This document shows, piece after piece, positions 1 to 64,000 of a DNA stretch of 64,000 nt (positions within the stretch are counted from its first letter, which is position 1; each line of letters starts with the position of its first letter). Position numbers and translations under genes: made by a program. A model generated the notes under the pieces. That model was not told where the DNA came from and made no database searches. It saw only the letters and a list, made by a program, of their open reading frames with translations. This DNA comes from Balneolaceae bacterium (GTDB taxonomy: Bacteria > Bacteroidota > Rhodothermia > Balneolales > Balneolaceae). The stretch is taken from the NCBI GenBank assembly GCA_017795005.1, contig CP051242.1:2132976-2196975 (forward strand), given 5' to 3'.

Positions 1-309
1 CCAACAGGAATAGAAGTAAGTAATGAAGAACAGGTTTTAGAGATTTCCTGGTCAGATGGTCATACTTCAGTGTATCCTTTATTCGGACTTCGTAAAAACT
101 GTCCATGTGTAGCCTGCAGAGGAGGTCATGATAAAATGAACACATTTGAACCTGAGGCTTTTGAAATTGAAAACCCTCCGTTAATGAATATTACTAATAT
201 TAAACAGGTTGGTAATCACGCTATTCAGATTACCTGGATCGATGGTCATAATGCCGGGATGTACGGCTGGGAGACTTTGAGGAAGTTGGATCCCAGGCTT
301 TCTCAATAA
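1..309 (+). CDS. DUF971 (GBBH-like N-terminal domain) protein, 5' partial
   Basis: The reading frame is open from base 1, so the start codon lies outside the window; a GTG at position 70 is internal to the domain and unlikely to be the start. The 102 visible residues contain two copies of the family's W-x-D-G-H pattern (SWSDGHTSVY and TWIDGHNAGMYGW) and a cysteine cluster, CPCVACRGG, that is typical of DUF971. The same fold forms the N-terminal domain of gamma-butyrobetaine hydroxylase; small stand-alone versions often sit beside Fe-S assembly genes such as mrp/apbC. Stand-alone members are about 100-120 residues, so little is missing. The exact function is not known. The gene converges with the broken oxidoreductase gene across a 157-base gap in which I see no clear terminator. 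Confidence 0.85.
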   Translation, partial: PTGIEVSNEEQVLEISWSDGHTSVYPLFGLRKNCPCVACRGGHDKMNTFEPEAFEIENPPLMNITNIKQVGNHAIQITWIDGHNAGMYGWETLRKLDPRLSQ

Positions 310-466
310 TCAATATTCAACAAGGAATATTCATTTGTTAAAAAATTATCAGTTTGGAGGAGCAGTGACTGAGAACTTTCTGGGAACTTTAAATAGCTTG
401 TGAGATTGCTTACATCCTTACAAAACTAATAGAAAAAACTCATTGCTCGAGTCTCAGTCCTCAAAA

Positions 467-1892
467 CTAAACTCTTATCCCAAATTCATTCTTTAACGCA
501 GATTTCGCGGCATGGAATCCACACATTCCGTGCACACCGCCTCCCGGAGGAGTAGAAGAAGAGCAAATATACATTCCATCTGCAGGGAGTTTATAGGGAT
601 CCCATTGAAACACCGGTCTGCCTAACAGTTGTTTCACCGTTTGAGCGCCTCCATTTATATCTCCACCAATATAGTTTTGATTATAGGCTTCAAATTCTGG
701 CGCAGATATTGTATGCGTTGAAATAATTATATCTCTGAAACCGGGAGCATAGCGCTCTATCTGATTTATTATTTCTTCAGAGCAATCTTTATCAGAGTTA
801 TTTGGCACATGACAATAGGCCCAAAGGGTGTGTTTTCCTTTCGGAGCTCTGGATTCATCAAACAAACTAGGCTGAGAAACAAGTACATATGGCTTTTCGG
901 GATGATTTCCTTTCCAAACTTCTCTTTCTGAGAATGCAATTTCTTCAAATGAACCACCCAGATGAAGTGTACCTGCACCTTTACAATCTTGATTTATCCA
1001 TGGAACAGGCTTTAAATGCTCCGGGACCATATTTATATTTGAGAAATTTGTTTTTGAATTTTTCCGTGAGTTCTCTTTCGGCTATCCTGACTATTTGATG
1101 AGGAGTTAAATCAAATAGAATAGCTTTAGAAGAGGGTAAATCACTAGTTTTTAAAATACGGTTATTAGTTTCGATTTCTCCTCCCAGAGATTGCAGGTAT
1201 GTTGCCAGAGCTGTTGTTATTGAATGTGATCCTCCTTTTACTATAGGCCAACCGACAGCATGACAAGAGGTAGCAAGTATAAGTCCAAAAGAAGCAGTAA
1301 AAGATTTTTCTAGTGGAATTATACTGTGACTTGCTAAACCAGCGAAATAGGCTTTAACTCTGGCAGAATCAAACATAGAATTGGCGAGTAGTTTTGCTGA
1401 AAGCATTCCAAACCATCCAAAACGAGCCAATGAAAGAGGATTATCAGGAATCCGGATGGGTGCGAAAAAATCATTTGAAAGTGATTTCCATCCATCGACA
1501 AAGGGTTTAATCAGGTTCAGATAATGCTTACCATCTTTTCCCATTCGGGCAACAGTTTCAGTCAAAGAGATAGAAGCAATAACTGCATCGCCATCATCAA
1601 AGGGGTGTGCAATAGGAAATTCTGGTTGAATCCATTCTAATCCAAAATCTTTAAGTGGGAGAGTTCTGAAGAATGGAGAGCCAATCCCCGTAGGGTGAAC
1701 CGCAGAACAAACATCATGAATAAAACCAGGTTCTGTTAGTTCTTTTGTACGCGTTCCACCTCCAATCGTATTTTCAGCTTCTATAACTTTTACAGAAAGT
1801 CCATGTTGTGCTAATAAAACCGCGGCTGAAAGTCCATTCGGACCTGAACCAACAACTATAGCATCATATTCTGGATTTTTTACTTCCGGCAA
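467..1892 (-). pseudogene. Phytoene-dehydrogenase-like FAD oxidoreductase, broken by a short internal deletion
   Basis: Two minus-strand frames, 981-1892 (303 aa) and 467-about 1010, together encode one COG1233-type NAD(P)/FAD-dependent oxidoreductase. The first begins with an FAD-binding dinucleotide motif (VVGSGPNGLSAA, residues 13-24) followed by the GGGTRT segment. The second carries the conserved tail, PWINQDCKGAGTLHLGG and later STPPGGGVHGMCG. The join falls near bases 1000-1025. Frame one reads GPGAFK and then runs out of frame, while frame two resumes at KPVPW. Family members normally have about six more residues between these points (GAFKVDxAL..PVPW), so roughly 20 bases appear lost, leaving a frameshift. 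As written, the protein would lack its C-terminal third. The substrate cannot be told; relatives include carotenoid desaturases and isomerases. The gene ends 2 bases from the protease gene and may share its transcript. Confidence 0.8.
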
Positions 1893-1894
1893 AA

Positions 1895-3550
1895 TTATTG
1901 ACCATTAATTATTTCTTCAGCTCGTTTTAATGCCTCGTAAGCATTTACAATTCCACCTGAAACAGAAAGGGATGAAAATGGAACAGGGTCTTCGGTTCCT
2001 GGTTTAAACACTATTTGATCAGGTTTTGTAACAGTTTCCATTAGTATTTCTTTCACTTGAGATGCAGATAGTTCAGGATAATAAGCCATTACTAATGCAG
2101 CGACTCCTGCAACAACAGGAGAGGCCATACTGGTCCCATCTTCAGCTTTGTATTCGTTATCAGGATAAGTGGAGTATACATCAACACCCGGAGCAAATAT
2201 GTCTACATTCATTTTTCCGTAATTACTAAAAATTGCAGTAAGTTCTTCACCTTCTTCCCATGAAGATGCTCCAACAGTCAGGAAAGATTCCGCTTTTCCT
2301 CCAGATGAGTAGTATTTATTCGGAAATGAGTCTGTACTATCCACATTTGAAGCATCATTACCAGCACCGCTTACTAGTAATACTCCGACACTATCAGCAA
2401 ATTTTACAGCTGCATCTACATATTCTTTTTGAGGTGAGTAACCTTTTCCAAAGCTCATATTAATTACTCTAGCGCCGTTTTCCGCAGCGTATCGGATGGC
2501 ATTTGCAACGTCCTTATCCCGTTCATCACCCATAGGTACCGTACGTAAGATCATTAACTTTACATCTGCAATCCCATTCATACCCAGATCATTATTTCTA
2601 ACAGCTCCTACAATCCCGGCAACATGAGTTCCATGATCGTAGCTAACACCTTTTACGTTATTATTTCCATAAAATCTGTTCGTCAGATCTGTGTAGTCAT
2701 CTCCAACGATATAACGAGGATCGAAGTCCGGATTTAATCCGTAATCATATAGTGTTTTATATTGATCAAGTCCTTCATTAATATCATCTTCAGTGATATC
2801 ATTTTCTTTTAAAACATTTGCTAACTGCTTGGCTTGCTGTAGATAAGGGCCATCAGTTGCGGTTGGTTTTAAATCTTCAGAAGTGAGTGAATCTATGCTT
2901 GATACACCTAAAATTTGCTTTGCTCCAAGTACTGCCTGTTGAATGTTTCTTAGCTGATTAAGTCCCTGAGAGATTTCAGTTTTTTCAGCTTCATAGTCTT
3001 CTTTTATTTCCAGATAGTAATTGTATTCATCCATTTCTTCCGATGATAATGTAGAAATATCGGCATCAGCATATTTCTCAGATAGTTTTACATATAACCG
3101 GGTAATTTCATAAGTGTCTTCATCTACATTTTGCCCATCAGCGCCGCCAATAAAATTCCAACCATGTATATCATCGATGTATCCATTTCCATCATCGTCA
3201 ATTCCATTACCTGCAATTTCATCCTCATTGACCCATATATTCCCTGATAAATCTTCATGATCGATATCTGTACCGGAATCGATAATCGCAACAATAACCT
3301 CTTTCTCAGGAGTTTTGTCAGCTAATAATTCTTCATACGCTTTCTGAACACCAGTTCCATAAAATGGATCTTTCGATGTGGAAGTCAAATGCCAGTCTTC
3401 TGTCGCTGAAAGTTCTACATCACCATAGGCAGAAGCACTGTCCTCAATATCGGAAATCGTTTCGGCAGGGGTAGTTAACTCTTTGGATGAAGAACATCCT
3501 ATAAAAATTAAAATGAGGAGGAGAGAAGTAAGTTTTAAACGAATAGTCAT
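1895..3550 (-). CDS. Subtilisin-like S8 serine protease, lipoprotein
   Basis: This is a 551-residue secreted subtilase. The N-terminus is a lipoprotein signal (hydrophobic stretch ending FIGCSSS, lipidated Cys 19), which suggests envelope anchoring. The catalytic triad is complete: Asp91 (IIDSGTDIDH), His306 (DHGTHVAG) and Ser474 (DGTSMASP). The oxyanion Asn is N398 in SGAGND. The interval between Asp and His is about 215 residues, far longer than in classical subtilisin. It starts with an acidic, Ca-site-like segment (NGIDDDGNGYIDDIHGWN), continues with a Glu-rich helical stretch (about 145-265), and looks like an insertion domain seen in some Bacteroidota subtilases. No C-terminal sorting domain is present. 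The gene lies 52 bases downstream of the DUF445 gene on the same strand. The target proteins are unknown. Confidence 0.93.
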   Translation of the reverse strand: MTIRLKLTSLLLILIFIGCSSSKELTTPAETISDIEDSASAYGDVELSATEDWHLTSTSKDPFYGTGVQKAYEELLADKTPEKEVIVAIIDSGTDIDHEDLSGNIWVNEDEIAGNGIDDDGNGYIDDIHGWNFIGGADGQNVDEDTYEITRLYVKLSEKYADADISTLSSEEMDEYNYYLEIKEDYEAEKTEISQGLNQLRNIQQAVLGAKQILGVSSIDSLTSEDLKPTATDGPYLQQAKQLANVLKENDITEDDINEGLDQYKTLYDYGLNPDFDPRYIVGDDYTDLTNRFYGNNNVKGVSYDHGTHVAGIVGAVRNNDLGMNGIADVKLMILRTVPMGDERDKDVANAIRYAAENGARVINMSFGKGYSPQKEYVDAAVKFADSVGVLLVSGAGNDASNVDSTDSFPNKYYSSGGKAESFLTVGASSWEEGEELTAIFSNYGKMNVDIFAPGVDVYSTYPDNEYKAEDGTSMASPVVAGVAALVMAYYPELSASQVKEILMETVTKPDQIVFKPGTEDPVPFSSLSVSGGIVNAYEALKRAEEIINGQ

Positions 3551-3602
3551 TGCCTTAAAGAATTTGTTTTTTATTTCGGGAAGACAAAATAATGAATATT
3601 AA

Positions 3603-4739
3603 CTAAGATGTTTTCATTTTCATCAGAAGAGCATCTAGTCCAATGGTAAAAAGTATTATCACTCCAATAACAGATATACTTGCAATAGGCTGCCAAATCA
3701 CAAAACCACCAAGCGTACCCAAAACAGCACCCAGGTACTGGATATAGCGTAATTGATCATTACTCGCATTTTTTATCATGATCTCCAGTCTTTTTTCATC
3801 ATATTGCCGCAAATTATCTTCAACAAGATTATGCACATCTAATTGATTGATGAGTTTGTAAAGAAGAGAAGTGACTATATCTTCTATTGTGCCACTGTGC
3901 TTGTCTATTCGATTTGGTAAATCATCCAGAAAGTTATCCAGTTTTTCCAAGCCTTTTTCAACGCCTCCGGGAACTTTGGTAAGAGCTTCTTCAACCAAAT
4001 CCTGCATTTCCTGACCTTTCAAAAAGCTGTATGCTTTTAAAGCTACCCGTTCAAAAGAATTTTGCTCAATTGCTCCTTCAATTTGTTCGATTACTGTTTT
4101 TGCCAAAGTTCCTCTAATTTCAGGATCTGCTACCATTTCATCGACATAGCTTACTACAAGAGTCTTTAATTCCATCCTGAATTCAGGATCATCAATAATA
4201 GTTTTTATATAATCGGTAGCTTTCTCCCGGTATTTGGCAATTGCCTGGGATTCATGAATTTTCTTTTTAATGATCTCTGGGTTAATCAGATCCTCAGATA
4301 CCGCAACGGCTAAGCGGTAAGCAATGCGCTCTTTTTGTGCTGGAATTAAACCTTGACCAAGAATAGGACGTCTGTGAGTAGGGCGGAAGAGCATTTTTAT
4401 CGCAAGCCAGTTGGTTAAAAAGCCGATCATCCCACTAATACTAAGTATTCGTAGCAAACCTTCGAAACTGATTGAGAGTCCGAATAGAGTAGTTGAAAGT
4501 CCATCAAAATCCCAGAAGAAAGAACCTACAAAACCTATTAGAAGGAACAATGGAAAAACAAAAAGCAGGTTAATTAACCATTTATGCTTTGACGCTGTTT
4601 TTGGGGGAGCAGTATGTGCAGAGCTGGGCTCGAGATCTTTAGCTTGTTTCTCAATTTGAGTACTAATTAATCCCCAAAGTTGAGAAGCATACCGTTTGCT
4701 GTTTTCTGTGATGATATTCTTTTCTTGTAATTCATTCAT
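3603..4739 (-). CDS. DUF445 family membrane protein
   Basis: A conserved membrane protein of about 378 residues. I place the start at the ATG at 4739; a TTG three codons upstream (4748) would also be in frame. After a polar N-terminus there are two adjacent membrane segments (about residues 52-75 and 82-105). Next comes the DUF445 signature, FLTNWLAIKMLFRPTHRRP followed by LIPAQKERIA, then a long, mostly helical and charged region, and one or two closing membrane segments (about 340-375). DUF445 proteins such as YheB-type proteins have no established biochemical function. The gene is divergent from the marR-like regulator across a 133-base promoter region and may share transcription with the downstream protease gene. 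Confidence 0.88.
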   Translation of the reverse strand: MNELQEKNIITENSKRYASQLWGLISTQIEKQAKDLEPSSAHTAPPKTASKHKWLINLLFVFPLFLLIGFVGSFFWDFDGLSTTLFGLSISFEGLLRILSISGMIGFLTNWLAIKMLFRPTHRRPILGQGLIPAQKERIAYRLAVAVSEDLINPEIIKKKIHESQAIAKYREKATDYIKTIIDDPEFRMELKTLVVSYVDEMVADPEIRGTLAKTVIEQIEGAIEQNSFERVALKAYSFLKGQEMQDLVEEALTKVPGGVEKGLEKLDNFLDDLPNRIDKHSGTIEDIVTSLLYKLINQLDVHNLVEDNLRQYDEKRLEIMIKNASNDQLRYIQYLGAVLGTLGGFVIWQPIASISVIGVIILFTIGLDALLMKMKTS

Positions 4740-4818
4740 AGCTCGCAAATACGTTGTACCAATATTAAAGTTTAGCGGATATAAAAAAAGTTCTGATTTA
4801 GGGAATTATATCACAAGG

Positions 4819-4866
4819 ATTGTTGTCGTTGCAACATTATAGTTTTATATTTGTAGTCACGACAAC
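4819..4866 (+). promoter_or_regulatory. Promoter and probable operator of the MarR-RND efflux operon
   Basis: The sequence holds a TTG at 4823-4825, a 20-base spacer and TATATTTG at 4846-4853. This is an exact match to the Bacteroidota -33 TTG / -7 TAnnTTTG promoter pattern. Two inverted repeats overlap it. One is TGTTG-N6-CAACA (4821-4836), which covers the -33 element and contains the perfect palindrome GTTGCAAC (4828-4835). The other is an 8+8 repeat, GTTGTCGT at 4822-4829 and ACGACAAC at 4859-4866, flanking the core promoter. MarR-family dimers commonly bind such sites in their own promoters, so autorepression is the likely mode. The marR-like ATG follows 6 bases after the second arm. Confidence 0.65.
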
Positions 4867-4872
4867 AAAATT

Positions 4873-5355
4873 ATGGCAAAAAACGGTTTTACCGACATGT
4901 TTCCTAATCCTGAAGACAAAATGGGATACCTCATTTGGCAGATAAGCATGCTTTGGGTTAGAAAAGTAAACCAATCTTTGCAGGAAATAGGATTAACTCA
5001 TACCCAATTGATCACACTTGCAGCTACAGAGTGGCTCAATTTTAAACAAGAGCAGGTAATACAGCGCGATATAGCTCAGAAAATGAAAGTAGATCGTATG
5101 CTGGTTTCAAAACTGGTTAGCAAACTAGTCGATTCTGAACTCATACAGAAGAAAAGTTCAGAGGAAGACTCAAGGGTAAACTTATTAAGTCTTACTGATT
5201 CCGGTCGTGAACTTCTCATGGATGCCATTGTAATTATGAAACGAAATGAAAAAGAGTTTTTCGGATTAGTTGAAGAAGATGTTCCTGAATTAACTCAAAA
5301 GCTGAAGAAGTTATATCTGCTCGCGGAAGATGAAGCAACAAATTCAACTCACTAA
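4873..5355 (+). CDS. MarR-family transcriptional regulator
   Basis: A 160-residue winged-helix regulator of normal MarR length. The N-terminal dimerisation helix is followed by a DNA-binding region at about residues 55-115. The recognition segment reads QRDIAQKMKVDRMLVSKLV, and the wing segment contains the family pattern D-S-R-V-N-L-L-S-L-T (SEEDSRVNLLSLTDSG). It is the first gene of an efflux operon and lies 11 bases before the adaptor gene. Its own upstream region carries palindromes overlapping the promoter. The simplest reading is a repressor of itself and the RND pump, released by a small, probably toxic, ligand; the ligand cannot be predicted from the sequence. Confidence 0.92.
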   Translation: MAKNGFTDMFPNPEDKMGYLIWQISMLWVRKVNQSLQEIGLTHTQLITLAATEWLNFKQEQVIQRDIAQKMKVDRMLVSKLVSKLVDSELIQKKSSEEDSRVNLLSLTDSGRELLMDAIVIMKRNEKEFFGLVEEDVPELTQKLKKLYLLAEDEATNSTH

Positions 5356-5366
5356 GTATTATTAAA

Positions 5367-6429
5367 ATGACCACACGTAAAATTTCAATTATAATCGGGA
5401 TTGTCTTATTTGCAGGTGCAATTCTGTTATTTAATATTCTTTCATCCGGACCTGCAGAAGATGAACAGAGTTTTAGCAACACTGTTACTGCAGTTGGAGT
5501 ACCGGTAATTAAAGCTAATCCTACTTCAATCTCTTCAGAGATAGAATTTACTGGAAGAGTAATTCCGGAACAGGAAGTTCAGATCTTTGCAGAAGTAAGC
5601 GGAATTCTTATGTCAGGAAATAAGCCGTTTAAATCCGGAACTAGTTTTAAAAAGGGAGAGATAATACTGAAAGTTGATGACCGGGAATTCAGACAGTCTG
5701 TAATGAATCAACGTTCACAATTTCAGTCTTTAATAACTCAGATTCTTGCAGATATTAACCTTGATTATCCTGATGAATATGAAGCATGGAACAACTATTT
5801 AAATAAGATAGATGTGAATGAGGAACTCCCGTCACTTCCAACTTCAGATAATGCCCAGTTCAATCTGTTTTTAACAGGTAGAAATATTAATTCTACCTTC
5901 TTTGGGATTAAACAAAGTGAAATCAGGCTATCGAAATATACAATCAGAGCTCCATATAATGGTGTTCTAACTTACTAAAACTGAGATGTATGAAATCGAG
6001 GCTTCAATAAATGCTGAAGACCGGTTTTTTATTGAAATCGGAAATACGGCTAATGTAAGTTTAGATGGAAATATGAACTCAATACAAGCAAAAGTAGACC
6101 GTATAAATTCGAGAATTGATCCTGCTACACAAACGGTCTTAGTATATCTAAAGATCAAAAGTCCCCGAATTTTAGCTGGACAATATGTTTCTGGTAGTAT
6201 TTCAGGGCAAACCTTTCAGGATGCCCAGAAGATTGCTTCAAAGAGTCTGGTAAGAAATAATCTGGTGTTTATAGCACAGGATTCAATAGCAACGATTATA
6301 CAGGTTACTGTCTTAAAAACCTCTGGTGACAGTACGTTTGTTCAGGGATTAAATGTAGGTGAATTAGTTATCGATGAATTCAGAGACGCAGCTTTTGAAG
6401 GAACAAAAGTAGCTCCTGTATTTAATTAA
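5367..6429 (+). pseudogene. RND efflux periplasmic adaptor (membrane fusion protein), disrupted by internal deletion
   Basis: Two frames, 5367-5978 (203 aa) and about 5971-6429 (ATG at 5986, 147 aa), are the two halves of one AcrA/HlyD-type adaptor. The first half has an N-terminal membrane anchor (residues 7-26), the lipoyl/barrel-sandwich half (GRVIPEQEVQIFAEVSGIL), a short helical hairpin, and the start of the return lipoyl strand, YTIRAPYNGVLT. The second half resumes with MYEIEASI of the beta-barrel domain. Intact adaptors have about 20-25 residues between these points, of the kind G-x-L-V-x-x-G-Q-x-L. That block is absent here and the frame changes, giving an early TAA at 5976. Pump and TolC genes downstream are intact. 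The adaptor as written is unlikely to work unless this is an assembly or sequencing error. Confidence 0.8.
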
Positions 6430-6443
6430 AGGGTGATTCATCG

Positions 6444-9400
6444 ATGAGAAAATTAATTCAATATTTTACCAAGCATGTAATCCTTGTAAATCTGGGGATT
6501 CTATTATTCATTTTGTTCGGTGCATTGGCAGCAGGTAGCCTTACTTCAACTTTTTTTCCTCAGCAGGATGTACAGTTTATAAATGTAGAAGCCGTATTTC
6601 CGGGAGCTTCTCCGATTGAAGTAGAAGAAGGAGTTGTTCTTAAAATCGAGGAAAGTCTGGAAGGAACGAAAGGAGTGGATAGGGTTACATCTGTATCCAG
6701 AGAAAATTCAGGAGTAGTTACTGTTGAGTTACTTCCAAATCAAGATCCGAATGTGATTCTTCAGGAAGTAAAAAATGCGGTGGATCGTATAAGTTCATTT
6801 CCAACCGATCTCGAGCGTGTTGTGGTATTTAAGCAGGAACCCTTAAATAACGTAGGACAAATAGCATTAAAAGGGGAAGTAACCCCAGCTACGTTAAAAT
6901 CTACTATTGATACATTTGAGGATGCTTTACTGGCATATGAGGGACTTTCCCAACTTCAATTGAGTGGATTTACGGAACCCGAAATTCAAATAGGAGTTTC
7001 TGAAGATGATTTGCGTGCTTATGGACTAACATTCTTTGATGTGAGTGCTGCAGTTGCGGCTTCTAATATCAGAACTACAGGTGGAATCGTAAGAGGAGAG
7101 AGAAGAGAATTTACCATAAGAGTTGATGAGCGAAATTATTTTGCTCAAGGCTTAAATGATATTGTGATCAAGTCTCTACCTAACGGAACAATTGTTCGTC
7201 TAAGTGATGTCGCTACGGTAGTAGATACATTCAGTGAAAATACAGATAAAGGAACACTTGATGGAGTACCGGCAGTTTTTGTGCAGGTTTTTACTACCAA
7301 CGAAGAAGATATACTTGCTGCTTCAGAATTCATAAAAGGGTATATCAAAGAATTTAACGCACAAAACAATACCATCGAAGCTGTTCTGGTTGATGATGCT
7401 ACTATCAATTTGGTGGAACGTATTGAACTTCTACGTGATAACGGATTACTGGGTGTATTGCTGGTATTCGTATTACTTGGACTCTTTTTACGTATTCGGT
7501 TAGCATTCTGGGTAGCTCTCGGAATACCGATATCTTTCTTTGGAATGTTTGTTTTGGCAGCCTTCTATGGAGTCACCATAAATGTGATCTCTCTTTTCGG
7601 GATGATTGTAGTTATCGGGATTTTGGTTGATGATGGGATTGTTGTCGGAGAAAATATTTATCAGAAATATGAACAAGGTATGCATCCCCTTAAAGCAGCT
7701 GTTGAAGGTACCATGGAAGTCGTACCCTCGGTTACTTCTGCTATATTAACCACATGTGTTGCCTTTAGTTTCTTCTTCTTTGTGGATGGACAATTAGGCG
7801 ACTTCTTTAGTGATATTGCTTTTGTTGTATCAGCTGCATTATTGGTTTCTTTAATTGAAGTGTTTCTGTTTTTACCTGCTCACCTTGCTCATTCCAAAGA
7901 TTTACATCAAAATAAAGATATCGAGCAGAAAGGCTTTCAGGTATGGATGGAGAAGAAATTGTTTTACGTTAGAGACAAAATTTACATCCCATACCTGGAG
8001 TTTTCGTTAAGAAATAAAACATTTACCATTCTTTTTGCTGTGAGTCTGTTACTGATTTCGCTGGGGGCAATAGCCGGTGGATGGGTTCAGACTACCTTCT
8101 TTCCTAATATAGAACAGAATGCCGTTTCAGCAACGATCGAAATGCCTCAGGGAACCAGTGAGGAAGTCACCCAGGAAAGAGTAAACAGGATGGTAGATGG
8201 CGCTCTTCGATTAAACGAGCGCTATAAACAAGAGCTTGGAAATGATGTTGGGTACATCAGAAATATAGTCGCTAAACTTGGCCCCGGTAGTAATGTTGGG
8301 AATGTGAGTTATTTCCTGATTCCATCAGAAGAACGCGACGTTCAAAGTTTTGATATTTCACTGGCGATTAAAGAAGAGGTTGGTCCAATACCGGATGCAA
8401 CGCTACTTTCTTTTGTTTCTGCAAATCCATTTGGTAAACCTGTTTCAGTTTCTCTGGCATCAAATAATTTTGAAGAGCTTCGAAGTGCAAAAGAAATGCT
8501 TCTTCAGGAAATGAATAAACTGGAAGAGCTCAGAGATATTACTGATACCGATAACGAAGATCAGCCTGAAGTTAAAATCAGATTGAAAGACAAAGCCTAC
8601 GCCTTAGGTTTTTCAAACCGGGATGTAATCGGACAGGTCAGAAATGCATTTTTTGGTAATGAGGTTCAACGGCTCCAACGTGGAACCAATGAAGTGAAAG
8701 TATGGACGAGATATATCCTTGAGGACAGGAGAGACATTGGACAACTACTGGATATGAGAATACGTTCTGTAAACGGTGGTTCTTATCCCTTAAGAGAACT
8801 GGCTGATGTGGAATTTACTACCGGTTTAGTATCTATTAATCACAGGGATGGAAAACGGGAAATAAGGGTAGAGGCAGAACTTGCTAATCTTGAGGTTTCC
8901 GGAACAGATGCGCTTAATAAAGTTCAGAATATAGCTTTGCCGCCTGTTTTAGCAGCACATCCAACAGTTACATATCAATTTGAAGGACAGGTTAGAGAAA
9001 CTGCAAAAGCTGCAAGTTCAGCTCAAACAGTATTACCTGTAATTATGATACTCCTTTTTGCAGTAGTTACATTCACCTTTCGTTCATTCACTCAGGGTAT
9101 TGCCTTATATATGATTATACCTTTTGGAATTGTAGGCGTTGCTTTAGGGCACTATATCCATGGTATGCAGATCAGTTTACTTTCTTTTCTTGGTTTTGTA
9201 GCCTTGATAGGCATCCTGGTAAATGATGGATTGGTTTTTGTTTCTGCTTATAACGATATGATTAGAAAAGGAACCGATGTATTTGAAGCAATAGTTGAAA
9301 CAGGACGATCTCGTTTCAGGCCAATTTTGCTGACTACGGGAACAACTTCTGCTGGTTTAGCTCCTCTGATCTTTGAGAAGAGTTTTCAGGCTCAGTTTTT

Positions 9401-9614
9401 AATTCCTATGGCAATAACAATTGCCTATGGGTTAATTATTGGAACCTTTTTGTTATTAACCTTATTACCAACCTTTCTTTATTTATTGAATAGTACGAAG
9501 CGAAACCTAAGGCGGTTCCTGCACTGGGCGTGGGAAGGAAATTCACTGGAGATTGAGAGAAAAGAGGTAGAACCAGCTTATAAAGAAGCTCAATGGGAGA
9601 AAGAAAATGAATAA
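6444..9614 (+). CDS. RND multidrug/solute efflux pump, inner-membrane subunit (AcrB/HAE1-like)
   Basis: A 1056-residue proton-driven RND transporter of full family length. It has the expected plan: TM1 (about 12-32), first periplasmic porter/docking region, TM2-6, then a second periplasmic half after TM7 (about 533-553), and TM8-12 up to residue 1020. The two proton-relay aspartates are present in TM4 as D396-D397 (GILVDDGIVVGEN). The TM10 region has GILVNDGLVF in place of the lysine-containing motif of AcrB. Together with the adaptor and TolC it would form a tripartite pump. The gene starts 14 bases after the adaptor frame and overlaps the TolC gene by 8 bases, consistent with one transcript under the MarR-like promoter. 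The substrate is unknown. Confidence 0.95.
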   Translation: MRKLIQYFTKHVILVNLGILLFILFGALAAGSLTSTFFPQQDVQFINVEAVFPGASPIEVEEGVVLKIEESLEGTKGVDRVTSVSRENSGVVTVELLPNQDPNVILQEVKNAVDRISSFPTDLERVVVFKQEPLNNVGQIALKGEVTPATLKSTIDTFEDALLAYEGLSQLQLSGFTEPEIQIGVSEDDLRAYGLTFFDVSAAVAASNIRTTGGIVRGERREFTIRVDERNYFAQGLNDIVIKSLPNGTIVRLSDVATVVDTFSENTDKGTLDGVPAVFVQVFTTNEEDILAASEFIKGYIKEFNAQNNTIEAVLVDDATINLVERIELLRDNGLLGVLLVFVLLGLFLRIRLAFWVALGIPISFFGMFVLAAFYGVTINVISLFGMIVVIGILVDDGIVVGENIYQKYEQGMHPLKAAVEGTMEVVPSVTSAILTTCVAFSFFFFVDGQLGDFFSDIAFVVSAALLVSLIEVFLFLPAHLAHSKDLHQNKDIEQKGFQVWMEKKLFYVRDKIYIPYLEFSLRNKTFTILFAVSLLLISLGAIAGGWVQTTFFPNIEQNAVSATIEMPQGTSEEVTQERVNRMVDGALRLNERYKQELGNDVGYIRNIVAKLGPGSNVGNVSYFLIPSEERDVQSFDISLAIKEEVGPIPDATLLSFVSANPFGKPVSVSLASNNFEELRSAKEMLLQEMNKLEELRDITDTDNEDQPEVKIRLKDKAYALGFSNRDVIGQVRNAFFGNEVQRLQRGTNEVKVWTRYILEDRRDIGQLLDMRIRSVNGGSYPLRELADVEFTTGLVSINHRDGKREIRVEAELANLEVSGTDALNKVQNIALPPVLAAHPTVTYQFEGQVRETAKAASSAQTVLPVIMILLFAVVTFTFRSFTQGIALYMIIPFGIVGVALGHYIHGMQISLLSFLGFVALIGILVNDGLVFVSAYNDMIRKGTDVFEAIVETGRSRFRPILLTTGTTSAGLAPLIFEKSFQAQFLIPMAITIAYGLIIGTFLLLTLLPTFLYLLNSTKRNLRRFLHWAWEGNSLEIERKEVEPAYKEAQWEKENE

Positions 9615-10932
9615 GATATTTTTTGGATTACTGTTTTCAATTACTACGCTGCAACTTTATGCTCAGGAATTATCACAACAAAGCGCGATAAGTTTAAGTG
9701 AAGCAATTTCTATCGCACTTGAAAACAATCACAATATTAAAATTGCGAATAATACCGCTGAAATTGCAACTAATAATGCACGTATAGGAAATGCAGGTCT
9801 TTTACCGAGTATAAATGCTAACGGCTCATATTCAGGATCAGTTGAAGATACTGAACTTCAATTCCCGGGACAGCCTGTACAAACAGTAAACGGTTCGAGA
9901 TCAAATACTCTTTCAGGATCTGTTTCTGCTAGTTATACATTGTTTGATGGATTCGGAAATTACTACCAGTTTCAATCACTTCAGAAACTGGAAGAACAGG
10001 CGGGTGTACAAGCTCGTCTTCAGATTGAAAGTACGCTAATACAAGTTATTTCATTTTATCTGAATGTAATTTCTCAAAAACAAAGTCTGTCTATAGCTGA
10101 AGAATCTATTCAACGTTCTTTAGACAGATATAATCGGATTTCAAAAAGGTTTGAGTTAGGAAATGCAAACCGACTTGCTGTTTTATCGGCTCAGGTTGAT
10201 TTAAATGCTGATAGTGTAGCGTTTCTTCAGGCTCAGAATGGTTTTTTAAATTCAAAACGCGATCTACTTATTCAACTTGGAGAGCATCCGGATGAGGAAA
10301 TTTTGATCTCGGATGATATTCTTATCAATTCTGATTTGATTCTTACTGATCTGCTAGCCTCTTCTGTAGAAAATAATGCTTCTCTCGTATTAAGTCGTTT
10401 AACAGCTGAAAGTGCGTTGTTGGAGGTTAAACAGTATAAATCAGATCGGTTTCCGGTAATCAGCTTAAATGGAAGCTACAATTACCTAAGAAATGAAGCA
10501 GATGCCGGTCAGTTTGAATATCTCCAAACGAATGGTTTTTCAGGAGGTATTTCCATATCCCTGAATCTATTTAATGGTTTCAGACAGGAAACAAGGATTC
10601 AGAATGCACAGGTTGAACTCAAAAATAATCAGGAAGTTTTAGAACTCTCTCAAAAGACCTTGAGAAGAGATATACTCAATACTTATGAGACTTTTCAGAC
10701 AAATTTATTCTTAATTGAAAAAGAAGAATTAAACCTTGAAACTGCCAGGTTAAATTTTGAACGGTCTAAACAACAATTTGAACTTGGACAAATTACCAAT
10801 ACCGAATTTCGTGAAGCGCAGCTAAATGTATCCAGAGTTCAACAAAATATGATCCGATTGAAGGTGCAGGCTAAACTTTCAGAAGTAAGTTTATATCAGC
10901 TTTCAGGACAATTAATTGAAATAGGAAGTTAG
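9607..10932 (+). CDS. TolC-family outer-membrane efflux protein
   Basis: A 441-residue TolC-like channel. A signal peptide (residues 1-19, ending YAQE) precedes two related halves, each with long amphipathic helices and short barrel strands. Typical features are the LSEAISIALENNHNIKIA start of the first helix, the SYTLFDGFG strand, and the matching SISLNLFNGFRQETR strand in the second half. This internal duplication is diagnostic of the OEP family. The protein would be the outer-membrane exit duct of the RND pump encoded just before it, whose last codons overlap this start by 8 bases. It converges with ybeY, with the 3' ends overlapping by 4 bases. Confidence 0.94.
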   Translation: MNKIFFGLLFSITTLQLYAQELSQQSAISLSEAISIALENNHNIKIANNTAEIATNNARIGNAGLLPSINANGSYSGSVEDTELQFPGQPVQTVNGSRSNTLSGSVSASYTLFDGFGNYYQFQSLQKLEEQAGVQARLQIESTLIQVISFYLNVISQKQSLSIAEESIQRSLDRYNRISKRFELGNANRLAVLSAQVDLNADSVAFLQAQNGFLNSKRDLLIQLGEHPDEEILISDDILINSDLILTDLLASSVENNASLVLSRLTAESALLEVKQYKSDRFPVISLNGSYNYLRNEADAGQFEYLQTNGFSGGISISLNLFNGFRQETRIQNAQVELKNNQEVLELSQKTLRRDILNTYETFQTNLFLIEKEELNLETARLNFERSKQQFELGQITNTEFREAQLNVSRVQQNMIRLKVQAKLSEVSLYQLSGQLIEIGS

Positions 10933-11372
10933 TTTATTAACGAAAGGAAGTGATTTTCAAGCCGGGTCATCTCGGCTTTTTCTTCAGGAGTTTGGTCATC
11001 ATACCCAATTAAATGAATAAGACCGTGAACTACCACTCTGAGAAACTCCTGCTTAGTTGAATCACTGTATTCTGATGCCTGTTCCTGAATACGCTGAGCA
11101 CAGCAATATAAAGTACCTTCAATCTCAGAATTATTCTCTGTCTCATCATATCTAAAGGAAATGATATCGGTAATATAGTCCCGATCAAGAAATTCTTTAT
11201 TAATGCGAATAATTTCATCTTCATCAACAAAGACCAATTCTACAAAAGAATACCCACAAGATTGATGCTTACTTATTGCATCCAATAAATAAGCGGCTTC
11301 AGATTCTTCGAAAGGAAGATGTAAACCGCTTGTATTAAAAATTTGAAGGGGATGCTCTAAAGATGAATCCAT
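10929..11372 (-). CDS. ybeY: rRNA maturation RNase YbeY
   Basis: A 147-residue UPF0054 metalloprotein involved in 16S rRNA 3' processing and ribosome quality control. The zinc motif is VVHGLIHLIGYDDQTPEEK: His116 and His120 are present, but the third position of the classical H-x3-H-x5-H motif is Asp126. In Bacteroidota YbeY proteins that position is commonly not His (GYKD-type endings), so this looks like lineage style and not decay. The segment before it, FLRVVVHG, is well conserved. The gene is read after the neighbouring 148-residue hypothetical gene with a 6-base gap, probably as one unit. Confidence 0.9.
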   Translation of the reverse strand: MDSSLEHPLQIFNTSGLHLPFEESEAAYLLDAISKHQSCGYSFVELVFVDEDEIIRINKEFLDRDYITDIISFRYDETENNSEIEGTLYCCAQRIQEQASEYSDSTKQEFLRVVVHGLIHLIGYDDQTPEEKAEMTRLENHFLSLIN

Positions 11373-11378
11373 AACAGC

Positions 11379-11825
11379 TTAAAAGCTGAAATCATCATCC
11401 ATAAGTTCCGTAAGAGATAAAGCAATAGCACACATCATTAAATCTTCGGGAAGTGAGGTAAAATCACCAGACATAATAGACTCATCAACATTAGCATATA
11501 AACTACAACTGGATGCTTTGTCGACAATAAGTCCCGAAGTCCGGTCTATTGATTTACCAAAGAAAATTACCTGTTCATTAATTTCACTCGCTGCGAAGGC
11601 AGTACAATTGTGAAGCTGAATAGTCGTATTTCCGGAATAAACAGAAATAAAATTCATCTGCTTATCATTTGCTTCCAGTCCCAGATGGATTTCTAAAGCA
11701 AGGCGTGCATTCTCTTCTGAATTTACTACTTCAATTCGGAATACATCTTTGCCAAGAGGTTTAGGAGTAGCTCCTAAAACTTTACCGATAGTTTCGATAT
11801 TCTCTTTTGTGAATTGATGAATCAT
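11379..11825 (-). CDS. Hypothetical protein, 148 aa
   Basis: I do not recognise this protein. It is soluble, has no signal peptide or membrane segment, and is acidic at its C-terminus (ELMDDDFSF). The predicted alternation of an N-terminal helix, several strands (DVFRIEVV, ALEIHLGL, FISVYSG, TIQLHN) and a C-terminal helix (DLMMCAIALSLTELM) resembles small alpha/beta chaperone-like folds, but this is only an impression. It starts 52 bases from the DUF2723 gene and is followed at 6 bases by ybeY, so a link to ribosome maturation is possible from context alone. Confidence 0.7.
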   Translation of the reverse strand: MIHQFTKENIETIGKVLGATPKPLGKDVFRIEVVNSEENARLALEIHLGLEANDKQMNFISVYSGNTTIQLHNCTAFAASEINEQVIFFGKSIDRTSGLIVDKASSCSLYANVDESIMSGDFTSLPEDLMMCAIALSLTELMDDDFSF

Positions 11826-11879
11826 ATCAAAATTACTTTTTTGTGAATATACGATACAAGCTGATAACTAGAAACAACG

Positions 11880-14870
11880 TTAATCAAGTCCATATCTCTG
11901 AATTTCAATTCGACTGGCTGCTTCATTTTCCGGGAGAGGAGGGAATGGTGTTCCAGTGAACAATGGGTTGATATCAGATGCTATTGATTGTGCTTCTGCA
12001 TCATTTCCTGATTTAAACAAAGCATATATCGTAATTGCAAGATATTGTCTGGTTCTCATAATCTCATCGCCAAGATTCTGAGTACGTTCGTATATAGAAT
12101 TTATCTGCGGTCGCAGCGATCTTTGAGTATTTATATCGCCACTTCTTCGTGCGGCTTCAAATTCCAATCTCATTTCCTCAGCTCTGGTTTGAGCCGTGAT
12201 AAACCGATCGAAATTATTTTCTATTTCAGCAATGATACCATCTTTAATATTCATGGCTAATCTTCCACCGGAAAGGGTATCATTCAAGCTGATATATTTT
12301 GCTGCAAATAGTGCCTGCAAATTGTAATTCTCTTCATCCGGGCGGAAAGGAATTTTTTCTTCAGCCATTCTTAAATAAGTAGCTGCACTATCAGGTTGAC
12401 CTAATTCTTCGAAGGTTTCAGCTAGCTGCAGGAAACTATATCGGTAATTACCAAGCATTCGACGAATATTTTCATCAAAATAAGCATCCGGATTATTCCA
12501 TTCTGTGAAGCTGAAGTTTCTAAGTCTTCTGGTATGTATTTCAGGCTGAATCCAACCGGCATATTTAGAAGGAGTTTTCTTTGGTACTACACGATAAGCT
12601 TTTCCTTCTGTTCTAAGATAATCGTTGTCGTCCAGACCTAACATACTTTGCTGGGAAACGGTATTCGCAAAATAAACAGGTCGAAGCCAGTTATTAGATT
12701 GAAGAATTTCCAGAATCATTAAATCCTGAACCTGCATATAATTCACTGAATTACCCTGGGCGTCTTGTCCATAGACACGACCATTAACTCTCCAGGATAC
12801 TTCATTGTCTAATGAGTCTACAGGTATTTCAAAATCTGTACCTGTGTACAGAATCTGAAGAGATGTATCGGGAGTTACACCAATAGCTTCTTTATACTCC
12901 GAATCTTCAGAAAAAGCTTTTTTCAACAGATCTTTATCTACAGGAATATTGATAGTTCTTGGTTGCCAGCGATCTATTCTTGCAGTTACCCGATCTACTT
13001 CTTCATCTGTAAGATTAATCGGAAGTGGAGCAGATTCATGTGACCACTGATTTTTCATTTGTTTAATGTACCAATCAGTATTCAACAAACTCAGACAAAC
13101 AATTCGTACATCTGTTCTTACTCCCTCAACTTCCTGTGCATACCAGAGAGGGAAGGTGTCATTATCGCCATTGGTAAATACAATAGCATTTGGAGCTAGT
13201 GAATTCAATAGGTTTTTAGCATAGTCTGGAGCCACATATCGTTCACTTCGATCATGATCATCCCAGTTTTGAGATCCCATTAAGACAGGTGAACCAATCA
13301 GGCAAAGACCAACTACAGCATAACTTACTGCTGTATTATCTTTTACATACGCTTTTAATAAATCAATTATACCTGTTACTCCAAGTCCAATCCAAATGGA
13401 AAAGGCAAAGAATGAGCCTACATACGCATAATCTCGTTCTCTGGGCTGATAGGGGTCCTGATTAAGGAATATTATAATAGCTAACCCTGTTACAATGAAC
13501 AGTGTTAGAATCGCAAAAGCCCGCCTCCAGTCGGAGGTAAAATGGAAGATTAATCCAAAGATCCCCAGTAAGAAAGGAATAAAGTAATAGGCATTATTGG
13601 CTCTGTTATTAGGATATTTAGCTTCTTCAAATCCAGATCGCCAACCAGTATCCTGAATATCAGCTTCTCTTCCAATGAAATTCCAGTTGAAATATCGGAT
13701 GTACATATGATTGATTTGATAATCCCAGAAAAAATCCCAGTCACTATCATAACGTGCGTAAAATGCTACATCTCTTGGATCTTGTGAGTGTCTTCTCGGA
13801 AAGTAATCCTGAGCATCCGGATTTACCCGACCGTTTGCATTATCAAAATTTCTTCCCTGAAAAATTGGAGTATCGCCATATTGTTCACGCTTTAAGTACT
13901 TAACAAAAGCTTCTACTGTTTCAGGATCATTTTCATCAACGGGAGGATTTGCTATAGATCGAATCATAATCACTGAATAAGAAGAATATCCGATCATAAT
14001 CATAGCATAGCTGATTAAACAAATATTTGCTAAGCGATATTTATTCTTGTGAGTGAAGTAAATTCCCCAGGCCAGTGAAAGCAAAATGATGAGTACAAAA
14101 GTAACTGGCCCAATTAAACCATAGGTCGCATCTCCAATCTTATCGGTCCAATCTGGTAACGTTTGAATAGTAAAAGGATATACCACCAAAAATGAAACTA
14201 CTGCAATAGCTCCCATGATGGAGAACGAAATCAATGTAAAATCTTTCTTTTTGAAATAAACGATCAGAGCGACAAAGAATATGGCGAGTAGGTTTAAAAG
14301 ATGGACACCTATCGCTAAACCAAACATATAAGCAATTAATACTAACCAACGCTCATTATATTCCTGATCATGGTTCTCAGACCATTTAAGAGCTAACCAA
14401 ACCACAATTGCCGTAAAGAACATAGACATTGCATAAACCTCAGCTTCAACAGCATTGAACCAAAAGGTATCGGTTACAGCGAAAGTGAGTGAGCCTACAA
14501 GCGCACCTCCATACATTCCGATTTTATCTACAAGAGACATTTCATTGGGACTTCCACGAAATTCACGTACCAATCTTATAACAATTAAGTACAGAAACAT
14601 TACGGTTAGTGCAGATGATAGAGCGCTTACAAAATTGATGCTTATCGCAACATACTCTGTAGGCATAAACATAGAAGCAACCCTTCCTATAATTGAATAA
14701 AAAGGAGCCCCAGGTGGATGGTTTACTTGCAAACCATGGGCAACTGCTATGAATTCACCTGCATCCCAAAAACTTGCGGTGGGAGCAAGGGTAAGAGAGT
14801 AAATAACCAGGGATACAAGAAATGTAAAAAGAGCTAAGTATTTGTTCGTCGTTTTGTGATCTGAAAACAT
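11880..14870 (-). CDS. DUF2723 membrane protein (GT-C/PMT-like) with helical-repeat C-terminus
   Basis: A 996-residue polytopic protein. It opens with a membrane helix and the DUF2723 signature, APTASFWDAGEFIA followed by QVNHPPGAPFYSIIGR, with the acidic pair expected at a GT-C active site. About ten to twelve membrane segments run to residue ~530. The rest is soluble: a segment with FTNGDNDTFPLWY, and then a TPR-like region (about 800-990). The family resembles protein O-mannosyltransferases and is widespread in Bacteroidota, where some members act in protein O-glycosylation; that role is inferred here. It is divergent from the NSS transporter gene across a 175-base region. Confidence 0.9.
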   Translation of the reverse strand: MFSDHKTTNKYLALFTFLVSLVIYSLTLAPTASFWDAGEFIAVAHGLQVNHPPGAPFYSIIGRVASMFMPTEYVAISINFVSALSSALTVMFLYLIVIRLVREFRGSPNEMSLVDKIGMYGGALVGSLTFAVTDTFWFNAVEAEVYAMSMFFTAIVVWLALKWSENHDQEYNERWLVLIAYMFGLAIGVHLLNLLAIFFVALIVYFKKKDFTLISFSIMGAIAVVSFLVVYPFTIQTLPDWTDKIGDATYGLIGPVTFVLIILLSLAWGIYFTHKNKYRLANICLISYAMIMIGYSSYSVIMIRSIANPPVDENDPETVEAFVKYLKREQYGDTPIFQGRNFDNANGRVNPDAQDYFPRRHSQDPRDVAFYARYDSDWDFFWDYQINHMYIRYFNWNFIGREADIQDTGWRSGFEEAKYPNNRANNAYYFIPFLLGIFGLIFHFTSDWRRAFAILTLFIVTGLAIIIFLNQDPYQPRERDYAYVGSFFAFSIWIGLGVTGIIDLLKAYVKDNTAVSYAVVGLCLIGSPVLMGSQNWDDHDRSERYVAPDYAKNLLNSLAPNAIVFTNGDNDTFPLWYAQEVEGVRTDVRIVCLSLLNTDWYIKQMKNQWSHESAPLPINLTDEEVDRVTARIDRWQPRTINIPVDKDLLKKAFSEDSEYKEAIGVTPDTSLQILYTGTDFEIPVDSLDNEVSWRVNGRVYGQDAQGNSVNYMQVQDLMILEILQSNNWLRPVYFANTVSQQSMLGLDDNDYLRTEGKAYRVVPKKTPSKYAGWIQPEIHTRRLRNFSFTEWNNPDAYFDENIRRMLGNYRYSFLQLAETFEELGQPDSAATYLRMAEEKIPFRPDEENYNLQALFAAKYISLNDTLSGGRLAMNIKDGIIAEIENNFDRFITAQTRAEEMRLEFEAARRSGDINTQRSLRPQINSIYERTQNLGDEIMRTRQYLAITIYALFKSGNDAEAQSIASDINPLFTGTPFPPLPENEAASRIEIQRYGLD

Positions 14871-15045
14871 GTATATATTATCCGTCTGAAAAAGTTTTGG
14901 ATAGTCAATTTTTACCTTTATGATAGGCTTGCAATTATAGGCATAGCCTTAATCTATTCAAAATAGATCGGCAGTAAATTTACAAACCATTCGGACTATA
15001 AAACGAGTCAAATTCAAAGCTATTTTTTAATTAACATTTATTTGC
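14871..15045. promoter_or_regulatory. Divergent intergenic region with a 7-bp palindrome
   Basis: This 175-base gap separates the DUF2723 gene (minus) from the NSS transporter gene (plus), so it should hold two promoters. The only clear structure is the inverted repeat ATCTATT-CAA-AATAGAT at 14952-14968, which is suitable as a small operator. A good TTG / TAnnTTTG pair was not found for either gene; TTTATTTG at 15036-15043 is one base off the -7 pattern but too close to the ATG to be convincing. Confidence 0.35.
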
Positions 15046-16536
15046 ATGGCGGAACAAACAAAAGAACTTTTTTCATCTAAACTTGGGCTAATTCTTAGTG
15101 TTCTTGGAATAGCAATTGGAACAGGAAACATATGGAGGTTCCCAAGAATTGCAGCTCAAAATGGGGGAGAAGATGGTGCAGGGGCATTTCTGATAGCCTG
15201 GTTATGCTTTTTATTCCTATGGTCTATTCCGCTCATTATTGCCGAATATGGAATAGGTCGTAATGGCAGAAAAGGAGTAATAGGTTCTTTTTCGAAACTT
15301 ATAGGAGAGAAAAAAGGATGGATGGGTGGTTTCATCGGCTTTGTAGCTACTGCAATAATGTTTTATTACAGTGTAGTTGCCGGTTGGTGTTTATTCTATT
15401 TATATCAATCGATTGGAGTTGGATTACCTGATACTTATGAAGCGTCACTTCAGGTTTGGGATTCATTCCATGCCAATGGTTTACCGGTTTTATTTCATGG
15501 TATTATTATGTTGTTTGGTGCTTTTGTTGTTATCAAAGGTATCTCATCCATAGAACGGGTAAATAAAATTCTGATCCCGTCTTTACTGGTTGTTCTGGTA
15601 GTTTCGTTAGCAAAAGCTTTAAGTCTGGAAGGTAGTGGCGCTGGGATTACTTATTTATTTACTCCTGACTGGAGTACGTTAAAAAATCCTCAAATTTGGT
15701 TAGAAGCACTTACTCAAAATGCATGGGATACTGGGGCAGCATGGGGTTTAATACTTACTTACGGGGCGTATATGCGTAAATCAGATAACATCACTATCAG
15801 CGCATTTCAAACCGGAATAGGTAATAATACCATTTCGCTACTTGCAGCGGTAATTATTTTCTCCACTGTATTTGGAACACTTGGTTCAACTATGAGCAAT
15901 GCGGAAGTGCTGGATGTGATGAAAACTTCGGGGCCTGCAAGTACCGGATTGACTTTTATTTGGATGCCGCAATTATTTGCTTCTATGACAGGAGGAGGGC
16001 TTTTCTCCGTTTTGTTCTTTCTTGGACTTACCTTTGCGGCTTTTAGTTCTTTGATTTCTATGATTGAACTGGCTGTAAAAGTATTTGTGGATAACGGTAT
16101 GAGCAGAAAGAAGGCTACTTTATTTATTTCGGGTGCAGGTTTTGCTTTTGGGATTCCATCAGCATTAAATCTAACCTTTTTTGCAAACCAGGATTTTGTT
16201 TGGGGAGTAGGGTTGATGGTTTCTGGGGCGTTTATCTCTTATGCTGTTATAAGTTTTGGCGCCGAAAGATTTAGAACTAATCTTGTTAATTCAGATGAAA
16301 GTAAAACCAAACTTGGGAACTGGTGGACTATAATTATTCGATATATAGTCCCTGTAGAAGTTATTACACTGCTTTTTTGGTGGATGTACCTTAGCGCTAC
16401 AGAATATGCTCCGAATTCATGGTACAATCCTTTTGATCCATTTTCAGTTGCTACCGTGGTAGGTCAATGGATAATAGCTCTTGGTATTGTTTGGTGGTTT
16501 AATAAGAGATTAATCAGAAATAAATTAGAATCATGA
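15046..16536 (+). CDS. Sodium-dependent transporter, NSS/SNF family
   Basis: A 496-residue LeuT-fold symporter that imports an amino acid or related amine with Na+. TM1 has the family signature with the unwound Na+/substrate segment, GIAIGTGNIWRFPRIA. About twelve membrane helices follow, including the TM6-like segment AWGLILTYGAYM, and TM8 carries FAAFSSLISMIELAVKV. The extended TM1-2 linker, NGGEDGAGAFL, is typical of bacterial NSS proteins. The gene has its own upstream region and converges with the bPH2 gene, the 3' ends overlapping by 6 bases. A second NSS gene is present at 51541-52887; the two are clearly different in sequence. The substrate is unknown. Confidence 0.93.
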   Translation: MAEQTKELFSSKLGLILSVLGIAIGTGNIWRFPRIAAQNGGEDGAGAFLIAWLCFLFLWSIPLIIAEYGIGRNGRKGVIGSFSKLIGEKKGWMGGFIGFVATAIMFYYSVVAGWCLFYLYQSIGVGLPDTYEASLQVWDSFHANGLPVLFHGIIMLFGAFVVIKGISSIERVNKILIPSLLVVLVVSLAKALSLEGSGAGITYLFTPDWSTLKNPQIWLEALTQNAWDTGAAWGLILTYGAYMRKSDNITISAFQTGIGNNTISLLAAVIIFSTVFGTLGSTMSNAEVLDVMKTSGPASTGLTFIWMPQLFASMTGGGLFSVLFFLGLTFAAFSSLISMIELAVKVFVDNGMSRKKATLFISGAGFAFGIPSALNLTFFANQDFVWGVGLMVSGAFISYAVISFGAERFRTNLVNSDESKTKLGNWWTIIIRYIVPVEVITLLFWWMYLSATEYAPNSWYNPFDPFSVATVVGQWIIALGIVWWFNKRLIRNKLES

Positions 16537-17058
16537 GCTGATCTTAGTTTCGATCTTATTTAAAGAATCTCTGATATCTTTGAGTATTTGAACCATATCT
16601 TCCGATTCATTAGAACCAGAAACTGTGTTTTCAGTTACTTTATCTCTTTGGTCAAATACCATTTGTCTGAAATTATGAGCATCAATAATTCCTATCAGGC
16701 TTAAATCTGCCCCGGCAGAAGCGGAATTTCCTGCTGTTTCAACTCGTAAAATACTAAGACCAAATTTTTTTAATAAAGGACCTTCTTTAAACGTAAGATC
16801 CTGAATCTTGTCTAGTGGAATAGTCTTCTCAGTTTGAACAATGAAACCTTTTTTGAATCTGAGAGAACGCGTTGTTAGTTCACATTCCAATCTTTCATAG
16901 TATTTGGATATAAAAACAGGAGCCAGAATTAACCAGATAGGAATTAATGGAATAGTAAAAATCATGATAAACATCATGAATATTCCATAGAGATTGAGAT
17001 AGGTTTTCAATCTTGGGTTGAATTCTGCTTCTTTAAGAACGATTGCTTTTTGGCTCAT
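16531..17058 (-). CDS. Bacterial PH-domain (bPH2/DUF304) membrane protein
   Basis: A 175-residue YdbS-type protein. Residues 25-52 form a membrane hairpin (FMMFIMIFTIPLIPIWLILAP). This is followed by the PH-like core with the usual pattern LTTRSLRFKKGFIVQTEKTIPLDKIQDL (shown in part: SLRFKKGF and IPLDKIQDL) and a later strand, LSILRVETAG. The C-terminus is a charged helix (ILKDIRDSLNKIETKI), probably a short coiled coil. The role is unknown; relatives lie in envelope or secretion contexts. It starts about 20 bases from the terminator that follows msrB. Confidence 0.85.
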   Translation of the reverse strand: MSQKAIVLKEAEFNPRLKTYLNLYGIFMMFIMIFTIPLIPIWLILAPVFISKYYERLECELTTRSLRFKKGFIVQTEKTIPLDKIQDLTFKEGPLLKKFGLSILRVETAGNSASAGADLSLIGIIDAHNFRQMVFDQRDKVTENTVSGSNESEDMVQILKDIRDSLNKIETKISS

Positions 17059-17073
17059 TATAAAATCAGTTAA

Positions 17074-17102
17074 ATAAAAAAAGGCGCATTTACTGCGCCT
17101 TA
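17074..17102 (-). terminator. Rho-independent terminator after msrB
   Basis: On the minus strand a perfect 8-bp stem (AAGGCGCA / TGCGCCTT; arms at 17094-17101 and 17081-17088) with a 5-base loop is followed by a T-rich run. It lies 30 bases past the msrB stop codon and before the bPH2 gene, so it separates the two minus-strand transcripts. Confidence 0.85.
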
Positions 17103-17130
17103 GATACTACTTTTCTATTTAAAATGGAAT

Positions 17131-17694
17131 TTAGTTTTCTTCTGCTTCTGATAACTTGTCGCGGTTTACTAATTTCATTGCAGCTGAGTTCATGCAGTAT
17201 CTCAGGTTTGTTGGTTCTGGTCCATCATCAAAAACATGTCCAAGATGACCACCACAGTTAGAACAGACAATTTCAGTACGTGTCATGAACAAACTTTTAT
17301 CCTCTAATTCAACTACAAGAGAATCATCGATCGGTTTCCAGAAACTTGGCCAACCAGTACCACTTTTGTATTTATGTCTTGAGTCGTACAGTTTCTGTCC
17401 ACATCCAGCACACACGTAAATCCCATCTTTTTTAGAATCGAAATATTCGTTTACATAAGGAAATTCGGTTCCTTTTTTTCGAAGTATTCGAAACTGTGAA
17501 GGTGTTAGTATTTCCTTCCATTCAGCTTCAGTTTTTTGATAAGGAAACTCTGGCACTGTATCCATAACCATTTCGTAGTTGGCTAATTCATGAGAATGGT
17601 TTTCCTCAAACTCATGAGTGTTATTACCTTTATTTATGTTTAAGACGACTAGAATCAGTGTAAGGTTGACTGATGTAATCAGGAATAGTTTCAT
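17131..17694 (-). CDS. msrB: Peptide-methionine (R)-S-oxide reductase MsrB, exported or membrane-anchored
   Basis: The enzyme reduces methionine-R-sulfoxide in oxidised proteins. I choose the ATG at 17694 (187 aa). An in-frame TTG-type extension further upstream would overlap the neighbouring gene and adds nothing conserved. Residues 1-20 are a hydrophobic signal or anchor, so the enzyme probably works in the periplasm. The zinc site is complete: C95-x2-C98 (CAGCG) and C144-x2-C147 (CSNCG). The catalytic Cys is C167 in RYCMNSAAM. The SGTGWPSF signature is present. It has no MsrA partner nearby. Its 3' end is followed by a clear terminator. Confidence 0.95.
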   Translation of the reverse strand: MKLFLITSVNLTLILVVLNINKGNNTHEFEENHSHELANYEMVMDTVPEFPYQKTEAEWKEILTPSQFRILRKKGTEFPYVNEYFDSKKDGIYVCAGCGQKLYDSRHKYKSGTGWPSFWKPIDDSLVVELEDKSLFMTRTEIVCSNCGGHLGHVFDDGPEPTNLRYCMNSAAMKLVNRDKLSEAEEN

Positions 17695-17785
17695 ATTGAT
17701 TTTTATTTTTTCTACAACTGAAATATAGTTAACCATTCCAGTAGAAGACTTCATCACAAAACCATAACAAATTAAATTAGAAATA

Positions 17786-19258
17786 CTACCAGTCTCGTCC
17801 CCAACCCCAGTCATTATCAAACTCATCATCAAGAAGAGGTAAATTCTTTTGATGAAAGAGCCTAATTCCTGCTGTTAGTCCAACCCAAAAACGATACTGA
17901 CGTCCTTTTCTTGTGGGAGACCATAAACTATACCAGGTATAGTCGTTTGCCTCATCAACTCGTGTAACCTGCATATTCAAACTAGGACCACCATAAATTG
18001 ACATTCCATTGCCAAATCGGTTTCCCAATAAATACTTGTATGAATAGATTCGGTTTTTATTTCCAGACCAATCTCCTTCAAAATGCTGGTGCATACTAAA
18101 TTCCTGATTTACAAAAAGGGTAGTACTTTCGAAATTTTCGAAAGAATCCTGAATATTCTTTTCTAACCCTATTGCTAATCCAAGCCTATATACTTCACGA
18201 TCCAAAAGAGTATTATAGCCAAAAAGGAAAGAGTTATAGACTCTGTAAGTTCCGGTTGTTATCCCAAACTCTGTGAAACCAGCATCAGAGAAACGGACAT
18301 CAATATTTTTTCTGCCATTTCCATAAATACTTAAAAATCCAACAGGTACTCCCTGGAATTCTTTTGCAATATTGATAATACCGATTTGTAACCCTATTGC
18401 TTCTTCGGCTACGTTAATTCCAGCAAATTGAAGTCCTTGCATAGATTTTGCAAAATTACCAATTCCTGCTGCTGATAATCCTTCTATTTCTTTGCTAATA
18501 TTGAATCCTCCTGATGCAAGTAAACCACTTGCTCCATCCTTAGAATAGTTCATGAATCCGGATGCTAAAAGGCCTTCGATATAACCTCCCGAGATATTCG
18601 CTACTCCAGCAGCTTGTAATCCTGAAATTCCATCTTCTGCATAATTAAAACCCATTGTTGCCTGAAGACCTTCTACATTATCACCTGCATAGTTAAAGAG
18701 TGCAGCAGCTTGTAATCCTGAAATATCATAACCAGTATAGTTAAATAAACCAGCAGCTTGAAGCCCTTCAATATCTCTCTTACTTATATTGGCAATTCCA
18801 GCTGCCTGAAGTCCTGAAGAGCCTCTGTCAGAATAATTAACTCCTGCTGTAACCTGTATCCCTTCAAGCATGTCTTGCGAAATATTCCCCAATCCCGAAA
18901 TCTGGACGCCTGACATATCATCTTTAGAAAAATTTGCAATACCAGCGATATTTACCCCTGCCATATCTCCGCTAGTTGCATTAGCAAAACCGGCCAATTG
19001 GAATCCATAGGAGTAAAATTTAGTGTAGTTGAATAATGCTCCTATTTCATAACCGTCTAATGCGCCATGATATCCGCCAAGTAGATTTATGGAATATTTA
19101 GCAGAATATCCAAGTGTATTTACTCCGTTAGTACTCACTGGAGGGAAGAGAGTAACCCTCCATTTTCGATACCTTAATTCATCCTCATAGTCTTGTGCAT
19201 AAATAACAGATGAAAGAGTGAAGAGAAGCCCTAATAGCCCGAGAAATTTCTTTTGCAT
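17786..19258 (-). CDS. LA_2272-type surface repeat protein with 16-residue repeats
   Basis: A 490-residue secreted protein: signal peptide 1-21 (ending YAQ), then a long repeat region at residues ~69-312, then a C-terminal part (about 315-490) with beta-barrel-like alternation. The repeat unit is G-[LVF]-Q-x-[AST]-G-x-x-N-[IYF]-[ST]-x-x-[DG]-[IM]-[ES], for example GLQAAGIANISKRDIE. About eleven units are exactly 16 residues, followed by units of 15, 15, 14 and 14. The regular hydrophobic spacing suggests a solenoid of short beta strands on the cell surface. It matches what is known as the LA_2272 surface-repeat family, of unknown function. It is monocistronic or read before msrB, with a 91-base gap. 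Confidence 0.8.
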   Translation of the reverse strand: MQKKFLGLLGLLFTLSSVIYAQDYEDELRYRKWRVTLFPPVSTNGVNTLGYSAKYSINLLGGYHGALDGYEIGALFNYTKFYSYGFQLAGFANATSGDMAGVNIAGIANFSKDDMSGVQISGLGNISQDMLEGIQVTAGVNYSDRGSSGLQAAGIANISKRDIEGLQAAGLFNYTGYDISGLQAAALFNYAGDNVEGLQATMGFNYAEDGISGLQAAGVANISGGYIEGLLASGFMNYSKDGASGLLASGGFNISKEIEGLSAAGIGNFAKSMQGLQFAGINVAEEAIGLQIGIINIAKEFQGVPVGFLSIYGNGRKNIDVRFSDAGFTEFGITTGTYRVYNSFLFGYNTLLDREVYRLGLAIGLEKNIQDSFENFESTTLFVNQEFSMHQHFEGDWSGNKNRIYSYKYLLGNRFGNGMSIYGGPSLNMQVTRVDEANDYTWYSLWSPTRKGRQYRFWVGLTAGIRLFHQKNLPLLDDEFDNDWGWGRDW

Positions 19259-19277
19259 AGTGTAGAGTTTTTTTTCA

Positions 19278-19313
19278 CAAAATTAACTGACTCCACTACG
19301 AATTATTGATCAA
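19278..19313 (-). promoter_or_regulatory. Possible promoter of the 16-residue-repeat protein gene
   Basis: On the minus strand TAATTTTG (19285 to 19278) matches TAnnTTTG exactly, about 20 bases before the ATG. The nearest upstream TTG is 25 bases away, longer than the usual spacing, so the call is weak. Confidence 0.35.
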
Positions 19314-19332
19314 AAGTTTCAGCTAAAAATTC

Positions 19333-19857
19333 TCAGCTATTCTTTAATTCAGGGAATCTATCATCTAATGCTTCATTCCAAAATTGGACTTCGTTTACGC
19401 TTTCAAGAAGTTTTTCGTAATCGCCCTCAATTGTAATGGAACGAATTTGATCGCCTTGCACGATTTGATTTACAACACCTTGATCTTCTTCTGATTGAAC
19501 TGCTCCAAATACTGAATGCCTTCCATCTAACCATGGAGTAGGAACATGAGTGATAAAAAATTGGCTGCCATTAGTACCTGGACCTGCATTAGCCATCGAA
19601 AGCTTTCCGGGTTCATTGTGAATTAGTTCGGAATGGAATTCATCATCAAAAACGTAGCCGGGTCCTCCACGGCCATCACCATTTGGGCAACCACCTTGTA
19701 TCATGAAATCATTTATCACACGGTGGAATTGTAATCCATCGTAATATCCTCGGACCGAGAGGTTGACAAAGTTTGCTACCGTTTTAGGAACTTTGTCGTC
19801 AAAGAGGTTGATCTTAATTGTACCTTTATTTGTATCAATAGTTGCTTTAAGAGGCAT
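19333..19857 (-). CDS. Cyclophilin-type peptidyl-prolyl cis-trans isomerase
   Basis: A 174-residue cytoplasmic cyclophilin without signal peptide. Core motifs are [13 protein letters not shown], the loop [31 protein letters not shown] and [10 protein letters not shown], which include the catalytic Arg (FHRV), the Gln of MIQGG and the substrate-pocket residues of the SQFFIT segment. It is of normal PpiB length. The gene lies 2 bases after the PagL-like gene in the same direction, so the two may be cotranscribed, though they have no obvious common task. Confidence 0.95.
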
Positions 19858-19859
19858 AT

Positions 19860-20462
19860 TTATAACGTTATGTGAGTAGTAAAAAAAATGAAGTTCGAAT
19901 CTATTCCGGGATTTTCTGTACCGGTTTGTGCGTTAGATATGTGATGAAATTTATAACCTGCTAAAAATGAAAGAGATTTATTTACTTTAAATATCAGTTC
20001 GGGAGAGAGCTCAAATGTATAATTTAACCTTCTTCCTTCATCTGTTGGAAACCTTTTTTCAACCCATATAAACCCGCCAGCTGTAGTAATTCCAAATAAA
20101 AAGTGATGATTTATATTTCTTTTAATTCCAAAACCAATTGGTGAAAACCCAAAACCTTTAACCTGATCTTTCATTCCTCTGTCATCTCTTTTTGAGTAAT
20201 TATAGTAGATATATGGGGTAACATTAATTAAGTAAAAAACCGGAGTCGAATTAAGTTGCCAATCAAGTTTTTTTCCATAAACCAATTGTAATGTGGTTGT
20301 TTGTGTAGATGGGGTTTTGCCTAAAAAAAGGACAGAGTTAGGGGAATATCCAACACTTAATCTTAAAAACCTGGCTTCGTTTATAATTTGACCTTCTTGT
20401 GCTTTTATCAATTGAGGTAACGCTGTCAATAAAATCAGAAATAGTACACCTTTTAAATTCAC
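19860..20462 (-). CDS. PagL-like acyloxyacyl hydrolase (lipid A 3-O-deacylase family)
   Basis: A 200-residue outer-membrane beta-barrel with a signal peptide (1-21, ending KAQ). The active-site segment is [18 protein letters not shown]. It supplies His174 and Ser176, spaced as in Pseudomonas PagL (H126, S128), and the acidic third residue is Asp188 where PagL has Glu140. This form (HxSNA...NPGIDSN) is common in Bacteroidota acyloxyacyl hydrolases. Barrel-like alternating strands make up most of the chain. Lipid A trimming is the expected activity by homology, but the Asp replacement leaves this open. Confidence 0.8.
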
Positions 20463-20489
20463 TTTATTTCTAAAATGTATTCCCTAAGT

Positions 20490-20825
20490 TTAAGATTTAG
20501 TTTTATTTACTTTTGCTTGTTGAAATAACGGAATAATCGAAAGAAACCAAATTATGATCCAAGCTCCAGTTAAATAATAATATCCTGAGAAGCCTAAAAT
20601 TAATATGGAAAGGAAGTAATTGATGTGGTAAAACCAATCAGGGACATTTGTTTTATTGGCTTTTGTTTGTAGAAAATTTATAAAAAAATAAAGGATTTTA
20701 CCCGTGAGCAAAATCCCAGTATAAATCCATACTATTATTAATAATACTTCATTTGAAGTGGTTACAAGACCAACAATAACCAAAAACGAAAAGATGTCTA
20801 AAAGAGCGTCTTTAGTCCAACTCAT
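20490..20825 (-). CDS. Hypothetical small membrane protein, 111 aa
   Basis: Not a recognised family. The chain has four strongly hydrophobic segments (about residues 9-23, 27-50, 67-83 and 87-102) and a basic C-terminus (QQAKVNKTKS), so the tail is probably cytoplasmic. It begins 5 bases after the cold-shock gene, and the two are probably cotranscribed, which could tie it to cold or membrane stress. That is inference from position only. Confidence 0.65.
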   Translation of the reverse strand: MSWTKDALLDIFSFLVIVGLVTTSNEVLLIIVWIYTGILLTGKILYFFINFLQTKANKTNVPDWFYHINYFLSILILGFSGYYYLTGAWIIIWFLSIIPLFQQAKVNKTKS

Positions 20826-20830
20826 TAAGA

Positions 20831-21076
20831 TTAGAACAAATCTGTATCATTTTCTTCGTTTTCAACAAGAGATACATCTCTTGCAAGGAGTCCTTTTTCA
20901 CCGTTATCTAATATAAACTCTACTTTTTCGCCGCGTTTTAATTTTTTAAAACCTTCAGAATTAATTTCTGAATAATGAACAAAAATCTCTTCTTCTTGAT
21001 CAGAGCTTATAAACCCATAACCTTTTATGTTATGGAACCACTTTACAGTACCTGTATGTTTTGAATTCGACGACAT
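20831..21076 (-). CDS. Cold-shock domain protein (CspA family)
   Basis: An 81-residue single-domain nucleic-acid-binding protein. RNP1 is KGYGFIS (residues 18-24) and RNP2 is EIFVHYSEI (30-38). The opening TGTVKWFHNIKG is standard, with His where Asn is usual. The C-terminal tail is acidic (VENEENDTDLF) and longer than in CspA. It binds single-stranded RNA or DNA and probably acts as an RNA chaperone. A possible promoter upstream (TATTTATG with a TTG 22 bases away) is one base off the -7 pattern. Confidence 0.92.
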   Translation of the reverse strand: MSSNSKHTGTVKWFHNIKGYGFISSDQEEEIFVHYSEINSEGFKKLKRGEKVEFILDNGEKGLLARDVSLVENEENDTDLF

Positions 21077-21172
21077 AATATTAATCCTTATTTACTGACC
21101 CGATTAAGCAAGTACATAAATAAAGCGTTAATTCTACATGTTATCAAGTTAAAAATGCTCTATTTGAAAATA

Positions 21173-21757
21173 TTATCGCACATATAAATCAGTAACCCAA
21201 ACAATGGTATTGTTAAGATATTGATTGTTTCTTTTTTTAAGCTCTGATTTCCAGGGATACTTATCTTCAAACTCTACATCAACAACAAAACCTTCAATTT
21301 GAATAATATTACCTTCTCTAAGTCCCTTAACCTTTTTATCTATTTCCTCTGTAGAAGCCATAATATGCCAAAGGTTAATTTGTTCGAATACCTCATTCAA
21401 TGGAATAGGAGGTTTTGAGTAACCAAGATCAAAATACCTGTCTTCTAATTTAAATCTGATATGATCAATATTTCGTTCATCAGACATTGCTTTCCACCCA
21501 ACAAGAATATCAACGGGAGAATATTGTGCTTTACCGTCAAAAAAATACCTTTTTTTCTCTAGTACTCTTACTTCTCCTGATATTTTTCTTTGAGGTATTA
21601 TGGTTGTAGTTTTAAAACTAAATGGTTTCTCCCAACCTATTCTCTCTATATCAGGTTTATTTGGAGCTAGTTCTCCTGGTCCATGATGAACTGGAAAAAC
21701 TGACCATAAATAAAAACCTGAAAATGCTACTATACCTAGCAGTATAAACCTCAGCAT
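21173..21757 (-). CDS. Hypothetical membrane-anchored protein, 194 aa
   Basis: An N-terminal hydrophobic helix (residues 3-20) anchors a soluble domain that is probably periplasmic. The segment KAQYSPVDILVGWKAMSDE, together with HIMASTEEI and VKGLREGNIIQIEGFVV, resembles a family of short uncharacterised proteins in proteobacteria that carry YSPVDLxxGWGPMSD. The later part (GNIIQIEGFVVDVE) looks like a small OB-like beta element. No function is known. It is separated from the cold-shock gene by about 97 bases and from the next minus-strand gene by 68. Confidence 0.65.
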   Translation of the reverse strand: MLRFILLGIVAFSGFYLWSVFPVHHGPGELAPNKPDIERIGWEKPFSFKTTTIIPQRKISGEVRVLEKKRYFFDGKAQYSPVDILVGWKAMSDERNIDHIRFKLEDRYFDLGYSKPPIPLNEVFEQINLWHIMASTEEIDKKVKGLREGNIIQIEGFVVDVEFEDKYPWKSELKKRNNQYLNNTIVWVTDLYVR

Positions 21758-21825
21758 CGGCGTCTCCTTTTTTCCTACAGGAGTTAATTAAAACAGATAA
21801 TGTTACATCATCTGGAAATAGTTTT

Positions 21826-22323
21826 TTAAGATTTTAAACTATTCGTAAACGTAAATATAAAATCTTCAAGGTCTTCTACATAAAAATTATTTATAGCTTT
21901 TGTGCCATCAAATGCAAAAATATCTTCAAAGCCAATTTCAGATTTGGTCTTATAAGAAAATGAGAGTTTACCATTGGTGAAATTAATACCGCTTATATCT
22001 TCGATTTTATATTCAATACGATTACTTGTGAGATAAGAAACGGATCCAGTAATAAATTTACCTTCTGAATCCTCAAAGTTCTGAGTATTAACTTCGTTTT
22101 GAATTTTAAAGTTTTGATTAGCAGCACTTAAAGCATTTTCGCTAAAAATCATATACACTGAATCTTTCGTCAAGCCCAATTTAACTTCATTAAATTTATC
22201 TGTAATCTCAAGAATTGGGTCGGTTTTATCAGGAGCATTTCCTGTTATGGTATTTGCAAAAGATGCTTTTGAGAAGAAAAGAAAAGCAAATAAAATTGAG
22301 GAGTATACCAAAGACTTTTTCAT
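21826..22323 (-). CDS. Hypothetical secreted protein, 165 aa
   Basis: A signal peptide (residues 1-23, ending SFA-NT) is followed by a small beta-rich domain. The strand series (VKLGLTKDSVYMIF, NRIEYKIEDISGINFTNGKL in part, LSFSYKTK) and a final helix (VEDLEDFIFTFTNSL) suggest a PH-like fold, but no family could be named. It is divergent from the histidine-kinase gene across 130 bases. Confidence 0.65.
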   Translation of the reverse strand: MKKSLVYSSILFAFLFFSKASFANTITGNAPDKTDPILEITDKFNEVKLGLTKDSVYMIFSENALSAANQNFKIQNEVNTQNFEDSEGKFITGSVSYLTSNRIEYKIEDISGINFTNGKLSFSYKTKSEIGFEDIFAFDGTKAINNFYVEDLEDFIFTFTNSLKS

Positions 22324-22453
22324 AGCAAATACATTTTCAAACTAACAATGTTAAAAGTATCTTATGTATGACGTTTTTAATATGAATTTAGTTTCAAGGT
22401 AATAAAAGATTCTCTAGATTATTTAAAAATGCTTAAGGTGAATAATTAACATA

Positions 22454-23608
22454 ATGCAATTCCAGATAAATCCCTCCGAGTTCCTACTACTTATTGTAGA
22501 TGATACTGAGGCGAATATTAAATTATTATCTCATGTTTTAAGAGATGCAGGTTTTACGCCGATAGTTGCATTCAATGGAACTGACGCAATCGAACTTATC
22601 AGATCGAGACGTCCTGATTTAGTGCTCCTTGATATAATGATGCCTGATATGACAGGCTACGAGGTATGCAAAATCATAAATGATGATGACGAATTAAAAT
22701 CTACACCGATCATTTTTTTAAGTGCTTTATCAGAAACAAGTGATAAAGTGGAAGGATTTGAAGTCGGTGGTGTTGATTATATCACTAAACCTTACCAAAA
22801 AGATGAAGTTCTTGCCCGTATTCGTACTCACTTATTTCTAAATAAATTACAAAAGGAAAGAGAAGAAAGAATCGATATTCTAAGAAATAGAGAAATAGAA
22901 CTTCAGGAATTAAATGAAAAGAAGGATCAACTTGTACGAATTGTAAGTCATGATATAAAGAATCCCCTTACTGGAATCGTAGGATTAGCAAATTTGATTA
23001 AAGAAAACCCGGGTTTTTCATCGGAAGATATAAACCGAATGCTTACAGCCATGGAAAAGAGTGGAAAAAAACTGATGGACATGGTTGAAAAAGTATTGGA
23101 TGATGAAAATAATTCGAATTCTAAAGAATCATTAAAACTAACGGAAGGGTACCTAAAGGATTTGGTAGAAAAAGTTATTTCTGTAAATAAGCCTAAGGCT
23201 ATTTTAAAGAATATAAACCTCGAACTTGAAGAAAACATTAAGGCGAGCAAAGCTTCTCTTGATCAAACTAAAATTGAAATAGCATTAAATAATTTAGTAT
23301 CAAACGCTCTAAAATTTACTTTAAAAGATGGTACTGTAACCTTATCTGTTAAATCAAATACAGATAAAATTTTATTTGAAGTAAAAGACAATGGTATTGG
23401 GATTTCACCAAATATTATTCCACATCTGTTCGATAATGAAAAAAATAAAAAAGGGATTTCTAAACTTGGTACTGAAGGTGAAATTGGTACCGGCTTGGGT
23501 TTAGACGTTGTTCAAAAATATGTTAATATGCACGAAGGTAAAGTGTGGGTAGAATCTGAAGAACAAGTTGGAACAACTTTCTACATAGAGCTACCTTCTA
23601 AATCTTAG
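22454..23608 (+). CDS. Response regulator-histidine kinase hybrid, soluble
   Basis: A 384-residue cytoplasmic signalling protein: receiver domain (1-125; acidic pocket D16-D17, phospho-acceptor D60 in LVLLDIMMPD, conserved K112), a short coiled coil (130-160), a HisKA domain with phosphorylated His166 (VSHDIKNPLTG), and a HATPase domain with N box (LNNLVSNALKFT), G1 (VKDNGIGIS) and G2 (GEIGTGLGLDVV). There is no sensor or membrane segment, so its input must come by phosphotransfer to the receiver or by partner binding. It starts a same-strand run leading into the Pel-like genes, with only 12 bases to the next gene, and is the best candidate for control of that locus. Confidence 0.92.
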   Translation: MQFQINPSEFLLLIVDDTEANIKLLSHVLRDAGFTPIVAFNGTDAIELIRSRRPDLVLLDIMMPDMTGYEVCKIINDDDELKSTPIIFLSALSETSDKVEGFEVGGVDYITKPYQKDEVLARIRTHLFLNKLQKEREERIDILRNREIELQELNEKKDQLVRIVSHDIKNPLTGIVGLANLIKENPGFSSEDINRMLTAMEKSGKKLMDMVEKVLDDENNSNSKESLKLTEGYLKDLVEKVISVNKPKAILKNINLELEENIKASKASLDQTKIEIALNNLVSNALKFTLKDGTVTLSVKSNTDKILFEVKDNGIGISPNIIPHLFDNEKNKKGISKLGTEGEIGTGLGLDVVQKYVNMHEGKVWVESEEQVGTTFYIELPSKS

Positions 23609-23620
23609 AATTATTTATAA

Positions 23621-24556
23621 ATGAAGTATACTGTTCTGGTCATTGATGATGACGAACCAATCCATTTTATGACAAAGAATTTACTTGGTAGTGAATTCGA
23701 TTTGGTACATGCAAAAAATGCTCAGGAAGCAATTGATGTACTTTCAAATACAAAAATTAACCTCATTCTATCTGATATTCATATGCCAGGTTTAACTGGC
23801 TTAGAATTGCTTGAATCTTTACGTCAGGATACAGAGAAAAAGAAAATCCCTGTATTAATTATGACAAACCTTCCAACCGTAGAAAAAGAAAAGAAGGCAT
23901 TGGATTTAGGAGCAGCAGATTTTATAAAAAAAGAACTTTTCACATCAGATAGGGAACGCATTCTTGAGGTTGTAAGAATGAAACTGGTTACCGATATCGA
24001 TGTAAGTGATTTAGAAGATGGTCTGGCGGATAACAAAAACAAACTTGTTATGAGACTTATGGAAAGCGCACTTGCAGGCTCATTCAAAGATACTGTTGAT
24101 GTTCTTTGCTCAGAACTCTTAGCTATTTTAGATTCTAATTTCCTTGGTTTTTGGATTATTGATGGTGATAATGCAGAGCTTTTACATTTTTACGGAGATA
24201 AAAAACCTGACCAACATGACCTGGAGATACTTACTTCAGAGCAATCCTTCAAACACTTACAAGAAACACAGTATCCATATCTTTGTAATCATATCTATAA
24301 TGATGAACTTGGTTTTTTTACTCATTTTTCGAAAGACCAAAAACTTTCAGCCGAAATTGCAGTTCCTTTATTCTCGATAAATGAAAAGAATCTATTGATG
24401 AATAATCTTAAGGTGCCTGAAAAATCCTCAATGTTTGGAGTTATGATCATCAAGCGCTCTGTACTTTTTTCATCAAATGAATTTACGCTTATTTCGAGGT
24501 TGATCACTCAAACGGGATCGATTTTATGGCGTTTATTTAAAAAGAACGCAGGTTAG
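23621..24556 (+). CDS. Response regulator with C-terminal GAF-like domain
   Basis: A 311-residue protein with a receiver (1-125; acidic pocket D9-D11, phospho-acceptor D52 in LILSDIHMPG) and a C-terminal domain of about 165 residues (about 140-305). The latter has the GAF-like order helix, strands (FLGFWIIDGDNAELLHFYG), a long loop, strands (SAEIAVPLF, FGVMIIKRS) and a final helix (FTLISRLITQTGSIL). There is no DNA-binding, GGDEF or EAL domain, so the output is probably protein contact. It follows the hybrid kinase by 12 bases and precedes the first glycosyltransferase by 11. It is a likely partner of that kinase. Confidence 0.85.
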   Translation: MKYTVLVIDDDEPIHFMTKNLLGSEFDLVHAKNAQEAIDVLSNTKINLILSDIHMPGLTGLELLESLRQDTEKKKIPVLIMTNLPTVEKEKKALDLGAADFIKKELFTSDRERILEVVRMKLVTDIDVSDLEDGLADNKNKLVMRLMESALAGSFKDTVDVLCSELLAILDSNFLGFWIIDGDNAELLHFYGDKKPDQHDLEILTSEQSFKHLQETQYPYLCNHIYNDELGFFTHFSKDQKLSAEIAVPLFSINEKNLLMNNLKVPEKSSMFGVMIIKRSVLFSSNEFTLISRLITQTGSILWRLFKKNAG

Positions 24557-24557
24557 C

Positions 24558-24563
24558 AGGAGG
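24558..24563 (+). promoter_or_regulatory. Strong Shine-Dalgarno fixing a TTG start
   Basis: AGGAGG lies 4 bases before the TTG at 24568. In this AT-rich genome such a full motif is uncommon, and it supports the non-ATG start of the first glycosyltransferase gene. Confidence 0.7.
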
Positions 24564-24567
24564 TCAA

Positions 24568-25749
24568 TTGAACGTTTTGCTTGTAATTGAAGGCACATAC
24601 CCGTGGTATCGTGGTGGGGTTAGTGAATGGGTCTATCAATATATAAGGAATTGCAATGGCTTTACTTTTTCAATTTTACAAATCGCTACAGATACTTTTA
24701 TTTCTTTAGAACCTGAACAAGCTTTATATCCAGTTCCAAATAATGTGAGTTCTTTCAATCGTATTTCACCTCCGGAATTAAACGGGAACTGGAGTTCTTC
24801 ACTTGAAGATTGGTATCAAAATTATGAAGTTGAACTAAGTAAACTTTATGATGCCGACTTAGTCCATGTAACCAATACTGGTTTTGCCGGTTGGCTTGGG
24901 ACCAGAATTTCTGATAGCACAAATCTGCCGTTAGTACTCACTGAGCATGCTGTGTATTGGCTTGAAGTTGAAATGGGAGCTGTTGCACTGGAATGCGGAT
25001 ATAAGATTCCAGAAAACCGAAAAGGCAAGATTGAGATTGTTACACTATTTAAGAATATCGCTGAAGAGGTTTATCAAAAAGCGAGTGATGTAGTAACTGT
25101 CTCCGAATGTAATATTCCTCTTCAAGTGCAGCTAGGTGCATTAAGAGTAAATTATATTCCAAATGGGATTCCTGAGAAATGGATTAATCCAAAGGAATCA
25201 TCTTCTGAAATTCCTGTAATTGGATGGGTTGGAAGATGTGCGGAAATGAAAAACCCACTGCAGTTTTTTGAATTAATAGAAGAATTTGAAAGCCAGAATT
25301 TCAGAAGTAAATTCCTGATGCTTTTAAGTGATGCTGGTGAAAAGGAGTTAGAAAAAAAGGTTAAAGAACAAGCACATAAATATCCAAAACTAACTATTGT
25401 TTGGGATCAACCAGCGGAAGCATATTTCAGTAAAATGGACATGCTGATTATTACTAGTCATAATGAATCACAACCACTTGTGATGTTTGAAGCCCTAGCA
25501 AAAAAGGTATTACCGGTGGGTAGAGAAGTGGGTGATTTGAATAACAAATATGGACTCACTTTCCCTTCTGATATTTCAAATTCTGAGTTGTGTAAAGAGT
25601 TAGTTCTTTTTTGGAATAATGAAAATGAAAGAAATCAATATATAAACGAAAGATTTGAAAAAGTTAAAACTGCTCATACCTGGGAGATAATTTTCTCTTC
25701 TTATCAAGACCTTTTGAGTAATACTATTAATAGTTATTCTATTATTTAA
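24568..25749 (+). CDS. GT4 glycosyltransferase, PelF-like (first copy)
   Basis: A 393-residue cytoplasmic retaining glycosyltransferase starting at TTG. The N-terminal acceptor half begins LLVIEGTYPWYRGGVSEWV, the PelF-type opening (EGTYP-x4-GGVS-x-W), and has LVLTEHAVYW where PelF has a TDHG/TEHG-Y motif. The donor half has the hinge YIPNGI, then GWVGRCAEMKNP, and the GT4 acidic motif in ESQPLVMFE (E-x7-E). It is shorter than PelF (~500 aa), mainly in the region after residue 90. Its last base overlaps the ATG of the second glycosyltransferase (TAATG), implying coupled translation. The pair may form the polymerising unit of a Pel-like polysaccharide; the sugar donor is not certain. Confidence 0.82.
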   Translation: MNVLLVIEGTYPWYRGGVSEWVYQYIRNCNGFTFSILQIATDTFISLEPEQALYPVPNNVSSFNRISPPELNGNWSSSLEDWYQNYEVELSKLYDADLVHVTNTGFAGWLGTRISDSTNLPLVLTEHAVYWLEVEMGAVALECGYKIPENRKGKIEIVTLFKNIAEEVYQKASDVVTVSECNIPLQVQLGALRVNYIPNGIPEKWINPKESSSEIPVIGWVGRCAEMKNPLQFFELIEEFESQNFRSKFLMLLSDAGEKELEKKVKEQAHKYPKLTIVWDQPAEAYFSKMDMLIITSHNESQPLVMFEALAKKVLPVGREVGDLNNKYGLTFPSDISNSELCKELVLFWNNENERNQYINERFEKVKTAHTWEIIFSSYQDLLSNTINSYSII

Positions 25750-27329
25750 TGAGCGAAAAACTCCCCATAGTTTTATTTGAAACAGAAGGCTCATATCCAT
25801 TTAGTGGAGGAGGGGTATCTACCTGGGCTCATATTTTGTGTTCTGAACTTCAGGGGAAGATTGATTTCTATATACTGGCAATAACAGGGCACCCATTTGT
25901 AGAAAGCAGGTATAAACTAACCGACAACGTAAAAAAAATTATACATGTGCCTCTTTGGGGGGTAGAAGAGCCTGTCCAGTATTATGATGAGGGAGTTCCA
26001 TTTTCAGGGCAAATCCAAAAAAAAGCACGAACCACAAGAAGTGTTATCAAAAGTCATTTCATGCCCATATTCAGGGATTTCACTAAATGTCTTTTCGATC
26101 CTTTCAGAGATCCTAAGGAGATAAGTGAGGTTCTGTATGGTATGTGGAAATACTTCATGCATTATGACTATAAGCTCACAATGAAGGAAACAGCTCTCTG
26201 GATTGATTTTAAGAATCAGCTTGAGAAAGATTTTAAAAATGAAGAGGATTACATAGACGAGCCCAGAGTTTTTGATGTTACATTCGGAATGCGGTGGTTA
26301 TATCATTTTTTGATGCCCTTAGCTGTAAATCTTCCAAAAGAAGTAGACGTTACTCATGCTACCATTGCCGGATTCCCGGCTTTATCTTCTATTATAGGTA
26401 AATATGAATATGGCACTGCAAGCATGGTTACAGATCATGGTGTATATATTAGAGAACGTCTTATTAATCTTGGAAGAGCAGATATGCCTTTCTTTTCAAA
26501 GAAACTCTTGTTAAACCTTTCTACGTTAGTTACCCGGGCTGTGTATTACTCTGCAGATATGATTTCTCCGGTTACTACGGCGAACAAAAAATGGGAACTT
26601 AAGTTCGAGGCAGAAGAGTCTAAAATTAGACCCATATATAATGGGGTAGATACAAATATCTTTAAACCTACTCAAAAACCCGCTCATACCGCTGATCAAC
26701 CTACTGTAGTTGCAGTAGCACATATTTTTCCTTTGAAAGATATAGAAACAATGATCCGAACCTGTGATCTGGTTCGGCAAGAAATACCTGAAGTACAATT
26801 TATTGTATATGGTAGTTTAGATGTTGATAAAGAATATGTTGAAAAATGTGAAGAGCTGATCAAAGATTTAGGAGTAGAAGAGAATTTTAGATTTGGAGGT
26901 TTTCATGATAAACCAAGTATGGTATTTAATGAAGGGGATATTTCAATTCTTACATCTATCTCTGAAGGGTTTCCTTATACCGTAATTGAATCGATGAGCT
27001 GTAGCCGCCCAGTTGTAGCGACAGATGTGGGGGGAATTAAGGATGCCCTCGAAGGTTGTGGAATACTTTGTAAGCCCAGAGATCCACAGGCACTAGCTGA
27101 AGGAGTAATAAAACTTTTAAGTGATACAAATCTTAGGCTTGAATTAGGTAAGAAATCCAGAGAAAAAGTGCTTGTAAACTTTACAACAAAGAAAAGTGTA
27201 GACTCTTATTATGAGAGTTATTTAGAACTTATGAAGGCTCCTAAGAAACCGCTTAAAGAGTCTGTAACCCGAAAGTCTGTACTAAACTTGCTTAAAAAGA
27301 TTGAGAAAATCAGTGAGCCAGCAATCTGA
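25749..27329 (+). CDS. pelF: PelF-like GT4 glycosyltransferase (exopolysaccharide synthase)
   Basis: A 526-residue glycosyltransferase of PelF length and layout. The opening FETEGSYPFSGGGVSTWAH, an insertion of about 130 residues (75-200) with hydrophobic and basic helices typical of PelF, MVTDHGVYIRERL, PIYNGVDTNIF, and the donor motif SEGFPYTVIESM (E-x7-E) are all present. PelF is the soluble UDP-sugar transferase that polymerises Pel, a galactosamine/N-acetylgalactosamine-type polymer in Pseudomonas. Assignment to a Pel-like role rests on this sequence plus the adjoining PelG-like, GH114 and deacetylase genes. It overlaps the upstream gene by 1 base and the downstream transporter by 17-29 bases. 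Confidence 0.85.
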   Translation: MSEKLPIVLFETEGSYPFSGGGVSTWAHILCSELQGKIDFYILAITGHPFVESRYKLTDNVKKIIHVPLWGVEEPVQYYDEGVPFSGQIQKKARTTRSVIKSHFMPIFRDFTKCLFDPFRDPKEISEVLYGMWKYFMHYDYKLTMKETALWIDFKNQLEKDFKNEEDYIDEPRVFDVTFGMRWLYHFLMPLAVNLPKEVDVTHATIAGFPALSSIIGKYEYGTASMVTDHGVYIRERLINLGRADMPFFSKKLLLNLSTLVTRAVYYSADMISPVTTANKKWELKFEAEESKIRPIYNGVDTNIFKPTQKPAHTADQPTVVAVAHIFPLKDIETMIRTCDLVRQEIPEVQFIVYGSLDVDKEYVEKCEELIKDLGVEENFRFGGFHDKPSMVFNEGDISILTSISEGFPYTVIESMSCSRPVVATDVGGIKDALEGCGILCKPRDPQALAEGVIKLLSDTNLRLELGKKSREKVLVNFTTKKSVDSYYESYLELMKAPKKPLKESVTRKSVLNLLKKIEKISEPAI

Positions 27330-28938
27330 GATAGCGAATGATACTCTAACCGTCGAAGAACGGCGTATTGAACTGGTTAAAACTGTTCGTAGTATGGTAG
27401 ATGTACCTATGAGTAGCTGGGCAGTTGCTGCAACTATTGAATCTTTAGGAATCCGGGATATAGATGCAGAATCAGACTATGAATTTAAGAACGTTTTTGA
27501 TCTTGCGGATTATGTATTCGAAAAAATACAACTAGAGATTAAAGATGAAGATCCAAGCAAAAGAAAGAAAGAAAAGAAAGACGGTTTATTAAAGTCAATT
27601 CAACTTTTCATAAAGCATTACAGTGGGGGTATGGTCTTATCTCTGCCAATGCTTGTTCAGATCGCAGCAATACTACTATTTGAGTATGCTCTTTGGGCTT
27701 GGTTAAGGTTCAATGAAGCACAAGCAACAGTAATTGCTTTTGGAACTATAACTGCTTTTGTAATTACAGGAGGATTCATTCAGGTAATTGGAAGACTGGT
27801 TTCTAAATATAAAGGGGAAGAGAATTACTATTTATCATGGAAAGCGATAACTAAAGTAATGCGATTTGCAGTTTTAGTTGTCTTTGGTTGTGCAATACTT
27901 TTAATACTTATGAATATGGCATTTCCATTTTATCCTGCCGGAATGCTGATTCTTTCTATTATTTATTACCTCTTAATTTCTTTCTTACTTCTTAATGCGG
28001 CAATTCTTTTTGCTTCTGAACTAAGATTCATGATCCTGTTCTCAATTACTTTAGGAACTGCAATAGTTATCTTGTTAATGAAAGCAGAACTTTTTGGTGT
28101 TTATATCTCTCAATGGATTGGGATTTTAATTGCTTCAGTCCTAATGGGAGGGTATGCGTTTTTATATTACAGAATTAAAATAAGTTCTTTAAAGCAGGAA
28201 TTATTAAAGCAATCGCTTCCAAATGCAGAAGTAAGCTATTACAATAATTACCGTTATTTTATTTATGGCTTCTGTTATTTTAGTTTTCTATTCATTGATA
28301 GATTGCTCGCCTGGTCTGCCGGTCCACCACCACCTCCGTATCTTATTTGGTTTAATACTCCTTACGAACTAGGAATGGACTGGGCATTAATTAGTTTTAT
28401 AATAACAATAGCTACTCTTGAATTCTGTATCCAATCTTTTTCCCGTTATTTGATACCAGCTCAAAAAGAATACACCCTCAATACTTTCGAGGCTTTTAAT
28501 AATTTTTTTAGACGTTTTTATGTAAAACAAGTATTCCTGGTTCTGGTAATAAGTATTATTTCGATTGTAGTTACTTATTATGGAATTTTGAGTCTGAGAA
28601 TGTTCGAAAATGAAATTCCTGAAATAAGAGATTTCTTTGCTAATCCTATCACTTTCAAAGTGTTTTGGATGGGTAGCATTGGATATGTCTTTTTGGTTTA
28701 TGGGTTGTTGAATTGTTTATTCTTTTTCACATTAAACAGAGCACCTTTTGCGCTTTATTCAATTATTTCTGCTTTAGTTATAAACTTCATTGTTGGTTAT
28801 ATATGCAGCAGAATTATTGGATTTGAATACGCAACTATAGGACTAGTTGTAGGAGCATTTCTTTTTGCACTTGCAACAGGTTTGAGAGCAAGACACTTTT
28901 TTAAACATTTGGATTATTATTATTACTCCGCATATTGA
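27301..28938 (+). CDS. pelG: PelG-like polysaccharide membrane transporter (MOP/Wzx-type)
   Basis: A 545-residue polytopic protein with about twelve membrane helices from residue ~110 on. The segment FIDRLLAWSAG followed by WFNTPYELGMDWAL matches the PelG pattern of a charged (D-R) membrane helix followed by a Y-[ED]-x-[AG]-x-x-[LW] loop. PelG is the inner-membrane partner of PelF. A cytosolic N-terminal extension of about 95 residues (ERRIELVKTVRSMVDVP..., then KNVFDLADYVFEKIQ) is not part of PelG as I know it. It begins at TTG 27301 or GTG 27313, both inside the end of the pelF-like gene. The identification is moderate: helices and context agree, but global similarity was not tested. Confidence 0.65.
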   Translation: MRKSVSQQSEIANDTLTVEERRIELVKTVRSMVDVPMSSWAVAATIESLGIRDIDAESDYEFKNVFDLADYVFEKIQLEIKDEDPSKRKKEKKDGLLKSIQLFIKHYSGGMVLSLPMLVQIAAILLFEYALWAWLRFNEAQATVIAFGTITAFVITGGFIQVIGRLVSKYKGEENYYLSWKAITKVMRFAVLVVFGCAILLILMNMAFPFYPAGMLILSIIYYLLISFLLLNAAILFASELRFMILFSITLGTAIVILLMKAELFGVYISQWIGILIASVLMGGYAFLYYRIKISSLKQELLKQSLPNAEVSYYNNYRYFIYGFCYFSFLFIDRLLAWSAGPPPPPYLIWFNTPYELGMDWALISFIITIATLEFCIQSFSRYLIPAQKEYTLNTFEAFNNFFRRFYVKQVFLVLVISIISIVVTYYGILSLRMFENEIPEIRDFFANPITFKVFWMGSIGYVFLVYGLLNCLFFFTLNRAPFALYSIISALVINFIVGYICSRIIGFEYATIGLVVGAFLFALATGLRARHFFKHLDYYYYSAY

Positions 28939-28948
28939 GGATTAAGAA

Positions 28949-30544
28949 ATGAAAGATGTAAAATCATACTTCAATTTAGTAGGCAACCGGTTAGGGAAAG
29001 CTTTTTCTATCCGTGAGTTTGATACAGAGGACGAACTGGAATTCTGGTCACTCTCAGCTGAACATATGTCGAGGGCTAAACCGCCTTCATTTCAGGATAT
29101 TGTACAATGGATTGATATCCTTTATAAAGCTCCAGTTCATATAGTGTATAAAAAAGAAGGGGATGAATTAATCCTGTTTAAAAGATTTGTTAACGTTGAA
29201 AACCTTGTTGGGAAAAAGAAAACTGCAAACTATACCGATGTCGAAAAAGAAGTAATTAATAATTTTGAACAACAGGTTCAAAACCTGCAACAAAAAAGAC
29301 AATGGTATCCTGATTTAACTGAACATGGAATCTCTTCAACTTCGATAGGAAACTGCGAACATATACCTTTATTTGATGAGAACAGGGATGTTTGGGGGAT
29401 ATATATTGTAGGCCCTGATTCCAAATGTCCCGAAGTAGTTGTTCCGAGACTATCCATCGTTGGTAGATTACTTTCTATTTGGCTTATCAAAATTGAATCG
29501 GAAGAAGAAGGTCAAAGAAATAAGTACCGTGATAAAATGGAGGGAATTGTTTCTGAATTGGGTAGTGGGGCACTTAATACAGAGGCACTATCCAGGTTTT
29601 TGCTGCGGTTTTTGATGAATGGATTTAATTGTGGAAGTGGAGCGGTTCTCGAAGTACAAAATGGATCTCCCAGTTTGGTGTACAGTGAGAATATTGAGGA
29701 TAATCAATTAGGACTTATTGCAAGCGAACTAGTTGAAATTTCTAAAACTTCATCTCAACAGAAGTTGCATGGTGAAATAGATATAAAAGAAGTTGGCCAA
29801 ATAAATTATTTCTCGTTTATAGGAAAAGACAGTGAAGGCTGGATTATCCTTCCTGGAAAATTGGCAAATCCAGAATATGATGCAGAATTAGTTCAGGAAT
29901 TAATCACAAATCAGCTCGCCAGTTTACTGGATTTTAGAAATGAGAATAACACCTTTACGCAACTTCTTATCGATTCTTATCATGGTTTATTGAGATCCGT
30001 TGAAAAATCAAGGGAAAAAACGGAATATCATACTCCAAGAATGATCGCTTTTGTAGAGCGTTTCGCAATGATTTTTGGGCTTGATGAAAGCGAAACGGAA
30101 ATCATCAAAACTACAGCTAAACTTCATGATATTGGTTATATAGGTTCTATTAGCGTAGAAAAAAACATTTCTATCGGTTCAGAGTTAGCTCACCCTTTAA
30201 CTGGTTATAAATTAATTGATCAATTACCGATCCACGATGACATTAAACAAGGTGTACTTACACACCAGGAATGGGTAAATGGAGAAGGTAGTCCCAGAAA
30301 CTTAACTGGAGAAAATATTTCCTGGACAGGCAAGGTAATTGGGATATTTGAATTCATTGTAGAGTTTATAGAATCCAACAAAGATGATGAAAGCAAATCA
30401 GCAGATCAATGGATTGATGAACTTTCTCAAAATATCATTGAAAGGGCAGACCTCCAGTTTGATATGGTTTTGGTACCAACCGTTATTGAATTGATCAAAA
30501 TGATTGGTTGGGAACTTTGTTGTCAACTTGGTACAGAAGATTAG
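28949..30544 (+). CDS. GAF-type sensor with degenerate HD-GYP domain
   Basis: A 531-residue soluble protein. Residues ~130-185 and ~200-330 look like two GAF-type domains (FDENRDVWGIYIVGP; GSGAVLEVQNGSPSLVY). Residues ~340-530 are HD-GYP-like: His361 (EYHTPR), H393-D394 (KLHDIGYIGS), His415 (AHPLTGY) and LTHQEWVNGEGSPRNLTGE. Three diagnostic positions differ from active cyclic-di-GMP phosphodiesterases: Lys of HDxGK is Tyr, HH is HQ (439-440), and GYP is GSP. It occupies the place of PelD, which in Pseudomonas is a GAF/degenerate-GGDEF cyclic-di-GMP receptor. A receptor role is a reasonable but unproved reading. It lies 10 bases after the PelG-like gene. Confidence 0.75.
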   Translation: MKDVKSYFNLVGNRLGKAFSIREFDTEDELEFWSLSAEHMSRAKPPSFQDIVQWIDILYKAPVHIVYKKEGDELILFKRFVNVENLVGKKKTANYTDVEKEVINNFEQQVQNLQQKRQWYPDLTEHGISSTSIGNCEHIPLFDENRDVWGIYIVGPDSKCPEVVVPRLSIVGRLLSIWLIKIESEEEGQRNKYRDKMEGIVSELGSGALNTEALSRFLLRFLMNGFNCGSGAVLEVQNGSPSLVYSENIEDNQLGLIASELVEISKTSSQQKLHGEIDIKEVGQINYFSFIGKDSEGWIILPGKLANPEYDAELVQELITNQLASLLDFRNENNTFTQLLIDSYHGLLRSVEKSREKTEYHTPRMIAFVERFAMIFGLDESETEIIKTTAKLHDIGYIGSISVEKNISIGSELAHPLTGYKLIDQLPIHDDIKQGVLTHQEWVNGEGSPRNLTGENISWTGKVIGIFEFIVEFIESNKDDESKSADQWIDELSQNIIERADLQFDMVLVPTVIELIKMIGWELCCQLGTED

Positions 30545-30546
30545 AA

Positions 30547-31410
30547 ATGAGATTCATTAGGAAGAGTATAATTCTAGGGTTACTTATGACTATTCTAGCT
30601 TGCAACAATTCTTCTGTGATAAAAAACCAAAGTCTTACTTCGTCTACGCCTTTTGGTGTTTGTTATGCTAAAGTGTCCCCCGATCAGGTTAGGAATTATA
30701 AAATGGTGATTATTGAACCTGATTTTTATTCAAAAGGTGAGATTCAAGCCTTAAAACAAAATGGTACTAAAGTTATTGCATACATAACATTAGGGGAAGT
30801 TGATAAGAATAGATGGTATTACCCTAAATTGGAGCAAATAGGTTTTTTAGGGACGAATGAAAGTTGGGGTAGTTCATATTTAAATCTGAAAGAACAAGAA
30901 GTAATATCAATAATCTTAGATCGTGTCTTACCTGAAATTATTTTAAAAGGAGTAGATGGTATCTTTCTTGATACTGTGGATGCTGTTGCACCATATACGG
31001 AACGTAAAGACTTAGAACCTAATATGGTGGCTCTGATAAAAGAAATCAGAGCGCGACACCCGGAGATTACTATCATTCAAAATGCAGGACTATTCCTTTT
31101 AGATGAAACCCATACTGATGTAGATGCAGTATTAATAGAAGACATTGCTTCAGGATATGATTTTGTAAAAAAATCCTATTATATCAAGGACTTAGCACAG
31201 TTTAATGAACGTAAAGATTTAGTCATTTCTACTGCCAATGAGTATAACATCCCTGTATTTATTCTTGATTTTTCAATCACTAAACCTGGTATTTCAGAAA
31301 TTAAATCAAGGTTAGATACACTTGGTGTACCATATTTTATAAGCGATATCAATTTAACCCAATTACCTGATCGTCCTTCAACTGTTGCCAATAAAGTGAG
31401 GGTGAAATAG
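30547..31410 (+). CDS. GH114 (polygalactosaminidase-like) lipoprotein, stand-alone PelA hydrolase module
   Basis: A lipoprotein of 287 residues from the ATG at 30547; an upstream TTG lies inside the previous gene. The signal peptide ends ILAC (Cys19). The mature part is a TIM-barrel of the GH114/TM1410 type: FGVCYAKVSPDQV, VIAYITLGEVD, GVDGIFLDTVDAV with D142, TIIQNAG, and an acidic residue E198 (AVLIEDI), in the position order of the PelA hydrolase catalytic region. This family cleaves alpha-1,4-galactosaminogalactan/Pel-type polymers. In Pseudomonas it is the N-terminal domain of PelA, while here it is a separate envelope protein, with the deacetylase encoded two genes later. It probably trims or releases polymer during export. 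Confidence 0.85.
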   Translation: MRFIRKSIILGLLMTILACNNSSVIKNQSLTSSTPFGVCYAKVSPDQVRNYKMVIIEPDFYSKGEIQALKQNGTKVIAYITLGEVDKNRWYYPKLEQIGFLGTNESWGSSYLNLKEQEVISIILDRVLPEIILKGVDGIFLDTVDAVAPYTERKDLEPNMVALIKEIRARHPEITIIQNAGLFLLDETHTDVDAVLIEDIASGYDFVKKSYYIKDLAQFNERKDLVISTANEYNIPVFILDFSITKPGISEIKSRLDTLGVPYFISDINLTQLPDRPSTVANKVRVK

Positions 31411-31411
31411 T

Positions 31412-33475
31412 ATGTATTTCTTCTATGCACTCTTCGCTGTTTTAAGAATTATCCTAGTTTTTTACCTCTTATTCGGGGTGCTCGCTCCGTTATTTCTCCC
31501 ATCAATAAAGAAAGAAAAGAGCATAGATAAGTTGATGTATTCCTGGATAGGCCTGGGAGGATTAATCATTATTGATGTCATGGTTCTAACAGTATTAGGG
31601 CTTTATGATTTTATCAGCTTATTTGTCACTCTCCTTTTGATTCCTTTTTTAGTCTATTTGTTTAAAAAGAAAAGGGAGGGTTTGACATTCTCTGAATCCA
31701 TTAGGTTTATTGAAACAAGCATTATTCAGAATCATGTTAATTTTATTGAAAACACTGTAACCATTTGGGATAGGTTCAGGGGTAATGCAAGTAAGAGAGG
31801 AAAAGGGTTTAAAAAAAGTTTTAGTAAACTATTCTGGGAACCTTATTTCTTTGCGGTTTTCATTGCTCTCTCGGGCTCTATAATCCGAATTATCCCCGCA
31901 ATTCAAAACTCTTCTCCATTTACAAGAAACTGGTACTTCGAGTTAACAAGTGTTAAAGCACTTTCACTACAGAATTATTTCGACCTGATTCCTGAACCAA
32001 AAGGGTTGCATGTACTCGTTCATGTGTTCAGTACGCTAACTCAAGTTACCCCCGAGATGATACTTCATATCCTCGGTGCCTTAACTAGTTTTTTTCTGGC
32101 ACTAATTATCTTTTGGGTAATAAATGTAATCACAGATTATAGAAATCAGATAGCTTCACTTTTTGGGATGGCGATTTATGCACTTACTCCAATGCTGTTG
32201 TCACCTATTATTCTGGATCTGGAAGTTGAAGCGAATGAAATTTCATTATCACTTACTTTTGCGATTCCTACTTGTATCTTTTTCTTAAGGCAAATCAGAC
32301 TAGACGAAAATAGTTTCTGGTTTTATATAGTAACGGGTTTGTTTGCGACAGCATTTATAAATCTGTTTGTATTCATTGTTGTATTGCTCCCAATTCTGGT
32401 GTTAGGTCTTCTTACACTTCCTCAAAAAAAATACTCATCCAGTCTTTTGAGGGCTGTTCTTTATTTGATAATAAGCTCAGTGTTGGCGCTAAGTCCTTAT
32501 ATTATTGTTTGTTTGATCAATGGAATTTCTATCGGAGATTTCTTTCAACAGGAACTTTTTGATACACTTGTATTCAGTTATTTTCCTAATCTTATTACCT
32601 ATTTGGATCAACTCAGTGTTTATTATTTGATTGGTGCAATTCTGATGATATTTATTAATAGTGTTTTACTCTTCCTGAAAAAAGTAGATCATAAAAAAGA
32701 GCTCGTTTTCCTCTTACTTTTTGCACTCATTGCATATATATATACTCCTTATTTTCCATTTTCTTATGTGATAATTGACCCCGATCAGCTAAACATGTTT
32801 TACGCTCTTACCATTGTTGTATTTCTCGCTTTGGTATTTTTGAACTTATCTCGACTATTCTATTTCATTTTCAAAAAAAGCAGCAAATTATATACTCTTA
32901 TCAATACAGGTTCTGCAATTGCACTGATAAGTACTTTTATTTTTATGCAACAAGGTGTATTAGTAAGCAGAGCGTTACCGGAAACATTACCCAATGGATT
33001 TTTTGAAGCTTATTACGATATAGTTGGTGATAGAATACCATATACTTATGCAACTGTGGGTCCGGAACTGGATAGACAACTCGCTTTGAATCGGCATTTC
33101 TTTATGAATTATGAATTCTTTCTGGATAACTATGGTGTAATAGATTCTTTATACCAACAGTATCTTTCCCTTCCCAAAGATTTAAGAGGTGAAGATGATA
33201 TTCCTCCGGCAAGTATTTTTCTTTTTCTCGAAAAACCACCTTATTCGAGTATTCAGCAGGGAATTCTATATAACTCTCAAAGTACCATGAATGATATGCT
33301 ACAATGGATTAGCGTATTCGAAAGTCTGGAAGGACGGAATATCAAGGTATATTATGAAAGTGAAGACGCTATTATTTACGAAATAGTAAATAGAGAAAAT
33401 GAGTCGAAAGTTGGAGGTGTTTTAAGGAATGTATTTCCGGCAAAAGAAGAGAGGTCAGATGGAATATTGGATTAA
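31412..33475 (+). CDS. Large polytopic membrane protein, GT-C-like
   Basis: A 687-residue protein of no family I can name. It has about twelve hydrophobic helices (roughly residues 5-28, 40-90, 140-160, 210-300, 305-355, 365-440, 455-520), a lumenal-type loop with PEPKGLHVLVHVFSTLTQVTP, and a C-terminal soluble domain (about 525-670). The G-L-H-x-L loop with following hydrophobic helices, plus a soluble tail, is the plan of GT-C glycosyltransferases and of some O-antigen-type polymerases. No catalytic residue could be assigned. It sits between the GH114 and deacetylase-barrel genes (start 2 bases after one, 17-base overlap with the other), so it almost certainly belongs to the exopolysaccharide machine. 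Confidence 0.75.
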   Translation: MYFFYALFAVLRIILVFYLLFGVLAPLFLPSIKKEKSIDKLMYSWIGLGGLIIIDVMVLTVLGLYDFISLFVTLLLIPFLVYLFKKKREGLTFSESIRFIETSIIQNHVNFIENTVTIWDRFRGNASKRGKGFKKSFSKLFWEPYFFAVFIALSGSIIRIIPAIQNSSPFTRNWYFELTSVKALSLQNYFDLIPEPKGLHVLVHVFSTLTQVTPEMILHILGALTSFFLALIIFWVINVITDYRNQIASLFGMAIYALTPMLLSPIILDLEVEANEISLSLTFAIPTCIFFLRQIRLDENSFWFYIVTGLFATAFINLFVFIVVLLPILVLGLLTLPQKKYSSSLLRAVLYLIISSVLALSPYIIVCLINGISIGDFFQQELFDTLVFSYFPNLITYLDQLSVYYLIGAILMIFINSVLLFLKKVDHKKELVFLLLFALIAYIYTPYFPFSYVIIDPDQLNMFYALTIVVFLALVFLNLSRLFYFIFKKSSKLYTLINTGSAIALISTFIFMQQGVLVSRALPETLPNGFFEAYYDIVGDRIPYTYATVGPELDRQLALNRHFFMNYEFFLDNYGVIDSLYQQYLSLPKDLRGEDDIPPASIFLFLEKPPYSSIQQGILYNSQSTMNDMLQWISVFESLEGRNIKVYYESEDAIIYEIVNRENESKVGGVLRNVFPAKEERSDGILD
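33446..33454 (+). promoter_or_regulatory. Shine-Dalgarno fixing the start of the deacetylase-barrel gene
   Basis: GAAGAGAGG, 4 bases before the ATG at 33459, supports that start over an in-frame ATG at 33429, which would lie deeper in the previous gene and precede the hydrophobic signal by a basic tail. Confidence 0.6.
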
Positions 33476-36400
33476 AAGACTGCTTCTTCCAATAGGGATT
33501 CTTATTCTGATTACAAACTGTGATTTTCGGTTTAATATTTCAGATAGTATTAGTTCTTTAATTGAACAAGATCCTATAGTTATAGTGGTTAAACACCGTC
33601 AGGATACTCTTAGTTTGGAGATATCTGATCACGTAACAATCTCAATGCAATATGCGAAATTTCCTGTGAAAACTATAGATTTGGGACTTGTTTCTGATGG
33701 TATTCAAATAGATGAATCTGTAAGAACAATCGTTATTACAACTGAATTAATTTCGCAACTCGGTGATTTAGAAATTGAAAAGTTGATCGCCTTTGTTGCT
33801 AATGGTAATAATATAGTCTTTACAGGTCCGGTTACTTACGACAACTTCGCTTTCTTACAAGGGATACTACCTTTTACGGATTATGAAATAAACAGACAGG
33901 CCAGGGGTATTCATTTATTTGAAAACATGTTTCCAAAACACGCTGGTAAAACTTATTATACCCCTGCTGAAAATCCACATGAAGGACTAGCTGATAATCA
34001 ATTTATTAAGGATGTACAAATAGCAGCAGCAGCTGGAAATGATCCGGAATACCCGCTAGTTGTAATCAATAAAATCGGGCTTGGAGAGGTCATTACAATA
34101 AACAGCACCTTAATGTATGAGAAACTTTATCGTGGAGTAATTTTCTCATCTATTTTGAAAGGATTAGACGGAATACCTTATAACGTTGCGAATGTTGCAA
34201 CTATATTTTTGGATGATTTTCCAGCTCCATTGTACAACGAAAAACTGGCGCCAATTGATGAAGAATATGATGTGACCCACGCTGAATTCGTATCCGATAT
34301 CTGGTGGCCGGATATGAAAGCATTTGCAGATACCTTTGATATCTCTTATTCAGCTATGACAGCCTTCAATTATAATGCTAACGTAATTCCACCCTTTGAT
34401 TTTGAAGAATGGCTCGCAGGTAAAAAAATAGTTAATGGAAGACAGGTAGATGCAAGTATAGCTGTAGCTCGAGATATATTGGATACGCGGCATGAATTAG
34501 CATTTCATGGATATAACCACTTTTCACTTTGGCTGGAAGACTGGGATAATGTGAACTTTATGGCAAGCTCTGTATACGCAGCCCGAAAACGTTGGAGAAT
34601 TGATAGAATGGGAGATCTACCAATATCATATGTTCCTCCAACAAATTATATAGACTCGACCGGAATATCAGCTATTATGAAAGGCATGCCTTCAATAAGG
34701 TATATGTCTTCTTTATATCTCGGAGATGTTGAACTGGGTACTGGCAGAGAGTTTGGGTATGATCCTTACGCTCAAAATGACCGATTATTTAATTATCCCC
34801 GAATAACAAGTGGATTCTCAATGAATGAAAATTCCTTATTTGAACAGCAAGGAATGCAGTTATTAACCGGCATCTGGACTCATTTCATACACCCAGACGA
34901 TGTATTCCAGGTAAATCAAAGGGATGAAGACGTGTTCAGGAGTCGTAACCCGCTTGGTCTTGGTTGGAAATCACATGATGTTTATGGATATGGTTTATAT
35001 CATGTTTTCCGTCATAGAGTTCTTTTTACAAACGAACGATACCCAAATTTAAGATATCTAGCTGCAATTGATGCTGGGGCAATAACAGAGGATTGGAAAA
35101 ATAGTTTCGTAATTCATAAAGAAGATCCTTATTCAAGAAAACTGATCCCTGTTTCGAATCCCGGATATAAAAAGAAAAGGGAAAATGAAAAGCATTATTG
35201 GTTTACTTATGTCAGTAATTTTAATACTGAGGAGTTTGAAGAATCTTTATCACATTTCGAGATAGATTTTACCATTACAAAACTATGGGATGGTAATTTG
35301 TATCAATTTAGTTCTGAAATGGATTCAATTGTAGTCCCAAATTTCGACCCAAAATACAGGTTTGACAATCAGTTTAAAACAGCACAATTAAACGATGCAA
35401 TTGTTCAAAGCAGGAACTATCAAACTGAGTTTACAGATGAGTTTGGCAACCTAATCAATATCGTTGAATTACCCCAGGAAGATTGGAATGACACTCGTTT
35501 AGAAGACGCTTTAAGAGCATACAATAATAATCCTGAAAACATACAATTTCAGGAAGATCTTATTCGACTTAGTATAGAATTTAGTGATATAAGGAGGGCT
35601 ATAATTATTCTTGAGCGTCGTTTGTTAGGATCATCAAAGTGGGCACAAAACGATTTAGAACGTTTGTTTACTTATTATGGATGGGAAGGATTGACTAATC
35701 AGGCTCAAAACTTTTTAGAAAGATTATGGTTACGATATCGAAGCAAAGAAGTAATTGATGTTAAAAACTTCGCACTACAAAAATTAGATATCTACAGCGA
35801 TGAATTTAACCTTCGCTGGATGAAAAGAGAAAAAGAGCTTTATCCTAATAATGAAGCTGTTGTACTCAGATACACCCGATTAATTGAGAATCAGGAAAAC
35901 TGGTCTGTTATTAAACCTGAATTGCTACGATTAATAAGATTAAACCCTGATAGCGATTCACTGTATGCTTACACAATGCAAAGATCATTCTTTTACGATT
36001 CTGCAGGAACAAGTATTGAATTACTTGAAGGTTTTCCCAATTCAAAACATTCTCAGTTAGATCTGTTTGCTACGAATTTCGCATTAATCTATGCTTTTGA
36101 ACGAAACAATTATCCGAAGGCTCTATATTGGGCTGACCGTGCTGATAATTTTAATAAGTCTACAAGACTAAACTGGCTGGCTCAACTAAACCTTTATTCA
36201 GAGTATCAAAAAGAAGCACTCAGATTTTTAGAAGAGGATCCTGATGATGATAGCTTGAGAATACAAATCGGTAGAGAACTTTATTATGAAGGATTTACAG
36301 AGCAGGGTAGAGAGGTTCTGTATCCTTTATTTTTGAAGTATCCAAATGGAGGTACAGGCGCGCACCAAATCATGAATACTGAAATACAGTATTTTAGTTA

Positions 36401-37373
36401 TGAAGAAAGAAAATCATTGTACAAAAACTATCCCGCCTTCTTCAGTGAAAAAGAGAAAGAAAGATTAAAGGATGAGCTGAGATGGACTGAAGGAACAAGA
36501 GTATCTGCTTTTGGAGAATACAGAGATGATAATTTCAATAACCGGTTTGCTAGGTTTGGTATATCATCACAATTTGGACATAGAAGAAAACAGACTCATA
36601 TGTTCAAACTTGAAGACTTATTTTTTGAAAGTATTGGAAATACAGGTTTAAGCAATTTTGTTGGAGTTGGATATGAGTTTTCTAGCAGATATGCTGATCA
36701 GGCTAATGAATTCAGAGCTGGTGGAGGATTGTTTACAGGATCCGGAGACATGCTTTTAGAACTTTTCACTTCTTTATCCAAATCCGGAGTTAGTTCATTT
36801 ACTTCAGGTGAATTATCATTTGGACCGGAGTTTACAAACCCTGCAGTATCAAATAACTTTAACAAATTTCAATTAGAAGGGTATAGAGAAGATAACTGGA
36901 AGCAGGAAAAATGGGTTACTTCATTATCAACGGTTGGTACGTATTATACCAATTCAGTTACTGAATATGAGTTGACAGGAAGACTCTACTATAGATTATA
37001 CAACAAAGAAATAAGAATTCGCCCGCTTGTTTCATTAAGTTGGTCTGATGCATCTAAGAACTTTACTTCGGGAACTCCGTACTTTACACCCGATAAATAT
37101 TTCGAACAGGGTATTGGAGCTGATTTGCGTCTAAGAAAACCCGATACATTTGAATTCTTCCAGAAACTCGAATTAGAATTAATGGCCAGGCATGAATTTA
37201 GAAATGGATTATTTGGAACAGGTAGGCTTCAATATGATCAAAAATTTAGGCGATATTGGGAATTACGAGTAGGAACAGAAATCTCGACCAGTAAAGTATA
37301 CAGTTCAAATCGTGTATTTTTTACCTTATCCTATTATTTTAAAAAGAAACTTCCTCAAACAATCCAAAAGTAA
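33459..37373 (+). CDS. Fused DUF2194/PelA-type deacetylase, TPR-like region and outer-membrane beta-barrel
   Basis: A 1304-residue exported protein. Residues 1-22 are a signal, probably of lipoprotein type (LITNC, Cys21, with an unusual Asn before it). Residues ~40-240 resemble the GATase-like domain that precedes the PelA deacetylase. Residues ~245-620 are a DUF2194/CE4-like deacetylase with D252-D253 (FLDDFPAP), His350 and His354 (HGYNH) and His475 (WTHFIHPDD). Residues ~650-1000 are helical, TPR-like. From ~1004 to the end the chain alternates as an outer-membrane barrel, closing VFFTLSYYF plus ten residues. In Pseudomonas these parts are PelA and PelB, two proteins. The likely role is deacetylating Pel-like polymer and passing it through the outer membrane. 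The barrel and TPR calls rest on pattern only. Confidence 0.8.
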   Translation: MEYWIKRLLLPIGILILITNCDFRFNISDSISSLIEQDPIVIVVKHRQDTLSLEISDHVTISMQYAKFPVKTIDLGLVSDGIQIDESVRTIVITTELISQLGDLEIEKLIAFVANGNNIVFTGPVTYDNFAFLQGILPFTDYEINRQARGIHLFENMFPKHAGKTYYTPAENPHEGLADNQFIKDVQIAAAAGNDPEYPLVVINKIGLGEVITINSTLMYEKLYRGVIFSSILKGLDGIPYNVANVATIFLDDFPAPLYNEKLAPIDEEYDVTHAEFVSDIWWPDMKAFADTFDISYSAMTAFNYNANVIPPFDFEEWLAGKKIVNGRQVDASIAVARDILDTRHELAFHGYNHFSLWLEDWDNVNFMASSVYAARKRWRIDRMGDLPISYVPPTNYIDSTGISAIMKGMPSIRYMSSLYLGDVELGTGREFGYDPYAQNDRLFNYPRITSGFSMNENSLFEQQGMQLLTGIWTHFIHPDDVFQVNQRDEDVFRSRNPLGLGWKSHDVYGYGLYHVFRHRVLFTNERYPNLRYLAAIDAGAITEDWKNSFVIHKEDPYSRKLIPVSNPGYKKKRENEKHYWFTYVSNFNTEEFEESLSHFEIDFTITKLWDGNLYQFSSEMDSIVVPNFDPKYRFDNQFKTAQLNDAIVQSRNYQTEFTDEFGNLINIVELPQEDWNDTRLEDALRAYNNNPENIQFQEDLIRLSIEFSDIRRAIIILERRLLGSSKWAQNDLERLFTYYGWEGLTNQAQNFLERLWLRYRSKEVIDVKNFALQKLDIYSDEFNLRWMKREKELYPNNEAVVLRYTRLIENQENWSVIKPELLRLIRLNPDSDSLYAYTMQRSFFYDSAGTSIELLEGFPNSKHSQLDLFATNFALIYAFERNNYPKALYWADRADNFNKSTRLNWLAQLNLYSEYQKEALRFLEEDPDDDSLRIQIGRELYYEGFTEQGREVLYPLFLKYPNGGTGAHQIMNTEIQYFSYEERKSLYKNYPAFFSEKEKERLKDELRWTEGTRVSAFGEYRDDNFNNRFARFGISSQFGHRRKQTHMFKLEDLFFESIGNTGLSNFVGVGYEFSSRYADQANEFRAGGGLFTGSGDMLLELFTSLSKSGVSSFTSGELSFGPEFTNPAVSNNFNKFQLEGYREDNWKQEKWVTSLSTVGTYYTNSVTEYELTGRLYYRLYNKEIRIRPLVSLSWSDASKNFTSGTPYFTPDKYFEQGIGADLRLRKPDTFEFFQKLELELMARHEFRNGLFGTGRLQYDQKFRRYWELRVGTEISTSKVYSSNRVFFTLSYYFKKKLPQTIQK

Positions 37374-37375
37374 CC

Positions 37376-37684
37376 TTGAAATTAATATACAGACATAGTG
37401 AGTGGTTTGTTTTTTTAATGGGTTTAATCCTAATGGCGACAATGAATCCTTATGAGGATGGAACATCATGGTGTTTATTTGATGCACTAGGCTTTTCATA
37501 CTGCCCGGGAGAAGGACTGGGGCATTCAATTGCGTTTCTTTTTAGAGGAGATGTTAAAGAGGCTTTTAATGCGAATCTTATGGGGCCATTCGTCGTAATT
37601 GGTCTCAGTATCAGAATTTTATCGATTTGGAAGGATTTATTAATAAAACAATCAATGGATTTACAGGAGGATTATAATGTCTGA
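37376..37684 (+). CDS. DUF2752-like small membrane protein
   Basis: A 102-residue protein starting at TTG, 2 bases after the previous stop. Two hydrophobic helices (about 10-25 and 66-86) flank a loop with CLFDALGFSYCPGEGLGHS and FLFRGDVKEAFNANLMGP. This matches the DUF2752 plan (C-P..TG..CPGCG..R..., then RGD-x-x-x-A-x-x-x-N), but the usual CPGCGxxR reads CPGEGLGH, so one cysteine and the Arg are lost. The function of the family is unknown. It overlaps the TM2 gene by 8 bases and is probably the second last gene of the exopolysaccharide unit. Confidence 0.7.
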   Translation: MKLIYRHSEWFVFLMGLILMATMNPYEDGTSWCLFDALGFSYCPGEGLGHSIAFLFRGDVKEAFNANLMGPFVVIGLSIRILSIWKDLLIKQSMDLQEDYNV

Positions 37685-38018
37685 AGTAATGGATTTCATA
37701 CCAGAGGCTCAGGGTGATGAAGCTTTATATCTTGGTAAACTACTTAGTGAAATGAGTGATGATCAGAAAAAGAAATTTTCTAATGTGTATCGGGCAAGGA
37801 GAAAAGACCCTCAAACTATAATGATTTTATGCTTGCTTGGATTTTTGGGTTTAGCTGGTGTTCACAGATTCGTTCTTAATCAAATAGGGATGGGAATTCT
37901 CTACTTTTTTACCGCTGGCTTATGTTTAATTGGAGTAATTGTAGATTTAGTAAATCACAAGGATTTAACTTTTCAATATAACAGGGGAGTAGCTCAGGAA
38001 ATCAAGTCTATGCTTTGA
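37677..38018 (+). CDS. TM2-domain protein
   Basis: A 113-residue protein. The TM2 signature is complete: two hydrophobic helices joined by GLAGVHRFVLNQIGMGILYF and then DLVNHKD, which is the G-x-x-G-x-H-x-F-Y pattern with Val for Tyr. The N-terminal 50 residues are polar. AGGAGG at 37665-37670, 6 bases from the ATG, gives it one of the best ribosome-binding sites in the cluster. TM2 proteins have no single known role. Its stop ends the plus-strand run, 15 bases before the converging DUF5777 gene. Confidence 0.88.
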   Translation: MSEVMDFIPEAQGDEALYLGKLLSEMSDDQKKKFSNVYRARRKDPQTIMILCLLGFLGLAGVHRFVLNQIGMGILYFFTAGLCLIGVIVDLVNHKDLTFQYNRGVAQEIKSML

Positions 38019-38033
38019 TTATCTGAATTAAGC

Positions 38034-38900
38034 TTATTTTTTACCCAAACTAAAAATTCTGTTTACATTAAAACCTAAACGGAAATCGCCAGCAAAAAAA
38101 TCATCGGTATTTCTTGCTAACAGATGTTGCTCGGTAAACCATCTACCAGCCATAAAGAACATCTGAAATACATGACCTCCGGTTTCAACTTCATAACCTA
38201 AAGCTAAATGATTTTTAGTTCCGGCTGTTCGTTCACCCAAAACCGGAAGATATTCGAAGGTTAATGAATTTCTGACATTCAACTTTATTCTACCAGCAAA
38301 TCCAACAGCAAAATGAGTGTGATTAGGAAGACCATTTCCTTCATCAACTACTGTATTGAAATGAGAAATCATAGGAGCGACCTGTAAGGTAATTTTCTCA
38401 TTAAACTGTCTGGCAATCATCACAGAAGCAAAGTAGTTCATTCGCTCTGTAAATGTGAAATCCTCAAAAATTGTATTTTCCTGGGTAGTTATCCCCACGT
38501 CTCCCTTAACAGCAACTTCTACAGGAATTTTATCAGACTTCATTTGTCTTAATAAGGTATATTTAAATCTTAAATCAACATTATCCTCCAGACTGGTTCT
38601 CCCAATACCCACAGAAAGTTTATCAGATATACCATAATCTATTCCAAGACGAACTGAAGCACCCAAATCCAATCCATAGAAATCTTCTAGTCCTCCGTTA
38701 ACAGAACCAAAATTATGCATGATAGTCGAGTTCAGATTGTTAGCTTCAAGATTTGTTACGGTACTCATCCCAGCAATTGAACCAATAAGAAATAATTCAT
38801 CCACAGGTCCATCTTGTACAGCTCTGGTACGTTGCATCTGGGCAAACAAGGTTTGCATTCCAAATAGAATCAGAATTAATGAAAGGTTTATTTTTTTCAT
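38034..38900 (-). CDS. DUF5777 beta-barrel outer-membrane protein
   Basis: A 288-residue protein with a signal peptide (1-20, ending LFAQ) and alternating amphipathic strands to the end (FRLGFNVNRIFSL). The segment ELFLIGSIAGMSTVTNLEANNLNSTIMHNFG (key parts IGSIAG and MHNFGSV) followed by DLGASVRLGIDYGISDKL matches DUF5777, a Bacteroidota family found next to YceI and cytochrome c genes, as here. The role is unknown; context suggests a periplasmic redox or isoprenoid-binding module. It shares 1 base with the yceI-like gene upstream. Confidence 0.85.
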   Translation of the reverse strand: MKKINLSLILILFGMQTLFAQMQRTRAVQDGPVDELFLIGSIAGMSTVTNLEANNLNSTIMHNFGSVNGGLEDFYGLDLGASVRLGIDYGISDKLSVGIGRTSLEDNVDLRFKYTLLRQMKSDKIPVEVAVKGDVGITTQENTIFEDFTFTERMNYFASVMIARQFNEKITLQVAPMISHFNTVVDEGNGLPNHTHFAVGFAGRIKLNVRNSLTFEYLPVLGERTAGTKNHLALGYEVETGGHVFQMFFMAGRWFTEQHLLARNTDDFFAGDFRLGFNVNRIFSLGKK

Positions 38901-39445
38901 TACCCTTCCTCCACAGGCTTGAGTAGTGCTTCGATTTCAATAGCCTGTTCTTCATCTACCTTAATGATGAGTAATTTTGGAGGGACGATATCATAATCAT
39001 CCAGATTTAAAATCCATGCTGCCTTTACTAAGAGTCCTTCATCGGTGTTTGTTAAAGTTCCCTCAATTTTTACTTCTTTGGTTTGTCCGTGAATAGTAAA
39101 ATTTCCTTCAACAATTACGGGTTGTTCTTCTGAACTCGAAGCATCAAATTCGGAAGTTATTTTACCAAAGAATTCTCCAAACGGATATTTCTTTGTTTCA
39201 AGTGTTAGAAGCATATCCTTGTCTCGCTTAGCATTACCAGTATCAAGTGTTTCCAGGTCTATGTAGAAATCTACCGACATATCCTCAAGTTTGATCATTC
39301 CAACCAGACTTTCAGAAGTACCGGTAAAATTATGAAGGGGTACACTGGATGTGAATTGTGCTGTTCCTGTTTCAGAATAATAGGATTGACCTACAACAGG
39401 TACAGATAGAATAGAAAGTAGGGTAAGGAAAAGTATTTTTTTCAT
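38900..39445 (-). CDS. YceI-family periplasmic protein
   Basis: A 181-residue lipocalin-like protein with a signal peptide (1-19, ending VVGQ). It keeps the YceI pattern: TAQFTSSVPLHNFTGTSESLVG near the start, a central DMLLTLETKKYPFGEF (from the canonical [FY]xxxxxxxYP) and a late FTIHGQTKEVKIEGTL strand pair. YceI proteins bind isoprenoid-like lipids in the periplasm. It is placed between the cytochrome lipoprotein (4 bases upstream) and the DUF5777 barrel; the three form one probable operon. Confidence 0.92.
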   Translation of the reverse strand: MKKILFLTLLSILSVPVVGQSYYSETGTAQFTSSVPLHNFTGTSESLVGMIKLEDMSVDFYIDLETLDTGNAKRDKDMLLTLETKKYPFGEFFGKITSEFDASSSEEQPVIVEGNFTIHGQTKEVKIEGTLTNTDEGLLVKAAWILNLDDYDIVPPKLLIIKVDEEQAIEIEALLKPVEEG

Positions 39446-39449
39446 AGTC

Positions 39450-39848
39450 TTAATTATTTAAGGCGCCTTCATTTATCCAGGCGCGAATTTTATTAATATC
39501 ATCTCCACTTAATGATGAACCCTGAGGCATTCTTTGTCCGTGATCAGGGTTAGGTTCCAGCTTATCGATTAAAGGACTTGAAGCAGCATCTCCAGCAATT
39601 ACATAAGGTCCGTTATATCTGTTTGAAGGGCTTACACTAGCCATTATTTCTGCATGACCACTGGAATTAAAACCACTTTGTCCGGCTCCATGACAAGAAT
39701 TGCATCGGCTTTGCATAATTGGTTGAATATCGGTTAAAAAGCTAACTGGAATTACGGGGTCTTCGCCAGTATTATCTTCCACATTAGTAAGACAGTTCGA
39801 AGTGGAAATAAACAGAAGTAGTAAAAAAGGAAATAATATTTTTTTCAT
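39450..39848 (-). CDS. Cytochrome c-type haem lipoprotein
   Basis: A 132-residue protein with a lipoprotein-like signal (FISTSNC, Cys19) and a single haem motif C49-N-S-C52-H53 (CNSCHG). The probable distal ligand is the Met of QRMPQGSS. The C-terminal helix DDINKIRAWINEGALN is typical of the small cytochrome c domain of this type. It is the first gene of the cytochrome-YceI-DUF5777 set, a common combination in Bacteroidota. It likely transfers electrons in the periplasm; the partner is unknown. Confidence 0.9.
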   Translation of the reverse strand: MKKILFPFLLLLFISTSNCLTNVEDNTGEDPVIPVSFLTDIQPIMQSRCNSCHGAGQSGFNSSGHAEIMASVSPSNRYNGPYVIAGDAASSPLIDKLEPNPDHGQRMPQGSSLSGDDINKIRAWINEGALNN

Positions 39849-39956
39849 AGTATAAAATCGAACGTTATGTTTGTATAGATTCTATGTTTTAACGCTAATA
39901 GTAAGAAAAAAGCTTTAAAAAGAAGTAATTATCACATACATAATGAAATTAATAGT

Positions 39957-40496
39957 ATGGTATCCAGAGAAATAAGTCTAGACCTGTTAAATGAATATGT
40001 TGAAAACGAAAGCTTAAATCATCATTGTCAGATGGTAGCAGAGGCGATGGAGGCATATGCCAAAGACTTAAAAAAAACCTCTACTCAGATAGAAGAGTGG
40101 TGGGCAGCAGGCTTATTACATGATTTAGATTGGGAAAAATTTCCTGATGAACATCCACATAAAGCGGTAAATGAAATCCTTCCTGAATATAATTATCCAG
40201 AATCCATATTAGATGCAATCAGAGCTCATGCTCCTGTTCGAACTGGGAAAGAACCTGAGGCAGAGATCGAGCGCTATTTATTTGCTTGTGATGAATTATC
40301 CGGATTTATGAATGCGGTTTCATTAATGAGGCCTACAAGATTTGAAGGAATGAAGGTTAAATCGGTTACTAAGAAACTTAAGACATTGAATTTTGCAGCA
40401 AATGTTCCCCGAGAGGATATTAATAAGGGAGCTGAATTGATTAATAAAGACTTAAGTGATCATATTCAGTTTTTAATAGGTGTATTTTCAGGATGA
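39957..40496 (+). CDS. HD-domain phosphohydrolase-like protein
   Basis: A 179-residue cytoplasmic HD protein. Metal-ligand candidates are in order: His22 or 23 (NHHCQMV), the HD pair in AGLLHDLDWEKFP, a His in DEHPHKAV, and a late Asp in ACDELSGFM. These stand-alone HD proteins occur widely and probably hydrolyse a nucleotide or similar phosphate ester; the substrate is unknown. It starts after a 108-base gap that holds TATGTTTG (39871-39878), an exact -7-type match but with no TTG at a suitable distance. Confidence 0.82.
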   Translation: MVSREISLDLLNEYVENESLNHHCQMVAEAMEAYAKDLKKTSTQIEEWWAAGLLHDLDWEKFPDEHPHKAVNEILPEYNYPESILDAIRAHAPVRTGKEPEAEIERYLFACDELSGFMNAVSLMRPTRFEGMKVKSVTKKLKTLNFAANVPREDINKGAELINKDLSDHIQFLIGVFSG

Positions 40497-40575
40497 TTGA
40501 GGTCGTAACTTTTTACCTTGTTTTGAGTCAAACTTATAATCAATAAATTCGTCTTACTGGTCAATTATAATTCGC

Positions 40576-42621
40576 GTGATTTTCAGGGCTAAAAACATAT
40601 TTTCACTTTTTTTATTTCTTCTTTTCGCTACCTGTATCGGAAAAGATGTTTCTGGTCAGGAGGTTATAGAACTATCAAGGTCTTCATTTACAACAACAGA
40701 TGAAGTACAATTAAATCAGGGATGGAGAGCAACTACAGGTGACAACTTCAGATGGATTGAAGGTGATTACAATTTTGAAGATTGGTTACCTGTTAATACA
40801 TCTTTGGATATTGTAACCCTCAGAGAACTGGAATGGGACGGATTTGGGTGGTTTAAACTAAATCTTAAAGTCGATTCTTCTTTAGTAAATCAACCAATTT
40901 TCATTGCTTTTACGCAGCATAATGGTGCATCTCAAGTATATTTGAATGATATATTACAATTTCAGCAAGGAACTTTTTCAATTTTAGAAGATGATCATCA
41001 ATCCTTAAAAACCAGTATTCCTCAACTTATTCAATTTGAAGATACAAACACTCATGTTTTAAGTGTTAGATTCAGTAACCACGATGTGGGCAGTTTTATC
41101 AAATACGGAATGCTACCCGGGTTTTCACTTGCATTATCAGTATCAAATGATATTACTAGTCCTTCTTCAACTACAGAGCGGAATAGAGTACTAATAGTAT
41201 TAGGATTACTTAGCGCTCTGACACTTGTGCATTTTCTGTTTCTGATTTTTTATCCCGCTGGAGAAAAAAACCTTTATTTCTCTTTATTTGCTGGTGCGAT
41301 CACCCTTTTTGTATTCTTTACAAATGTACATGCATTAAGTAATTCTCCTGATTTTATAGTATCAGTCCAAAAATGGGGATTTGTTAGCTGGTTGGCGGCT
41401 TTATTAGGGTTATTAAAGTTCAGTTATTCTTTTTTAAAAAACACTACTCCAGTTCAATTAAGTGTTTTTTTAATTCTGGGAATAACAATTCTTGTTACCT
41501 GGTTTGCAAACTGGTTAATGATAAGTATACTGTTCTCATTATTTGGAATTGCTGTCTTAGTGGAAAGCGCAAGAGTTTATGTTACGGTACAGCTTCAGAA
41601 AAAAGAACATCTTGGAATTTTAATCTGGGGATTTGCAATTTTTATTGGATGGATTATTTACTCAGCTCCTGAGTTTTCTGATATATATGCTAAAAAATTT
41701 GGTGTATTTGAAAACATATGGGCTACTACTTTTTTTGCTTTCTCAATGTCTGCCTATTTACTTAAGGATTTCGCTAAAGCACAAACTAAGCTTGAATATA
41801 AATACCTTGAAGTAAAGCATCTTTCCGAAAGGTCAATTGAACAGGAGAAAAGAAGCAAAGCCAAGGAAATAGAGCAGAAAATCCTTGAACGTGAAAATCA
41901 ACGTAAAACTGCTGAGCTTGAAGAAGCAAGAGCGCTTCAGATTTCTATGCTTCCCGCTAAGATCCCTGCCACGGAGTTTTGGGACATCGCCGCTTTTATG
42001 GAGCCTTCTCAGGAAGTAGGAGGGGATTATTATGATTTTAGTGTTTCTAAAACTGGAGAATTGACAGTGGCTGTTGGAGATGCTACAGGACATGGAATGA
42101 AAGCCGGTATAGTTGTGGCAACAGCAAAAAGCTATTTTCACTCACTTGTTAATGACCACGATAATGTAGACATAATTAAAAAAATGTCTTCAGGAATTAA
42201 AAACATGAACATCAAAATGATGTACATGGGATTAATGCTCCTAAGATGTAAAGAGAATCAGGTGAAATTTACTTCTGCTGGAATGCCGCCTTCCTTAATC
42301 TATCGAAAGACTTCAGATTCGATAGAAGAAGTACTACAAAAAGCAATGCCACTTGGTAGTAGCCCGCATTTCCCTTATAAAGAAAAACAAATATCACTGA
42401 ACTCTGGCGATATTTTCCTTCTTTTTAGTGATGGGTTGATGGAATTATTTAACGAAAAAAGAGAACAGCTAGGAGCTGATAGAATAGGAGAAAGATTAAA
42501 AAGCATTTCTGAAAATAATGCTGAAGAGATTTTGAAAGAGATTAAGAAATTAAGAAATGAATGGCTTGGAAAAGCTATGCAAGAAGACGATGTGTCTATT
42601 GTAGTAATGAAGGCAAAGTAA
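40576..42621 (+). CDS. Membrane-bound SpoIIE/RsbU-type serine phosphatase
   Basis: A 681-residue protein starting at GTG. Signal peptide 1-28, then an extracytoplasmic jelly-roll-like sensor (about 30-195; RATTGDNFRWIEGDY, WFKLNL), seven hydrophobic helices (about 205-405), a coiled coil (410-455; KRSKAKEIEQKILEREN) and the PP2C-type SpoIIE domain (460-681). The latter has GGDYYDF, VGDATGHGMKAG, LLFSDGLMEL and EDDVSIVVM, with all the metal-binding aspartates expected. It probably dephosphorylates an anti-sigma-factor antagonist; no such partner is visible in the window. Monocistronic by spacing. Confidence 0.93.
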   Translation: MIFRAKNIFSLFLFLLFATCIGKDVSGQEVIELSRSSFTTTDEVQLNQGWRATTGDNFRWIEGDYNFEDWLPVNTSLDIVTLRELEWDGFGWFKLNLKVDSSLVNQPIFIAFTQHNGASQVYLNDILQFQQGTFSILEDDHQSLKTSIPQLIQFEDTNTHVLSVRFSNHDVGSFIKYGMLPGFSLALSVSNDITSPSSTTERNRVLIVLGLLSALTLVHFLFLIFYPAGEKNLYFSLFAGAITLFVFFTNVHALSNSPDFIVSVQKWGFVSWLAALLGLLKFSYSFLKNTTPVQLSVFLILGITILVTWFANWLMISILFSLFGIAVLVESARVYVTVQLQKKEHLGILIWGFAIFIGWIIYSAPEFSDIYAKKFGVFENIWATTFFAFSMSAYLLKDFAKAQTKLEYKYLEVKHLSERSIEQEKRSKAKEIEQKILERENQRKTAELEEARALQISMLPAKIPATEFWDIAAFMEPSQEVGGDYYDFSVSKTGELTVAVGDATGHGMKAGIVVATAKSYFHSLVNDHDNVDIIKKMSSGIKNMNIKMMYMGLMLLRCKENQVKFTSAGMPPSLIYRKTSDSIEEVLQKAMPLGSSPHFPYKEKQISLNSGDIFLLFSDGLMELFNEKREQLGADRIGERLKSISENNAEEILKEIKKLRNEWLGKAMQEDDVSIVVMKAK

Positions 42622-42713
42622 GATAAGTTGTAACCTTTGTTTTTTAATAGAGTGAAAGTAGTGATGAACTTTATCAACTAAGTTTAAAAACCGATTATCA
42701 AATTTTTATAGCT

Positions 42714-44075
42714 ATGAAAAAAAGATTTATCCTTTCCATTATACTATCGTTTTTATTTATCGGTGTACTTCCTGCTCAGGAAAAGCATCAATCTGATGAT
42801 GATATGAAGCTAATTTATTCCAGCCGTTGGAGTGATTGGGATTGGCATTGCAACTGCAGGGTTGAACGAGATTCATATAAAAACAAACATTACAGGTATA
42901 GAAGCTACTATCATAACGAGGGAATAGATGATGAGTTCGATTTCTTTTCTCAAATAGGTCCTAATCCTGCAATTTATGGTTTTTCACCAATGGTTCAAGC
43001 TATCCATTTTAACAGGGTTAATGGCTTGTTTCTTGGAATAGATACTGAGTTCGAAGACTTTATTCATGACTTTACACATAATTATGGTTTTGATGTTCAG
43101 GCTTTGGGAGGATATTCATTTGGTCAGGAAGAATGGCAGTATCAAGTTGGGGTTGAAAAGCCAATTGGAAGAAAATTACGCATAGGTGGCGATTTTCATA
43201 ACATAACAAGTACAGAAGATGTCTGGAGGAATGGTTTAACAGAAAACACCCTTTCTAGTTTAGTAGCTGGATACGATTATCACGATTATTACAAAGTAGA
43301 GGGTTTTAGTTTTTATGGTTCACTTCGTCTTTTTCGGAATACATATTTAGGAGCAAGCTACAACAGTGATTTATTTAGTTCTATGAGTGCCGTAACTCAA
43401 TACAATATTATTGGAGAAGGAAATATATATAGAGCTAATCCTGTCATTGATTCAGAATTTGATGAACTAAGTCATCAGAGTATTGGACTAAGTGCAAACC
43501 TAAACCCAAAAATGTTTAATCAGGCACGTAATTTTTCAACAAACTTAACATTCAGGGGAGAAATTGGAAATCTACCAGAGAGTTCGAATGAATTTTTATT
43601 TAATAAGTTTGTTGTTCAGTCAAAGTCGGTTATGCGTCTTGACCGGACTACTTTCTTAAAATGGAGAGTAATGGGAGGAGCAATCACAGGAAATGCCCCC
43701 GATTTCAAACAGTTTGCATTAGGAGGAATAGGAACTATGAGAGCCACGAATTACAAAAGCCTTCAAGGTAATGCTATGGTACTGAGCAATGCAGAATTAA
43801 TATTTGGAAGAAACTCCGATTTTGATTTAGGTTTTATTGAACTCGATGGATTCTATATTAGTTTATTTATGGATTCAGGATGGTCTAAATTCAATAATGA
43901 GCTTGTAACAAGTACTGATCCTACGTTAGCATTTGAGAATTTTAGTTTCTCAAAACTTAGTCATAATGCAGGTATTGGCTTTGGAAGTGATAATATCAGG
44001 GTTGAATTTGCGAAACCCATATCAAACAGTGGGGGATTTTCGGCATTCTGGATAAGATTAAATCCTACCTTCTAG
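42714..44075 (+). CDS. Omp85-like outer-membrane barrel protein
   Basis: A 453-residue protein: signal peptide 1-21 (ending LPAQ), a basic aromatic segment (30-65; WSDWDWHCNCRVERDSYKN), then barrel strands. The segment QFALGGIGTMRATNYKSLQGN is the position of the Omp85 L6 loop (F-x-LGG-x-x-x-R-G-Y), but the R-G-Y reads R-A-T, so the signature is weak. The C-terminus ends with alternating strands and a terminal Phe (FWIRLNPTF), the classic barrel signal. No POTRA domains are present. Function unknown. A strong terminator follows. Confidence 0.75.
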   Translation: MKKRFILSIILSFLFIGVLPAQEKHQSDDDMKLIYSSRWSDWDWHCNCRVERDSYKNKHYRYRSYYHNEGIDDEFDFFSQIGPNPAIYGFSPMVQAIHFNRVNGLFLGIDTEFEDFIHDFTHNYGFDVQALGGYSFGQEEWQYQVGVEKPIGRKLRIGGDFHNITSTEDVWRNGLTENTLSSLVAGYDYHDYYKVEGFSFYGSLRLFRNTYLGASYNSDLFSSMSAVTQYNIIGEGNIYRANPVIDSEFDELSHQSIGLSANLNPKMFNQARNFSTNLTFRGEIGNLPESSNEFLFNKFVVQSKSVMRLDRTTFLKWRVMGGAITGNAPDFKQFALGGIGTMRATNYKSLQGNAMVLSNAELIFGRNSDFDLGFIELDGFYISLFMDSGWSKFNNELVTSTDPTLAFENFSFSKLSHNAGIGFGSDNIRVEFAKPISNSGGFSAFWIRLNPTF

Positions 44076-44101
44076 ACCAGAATAAATATTGTATAAAAAA
44101 G

Positions 44102-44132
44102 AAACCCGAACCGGTCAAAGTTCGGGTTTTTT
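44102..44132 (+). terminator. Rho-independent terminator after the Omp85-like gene
   Basis: A perfect 10-bp stem (AAACCCGAAC at 44102-44111, GTTCGGGTTT at 44120-44129, 8-base loop) runs into a T tract (44127-44132). It lies 27 bases past the stop codon. The 126 bases from here to mltG hold a small hairpin (TGCTC-TTCGG-GAGCA, about 44178-44192) but no gene. Confidence 0.9.
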
Positions 44133-44258
44133 CTTTAGGGCATTTGGTGCCTTGCAGCATCCAAAAGCTCGTTTGCTCTTCGGGAGCAGGTTACGCCATT
44201 CAGTTACTAAAGTTTCGGACTTTGTTTTCTTTTTTTAGAAGATTGGTATCTTAAGCTT

Positions 44259-45335
44259 ATGAATTTGAGCAGCACCCTTTCATTATCAAAAAGTGATCTT
44301 TCTATAGGAGTGATTACTTTCCTGTTTATTTTTCTGGCTACATTCGGATCCCGTCAGTACAGGCTTTCGTCGGGTACTTCTATTACTATAGATAAAGAAC
44401 TTTCTGTTATAATCGAGCAGGAGGCAACTATTAACCATCTTATCGATGTTCTCGATTCTTTAAAAGTGGATTATGATCCCGAAGAATTAAGATGGTCTGC
44501 ACGAATGTTGGGCTGGAGAACTTTCAAACAGGGTAGTTATTTACTTGAAGGGGAATATTCCTATAATGTGTTTCTTTCTAAACTTGCAAGAGGAATACAG
44601 GATCCGGTATCAGTTGTGATTTTACCAGGAATAAATCCAGAGAGATTCGCCGAATCGGTAAGTGATCAAATTTATGTTTCGAAGGAAGCTGTAGGAAAAG
44701 TTTTTGAGGATAGTCTATTTCTAATGGAAATAAACCTTTCAAAAGAAGAGTTATTTGGAAGAATGCTCCCCGAGACTTATTTAATGTATTGGACAAGTTC
44801 GCCAAAGGAAGTAGTTAGAAGAATACTAAGAGAGTTTAACAGTCAGGTTGTCGACCAGTTTAGTGAAGACGTATTAGAAAGCGGTTTAACAATTGATGAT
44901 ATTGTTACAATGGCATCCATTGTTGAATGGGAGGCTAATATAGAAGAAGAAAAACCTATCATAAGCGGGCTATATTGGAACAGATATAATCAGGGAATGA
45001 GATTACAGGCTGATCCAACGGTTAATTTTGCTGTTGGAGAACGTAGAAGGTTGTTATTTGAAGATTATCAATTTAACCATCCATATAACACCTATCTGAA
45101 AAGAGGATTACCACCCGGACCAATAACAAATCCAAGTCTTTCAACAATAGAGGCTACGGTTTATCCTGCTAACCATGATTATTTATATATGGTTGCAAAT
45201 CCTCAGGGTGGACATATCTTCACCCGAACCTTCGAAGAACATCAAATTGAAAGTGAAAAGTGGAGGCGTTGGTTAAGAGAACAATACAGAATTAAAAGAC
45301 AACGAGAATCAGAGGAGACAATTAATGACGACTAA
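44259..45335 (+). CDS. mltG: Endolytic murein transglycosylase MltG (YceG-like)
   Basis: A 358-residue inner-membrane anchored enzyme that cuts nascent glycan strands and so sets their length. One membrane helix (about 14-34) is followed by a LysM-like small domain and the YceG core: ASIVEWEANIEEEKP with the catalytic Glu (E-W-E where most have E-K-E), GLYWNRYNQGMRLQADPTVNFAVG, YNTYLKRGLPPGPI and NPSLSTIEATVYPA. The family length and all the core motifs are normal. It converges with the LpoA-like gene at 3 bases distance. Confidence 0.95.
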   Translation: MNLSSTLSLSKSDLSIGVITFLFIFLATFGSRQYRLSSGTSITIDKELSVIIEQEATINHLIDVLDSLKVDYDPEELRWSARMLGWRTFKQGSYLLEGEYSYNVFLSKLARGIQDPVSVVILPGINPERFAESVSDQIYVSKEAVGKVFEDSLFLMEINLSKEELFGRMLPETYLMYWTSSPKEVVRRILREFNSQVVDQFSEDVLESGLTIDDIVTMASIVEWEANIEEEKPIISGLYWNRYNQGMRLQADPTVNFAVGERRRLLFEDYQFNHPYNTYLKRGLPPGPITNPSLSTIEATVYPANHDYLYMVANPQGGHIFTRTFEEHQIESEKWRRWLREQYRIKRQRESEETINDD

Positions 45336-45338
45336 ATT

Positions 45339-47075
45339 TTATTGATGGTCATCAATTGTTAGCTCACCTTCAAGTAAATCTGAATCTCTTGGCATTCTTC
45401 TGATTCTCACTTCATGATTTACATGCGAACCTTTAAAACTGATTCTGGTGCTCAAACCATCGTAATTATTTAAATCTTTAAGAGCATCTCTCAAATAGGC
45501 AGGATTTTTCACCCTTTTTAATATTTCCAAAACCACTTTAGCAGCATCATATCCTGTATAAGCGAAAAGATTTGGTTGAGTATTAAACCGTAGCCTGAAT
45601 GAAGATGCAAAGTTCTGTGAGTTTGTTGTACTTGTATCTACATTGAATGATTCTGTGAAATACAATTCTGTTTCATTAAGTCGACGATCTTCCAAATTCA
45701 CATTCATCCATTCTTCAGAACCTAATATAGAAATGGAACTTCGCATTGCTTCAAGGTCAGTTAGCATAGATTCAACAAGAGTGGCTGCAACGGTACCAGT
45801 AAATGGGGCATACACAGCTTCAACTATTGCTACACTATCCAGAGTATCAGTAGTAAAGAACTTAGTATAATCCCGAATATCATACCCTAATTCTTCGAGG
45901 TCTTCCACGAAATAATATTCGACCAATCCACCATTTCTTTGTGCCTCATGAACAAAAGCACGAGCAGCGGGATCACCCAAAGAACCTTTTTCAGCGATTA
46001 CTCCGAGTGTATCATATCCAAGAGTATTAACAGCATAATTAGCCATTACTTTTCCTTGTGTAGCAAAAGAAGGATTGAGTTGAAATACATAGTCATTGTA
46101 TAAATCAAGGCTATCAGCGTTTGCCAGAGGGAGAAGCATTGGAATTTGATATTCTTCTGCAAGATTAGAAAACTCTTTTGCTACACCTGAAAATAAAGGA
46201 CCAATAATGAAATCCACATTTTCAGTCCAAACTAAATCATTAACAATGAAGTCAGCACTGGATGAAGAATTGTTGGTGTTTTTATAAGTAATAAAAGCCT
46301 TTTGATCAGAATTTTCGCTATTGAATTCTTCCACTGCAAGTTGAATTCCAAAGTATAGATGCTGAGGGATTTCATATTCAGGGGTATCATATTCAAATTC
46401 AGGAAGCACAACACCAATATTATATGAAATTCCTTTTGGAGCTTGGTTCACTCTATTTGGATTATATCTTTGGGTGTAGGAGACAGAATCTTCTAGAATA
46501 GTTTCTATTCTGCTTAATCGTAGTGGGTCAGAGTTAATTACAGAGCGTTTATATAGATTTAACAGAGCAACAGCGGAATTATATCTAACCTGTCCTATAG
46601 ATGACTCCAGAATATCCAGGCGGACTTCATCGTGTACTGATTCTCGAAATACATCTCTGCGTTGATTTAAGGTCAAATAGCCAAGAATTTGATCGTACAA
46701 CGTTAAGGCAGCTCTGGTTGACGAAGTGCTCGGTCGGGTATCAGATAATACTTTTAAGACATCCAGAGACCTTGAATAATTATCTAATTGAAAATGAACA
46801 AGAGCAGAGGTGTACAAAGCTTCCTGATAAATTTCAGATTCAGCAGTGGTGGGAATTTGATTTAAGTGATGTAATGCCAGTAAATAATTATTTAAAGCGA
46901 AATAAATTTTTCCAATAAAGAGTATTGCTTCAGGTTCATCAGATTGTTGAAGTATTCGTGCAGCACGTTCATAATCTCCTTGCTCATATAAACTAATACC
47001 ATTTTCTAGTGTCTGAGAAAAGACAAAAGAGTTAGTAAAAAGAGCAAAAAGCAGAAGAAGTAATATTTTTTTCAT
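45339..47075 (-). CDS. LpoA-like/type I periplasmic binding-fold protein with N-terminal repeats
   Basis: A secreted protein of 578 residues from the ATG at 47075 (an ATG five codons upstream at 47090 is also in frame). Signal peptide 1-20 (ending VFSQ). Residues ~20-130 are TPR-like (LENGISLYEQGDYERAARIL; ALYTSALVHFQLDNYSRSL). Residues ~215-570 have the type I periplasmic binding fold used by LivJ-type receptors and LpoA: GVVLPEF, VDFIIGPLFSGVAKEF, IPMLLPLANA, YDTLGVIAEKG, TGYDAAKVVLEIL. TPR plus this fold is the plan of LpoA, an activator of penicillin-binding protein 1A, which would suit its mltG neighbour. A solute-binding role is the alternative. Confidence 0.82.
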   Translation of the reverse strand: MKKILLLLLFALFTNSFVFSQTLENGISLYEQGDYERAARILQQSDEPEAILFIGKIYFALNNYLLALHHLNQIPTTAESEIYQEALYTSALVHFQLDNYSRSLDVLKVLSDTRPSTSSTRAALTLYDQILGYLTLNQRRDVFRESVHDEVRLDILESSIGQVRYNSAVALLNLYKRSVINSDPLRLSRIETILEDSVSYTQRYNPNRVNQAPKGISYNIGVVLPEFEYDTPEYEIPQHLYFGIQLAVEEFNSENSDQKAFITYKNTNNSSSSADFIVNDLVWTENVDFIIGPLFSGVAKEFSNLAEEYQIPMLLPLANADSLDLYNDYVFQLNPSFATQGKVMANYAVNTLGYDTLGVIAEKGSLGDPAARAFVHEAQRNGGLVEYYFVEDLEELGYDIRDYTKFFTTDTLDSVAIVEAVYAPFTGTVAATLVESMLTDLEAMRSSISILGSEEWMNVNLEDRRLNETELYFTESFNVDTSTTNSQNFASSFRLRFNTQPNLFAYTGYDAAKVVLEILKRVKNPAYLRDALKDLNNYDGLSTRISFKGSHVNHEVRIRRMPRDSDLLEGELTIDDHQ

Positions 47076-47129
47076 GGATTCAATGTTCATTTCTCTCTAT
47101 AACCCCAAAACAAAGAAAAAGTTCTTTGA

Positions 47130-48677
47130 TTATTCCCATTCAATTGTTGCAGGTGGTTTAGAACTAATGTCATAAACAACCCGGTTAATTCCCTTTATTT
47201 CATTGATAATTCGGTTCGAAACATGAGCTAAAAAATCGTAGGGAAGATGAGCCCAGTCGGCCGTCATCCCATCTAAACTTGTAACAGCTCTGATTGCTGC
47301 AGTGAATTCATACGTTCGTTCATCTCCCATTACACCCACACTTTGAACAGGTAAAAGAACGACAAGTGCTTGCCAAACTTCATTGTATAAGTGATTGGCT
47401 TTTAATTCATCAATAAAAATCTTATCTGCATCTCGAAGTAAATCCAGCTTTTCTTTACTTAATTCACCAAGTACCCGAATTCCTAATCCGGGACCAGGGA
47501 ATGGATGTCTGGCGATAAAATGCTCAGGAATACCTAGTTCCCGACCAACCACTCTAACTTCATCTTTGAATAACTCACGAACAGGTTCAATTAAATCAAG
47601 TTTCATTTTCTCTGGAAGTCCACCCACATTGTGGTGTGACTTAATAGTTGAAGATGGTCCTTTGAATGATACACTCTCGATGACGTCCGGATATAATGTA
47701 CCTTGAGCCAAATATTTGAAATCAGAACGATCCCCAATTTCTTTTTCAAAAACATCAATAAATGTATTACCTATTATTTTACGCTTCTTTTCAGGATCTG
47801 AAACTCCATGCAATCTTTCCAAAAATAATTCAGAAGCGTCCACACCTTTTACTGGTAGATGAAGATCTCTGGTATAAAGATGAAGTACATCTTCAAATTC
47901 ATCTTTTCTTAAAAGGCCATTATCAACAAAGACACATTCTAATTGATCTCCAATAGCTTTATGAATCAAAGTAGCTACAACAGTAGAATCAACACCACCC
48001 GAAAGAGCACAAAGCACTTTATTGGAACCAACTTTTGAACGTATTGCTTCTATCTGTTCATCAATAAAAGAAGAAGCTGTCCAATCTCCTGAGAGCCCAC
48101 ATATTTCAATAGCAAAATTCTCCAGAATTTGTTTTCCACACTCTGTATGAGCTACCTCGGGATGAAACTGAACTCCATAAATATGATTCTCTAAATGACG
48201 GACTGCTGCAACATCAGCATTAGCTGTATGCCCAATAATTTCATAAGAGGAGGGAAGTTCATGAATATGATCACCATGACTCATCCAAACGACGGAGCCA
48301 TCTTCTATTCCTTTTAATAAATCAGCAGAGTTATCAATAATTAAATGAGCCCGACCATATTCCCTTTTTTCTGCTTTTTCAACACTTCCGGGAATTTCTG
48401 TATGTGCTAACAGCTGAAGGCCATAACAAACTCCAAGTACAGGGACACCCCATTCGAAAATCTCTGTTTGAAGTTGAGGAGCCCCATCATCATTCACACT
48501 CATTGGGCCTCCCGATAAGATAACTCCTTTGGGAGTCGGGGTAGAAATGGTATCTAAAGAGACATTAAAAGGGTGGATCTCGCAATAAATGTTAAACTCG
48601 CGGAGCCGACGAGCAATTAATTGTGTGAATTGTGAACCGTAATCAAGGATTAAAATCCATTCGCTGTGTCGACTCAT
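47130..48677 (-). CDS. guaA: GMP synthase (glutamine-hydrolysing)
   Basis: A 515-residue enzyme converting XMP to GMP with ATP and glutamine. The class I amidotransferase domain (1-190) has the catalytic Cys84 ([11 protein letters not shown]) and the His172-Glu174 pair (FHPEVAH). The ATP-pyrophosphatase domain follows with the P-loop SGGVDST at 226-232. The C-terminal dimerisation domain has [16 protein letters not shown] and ends [12 protein letters not shown], the usual GuaA terminus. Length is normal. It is the last gene of the long minus-strand run and follows gcvH by 16 bases. Confidence 0.98.
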
Positions 48678-48693
48678 TAAGTTAACAGAGTGT

Positions 48694-49074
48694 TTAAGAG
48701 GTTAAGTCAGCGTAATCGTCTGAACTTAGTAAAGATTCTAGTTGTGAAGCATCTGTTATTTTGATTTTTATCATCCAGCCCTCTCCAAAAGGATCGTCAT
48801 TCACTAGTTCCGGATTATCTTCCAATGCTTCATTTATTTCTACAACTTCTCCATCTACAGGAGCAAATAACTCTGAAACTGTTTTAACAGCTTCAACTGT
48901 GCCGAATACATCATCCTGTGAAAACTCAAATCCGGATTCTTCAAGCTCGACAAATACAATATCACCTAATTCACCTTGTGCAAATTCAGTAATTCCTATC
49001 GTAGCTGTACCATCACCATTATCTTTCAACCACTCATGTTCTTTGGTGTATTTAAGATTTGATGGATTACTCAT
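48694..49074 (-). CDS. gcvH: Glycine cleavage system H protein
   Basis: A 126-residue lipoyl carrier. The lipoylated Lys is K64 in [13 protein letters not shown], and the rest of the fold is normal ([35 protein letters not shown]). It shuttles aminomethyl groups in glycine cleavage and can also supply lipoate. No gcvP or gcvT is in the window; its start overlaps the accC stop by one base (TAATG), so it is cotranscribed with the biotin carboxylase genes, an unusual home for this gene. Confidence 0.97.
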
Positions 49075-50426
49075 TAATGTTCCTCCGGTTTAAAATTGAA
49101 TGATGTTTCTAAGTATTTAGTGGAAACTGATCCTTTATTGAAATTAGGATCGTCCATTAATTGAATATGATAGGGAATAGTAGTTTTAACGCCTTCTATG
49201 ATAAATTCCTGAAGGGCTCGCTTCATTTTTTTGATAGCCAACTCTCGGGTAGGAGCAGTGACAATTAACTTTGCAATCATTGAATCATAAAAAGGTGGGA
49301 TGCGATATCCTGAATAAGCATGAGTGTCCAGTCTTACTCCATGACCTCCGGGTGGATGAAAAACAGTTATTTCGCCGGCAGAAGGTCGAAAACCATGCTC
49401 AGGATCTTCTGCATTAATTCTGCATTCAATGGAATGTCCTTCAATTTCAACTGTTCTGTCTTTAATACTCTCACCAGTCGCAATCCGAAGCTGCTCTTCA
49501 ATTAAATCGTAACCTGTTACTTCTTCAGTTACCGGATGTTCAACCTGAATACGTGTATTCATTTCCATGAAATAGAAATTCAGATCGTCATCTACTAAAA
49601 ATTCGACTGTACCAGCGCCTTCATAGTTAACTGAAAGTGCAGCATTAACGGCTGCCTCACCCATTTTCTTCCTCAATTCAGGAGTAACAAGAGGAGAGGG
49701 AGCTTCTTCTAATATTTTTTGATGTCTTCTTTGAAGTGAACAATCACGCTCTCCAAGGTGCATTGCGTTTCCATGCTGATCAGCAAGAATCTGAATTTCT
49801 ACGTGATGAGGATTTTGAACAAAGCGTTCGATATAAACTTCCGGGTTATTAAAGGCTGATTCAGCTTCATTACGACACATTTCGTAATTCTTTTTAAGCT
49901 CAGATCCGTCCAGAACCACTCGCATGCCTCGTCCACCGCCACCAGCAGAAGCTTTGATGATAACAGGAAATCCAATTTCATCACAAACTTTTTTCGCCTC
50001 TTCATAACTATCCACAACACCATCACTTCCAGGTACAACAGGTACCTTGTTATTGATCATAGTTGCTTTAGCTACTGCTTTATCTCCCATAGAGTTAATA
50101 GCGTGAGGAGATGGCCCGATAAATTTAATATCGTGTTCTCCACAAATCCTGGAGAACTCAGCATTTTCGGCGAGAAATCCATAACCCGGATGGATGGCTT
50201 CTGCATTAGTAATCTCAGCTGCAGCTAAAATGCTAGGAATCTTAAGATAACTTTCTTTTCCAGCAGGAGGACCAATACAAACTGCTTCGTCAGCAAATTT
50301 AACGTGTAAGCTATCTGCATCAGCTGTGGAATATACAGCAACAGTGCTTATTCCCAGCTCTCTGCATGTACGAATAATTCGTAATGCAATTTCTCCTCTA
50401 TTGGCAATCAGAACTTTTTTAAACAT
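49074..50426 (-). CDS. accC: Acetyl-CoA carboxylase, biotin carboxylase subunit
   Basis: A 450-residue ATP-grasp enzyme that carboxylates the biotin of AccB, the first step of fatty-acid synthesis. Clear motifs are [13 protein letters not shown] at the N-terminus, the ATP loop [14 protein letters not shown], the catalytic region [14 protein letters not shown] and [11 protein letters not shown]. Full length. It follows accB by 9 bases and is coupled to gcvH downstream. AccA and AccD are not in the window. Confidence 0.97.
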
Positions 50427-50435
50427 GAAAGCTGT

Positions 50436-50900
50436 TTAGTCTTTTTTGATAATAAAAAGCGGTTGATCAAATTCAACAGGAGTAGCATTTGATACTAATA
50501 CCTCCTGAACGGTTCCACCAAATTCAGCTTCAATTTCATTCATAATCTTCATCGCTTCTATAATACATAGAGTCTGGCCTTTAGAAACTTTGTCTCCGAC
50601 TTTAACAAAAGGATCGGAATCCGGAGAAGAAGCTTCGTAAAAAGTACCTACGATTGGAGATTTTACAGTGTCACCGATTGGAGCTGAAGCGGGAGCGGAT
50701 GTAGTTTCCTGAGATGCAGCCGGTGCCGCAGGTTGAGGAGCTGCAGCAGGAGCAGGGGGCATAGGTTGAGTGTATGTAACCTGCTCAACAGTTCCTGTTT
50801 TTTTTACTTTAATTTTGAAATCACCTTCCTCAATCGAAACCTCATCTACTTCACTTTCTGCGATTAAGTCAAGAATTTTTTTGATCTGTTTTAAATCCAT
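50436..50900 (-). CDS. accB: Acetyl-CoA carboxylase, biotin carboxyl carrier protein
   Basis: A 154-residue carrier with three parts: an N-terminal helical domain (1-40), a proline/alanine-rich linker (46-75; [18 protein letters not shown]) and the biotinyl domain with Lys118 in [10 protein letters not shown]. The thumb and [16 protein letters not shown] segment show a standard BCCP. It begins 7 bases after efp and precedes accC by 9, the usual efp-accB-accC order. Confidence 0.97.
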
Positions 50901-50907
50901 AATTCAG

Positions 50908-51477
50908 TTATTTAGCTCGTTCAATATAGGTTCCGGTTCTCGTGTCAACTTTAATTTTTTCACCTTCTGAGATAAACAGAGGTACATTCACAACAGCTCC
51001 AGAATCAAGTGTAGCCGGCTTAGAACCGCCTTGAGCTGTGTCACCTTTAACACCTGGATCAGTTTGGGCTACTGTTAAAATTAAATGATCTGGTGGTTCT
51101 GCATATAAAACTTGCTCATCGTCTGCATTAAAAAGTACATTGCATGTTTGTCCTTCAATAAGAAAATCCTGACGTTCAACCTGATGAGGAGCAATAGGTA
51201 TTTGCTCATAGGTATCGTTGTTCATGAAATAAAACATCGTCCCATCATTATAAAGATACTGATAGTCACGATTTTCAACTCGAACTGCCTCTGAGTTCTC
51301 ACCTGATCTCCAGGTTTTATCAATGTTTTTACCGTTAACTAATCCCCTTAGCTTTGTTCGTACAAAAGCAGGTCCTTTTCCCGGTTTAACATGTTGAAAC
51401 TCTGTAATAGAGTATAATTCACCATCCATATTCAGAACTAAACCATTTCTGAAATCTGAAGTAGATACTTTAGCCAT
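50908..51477 (-). CDS. efp: Translation elongation factor P
   Basis: A 189-residue three-domain protein that relieves ribosome stalling at proline runs. The loop with the modified residue is VKPGKGPAFVRTKLRG with Lys34, and the C-terminal OB domain ends IKVDTRTGTYIERAK. No EpmA/EpmB or EarP gene is nearby, and the type of Lys modification cannot be told. It has its own promoter-like element upstream and leads the efp-accBC run. Confidence 0.97.
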   Translation of the reverse strand: MAKVSTSDFRNGLVLNMDGELYSITEFQHVKPGKGPAFVRTKLRGLVNGKNIDKTWRSGENSEAVRVENRDYQYLYNDGTMFYFMNNDTYEQIPIAPHQVERQDFLIEGQTCNVLFNADDEQVLYAEPPDHLILTVAQTDPGVKGDTAQGGSKPATLDSGAVVNVPLFISEGEKIKVDTRTGTYIERAK

Positions 51478-51504
51478 TAAAAATAATCTCCGTTTTTAGT
51501 TCAG

Positions 51505-51535
51505 CAAAAATACAGCGCCCTGCTTTCGATAACAA
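51505..51535 (-). promoter_or_regulatory. Promoter before efp-accBC
   Basis: On the minus strand TTG (51535-51533), 20 bases and TATTTTTG (51512-51505) match the Bacteroidota -33/-7 pattern exactly, with the same spacing as the marR-like promoter. Position is 28 bases before the efp ATG, between the NSS transporter stop and efp. Confidence 0.6.
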
Positions 51536-51540
51536 ATCAA

Positions 51541-52887
51541 TTAAAGGAAATTGCTGATGATATTATAAGCAATAGCTGCAGGACAGATAATCCAGATAAA
51601 TACCGGCCAAACTTTTGCAAAAAGTGTTTGTTTTACTCCCTCGAAACCAAGTTCCATTTCGGAGAGGGCAGAGTCTGTTTTCCAAACAAAGGCCACGAAA
51701 ATACACATCAGTAAACCACCAATTGGTAACCCAAGGTTGTTGAATATATTATCAAATGTACCAATAAGGGATGGGTAGAAAGAAACTATGATTGAAATTA
51801 CAAGAATACCCAATCCTACACCCCATGCCGCTTTTTTGCGAGGAACGTTATGCTCATCGATCACGTATGCAACAGGAACTTCAAGAAGTGAAATAGTAGA
51901 AGTTAATGCAGCAATGCTAAGTAAAAGGAAAAATACTACTCCAAGAACTAATCCTAATACCCCACCTATAGTGTGAAACAGAGCAGGAAGGATTTGGAAA
52001 ACAAGGTCTGTACTGGAAGCCAGTTGATCGCCAACAAAAATTTCTATTCCTGCAGCCTGAGCTACATACATAGCAGGAATAATCATTAATCCAGCTAGGA
52101 ATGCAATACCAACATCAGCTAGTGTTACCAAGGCAGCAGCTTGGGGAATATTTTCTTTTTTGCTCAGATAAGAGCCGTATGTAATTAAGGCCCCCATTCC
52201 AAGCGAAAGAGAGAAGAAAGCCTGGCCCATGGCTGAGAAAATTAAACCTGCATTAATTCTACTAAAATCAGGTAATAAGTATTCCTTTACACCTTCAGAC
52301 GCACCAGGCTGAGTTAACACATAGCCAATCATAATTACAATAATACCTATTAATAATGGCATCATAGTTTTAGTGGCTTTTTCGATACCATCACTTACAC
52401 CGCCTGTTATTATTTTAATAGTACCAAACATAAAGACGGAAGCTATCAATGCGTTTTTAGGACCATTACCAGTATCAGTTAACCATGCTGCTGCTGAATC
52501 CCAACCTAGAAAGTAGAATATTTCTTCGAAGGCATATCCAAAAGCCCAACCTGCAATTACTGTGTAAAAGGAGAGAATCACTACACCACAAATAACTCCC
52601 CAAAGACCAACCAGAGGGAAAAATTTGTTAGAAGAAAGTGCCTTAAAAGCACCAACAGGGTTCTTTCCTGATTTACGTCCTATTGATAATTCTGCAACCA
52701 TAACCGGAAATCCGATTAAAAAAGTACAGAGTAAATAAATAATGAGATAAGCTGCACCACCTTCGGTAGCAACTTTTGTAGGGAATCCCCAAATGTTTCC
52801 AAGACCAACAGCTGAACCTGCAGCTGCTAAAATAAAACCTAATTTAGAATTCCAGGATCCGCGTTCCGAAGATGATGTTACTGCCAA
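51541..52887 (-). CDS. Sodium-dependent transporter, NSS/SNF family (second copy)
   Basis: A 448-residue LeuT-fold Na+ symporter. The TM1 signature is AAAGSAVGLGNIWGFPTKVA, with G in place of the usual Arg (WRFP is WGFP here), and about eleven membrane helices follow. TM6 has AFFSLSLGMGALITYGSYL and TM8 LSIAALTSTISLLEV. The Arg at that site closes the outer gate in LeuT, so its absence may mark a different substrate or gating. It starts 45 bases after the pullulanase stop and is read in the same direction, ending 64 bases before efp. Confidence 0.92.
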   Translation of the reverse strand: MAVTSSSERGSWNSKLGFILAAAGSAVGLGNIWGFPTKVATEGGAAYLIIYLLCTFLIGFPVMVAELSIGRKSGKNPVGAFKALSSNKFFPLVGLWGVICGVVILSFYTVIAGWAFGYAFEEIFYFLGWDSAAAWLTDTGNGPKNALIASVFMFGTIKIITGGVSDGIEKATKTMMPLLIGIIVIMIGYVLTQPGASEGVKEYLLPDFSRINAGLIFSAMGQAFFSLSLGMGALITYGSYLSKKENIPQAAALVTLADVGIAFLAGLMIIPAMYVAQAAGIEIFVGDQLASSTDLVFQILPALFHTIGGVLGLVLGVVFFLLLSIAALTSTISLLEVPVAYVIDEHNVPRKKAAWGVGLGILVISIIVSFYPSLIGTFDNIFNNLGLPIGGLLMCIFVAFVWKTDSALSEMELGFEGVKQTLFAKVWPVFIWIICPAAIAYNIISNFL

Positions 52888-52931
52888 GGGATTTCCTCCA
52901 ATTAATTATTTATGTATCAAGGTAAAATATT

Positions 52932-54962
52932 TTAAGACTTACTCACACGCAACTTTCTTAATACCACACCTGAAGATTCAGGGACAGAATATATTTTCTG
53001 TATGGTCTCAATTCCTTTTATGTCAACTAATTTTGCATCTGCTACAACCTCCCAACTTCCTTTCGGAAGATCGATGTCATGTGTAAGTGATGTATTTGCA
53101 TTCAATGAAATAAAGTAATCGTAAGAATCTCCACTGGATTTCCCGTTAATTGAAAAAGTAATATGAAGTGGATCTTTATATACCTTAAATACGATTTCTT
53201 CTGGCGCAGCTTTTCTCAATGCAGGGCTATTCTTCCTTAATTCAATTAAACCCAAGTAGTAGTTGAATAAACTTTGATTGAGTTTTAACTCATTAAAATT
53301 GAGCCAATTGGTTTCATTATCTTTGTTGTAACTATCATGATCAAGTTTACCTGCATTCTGATCTTTTCCTGTATGATCGGTAATCACTTTAGATCGCGCC
53401 CATTCCTGTCCGGCATGAATCATAGTTATGCCCTGACTTACAAAGAGACTTAATGCTCCGAGCTTAGCAACTTTAACTTCCTTCTCATCCAGCTTGGTAG
53501 CTACAGATTTTTTCGTGTAGACTTTATCTTTTTTAGAAGGGGTAAGTGCAATTCTTATAAAGTCGCCAATAGTATACCCATCATGACTTTCTATGTAGTT
53601 TACTGAATGTGCCGATGTGTTAAATAATCCATGTTCAGCTTTTTCCAGCGTACCTCTGATAAAGTTTTCCAAAGCAAAGCGTGTAGAGCCATGACTCCAT
53701 TCTCCGAAAATAAATCCTTTATTAAACAATGGATCATATCCTTTAAAACCATTTCGGATTCTGTCATTCCATGATGCCCAGCCATGATCTGAGAATCCGG
53801 CAGGTTTGTATTCACCACCCCATGGTTCAGCTATTAAAATCACATTAGGATTAATTTTCTGAGCTTCTTCTTTAATTAGATCAATCGTTTTCCAGTCGAT
53901 GATCCCGGCCAAATCAAACCGGAATCCATCAATGTGATACTCTGTCATCCAATATTTTATGGATTCAACTATGAGTTTTCTGGAATATTCAGTCTGAGTT
54001 TCAATGTCGTTCCCGGTCCAGCTGTCATTTAAATACTGACCATGTTCATTTGTTCTGAAATAATGGCCTTTATCAGTGTATTTAAGAGGATTTAAATCAT
54101 ATTGAGAGGCATGATTATAAACCACATCCATAATTACGGATAAATTCTCCTTATGGAGTGTCTTAACCAATTTTTTTAGCTCTGTGGAAGCTATATCAGA
54201 TCTTCCGATTACTTCTTTTTCATCCAGAGTCGCATCGGAAGCATAAATAGTTTCCGGAGCAAGAAAAAAAGAAGTCATATACCCCCAGTAATTTCTTGCA
54301 TAAGGATTCCACGTATTTATTAAACCATCTTCAATTTTCTGATTGAAAGGAGGTTCGTAGTAGGCAAACTTTTGAAGAGGTAAAAATTCAACCGCATTTA
54401 CTCCCAATTTTTTTAAGTGGTTAATTCCACCAACTTCTGCTTCCCTGAAATCGTTATAAACGCCTTGTACATAGGTTTTTGCGGAAGGGTGGGCTACTAA
54501 ATCTTTAATGTGGGTTTCGTAAATGATTAAATCCCGTTGATCTGAGGGAGTTACGAAATCATCGCCTTCCCAATCAAAAGACATTTTCTCAACAATCAAC
54601 GTTTTTGCAAAGCCGAGATAATGATTTCTTGACGTTACATGTCGACTCCAAGGATCTGCAATCAAATGTTCAGTAGACTCAAAAAAGAGTGACTCTTCAT
54701 TTTTAATCAATCGATAACCATACCATTTTCCAATAAAGGAAATATCTGGTTGAACGTAATTCCAACACCCTTGACCATCTTTTTCCATTTCAAACCGGTT
54801 TCCGGAAGTTTGTTCATAATGATCAAAGACTTCCAGAATAACTTCATCAGCTTTAGGGGCAAATAAACGAAACACAATTCCTATATCAGTTATGGTATAA
54901 CCCAACTGATACTGATCAAGAGACGCTTCTTTTATAGCTGTTGAAGGGGAAGATTCAGGCAT
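52932..54962 (-). CDS. Type I pullulanase/debranching GH13 enzyme
   Basis: A 676-residue cytoplasmic enzyme starting at the ATG at 54962, one base past the metG stop; an upstream in-frame start would overlap metG. An N-terminal CBM48-like domain (about 20-110) precedes the GH13 barrel. Conserved regions are VMDVVYNHAS (region I), DGFRFDLAG with nucleophile Asp350, LIAEPWGG with Glu379, and YIESHDGYT with Asp461; NYWGYMTSFF lies where pullulanases have YNWGYD. It hydrolyses alpha-1,6 branches of glycogen- or starch-like polymers. No signal peptide, so it acts on internal glycogen or imported dextrins. Confidence 0.9.
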   Translation of the reverse strand: MPESSPSTAIKEASLDQYQLGYTITDIGIVFRLFAPKADEVILEVFDHYEQTSGNRFEMEKDGQGCWNYVQPDISFIGKWYGYRLIKNEESLFFESTEHLIADPWSRHVTSRNHYLGFAKTLIVEKMSFDWEGDDFVTPSDQRDLIIYETHIKDLVAHPSAKTYVQGVYNDFREAEVGGINHLKKLGVNAVEFLPLQKFAYYEPPFNQKIEDGLINTWNPYARNYWGYMTSFFLAPETIYASDATLDEKEVIGRSDIASTELKKLVKTLHKENLSVIMDVVYNHASQYDLNPLKYTDKGHYFRTNEHGQYLNDSWTGNDIETQTEYSRKLIVESIKYWMTEYHIDGFRFDLAGIIDWKTIDLIKEEAQKINPNVILIAEPWGGEYKPAGFSDHGWASWNDRIRNGFKGYDPLFNKGFIFGEWSHGSTRFALENFIRGTLEKAEHGLFNTSAHSVNYIESHDGYTIGDFIRIALTPSKKDKVYTKKSVATKLDEKEVKVAKLGALSLFVSQGITMIHAGQEWARSKVITDHTGKDQNAGKLDHDSYNKDNETNWLNFNELKLNQSLFNYYLGLIELRKNSPALRKAAPEEIVFKVYKDPLHITFSINGKSSGDSYDYFISLNANTSLTHDIDLPKGSWEVVADAKLVDIKGIETIQKIYSVPESSGVVLRKLRVSKS

Positions 54963-54963
54963 A

Positions 54964-56997
54964 TCAGGTGATGGGGCTGCCGGGTTCTGCCGTGGTTTCA
55001 GCAAATTTCAGATTTCCTTCGCTGTCCTCAGCCATTAATATCATACCCTGACTTTCTACCCCCATTAGTTTCTTAGGCGCCAGATTTGCGACCACACACA
55101 CTTTTTGACCTTTGAGGCTGTCCATTTCAACATGTTTAGCTATACCGGAAACAATAATTCTTTTTTCAATTCCCAGGTCAACCTGAAGCTTTAGCAACTT
55201 ATCTGATTTCTCAATCTTTTCTGCTGAAAGAATTTCTCCGGCTCGCAGGTCAAGCTTCATGAAATCTCCAAACTCAATATTATCCTTAAGCTCCGGGAAT
55301 TTAGATGCAGGATTATTAGCTGCAGCTCTTTCTTCCAGTTTTTGTATTTGTTTGTCGATTTCTGAGTTCTCTACTTTATTGAATAACACTTCTCCAACGT
55401 CAACTTTGGTATTTGAAGTGAGCATTGAATCGCTAATTGTATTCCAATTAATTTCACTGGCAATCCCTAACTGATCTCTTAGTTTTTTCATTGAAGAGGG
55501 TAGTACAGGTTCCATCAATACCGAAAGAGCCGCACAAATCTGAAGACTTACATGCAATGTATTATTGCATGCCTGAGGGTTTTCATTTCTTGTTTTCCAT
55601 GGCTCTGTTTCGGTAAAATATTTGTTTCCTACCCGCGCCAAATTAATACTTTCAGCAATAGCCTCTTTAAATCTAAAGGCTTCGTAAGCAGTTGTTACCT
55701 TTTCTTTTTGATCAATTATGGCTTGTAAGGCACCAGAATCTATTTTAGATGGATTTATTAGCTCAGGAACTTTTCCATCTGCAAATTTATCTGTAAAGGT
55801 TAACGATCGGTTCACAAAATTTCCAAGCACTGCCGCAAGTTCATTATTTACTCTTGCTTGAAAATCTTTCCATGAGAAATCAGAATCTTTGTTTTCCGGA
55901 AGGGTAGAGCCGAGTGCATATCGAAGTAAGTCAGGCTCAAAATCTTCCAGATACTCGTGTAACCAAACAGCCCAACCTCTGGATGTAGAAAGCTTTTTGC
56001 CTTCCAGATTCAAGAATTCATTAGCAGGTACATTTTTTGGAAGTACATAATCACCATGTTCCATTAATACTATTGGAAACATAATGCAGTGGAATACAAT
56101 ATTGTCTTTGCCTATAAAGTGATAAAGCTCAGTTTCTTCATCCTGCCAATAGTTTTTCCATGCATCAGGATTACCATTTTCGATTGCCCATTCTTTAGTA
56201 GCAGAAATATATCCAATAGGGGCATCAAACCAGACATACAATACTTTTCCTTTTGCCTCATCCAGAGGAACAGGTACACCCCAGCTTAGATCACGAGTTG
56301 CAGCACGGTCTGAAAGCCCGTCATTCAACCAACTTTTCACTTGTCCCATAACATTAGCTTTCCATCCTTCGCGAGTATTCAACCATTGTTCAAGTTTTGG
56401 CTGTATTTCGCCCAAAGGCATATACCAGTGTTCTGTTTCTTTCAATTCAGGAACTTCGCCTGAAAGTGCACTAACAGGATTAATTAATTCGGTAGGAGAG
56501 AGCGAAGCACCACAGTTTTCGCATTGATCTCCATAGGCTTCTGTATAACCACAATTGGGACAAGTTCCTTTCACATATCGGTCAGGGAGAAACATATTAA
56601 ACTTGGCGTCATACAGTTGTTGCTCTGTCTTCTTTTTGAAGAAGCTTTTTCCATGAAGTTTCAGGAAAATTTCCTGAGATGTTTCGTGATGCATTTTTGA
56701 ACTGGTTCTTCCATAGTAGTCAAAGGAAATACCGAAGTCTTCAAATACTTTTTTATTCATTTCATGATACCGGTCTACGATATCCTGTGGAGAAACACCT
56801 TCTTTCTCAGCTGCTATTGTAATTGGAACTCCATGTTCATCGGAACCGCATATATACACTACATCATCTCCAACAAGCCGTTTATAACGTACATACAGAT
56901 CTGCCGTTAAATAAGCTCCTGCTAGATGTCCAAGATGAAGCGGGCCATTAGCATAGGGTAATGCTGAAGTAACTAAAATTCTCTTTTTGTCTGCCAT
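54964..56997 (-). CDS. metG: Methionyl-tRNA synthetase
   Basis: A 677-residue class I synthetase. HIGH motif HLGH at 21-24; zinc knuckle Cys146, Cys149, Cys159, Cys162 (CPNCG...CENCG), as in MetG of the four-Cys type; KMSKS-type motif KKLSTSRGW near residue 340; and a C-terminal OB-fold tRNA-binding domain (about 575-677, with RAGEILSAEKIEKSDKLL). All parts are normal. Its stop is one base from the pullulanase ATG. It is the first gene of the minus-strand run, with a poor promoter match upstream. Confidence 0.98.
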   Translation of the reverse strand: MADKKRILVTSALPYANGPLHLGHLAGAYLTADLYVRYKRLVGDDVVYICGSDEHGVPITIAAEKEGVSPQDIVDRYHEMNKKVFEDFGISFDYYGRTSSKMHHETSQEIFLKLHGKSFFKKKTEQQLYDAKFNMFLPDRYVKGTCPNCGYTEAYGDQCENCGASLSPTELINPVSALSGEVPELKETEHWYMPLGEIQPKLEQWLNTREGWKANVMGQVKSWLNDGLSDRAATRDLSWGVPVPLDEAKGKVLYVWFDAPIGYISATKEWAIENGNPDAWKNYWQDEETELYHFIGKDNIVFHCIMFPIVLMEHGDYVLPKNVPANEFLNLEGKKLSTSRGWAVWLHEYLEDFEPDLLRYALGSTLPENKDSDFSWKDFQARVNNELAAVLGNFVNRSLTFTDKFADGKVPELINPSKIDSGALQAIIDQKEKVTTAYEAFRFKEAIAESINLARVGNKYFTETEPWKTRNENPQACNNTLHVSLQICAALSVLMEPVLPSSMKKLRDQLGIASEINWNTISDSMLTSNTKVDVGEVLFNKVENSEIDKQIQKLEERAAANNPASKFPELKDNIEFGDFMKLDLRAGEILSAEKIEKSDKLLKLQVDLGIEKRIIVSGIAKHVEMDSLKGQKVCVVANLAPKKLMGVESQGMILMAEDSEGNLKFAETTAEPGSPIT

Positions 56998-57088
56998 CTA
57001 TAATCTGAAATCCATTTATAAGTTCCGAAGATAAAGAAAGAAGACATCAATTATGAAGGATGAATTATTGAATTTTGAATTAATTCAC

Positions 57089-57123
57089 GTCATTCCCACG
57101 CAGGCAGGCTTCGCAGGGATGAC
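57089..57123. repeat. 35-bp imperfect palindrome between metG and the AbgT gene
   Basis: Arms GTCATTCCC (57089-57097) and GGGATGAC (57116-57123) pair with one bulged T around a loop ACGCAGGCAGGCTTCGCA, which is itself GC-rich unlike the flanks. It sits 5 bases from the 3' end of the AbgT-type gene. It resembles the short dispersed palindromes (REP-like) seen between genes in many genomes and could also act as a terminator. Only one copy is present in this window. Confidence 0.5.
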
Positions 57124-57128
57124 CTAAA

Positions 57129-58685
57129 TCATGGATAAAAATAACTCGCTTCAAAGCTTAATGGAATTCCAATCCACCAATAGATCAGTAGGAATATCGT
57201 CCAGGATATAGCAAATATGATGGAATAAGGGAGCATCATGGAAATAAGCGTTCCAATACCTGTATTCTTCACATAACGCTGACAGAAAACCACCACCAAT
57301 GGGAAATAGGGTAATAGTGGGGTGATAATATTGGATACTGAATCACCAACTCTGTAAGCTGCCTGCGTTAAATCGGGCGAGATTCCCAACTGCATCAACA
57401 TTGGAACGAAAATAGGAGCAATTAATGCCCATTTTGCAGATGCTGAGCCAACTAAAAGGTTAACGGATGCACTCAAGAAAATAATTCCAACAATAGTGAT
57501 CTGAGCAGGAAGATTGAGAGATTGAAGGAAATTCGCGCCTTTTAACGCTACCAATAATCCAATGTTAGAACTTGAAAATGCGTCAATAAATAATGCGCAG
57601 AAAAAAGCCATAACTATATAGTATCCCATACTTTGCATGGATTTAGTCATATTATCTATCATGTCTTTCGAACGACTGTATTTACCGGACGCTATTCCAT
57701 ATACAACTCCAGGAATAAGCAGGAATACGAAAATTAATGGAACTATTGCCTGCATTAGTGGAGCGCGAAATGAGGTCAATGACATTACATCCGGATCAAC
57801 CATATCAGGTCCGCGGAGAGCAGAATTCTCTGGAATTGCCCAAAAGATTAATCCAACAATTCCTAGAAGCATAGCCCCTAATCCCATCCAGAAAGCTTTA
57901 CTTTCTTTATCAGAAACTATTTCCATTTTAGGCATTGCTTCTTCATCTCCATCTACTTCAGAAGAAGCCAGTCTCGGTTCAACAATTTTATCAGTCACAA
58001 ACCAACCAACAGAAACAATTAATAATGAAGAGATTCCTGTGAAGTATATATTATTTAACGGATTTAGAGCAATTTCAGGATCAAGAATACGAGCTGCTTC
58101 CAGGGTAAAACTCATGATGAGCGGATCAATAGCAGAAGGAATAAAATTAGCAGCAAAACCACCGCTTACTCCTGCAAAAGCTGCTGCAATACCAGCGAGA
58201 GGATGTCTTCCTGCGGCATAAAAAATCACTCCTCCAAGAGGAATAACCAAAATATATCCTGCATCAGCAGCGGTATGACTAACAATCGCTATTAACACCA
58301 ACATCGGTGTGAGCAGAAACTTAGGGGTCACATTCAACAACTTTTTAAGCCCTGCATCAATCCAACCTGAATTCTCAGCAACTCCAACACCAAGCATCGC
58401 AACTAATACAATTCCAAGAGGTGCAAAACTGGTAAAAGTGGTTGTCATTGTAGCAAAGAAATTAGCTAATGCAGCACCCGTAAGAAGGTTTTTTACTGAT
58501 AATTCCTCTCCGGTTAACGGATGAACCTCCCCAAAATCTATAGGTGATAGAATAGCTGAAAGTATCCATACAAATACCATTAGGTAGAAGAAAAGAATAG
58601 CAGGATCCGGAAGTTTATTACCTGCTCGTTCTACATTATTAAGAAACTTATTGAATAATGAGTTTGAAGATTGTTCTGATGTCAT
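57129..58685 (-). CDS. AbgT-family transporter
   Basis: A 518-residue membrane protein of the AbgT family (p-aminobenzoyl-glutamate/antimetabolite transporters). Features are the N-terminal NKLPDPAILFFYLM, FAPLGIVLVAMLGVGVAE, the hairpin SHTAADAGYILVIPLGG, and SASVNLLVGSASAKWALIAPIFVPML near residue 410; about eleven to thirteen hydrophobic segments. Members import p-aminobenzoyl-glutamate or export sulfonamides; which applies here cannot be told. Its promoter is probably the TTG-19-TATTTTAG element at 58711-58740. Confidence 0.92.
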   Translation of the reverse strand: MTSEQSSNSLFNKFLNNVERAGNKLPDPAILFFYLMVFVWILSAILSPIDFGEVHPLTGEELSVKNLLTGAALANFFATMTTTFTSFAPLGIVLVAMLGVGVAENSGWIDAGLKKLLNVTPKFLLTPMLVLIAIVSHTAADAGYILVIPLGGVIFYAAGRHPLAGIAAAFAGVSGGFAANFIPSAIDPLIMSFTLEAARILDPEIALNPLNNIYFTGISSLLIVSVGWFVTDKIVEPRLASSEVDGDEEAMPKMEIVSDKESKAFWMGLGAMLLGIVGLIFWAIPENSALRGPDMVDPDVMSLTSFRAPLMQAIVPLIFVFLLIPGVVYGIASGKYSRSKDMIDNMTKSMQSMGYYIVMAFFCALFIDAFSSSNIGLLVALKGANFLQSLNLPAQITIVGIIFLSASVNLLVGSASAKWALIAPIFVPMLMQLGISPDLTQAAYRVGDSVSNIITPLLPYFPLVVVFCQRYVKNTGIGTLISMMLPYSIIFAISWTIFLLIYWWIGIPLSFEASYFYP

Positions 58686-58710
58686 AGCGAAAAGTGATTA
58701 AAATTCCGGT

Positions 58711-58740
58711 CTAAAATACCCCGTTTCTTTTTTTAAACAA
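58711..58740 (-). promoter_or_regulatory. Probable promoter of the AbgT-type gene
   Basis: On the minus strand TTG (58740-58738), 19 bases, and TATTTTAG (58718-58711). The latter differs by one base from TAnnTTTG. It lies 26 bases before the start codon. Confidence 0.4.
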
Positions 58741-58768
58741 GTGAATTTTAGTAGTAACCTTTGCGGTG

Positions 58769-59302
58769 CTACTTCCACAACTTTTCGAGTAAAGCATATA
58801 ACATGACACCAGCTGCCACAGAAACATTTAAAGAATGCTTTTGACCAAATTGTGGAATGGAAATAAATACATCAATATGAGGGAGTATATCCTCATCTAT
58901 CCCAGTTACTTCATTTCCCATGATTAAACATATCTTTGGATATGCTTTTGCATCAAAATCAGGAAGATTAATACTATCAGTTGTTTGTTCTAATCCTACT
59001 AAGATATAGCCTCTTTTTTTTAGCGATTCGCACATTTCTTCAACATTCCCAGAACCGCTCCATTTAACAAATTCTTCAGCACCAATGGCAGTTTTATTAA
59101 TCTCTGGTCGGGGAGGGCGTGGGGTATAACCCGAAAGGATAAGTTCGGAAACACCAAAAGCATCACAAGATCGAAAAGTTGACCCAACATTATGCAAACT
59201 TCGGATATTATGAAGAATCACTTTAACCTCACTCAGTTTAGAAGGGGGAGACTGAGCTTGGTTTTCTTCCAGAATTTCTTTGGTTGTTAGTTTTCGGGGC
59301 AT
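58769..59302 (-). CDS. SPOUT-family (TrmH/SpoU) RNA 2'-O-methyltransferase
   Basis: A protein of 177 residues from the ATG at 59302 (MPRKLTTKEIL). A longer frame from 59353 would begin inside a repeat hairpin, so I reject it. The SPOUT knot motifs are present: VKVILHNIRSLHNVGSTFRSCDAFG (key N-x-R-x-x-x-N-x-G-x-x-x-R), LIMGNEVTGID (N-E-x-x-G) and IPQFGQKHSLNVSVA. The enzyme methylates a tRNA or rRNA ribose with SAM; the target is unknown. It is a single gene, downstream of the repeat. Confidence 0.92.
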   Translation of the reverse strand: MPRKLTTKEILEENQAQSPPSKLSEVKVILHNIRSLHNVGSTFRSCDAFGVSELILSGYTPRPPRPEINKTAIGAEEFVKWSGSGNVEEMCESLKKRGYILVGLEQTTDSINLPDFDAKAYPKICLIMGNEVTGIDEDILPHIDVFISIPQFGQKHSLNVSVAAGVMLYALLEKLWK

Positions 59303-59342
59303 TCCGCTAATGATTTTTATCTTTAAGGTACACACCCCTGAA

Positions 59343-59360
59343 TCCCCTCTCAAGAGGGGA
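59343..59360. repeat. 18-bp hairpin repeat-like element
   Basis: TCCCCTCTCAAGAGGGGA forms a perfect 8-bp stem with a 2-base loop, or 7 bp with a TCAA loop. Beside it is CCCCTGAA. Short elements of this kind (AGAGGGGA with a nearby GGGGTG) are dispersed between genes in many Bacteroidota genomes. It lies in the 145-base divergent gap between the methyltransferase and MFS genes, so it may be part of their promoters or leaders. Confidence 0.5.
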
Positions 59361-59447
59361 CTTCATTTATCATTACAGAATGAAGAATTAATAAACTCCT
59401 TTCAATCGCTTTCAAATACTCCTATCATTGCGCTCCAATAAAATCCT

Positions 59448-60683
59448 ATGCAGAAAGAACCGCGCAAAGCCGCTCTCGCTTTTATTTTTATAACAGTTCT
59501 GATCGATGTAACCGGCCTTGGAATTATTATACCTGTGATCCCGGCACTAATTATGGAATTGACCGGAGAGGGAATTAGCAAGGCAGCCCTCTATGGCGGT
59601 TGGCTAATGTTTTGTTATGCCTTTATGCAATTTATGTTTGCTCCGGTTATTGGTGGATTAAGTGATCGTTTTGGTCGCCGACCGGTACTTTTATTATCGC
59701 TTGCAGGCTTTGGAATTGATTATATCATAACAGGATTTGCTCCTAGCATATATTGGCTTTTTGGAGCCAGAATTGTTGCTGGAATAACTGGCGCAAGTAT
59801 TACAACTGCCAGTGCTTATATTGCGGATATTTCCACTCCGGAAAAAAGGTCCCAAAACTTCGGTCTAATAGGCGCTGCATTTGGGTTGGGTTTTATCATT
59901 GGCCCGGTAATTGGTGGGTTGCTTGGCGAATTAGGCTCCAGAATTCCATTTTTTGCTGCTGCCGGACTTACTTTCTTGAACTGCCTGTATGGTTATTTTG
60001 TACTTCCGGAATCACTATCTAAAGAAAATCGAAGACCTTTTGATTGGAAACGAGCTAATCCAATTGGCTCGCTAAAACAGATAAGGAAGTTTCCAACTAT
60101 TTCAGGACTTGTAGCGGTGTTCTTTTTACTGTATCTCTCTCATCATGCTACCCAGAGTACATGGACCTACTTTACCATGGAGAAATTTGATTGGGATGAG
60201 GCAATGGTGGGTATTTCTCTTGGTATTGTTGGAGTGTGTGTGGCAGTCGTCCAGGGAGGACTAACAAGAATTGTTATTCCCAAAATCGGTGAGGTTAAAT
60301 CAGTATATCTAGGTCTGATATTCAGCACTCTTGGTTTTCTTGGTTTTGCATTTTCTCCATCCGGAGTCATCTTACTTGCGTTAATATTCCCATTCGCATT
60401 AGGCGGATTTTCAGGTCCGGCTTTACAGGGAATTATTGCTAATGAGGTAGAAGACAACCAACAAGGCGAACTGCAAGGAGCTTTAACAAGCCTGATCAGC
60501 TTTACAGCCATATTCGGACCACCATTAATGACAGGGCTGTTTGGTTATTTCACTTCGGATGGAGCTCCAATAACCTTTCCGGGAGCCGCTTTTTTTATGG
60601 GAGCCATCCTGACTTTCTCTGCTCTCTTATTCGCCATTAAAATTTTGGGTTTTAGCAAACAAGGTTATACATCTGCTTCCTGA
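59448..60683 (+). CDS. TetA-like MFS transporter (TCR/Tet family)
   Basis: A 411-residue drug:proton antiporter-type membrane protein with twelve predicted helices. MFS motif A is [14 protein letters not shown] between helices 2 and 3. The N-terminus, [18 protein letters not shown], matches the TetA/TCR group (D-x-x-G-x-G-x-I-x-P-V-x-P), and TM5 motif C is [13 protein letters not shown]. It probably exports a small compound. There is no TetR-like repressor beside it, so calling it a tetracycline pump would be too strong. Confidence 0.92.
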
Positions 60684-60747
60684 TTATTTATAATCAATCA
60701 AAAACTAGACAAACACCCTTTATAATCTTATTTTCCAACTGTTAATT

Positions 60748-60780
60748 AAAGCATTCCTCTACGGCGGCATGCTTTTTTTT
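60748..60780 (+). terminator. Hairpin with T tract between MFS gene and greA
   Basis: A 7-bp stem AAAGCAT (60748-60754) / ATGCTTT (60769-60775) with a 14-base loop runs into eight Ts (60773-60780). It ends the MFS transcript, or, since the greA ATG is only 30 bases further, may be an attenuator in the greA leader. Confidence 0.7.
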
Positions 60781-60810
60781 ATTTATTGAAATTGAAGAAA
60801 CAATACAAAT

Positions 60811-61284
60811 ATGAGCAACATCCAATATTTATCACAGGAAGGCTATGACAAGCTGGATGCAGAATTAAAAGATTTAAAAACTCGTGGAAGACGAGAAATT
60901 GCAGCTGACATTGCTGAAGCACGGGCAAAAGGGGATTTGAGTGAAAACGCCGAATACGATGCAGCTAAAGAAGCTCAGGGTCACATGGAAGACCGAATTA
61001 CCAAATTGGAAGACATTCTTGCTAATGCCAGAATACTGGATGCAAAAGATTTGGATTTAAGTCAGGTTAGAGTACTTACTAAGGTCACTATTCTTAATAA
61101 AAAGATGGGTAAAGAAATGACTTATACCTTGGTTTCTCCTAATGAAGCAGACTTTGCCCAAGGTAAAATCTCTGTGGATTCACCCATTGGAAAAGGTTTA
61201 TTAGGGAAAAAAGTAGGAGAAGTAGCTGAAGTTCAGGTGCCTGCAGGTAAGCTTGAGCTTGAAATCAAAAAAATAGAGATATAA
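60811..61284 (+). CDS. greA: Transcription elongation factor GreA
   Basis: A 157-residue factor that stimulates RNA cleavage by backtracked RNA polymerase. The N-terminal coiled coil carries the acidic tip in KGDLSENAEYDAAKEAQG, the signature GreA sequence. The C-terminal FKBP-like domain contains TYTLVSPNEADFAQGKIS and SPIGKGLLGKKVGE. Length is normal. It is read with the nudix gene 17 bases downstream. Confidence 0.97.
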   Translation: MSNIQYLSQEGYDKLDAELKDLKTRGRREIAADIAEARAKGDLSENAEYDAAKEAQGHMEDRITKLEDILANARILDAKDLDLSQVRVLTKVTILNKKMGKEMTYTLVSPNEADFAQGKISVDSPIGKGLLGKKVGEVAEVQVPAGKLELEIKKIEI

Positions 61285-61301
61285 TCTATTTAAACAGCTT
61301 C

Positions 61302-61754
61302 ATGAAAAAGCTCATTGATGTTTACGTATATACAATGAATGAAGGAGAACCTGAGTTTCTCCTTTTTCTTCGTTCAGCAAAAAAGATTTACGCGCATCAA
61401 TGGAGAATGATAGGTGGTAAAGTAAATGAAGAGGAAAAATACTGGGAAGCAGCACTTCGTGAATTAAAAGAAGAAACGGGACTTCATCCACGACAATTCT
61501 GGTCGATTCCCTCAGTAAATACCTTTTATGAAGCTAAAACAGATCAAATTCATCAAATCCCTGCTTTTGCAGTCGAACTCGATTTAGATTCGAATCCTCA
61601 ACTTGATGATGAACATTCTGAATATCGGTGGATTTCTATTGACGACCTTGATTCGTACCTTCATTGGCCGGAACAAAAAAGATTAATCCGACTTACATAC
61701 GAGTTGTTAGTTAACGATCAAATTCTTCCAGAGTGGCGAATCCAAATCCCCTGA
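61302..61754 (+). CDS. Nudix hydrolase
   Basis: A 150-residue hydrolase of nucleoside diphosphate linkages. The Nudix box is complete: GKVNEEEKYWEAALRELKEE plus TGL, matching G-x5-E-x7-R-E-[LIV]-x-E-E-x-G-[LIV]. The rest (FLRSAKKIYAHQWRMIGG before it; YRWISIDDL after) is typical of small Nudix proteins, possibly a dihydroneopterin triphosphate or (d)NTP pyrophosphohydrolase, but the substrate is not decided by sequence. The end overlaps the next gene's start by 22 bases. Confidence 0.93.
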   Translation: MKKLIDVYVYTMNEGEPEFLLFLRSAKKIYAHQWRMIGGKVNEEEKYWEAALRELKEETGLHPRQFWSIPSVNTFYEAKTDQIHQIPAFAVELDLDSNPQLDDEHSEYRWISIDDLDSYLHWPEQKRLIRLTYELLVNDQILPEWRIQIP

Positions 61755-63031
61755 AAACAATATTCCTTACCCTCTTTATTGGGATAATTTCGATTAACGC
61801 CAATTCCCAGGACGACCCTTATCGTTTTACTTTTGCCCCAGATGTTTGGTATAACGATGTCGATGGCATCAGGCTTGGAATACGAACATTAGGTGAAGTA
61901 GAAGGAACCTTCAAAGACGGACCTCATAGATTAGATGCCGGGCTATGGGTTGGGACCTGGTTTCCGGAAAATCCAATTTCATATTATCTATCATTTACTG
62001 AGCCTCTTAATTCTACCTATGATTATGGCAATGAACCAAGTATACAATTAATCAGTAGCGTAAGAACAGGCTATGCTCTGCATCGTTTCCAATTCAATAA
62101 ACGATGGCAACCTGGATTTGATGAATATCAGTACAAAGAGTTAAGTCTCTTTTTCTCTAAAGAAAGAATGTTCAATTCAGAATACCGTCCTTATAAAGCT
62201 CTTTGGCAAGATGATTGGAAATCATTGTTAGGTCTGAACTTTGTATGGAGTTCAAACCCTGATTTTGGACTTTTTTTAGCAAAAGTATCTGTTAATCATG
62301 ATGTGAATGAAAAAACAGAAAACTTTACCGTTGGAACCATAGAGCTTCTTCAAAGAATTGATCTTAATGAAAAATTTAAACTTCGATTAAGATTCTTTGG
62401 AGGAAAAGGAAGCGAATTTACTCCGCCTGAGTATTTATTTTTAACAAGCATGAATTCAGCACAAAACTGGCTTGAAAAAGGCGTTTCACGTGCAAAAGGA
62501 ACAATTCCAATGCCCTGGTTGGAAGCAGGTAGTTTTCAGGTTGGGGGTGGGGCAAACCTAAGAGGATATTTGAACCGGGATATAAATATGCTAAACTCGT
62601 TCCAAAATTCAGACATCAAAGTACTGTTTCCTCTTTATAAGTCGATGCTGGCATTTAATGCTGAATTTGAATTTCCAAACCTTGTTAATCGAGCAATTAA
62701 AAACATTTCAATAATTGGAGATTTAACCGAAGTGAGGACATATATGTTTGCTGATATAGGAAAAGGAAATGAGTTTACTATTGTAAGAATAACAGATGGA
62801 ATATCTCAAAATGTTCCTGTAGAGGTTCAAGGAATCCCCGAAGATGGAATTATTCTCGCTGATGCAGGAATCGGACTTCAATTTTCTTTCAATATCCCTG
62901 ATTATCTAGGTAAGGATCGTGGTATTTTTATCCGATATGATATTCCATTTTGGTTATCTCACCCGGAAGATTCAGAATCAAATTTTTCATTCCGACAACT
63001 GGTCGGTTTAGGTGCAATAATTTCATTTTAA
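61733..63031 (+). CDS. Outer-membrane barrel protein, Omp85/D15-like
   Basis: A 432-residue protein from a GTG start inside the end of the Nudix gene; signal peptide 1-24 (ending NANSQ). It has no POTRA domain. The segment FQVGGGANLRGYLNRDINM contains G-G-x-x-x-L-R-G-Y, the L6-loop signature of Omp85 proteins, and the last strand ends with Phe (GLGAIISF). The body alternates as barrel strands (LRLRFFGG, AFNAEFEFP, GIFIRYDIPFW). Similar barrels are fused to metallophosphatase or peptidase domains in other bacteria, but here only the barrel is present. Function not known. Confidence 0.8.
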   Translation: MANPNPLKTIFLTLFIGIISINANSQDDPYRFTFAPDVWYNDVDGIRLGIRTLGEVEGTFKDGPHRLDAGLWVGTWFPENPISYYLSFTEPLNSTYDYGNEPSIQLISSVRTGYALHRFQFNKRWQPGFDEYQYKELSLFFSKERMFNSEYRPYKALWQDDWKSLLGLNFVWSSNPDFGLFLAKVSVNHDVNEKTENFTVGTIELLQRIDLNEKFKLRLRFFGGKGSEFTPPEYLFLTSMNSAQNWLEKGVSRAKGTIPMPWLEAGSFQVGGGANLRGYLNRDINMLNSFQNSDIKVLFPLYKSMLAFNAEFEFPNLVNRAIKNISIIGDLTEVRTYMFADIGKGNEFTIVRITDGISQNVPVEVQGIPEDGIILADAGIGLQFSFNIPDYLGKDRGIFIRYDIPFWLSHPEDSESNFSFRQLVGLGAIISF

Positions 63032-63034
63032 CTC

Positions 63035-64000
63035 ATGAAAATCTTAGTTATCAATTGCGGAAGTTCTTCTATTAAGTATCAGCTTATTGATTCTCAGGAG
63101 AAAGAAACCCTCTGTAAAGGTCTGGTTGAACGCATCGGGGCAGTTACTTCCATCATAAAACAAGAGTTTAAAGGAGAGAAAGCTGTCAAAAAGTCGATGG
63201 CAATAGATAATCATGCAGTGGCTCTGAAGGTAATTATGGAGCTGTTAATTGAAGCTGATAATGATTACCTGCATTCTCTGGATGAAATTGAAGCAGTCGG
63301 GCATAGGGTTGTTCACGGAGGGGAAACTTTCAAAGATTCTGTATTAATTGATGAAGATGTGGAAGAAGCTATTGAGCATGCATTTGATATTGCTCCGCTT
63401 CATAATCCGCCAAATTTACAAGGGATAAGAGCTGCTAAGAAGCATTTACCTAATGTGCCACATGTAGCTGTATTTGATACCGCTTTTCATCATTCTATTC
63501 CTCAGCATGCGTATTTATATGGAATCCCAAATCGTTTATATCGGAGATATAAAATACGACGCTATGGGTTTCATGGAACTTCACATTACTATGTTAGCCG
63601 CCAGTATTTTAAACTTTCGGGAAAACCGAAGGAAGGATCAAAAATTATTACCTGTCATTTAGGAAATGGAGGTTCAATAACCGCAATCAAAGATGGCGAT
63701 TCTTACGATACCAGTATGGGATTTACTCCATTAGAAGGACTTGTAATGGGGACCAGAAGTGGAGATATCGATCCTTCTATCTTATTCTATCTCATAGAGA
63801 AAGAGGAATTATCTCTGGCTAATGTTCACGCTTTGTTAAACAAACATAGCGGACTCCTTGGACTTAGTGGTTATGCAGCTGATATGCGTGATCTTTTAGA
63901 AGAAGCGGATAATGGAGACAGGCGTTGTAAAGAAGCAATTGACGTTTTTTGCTACAAAGCTAAAAAATATATCGGCTCATATATCGCTTCTTTGAATGGG
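63035..64000 (+). CDS. ackA: Acetate kinase, 3' partial
   Basis: 322 codons are visible, running off the window; the full enzyme is about 400 residues. The start is the ATG at 63035, 3 bases after the previous stop. Motifs: VINCGSSSIKYQL (Asn7 region), GHRVVHGGE with the substrate Arg, FHGTSHYYVS with the catalytic His, HLGNGGSI, and TSMGFTPLEGLVMGTRSGDID with the second catalytic Arg. It makes ATP from acetyl phosphate, or the reverse. A pta partner would be expected near, but is outside the window if present. Confidence 0.96.
   Translation, partial: MKILVINCGSSSIKYQLIDSQEKETLCKGLVERIGAVTSIIKQEFKGEKAVKKSMAIDNHAVALKVIMELLIEADNDYLHSLDEIEAVGHRVVHGGETFKDSVLIDEDVEEAIEHAFDIAPLHNPPNLQGIRAAKKHLPNVPHVAVFDTAFHHSIPQHAYLYGIPNRLYRRYKIRRYGFHGTSHYYVSRQYFKLSGKPKEGSKIITCHLGNGGSITAIKDGDSYDTSMGFTPLEGLVMGTRSGDIDPSILFYLIEKEELSLANVHALLNKHSGLLGLSGYAADMRDLLEEADNGDRRCKEAIDVFCYKAKKYIGSYIASLNG

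Follow-up and report, generated by a model that had tools for sequence, protein, structure and literature searches.

A Pel-like operon of Balneolaceae encodes a PelADA-type deacetylase and a predicted TPR-barrel pore as one polypeptide

The window analysed here, a stretch of 64,000 nucleotides (positions 2132976–2196975 of the contig), comes from a Balneolaceae genome consisting of one closed 3.75 Mb contig, and it holds a Pel-like operon whose genes all lie on the + strand. A hybrid histidine kinase and a response regulator stand at the operon head (22454..24556), followed by a second, divergent PelF-like GT4 glycosyltransferase (24568..25749), the PelF glycosyltransferase (25749..27329; NCBIfam NF038011, over the cut-off), a PelG-family membrane exporter with 12 predicted TM helices (27301..28938; PF16933, over the cut-off), an HD-domain protein in place of a regulator such as PelD (28949..30544), a GH114 (PelA-hydrolase-like) probable lipoprotein (ILACN; 30508..31410) and a 12-TM protein of no known family (31412..33475). 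The latter adjoins, on its upstream side, the fusion gene studied here (33459..37373), behind which lie two small membrane proteins (DUF2752 and TM2; 37376..38018) that are conserved downstream within the family.

Nearly all the longer loci that we read, including those of Maribacter and Fodinibius, have PelF, PelG, the 12-TM protein and the fusion, together with GH114 in the neighbourhood, and the 12-TM gene immediately precedes the fusion in all of them but one (L045), where other genes intervene. The 12-TM protein carries a soluble C-terminal domain and obtained only weak single-member matches in PDB and Pfam searches (the best being DUF6541); it is possibly a missing Pel component. The HD-domain protein is similar to a c-di-GMP phosphodiesterase domain, while the Cetobacterium and Victivallales loci have GAF proteins rather than an HD protein. 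PelC was not found in the operon, the one strong LpoB-family match of the genome being unlinked, about 149 kb upstream of the window, and the PelD profile (PF16963) matched nothing in this genome, in a search in which no positive control rang either. Among the remaining operon genes, we recognised no outer-membrane pore. As for variation between loci, a GH114-like gene precedes PelF and a second one stands between PelG and the 12-TM gene in several loci of the flavobacterial side (L046, L048, L011); another shows a partial pel duplicate (PelF, PelG, GH114 and 12-TM fragments; L055:14277-18089) upstream of the intact operon; and in a third case the GH114 gene is in two fragments (L063:8952-9815), possibly a frameshift or a pseudogene.

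The frame of the fusion runs uninterrupted from 33429 to 37373 (+) and encodes 1314 amino acids counted from the first ATG. Because an AGAGAGG motif lies just 5' of the ATG at 33459 and the resulting protein of 1304 amino acids agrees with the N-termini of relatives, this ATG is the better start of the two; residue numbers below refer to the 1314-residue frame, from which those of the 1304-residue frame are obtained by subtracting 10. A sequence-only reading of this DNA had proposed that a deacetylase, a TPR region and an outer-membrane barrel are joined on this single chain, and the intact frame, the DUF2194 match, the TPR-like helices and the predicted barrel bear it out. According to the frame, the Pfam matches and the structure matches, the chain begins with a signal peptide of probable lipoprotein type (33459..33521; LILITNC with Cys31, delimited from relatives' N-termini) and a CBM114-like segment N-terminal to the CE26 domain (33549..34184; aligned to the structure 9ZAU from residue 56, with limits taken from the Bacillus enzyme discussed below). 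There follow a CE26-type de-N-acetylase domain (residues 253–500; 34185..34928), recognised by alignment and invariant residues, a beta-rich third domain (residues 501–645; 34929..35363), drawn from the model and the domain layout of the Bacillus enzyme, a variable-length linker (residues 646–689; 35364..35495), a TPR-like solenoid of about 20 helices (residues 690–1021; 35496..36491), based on profiles and AlphaFold2, and a 16-strand beta barrel (residues 1024–1303; 36498..37337), based on AlphaFold2, Foldseek and residue alternation. The probable lipid anchor of the earlier reading fared less uniformly: a Cys follows the hydrophobic stretch at the lipobox position in 20 of the 24 distinct relatives, mostly within a canonical lipobox, but in none of the other four, and the window protein's own ITNC is non-canonical, being weak at position −1. 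A lipid anchor thus seems common, but not universal, among the homologues.

The enzyme half matches Pfam DUF2194 over residues 38–561 (E 2e-63), and its sole solved relative is 9ZAU (phmmer E 5.9e-34, residues 56–495), i.e., the Bacillus cereus PelADA (BcPelADA), a demonstrated alpha-1,4-GalNAc de-N-acetylase made of CBM114, CE26 and beta-rich domains (PMC13254593). In our alignment, D262, D263, H360, H364, R458, H488 and D491 of the fusion fall on the catalytic residues of BcPelADA, whose set corresponds, in fusion numbering, to the base D262, the metal ligand D263, the HxxxH motif, R458, the acid H488 and D491 (PMC13254593); D262/D263, H360xxxH364, R458, H488, D490 and D491 are all invariant across 26 sequences. 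The residues first pointed out as D252-D253 and H350-x3-H354 are these same D262/D263 and H360xxxH364, and were correctly picked. H475, taken as catalytic in the same reading, has to be replaced: it is H485, in HFIHPDD, which is likewise invariant and neighbours the residue that the alignment to BcPelADA designates as the catalytic acid, H488 (478 in the 1304-residue numbering). Similarly, the label of PelA-type deacetylase is right in that this part has retained the catalytic residues and shares homology with an enzyme proven to de-N-acetylate Pel, but not as regards family, as CE21 PelA was rejected as its identity (hhalign against an alignment of three CE21-type PelA proteins, prob 0.6%). 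Given this lack of profile similarity to CE21 PelA, the enzyme half is classed, from its sequence, as PelADA/CE26-type with an N-terminal CBM114-like domain, and deacetylation of alpha-1,4-GalNAc is its predicted activity. No GH domain was recognised by Pfam within the fusion protein, GH114 being a separate gene. Beyond the homology over residues 56–495 and the catalytic set (D-D, HxxxH, P, R, H, D), BcPelADA shares with the fusion a three-domain layout and a pel operon context, but it is a protein of 610 amino acids with a single transmembrane helix, devoid of TPR or barrel, and has been modelled at the cytoplasmic membrane beside PelG (PMC13254593).

For the pore half, an AlphaFold2 model built from a 25-sequence alignment (pLDDT 89) predicts about 20 helices and then 16 strands. 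The helical region (residues 690–1021) is TPR-like, as had been proposed: PDB TPR proteins match its profile (a consensus TPR protein at 2e-4, the BcsC TPRs at 0.005), and TPR Pfam models are matched by 7 of 25 homologues. For the C-terminal 280 residues, the model predicts a 16-strand barrel (pLDDT about 90) of amphipathic strands, hydrophobic at outward and polar at inward positions, with inward faces that are about neutral (21 acidic and 17 basic residues). Foldseek returned polysaccharide secretins as the best matches, the five top PDB folds being, in order, BcsC, BcsC, PgaA, PelB and BcsC, with all other barrels ranking below and the best TM-score going to PgaA 4y25 (0.72 by target), so that the barrel claimed by the earlier reading is upheld by the model. 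The latter also places a short helix between strands 7 and 8 and lengthens the loop that joins strands 11 and 12, reminiscent of the 16-strand PelB, which has a helix (Plug-I) and an outer loop at these two places (PMC12141448), a likeness assessed against PelB only. By sequence profile, PelB was rejected as the identity of the barrel, since hhalign with the whole PelB covers the TPRs only (prob 30%) and falls to prob 0.6% with the barrel alone, and BcsC and PgaA were rejected as not significant. A PgaA_barrel Pfam trace in one homologue stays under the cut-off, and a weak collinear alignment to PgaA lies near TPY(F/Y)xP. The pore half, initially described as PelB-type, is therefore best placed by its predicted structure in the PgaA/BcsC/PelB fold class of TPR-barrel polysaccharide secretins, but it is not PelB by sequence.

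In a model spanning the CE domain to the barrel (pTM 0.45), the placement of the active site relative to the pore is not fixed. Two homologues extend for about 300 residues beyond the barrel (L010:13850-14743 and L061:1354-2343); a SPOR domain over the cut-off and a weak CarboxypepD_reg match were detected in one of these extensions, and a weak SPOR match in the other. Such extensions suggest peptidoglycan binding, and a SPOR domain at this place would fit the periplasmic C-terminus that an even-stranded barrel requires.

The fused state is the rule in the host's phylum wherever the gene is found, while separate proteins are found in other bacteria. Indeed, a strong DUF2194 match occurs in 26 of 394 genomes of the phylum, every time in a frame of 1268–1349 amino acids, and the pore profile picks the same 26 genomes and no others above generic TPR matches; neither an unfused barrel nor an unfused DUF2194 protein was found among the 394. 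A set of 196 genomes from the class yielded 24 loci in 23 genomes, all with frames of 1283–1602 amino acids; the fusion does recur in related genomes, where the earlier reading had proposed to look for it. Outside the phylum, all strong DUF2194 matches in 98 genomes from the phylum of a Fusobacteriaceae locus (L012) are single proteins (586–705 amino acids), and DUF2194 is likewise a single protein in Cetobacterium, B. cereus and Victivallales. In a tree of 36 enzyme halves, one branch (100/100) parts the fused from the single proteins, although two long-branch rows call for caution, and distance matrices of the CE and barrel parts are correlated (r=0.91; 0 of 1000 permutations as high). Both this correlation and the recurrence of the architecture in 26 of the 394 genomes go beyond chance. 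With this split and this correlation, the data fit one old fusion that would then have been inherited as a unit.

Several known systems combine comparable parts. Pseudomonas Pel has a deacetylase, TPRs and a 16-strand barrel in PelA (GH166-CE21) and PelB, working with PelC, and PelA docks on the PelB TPRs, binding TPRs 9–14, while PelB raises PelA deacetylase activity (PMC12022489). There, however, the proteins are separate, the CE family is another, and there are 19 TPRs, a PelC ring and an anionic barrel interior, whereas the fusion locus has no PelC in the operon, a neutral barrel interior and a separate GH114. PgaB/PgaA (PNAG) and BcsZ/BcsC (cellulose) also pair a modifying enzyme with a TPR-barrel secretin, and BcsC and PgaA are among the best folds for our pore half, but the enzymes and polymers are others and the genes normally separate. 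An exception is the BcsZ-BcsC fusion of Zymomonas, a synthase-dependent system in which a periplasmic enzyme and the pore in the outer membrane form one chain; it differs from ours in having a glycoside hydrolase instead of a deacetylase, and in belonging to a cellulose operon (PMC7112194). Finally, a DUF2194 deacetylase accompanies PelF and PelG in Pel-like loci from Fusobacteriota (Cetobacterium, L065) and Victivallales (L013) too, but as a single protein of ~600 amino acids; in Victivallales, the neighbouring gene encodes a separate 665-residue TPR protein whose C-terminus, judged by eye, is barrel-like and probably a barrel. The single DUF2194 proteins of Cetobacterium and of the set of 98 genomes occur in diderms, and no pore gene was recognised in the Cetobacterium operon.

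We consider it probable that the fusion gene encodes, as one polypeptide, the periplasmic and outer-membrane half of a synthase-dependent exopolysaccharide system of Pel-like type, deacetylating a Pel-like polymer and passing it to its own pore. Under this scheme, PelF would polymerise a GalNAc-rich polymer, which PelG would carry through the inner membrane. The barrel, aided in most relatives by what is presumably an N-terminal lipid anchor, would keep the CBM/CE module at the outer membrane, where this module would strip acetyl groups from the arriving chain. The TPR groove would then guide the chain, by now partly deacetylated, into that same molecule's barrel. The fusion would set one enzyme per pore, in place of the Pseudomonas PelA-PelB contact via the TPRs, while the separate GH114 lipoprotein would fill the role of the PelA hydrolase domain.

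The Pel-like chemistry of the polymer is deduced from homology, and another amino-sugar polymer (e.g., PNAG-like) has to be considered, since the barrel resembles PgaA as much as PelB, as seen in the top TM-score to PgaA, the below-cut-off PgaA_barrel trace and the weak collinear alignment, and no PelC or PelD was found in the operon (the PelD search lacking a positive control). Yet the same operon has PelF, PelG, a GH114 protein, whose family includes endo-alpha-1,4-polygalactosaminidases, and a deacetylase of PelADA rather than PgaB type, which makes a non-Pel polymer rather unlikely. The C-terminal part might also anchor the deacetylase in the outer membrane, for display or retention, instead of forming an export channel, as the presence of a lipid anchor and a barrel on one chain and the not clearly anionic barrel interior could suggest. 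We regard this as very improbable: the best folds are polysaccharide secretins, TPRs included, and the operon has PelF, PelG and the deacetylase, but no other pore for the outer membrane.

At the level of the chain itself, cleavage at the linker after secretion would leave the enzyme and the pore as two separately acting proteins, the situation in Pseudomonas, and reduce the fusion to a co-translation device. Both models have their low-confidence segment within the linker, and the length of the aligned 640–700 stretch ranges from 24 to 88 residues across homologues; nonetheless, no conserved cleavage motif is visible by eye in the linker alignment, and no split genes were found among the phylum homologues, though a cut chain would tolerate splitting, so that we judge cleavage to be distinctly unlikely. 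That the joint is an assembly or gene-calling artefact, a concern raised along with the original observation, can be practically dismissed, as the genome is a single closed contig and dozens of independent genomes have the same frame.

Our literature search, which covered papers outside subscription, found no published account of a PelA-PelB-type fusion, so that a deacetylase-pore fusion is apparently undescribed, the BcsZ-BcsC fusions being a precedent for joining an enzyme to a pore. The locus also marks a Pel-like biofilm system in Balneolaceae and flavobacteria, of which we found no description in the papers searched. At about even odds, it represents a phylum-specific Pel-like type, with a single 1300-residue deacetylase-exporter providing one active site per pore, with PelC, PelD and PelE absent or replaced, and with an HD protein plus an uncharacterised 12-TM protein in the operon. 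The fusion would also extend the CE26/CBM114 enzymes, recently defined and characterised in one Gram-positive bacterium, to diderms, within an outer-membrane pore. In exopolysaccharide secretion, it is an open question what links modification of the polymer to its passage through the outer membrane, the PelA-PelB and PgaB-PgaA contacts being known or modelled only between separate proteins. A natural and widespread single-chain version would fix the stoichiometry of the two activities and offer a direct structural target.
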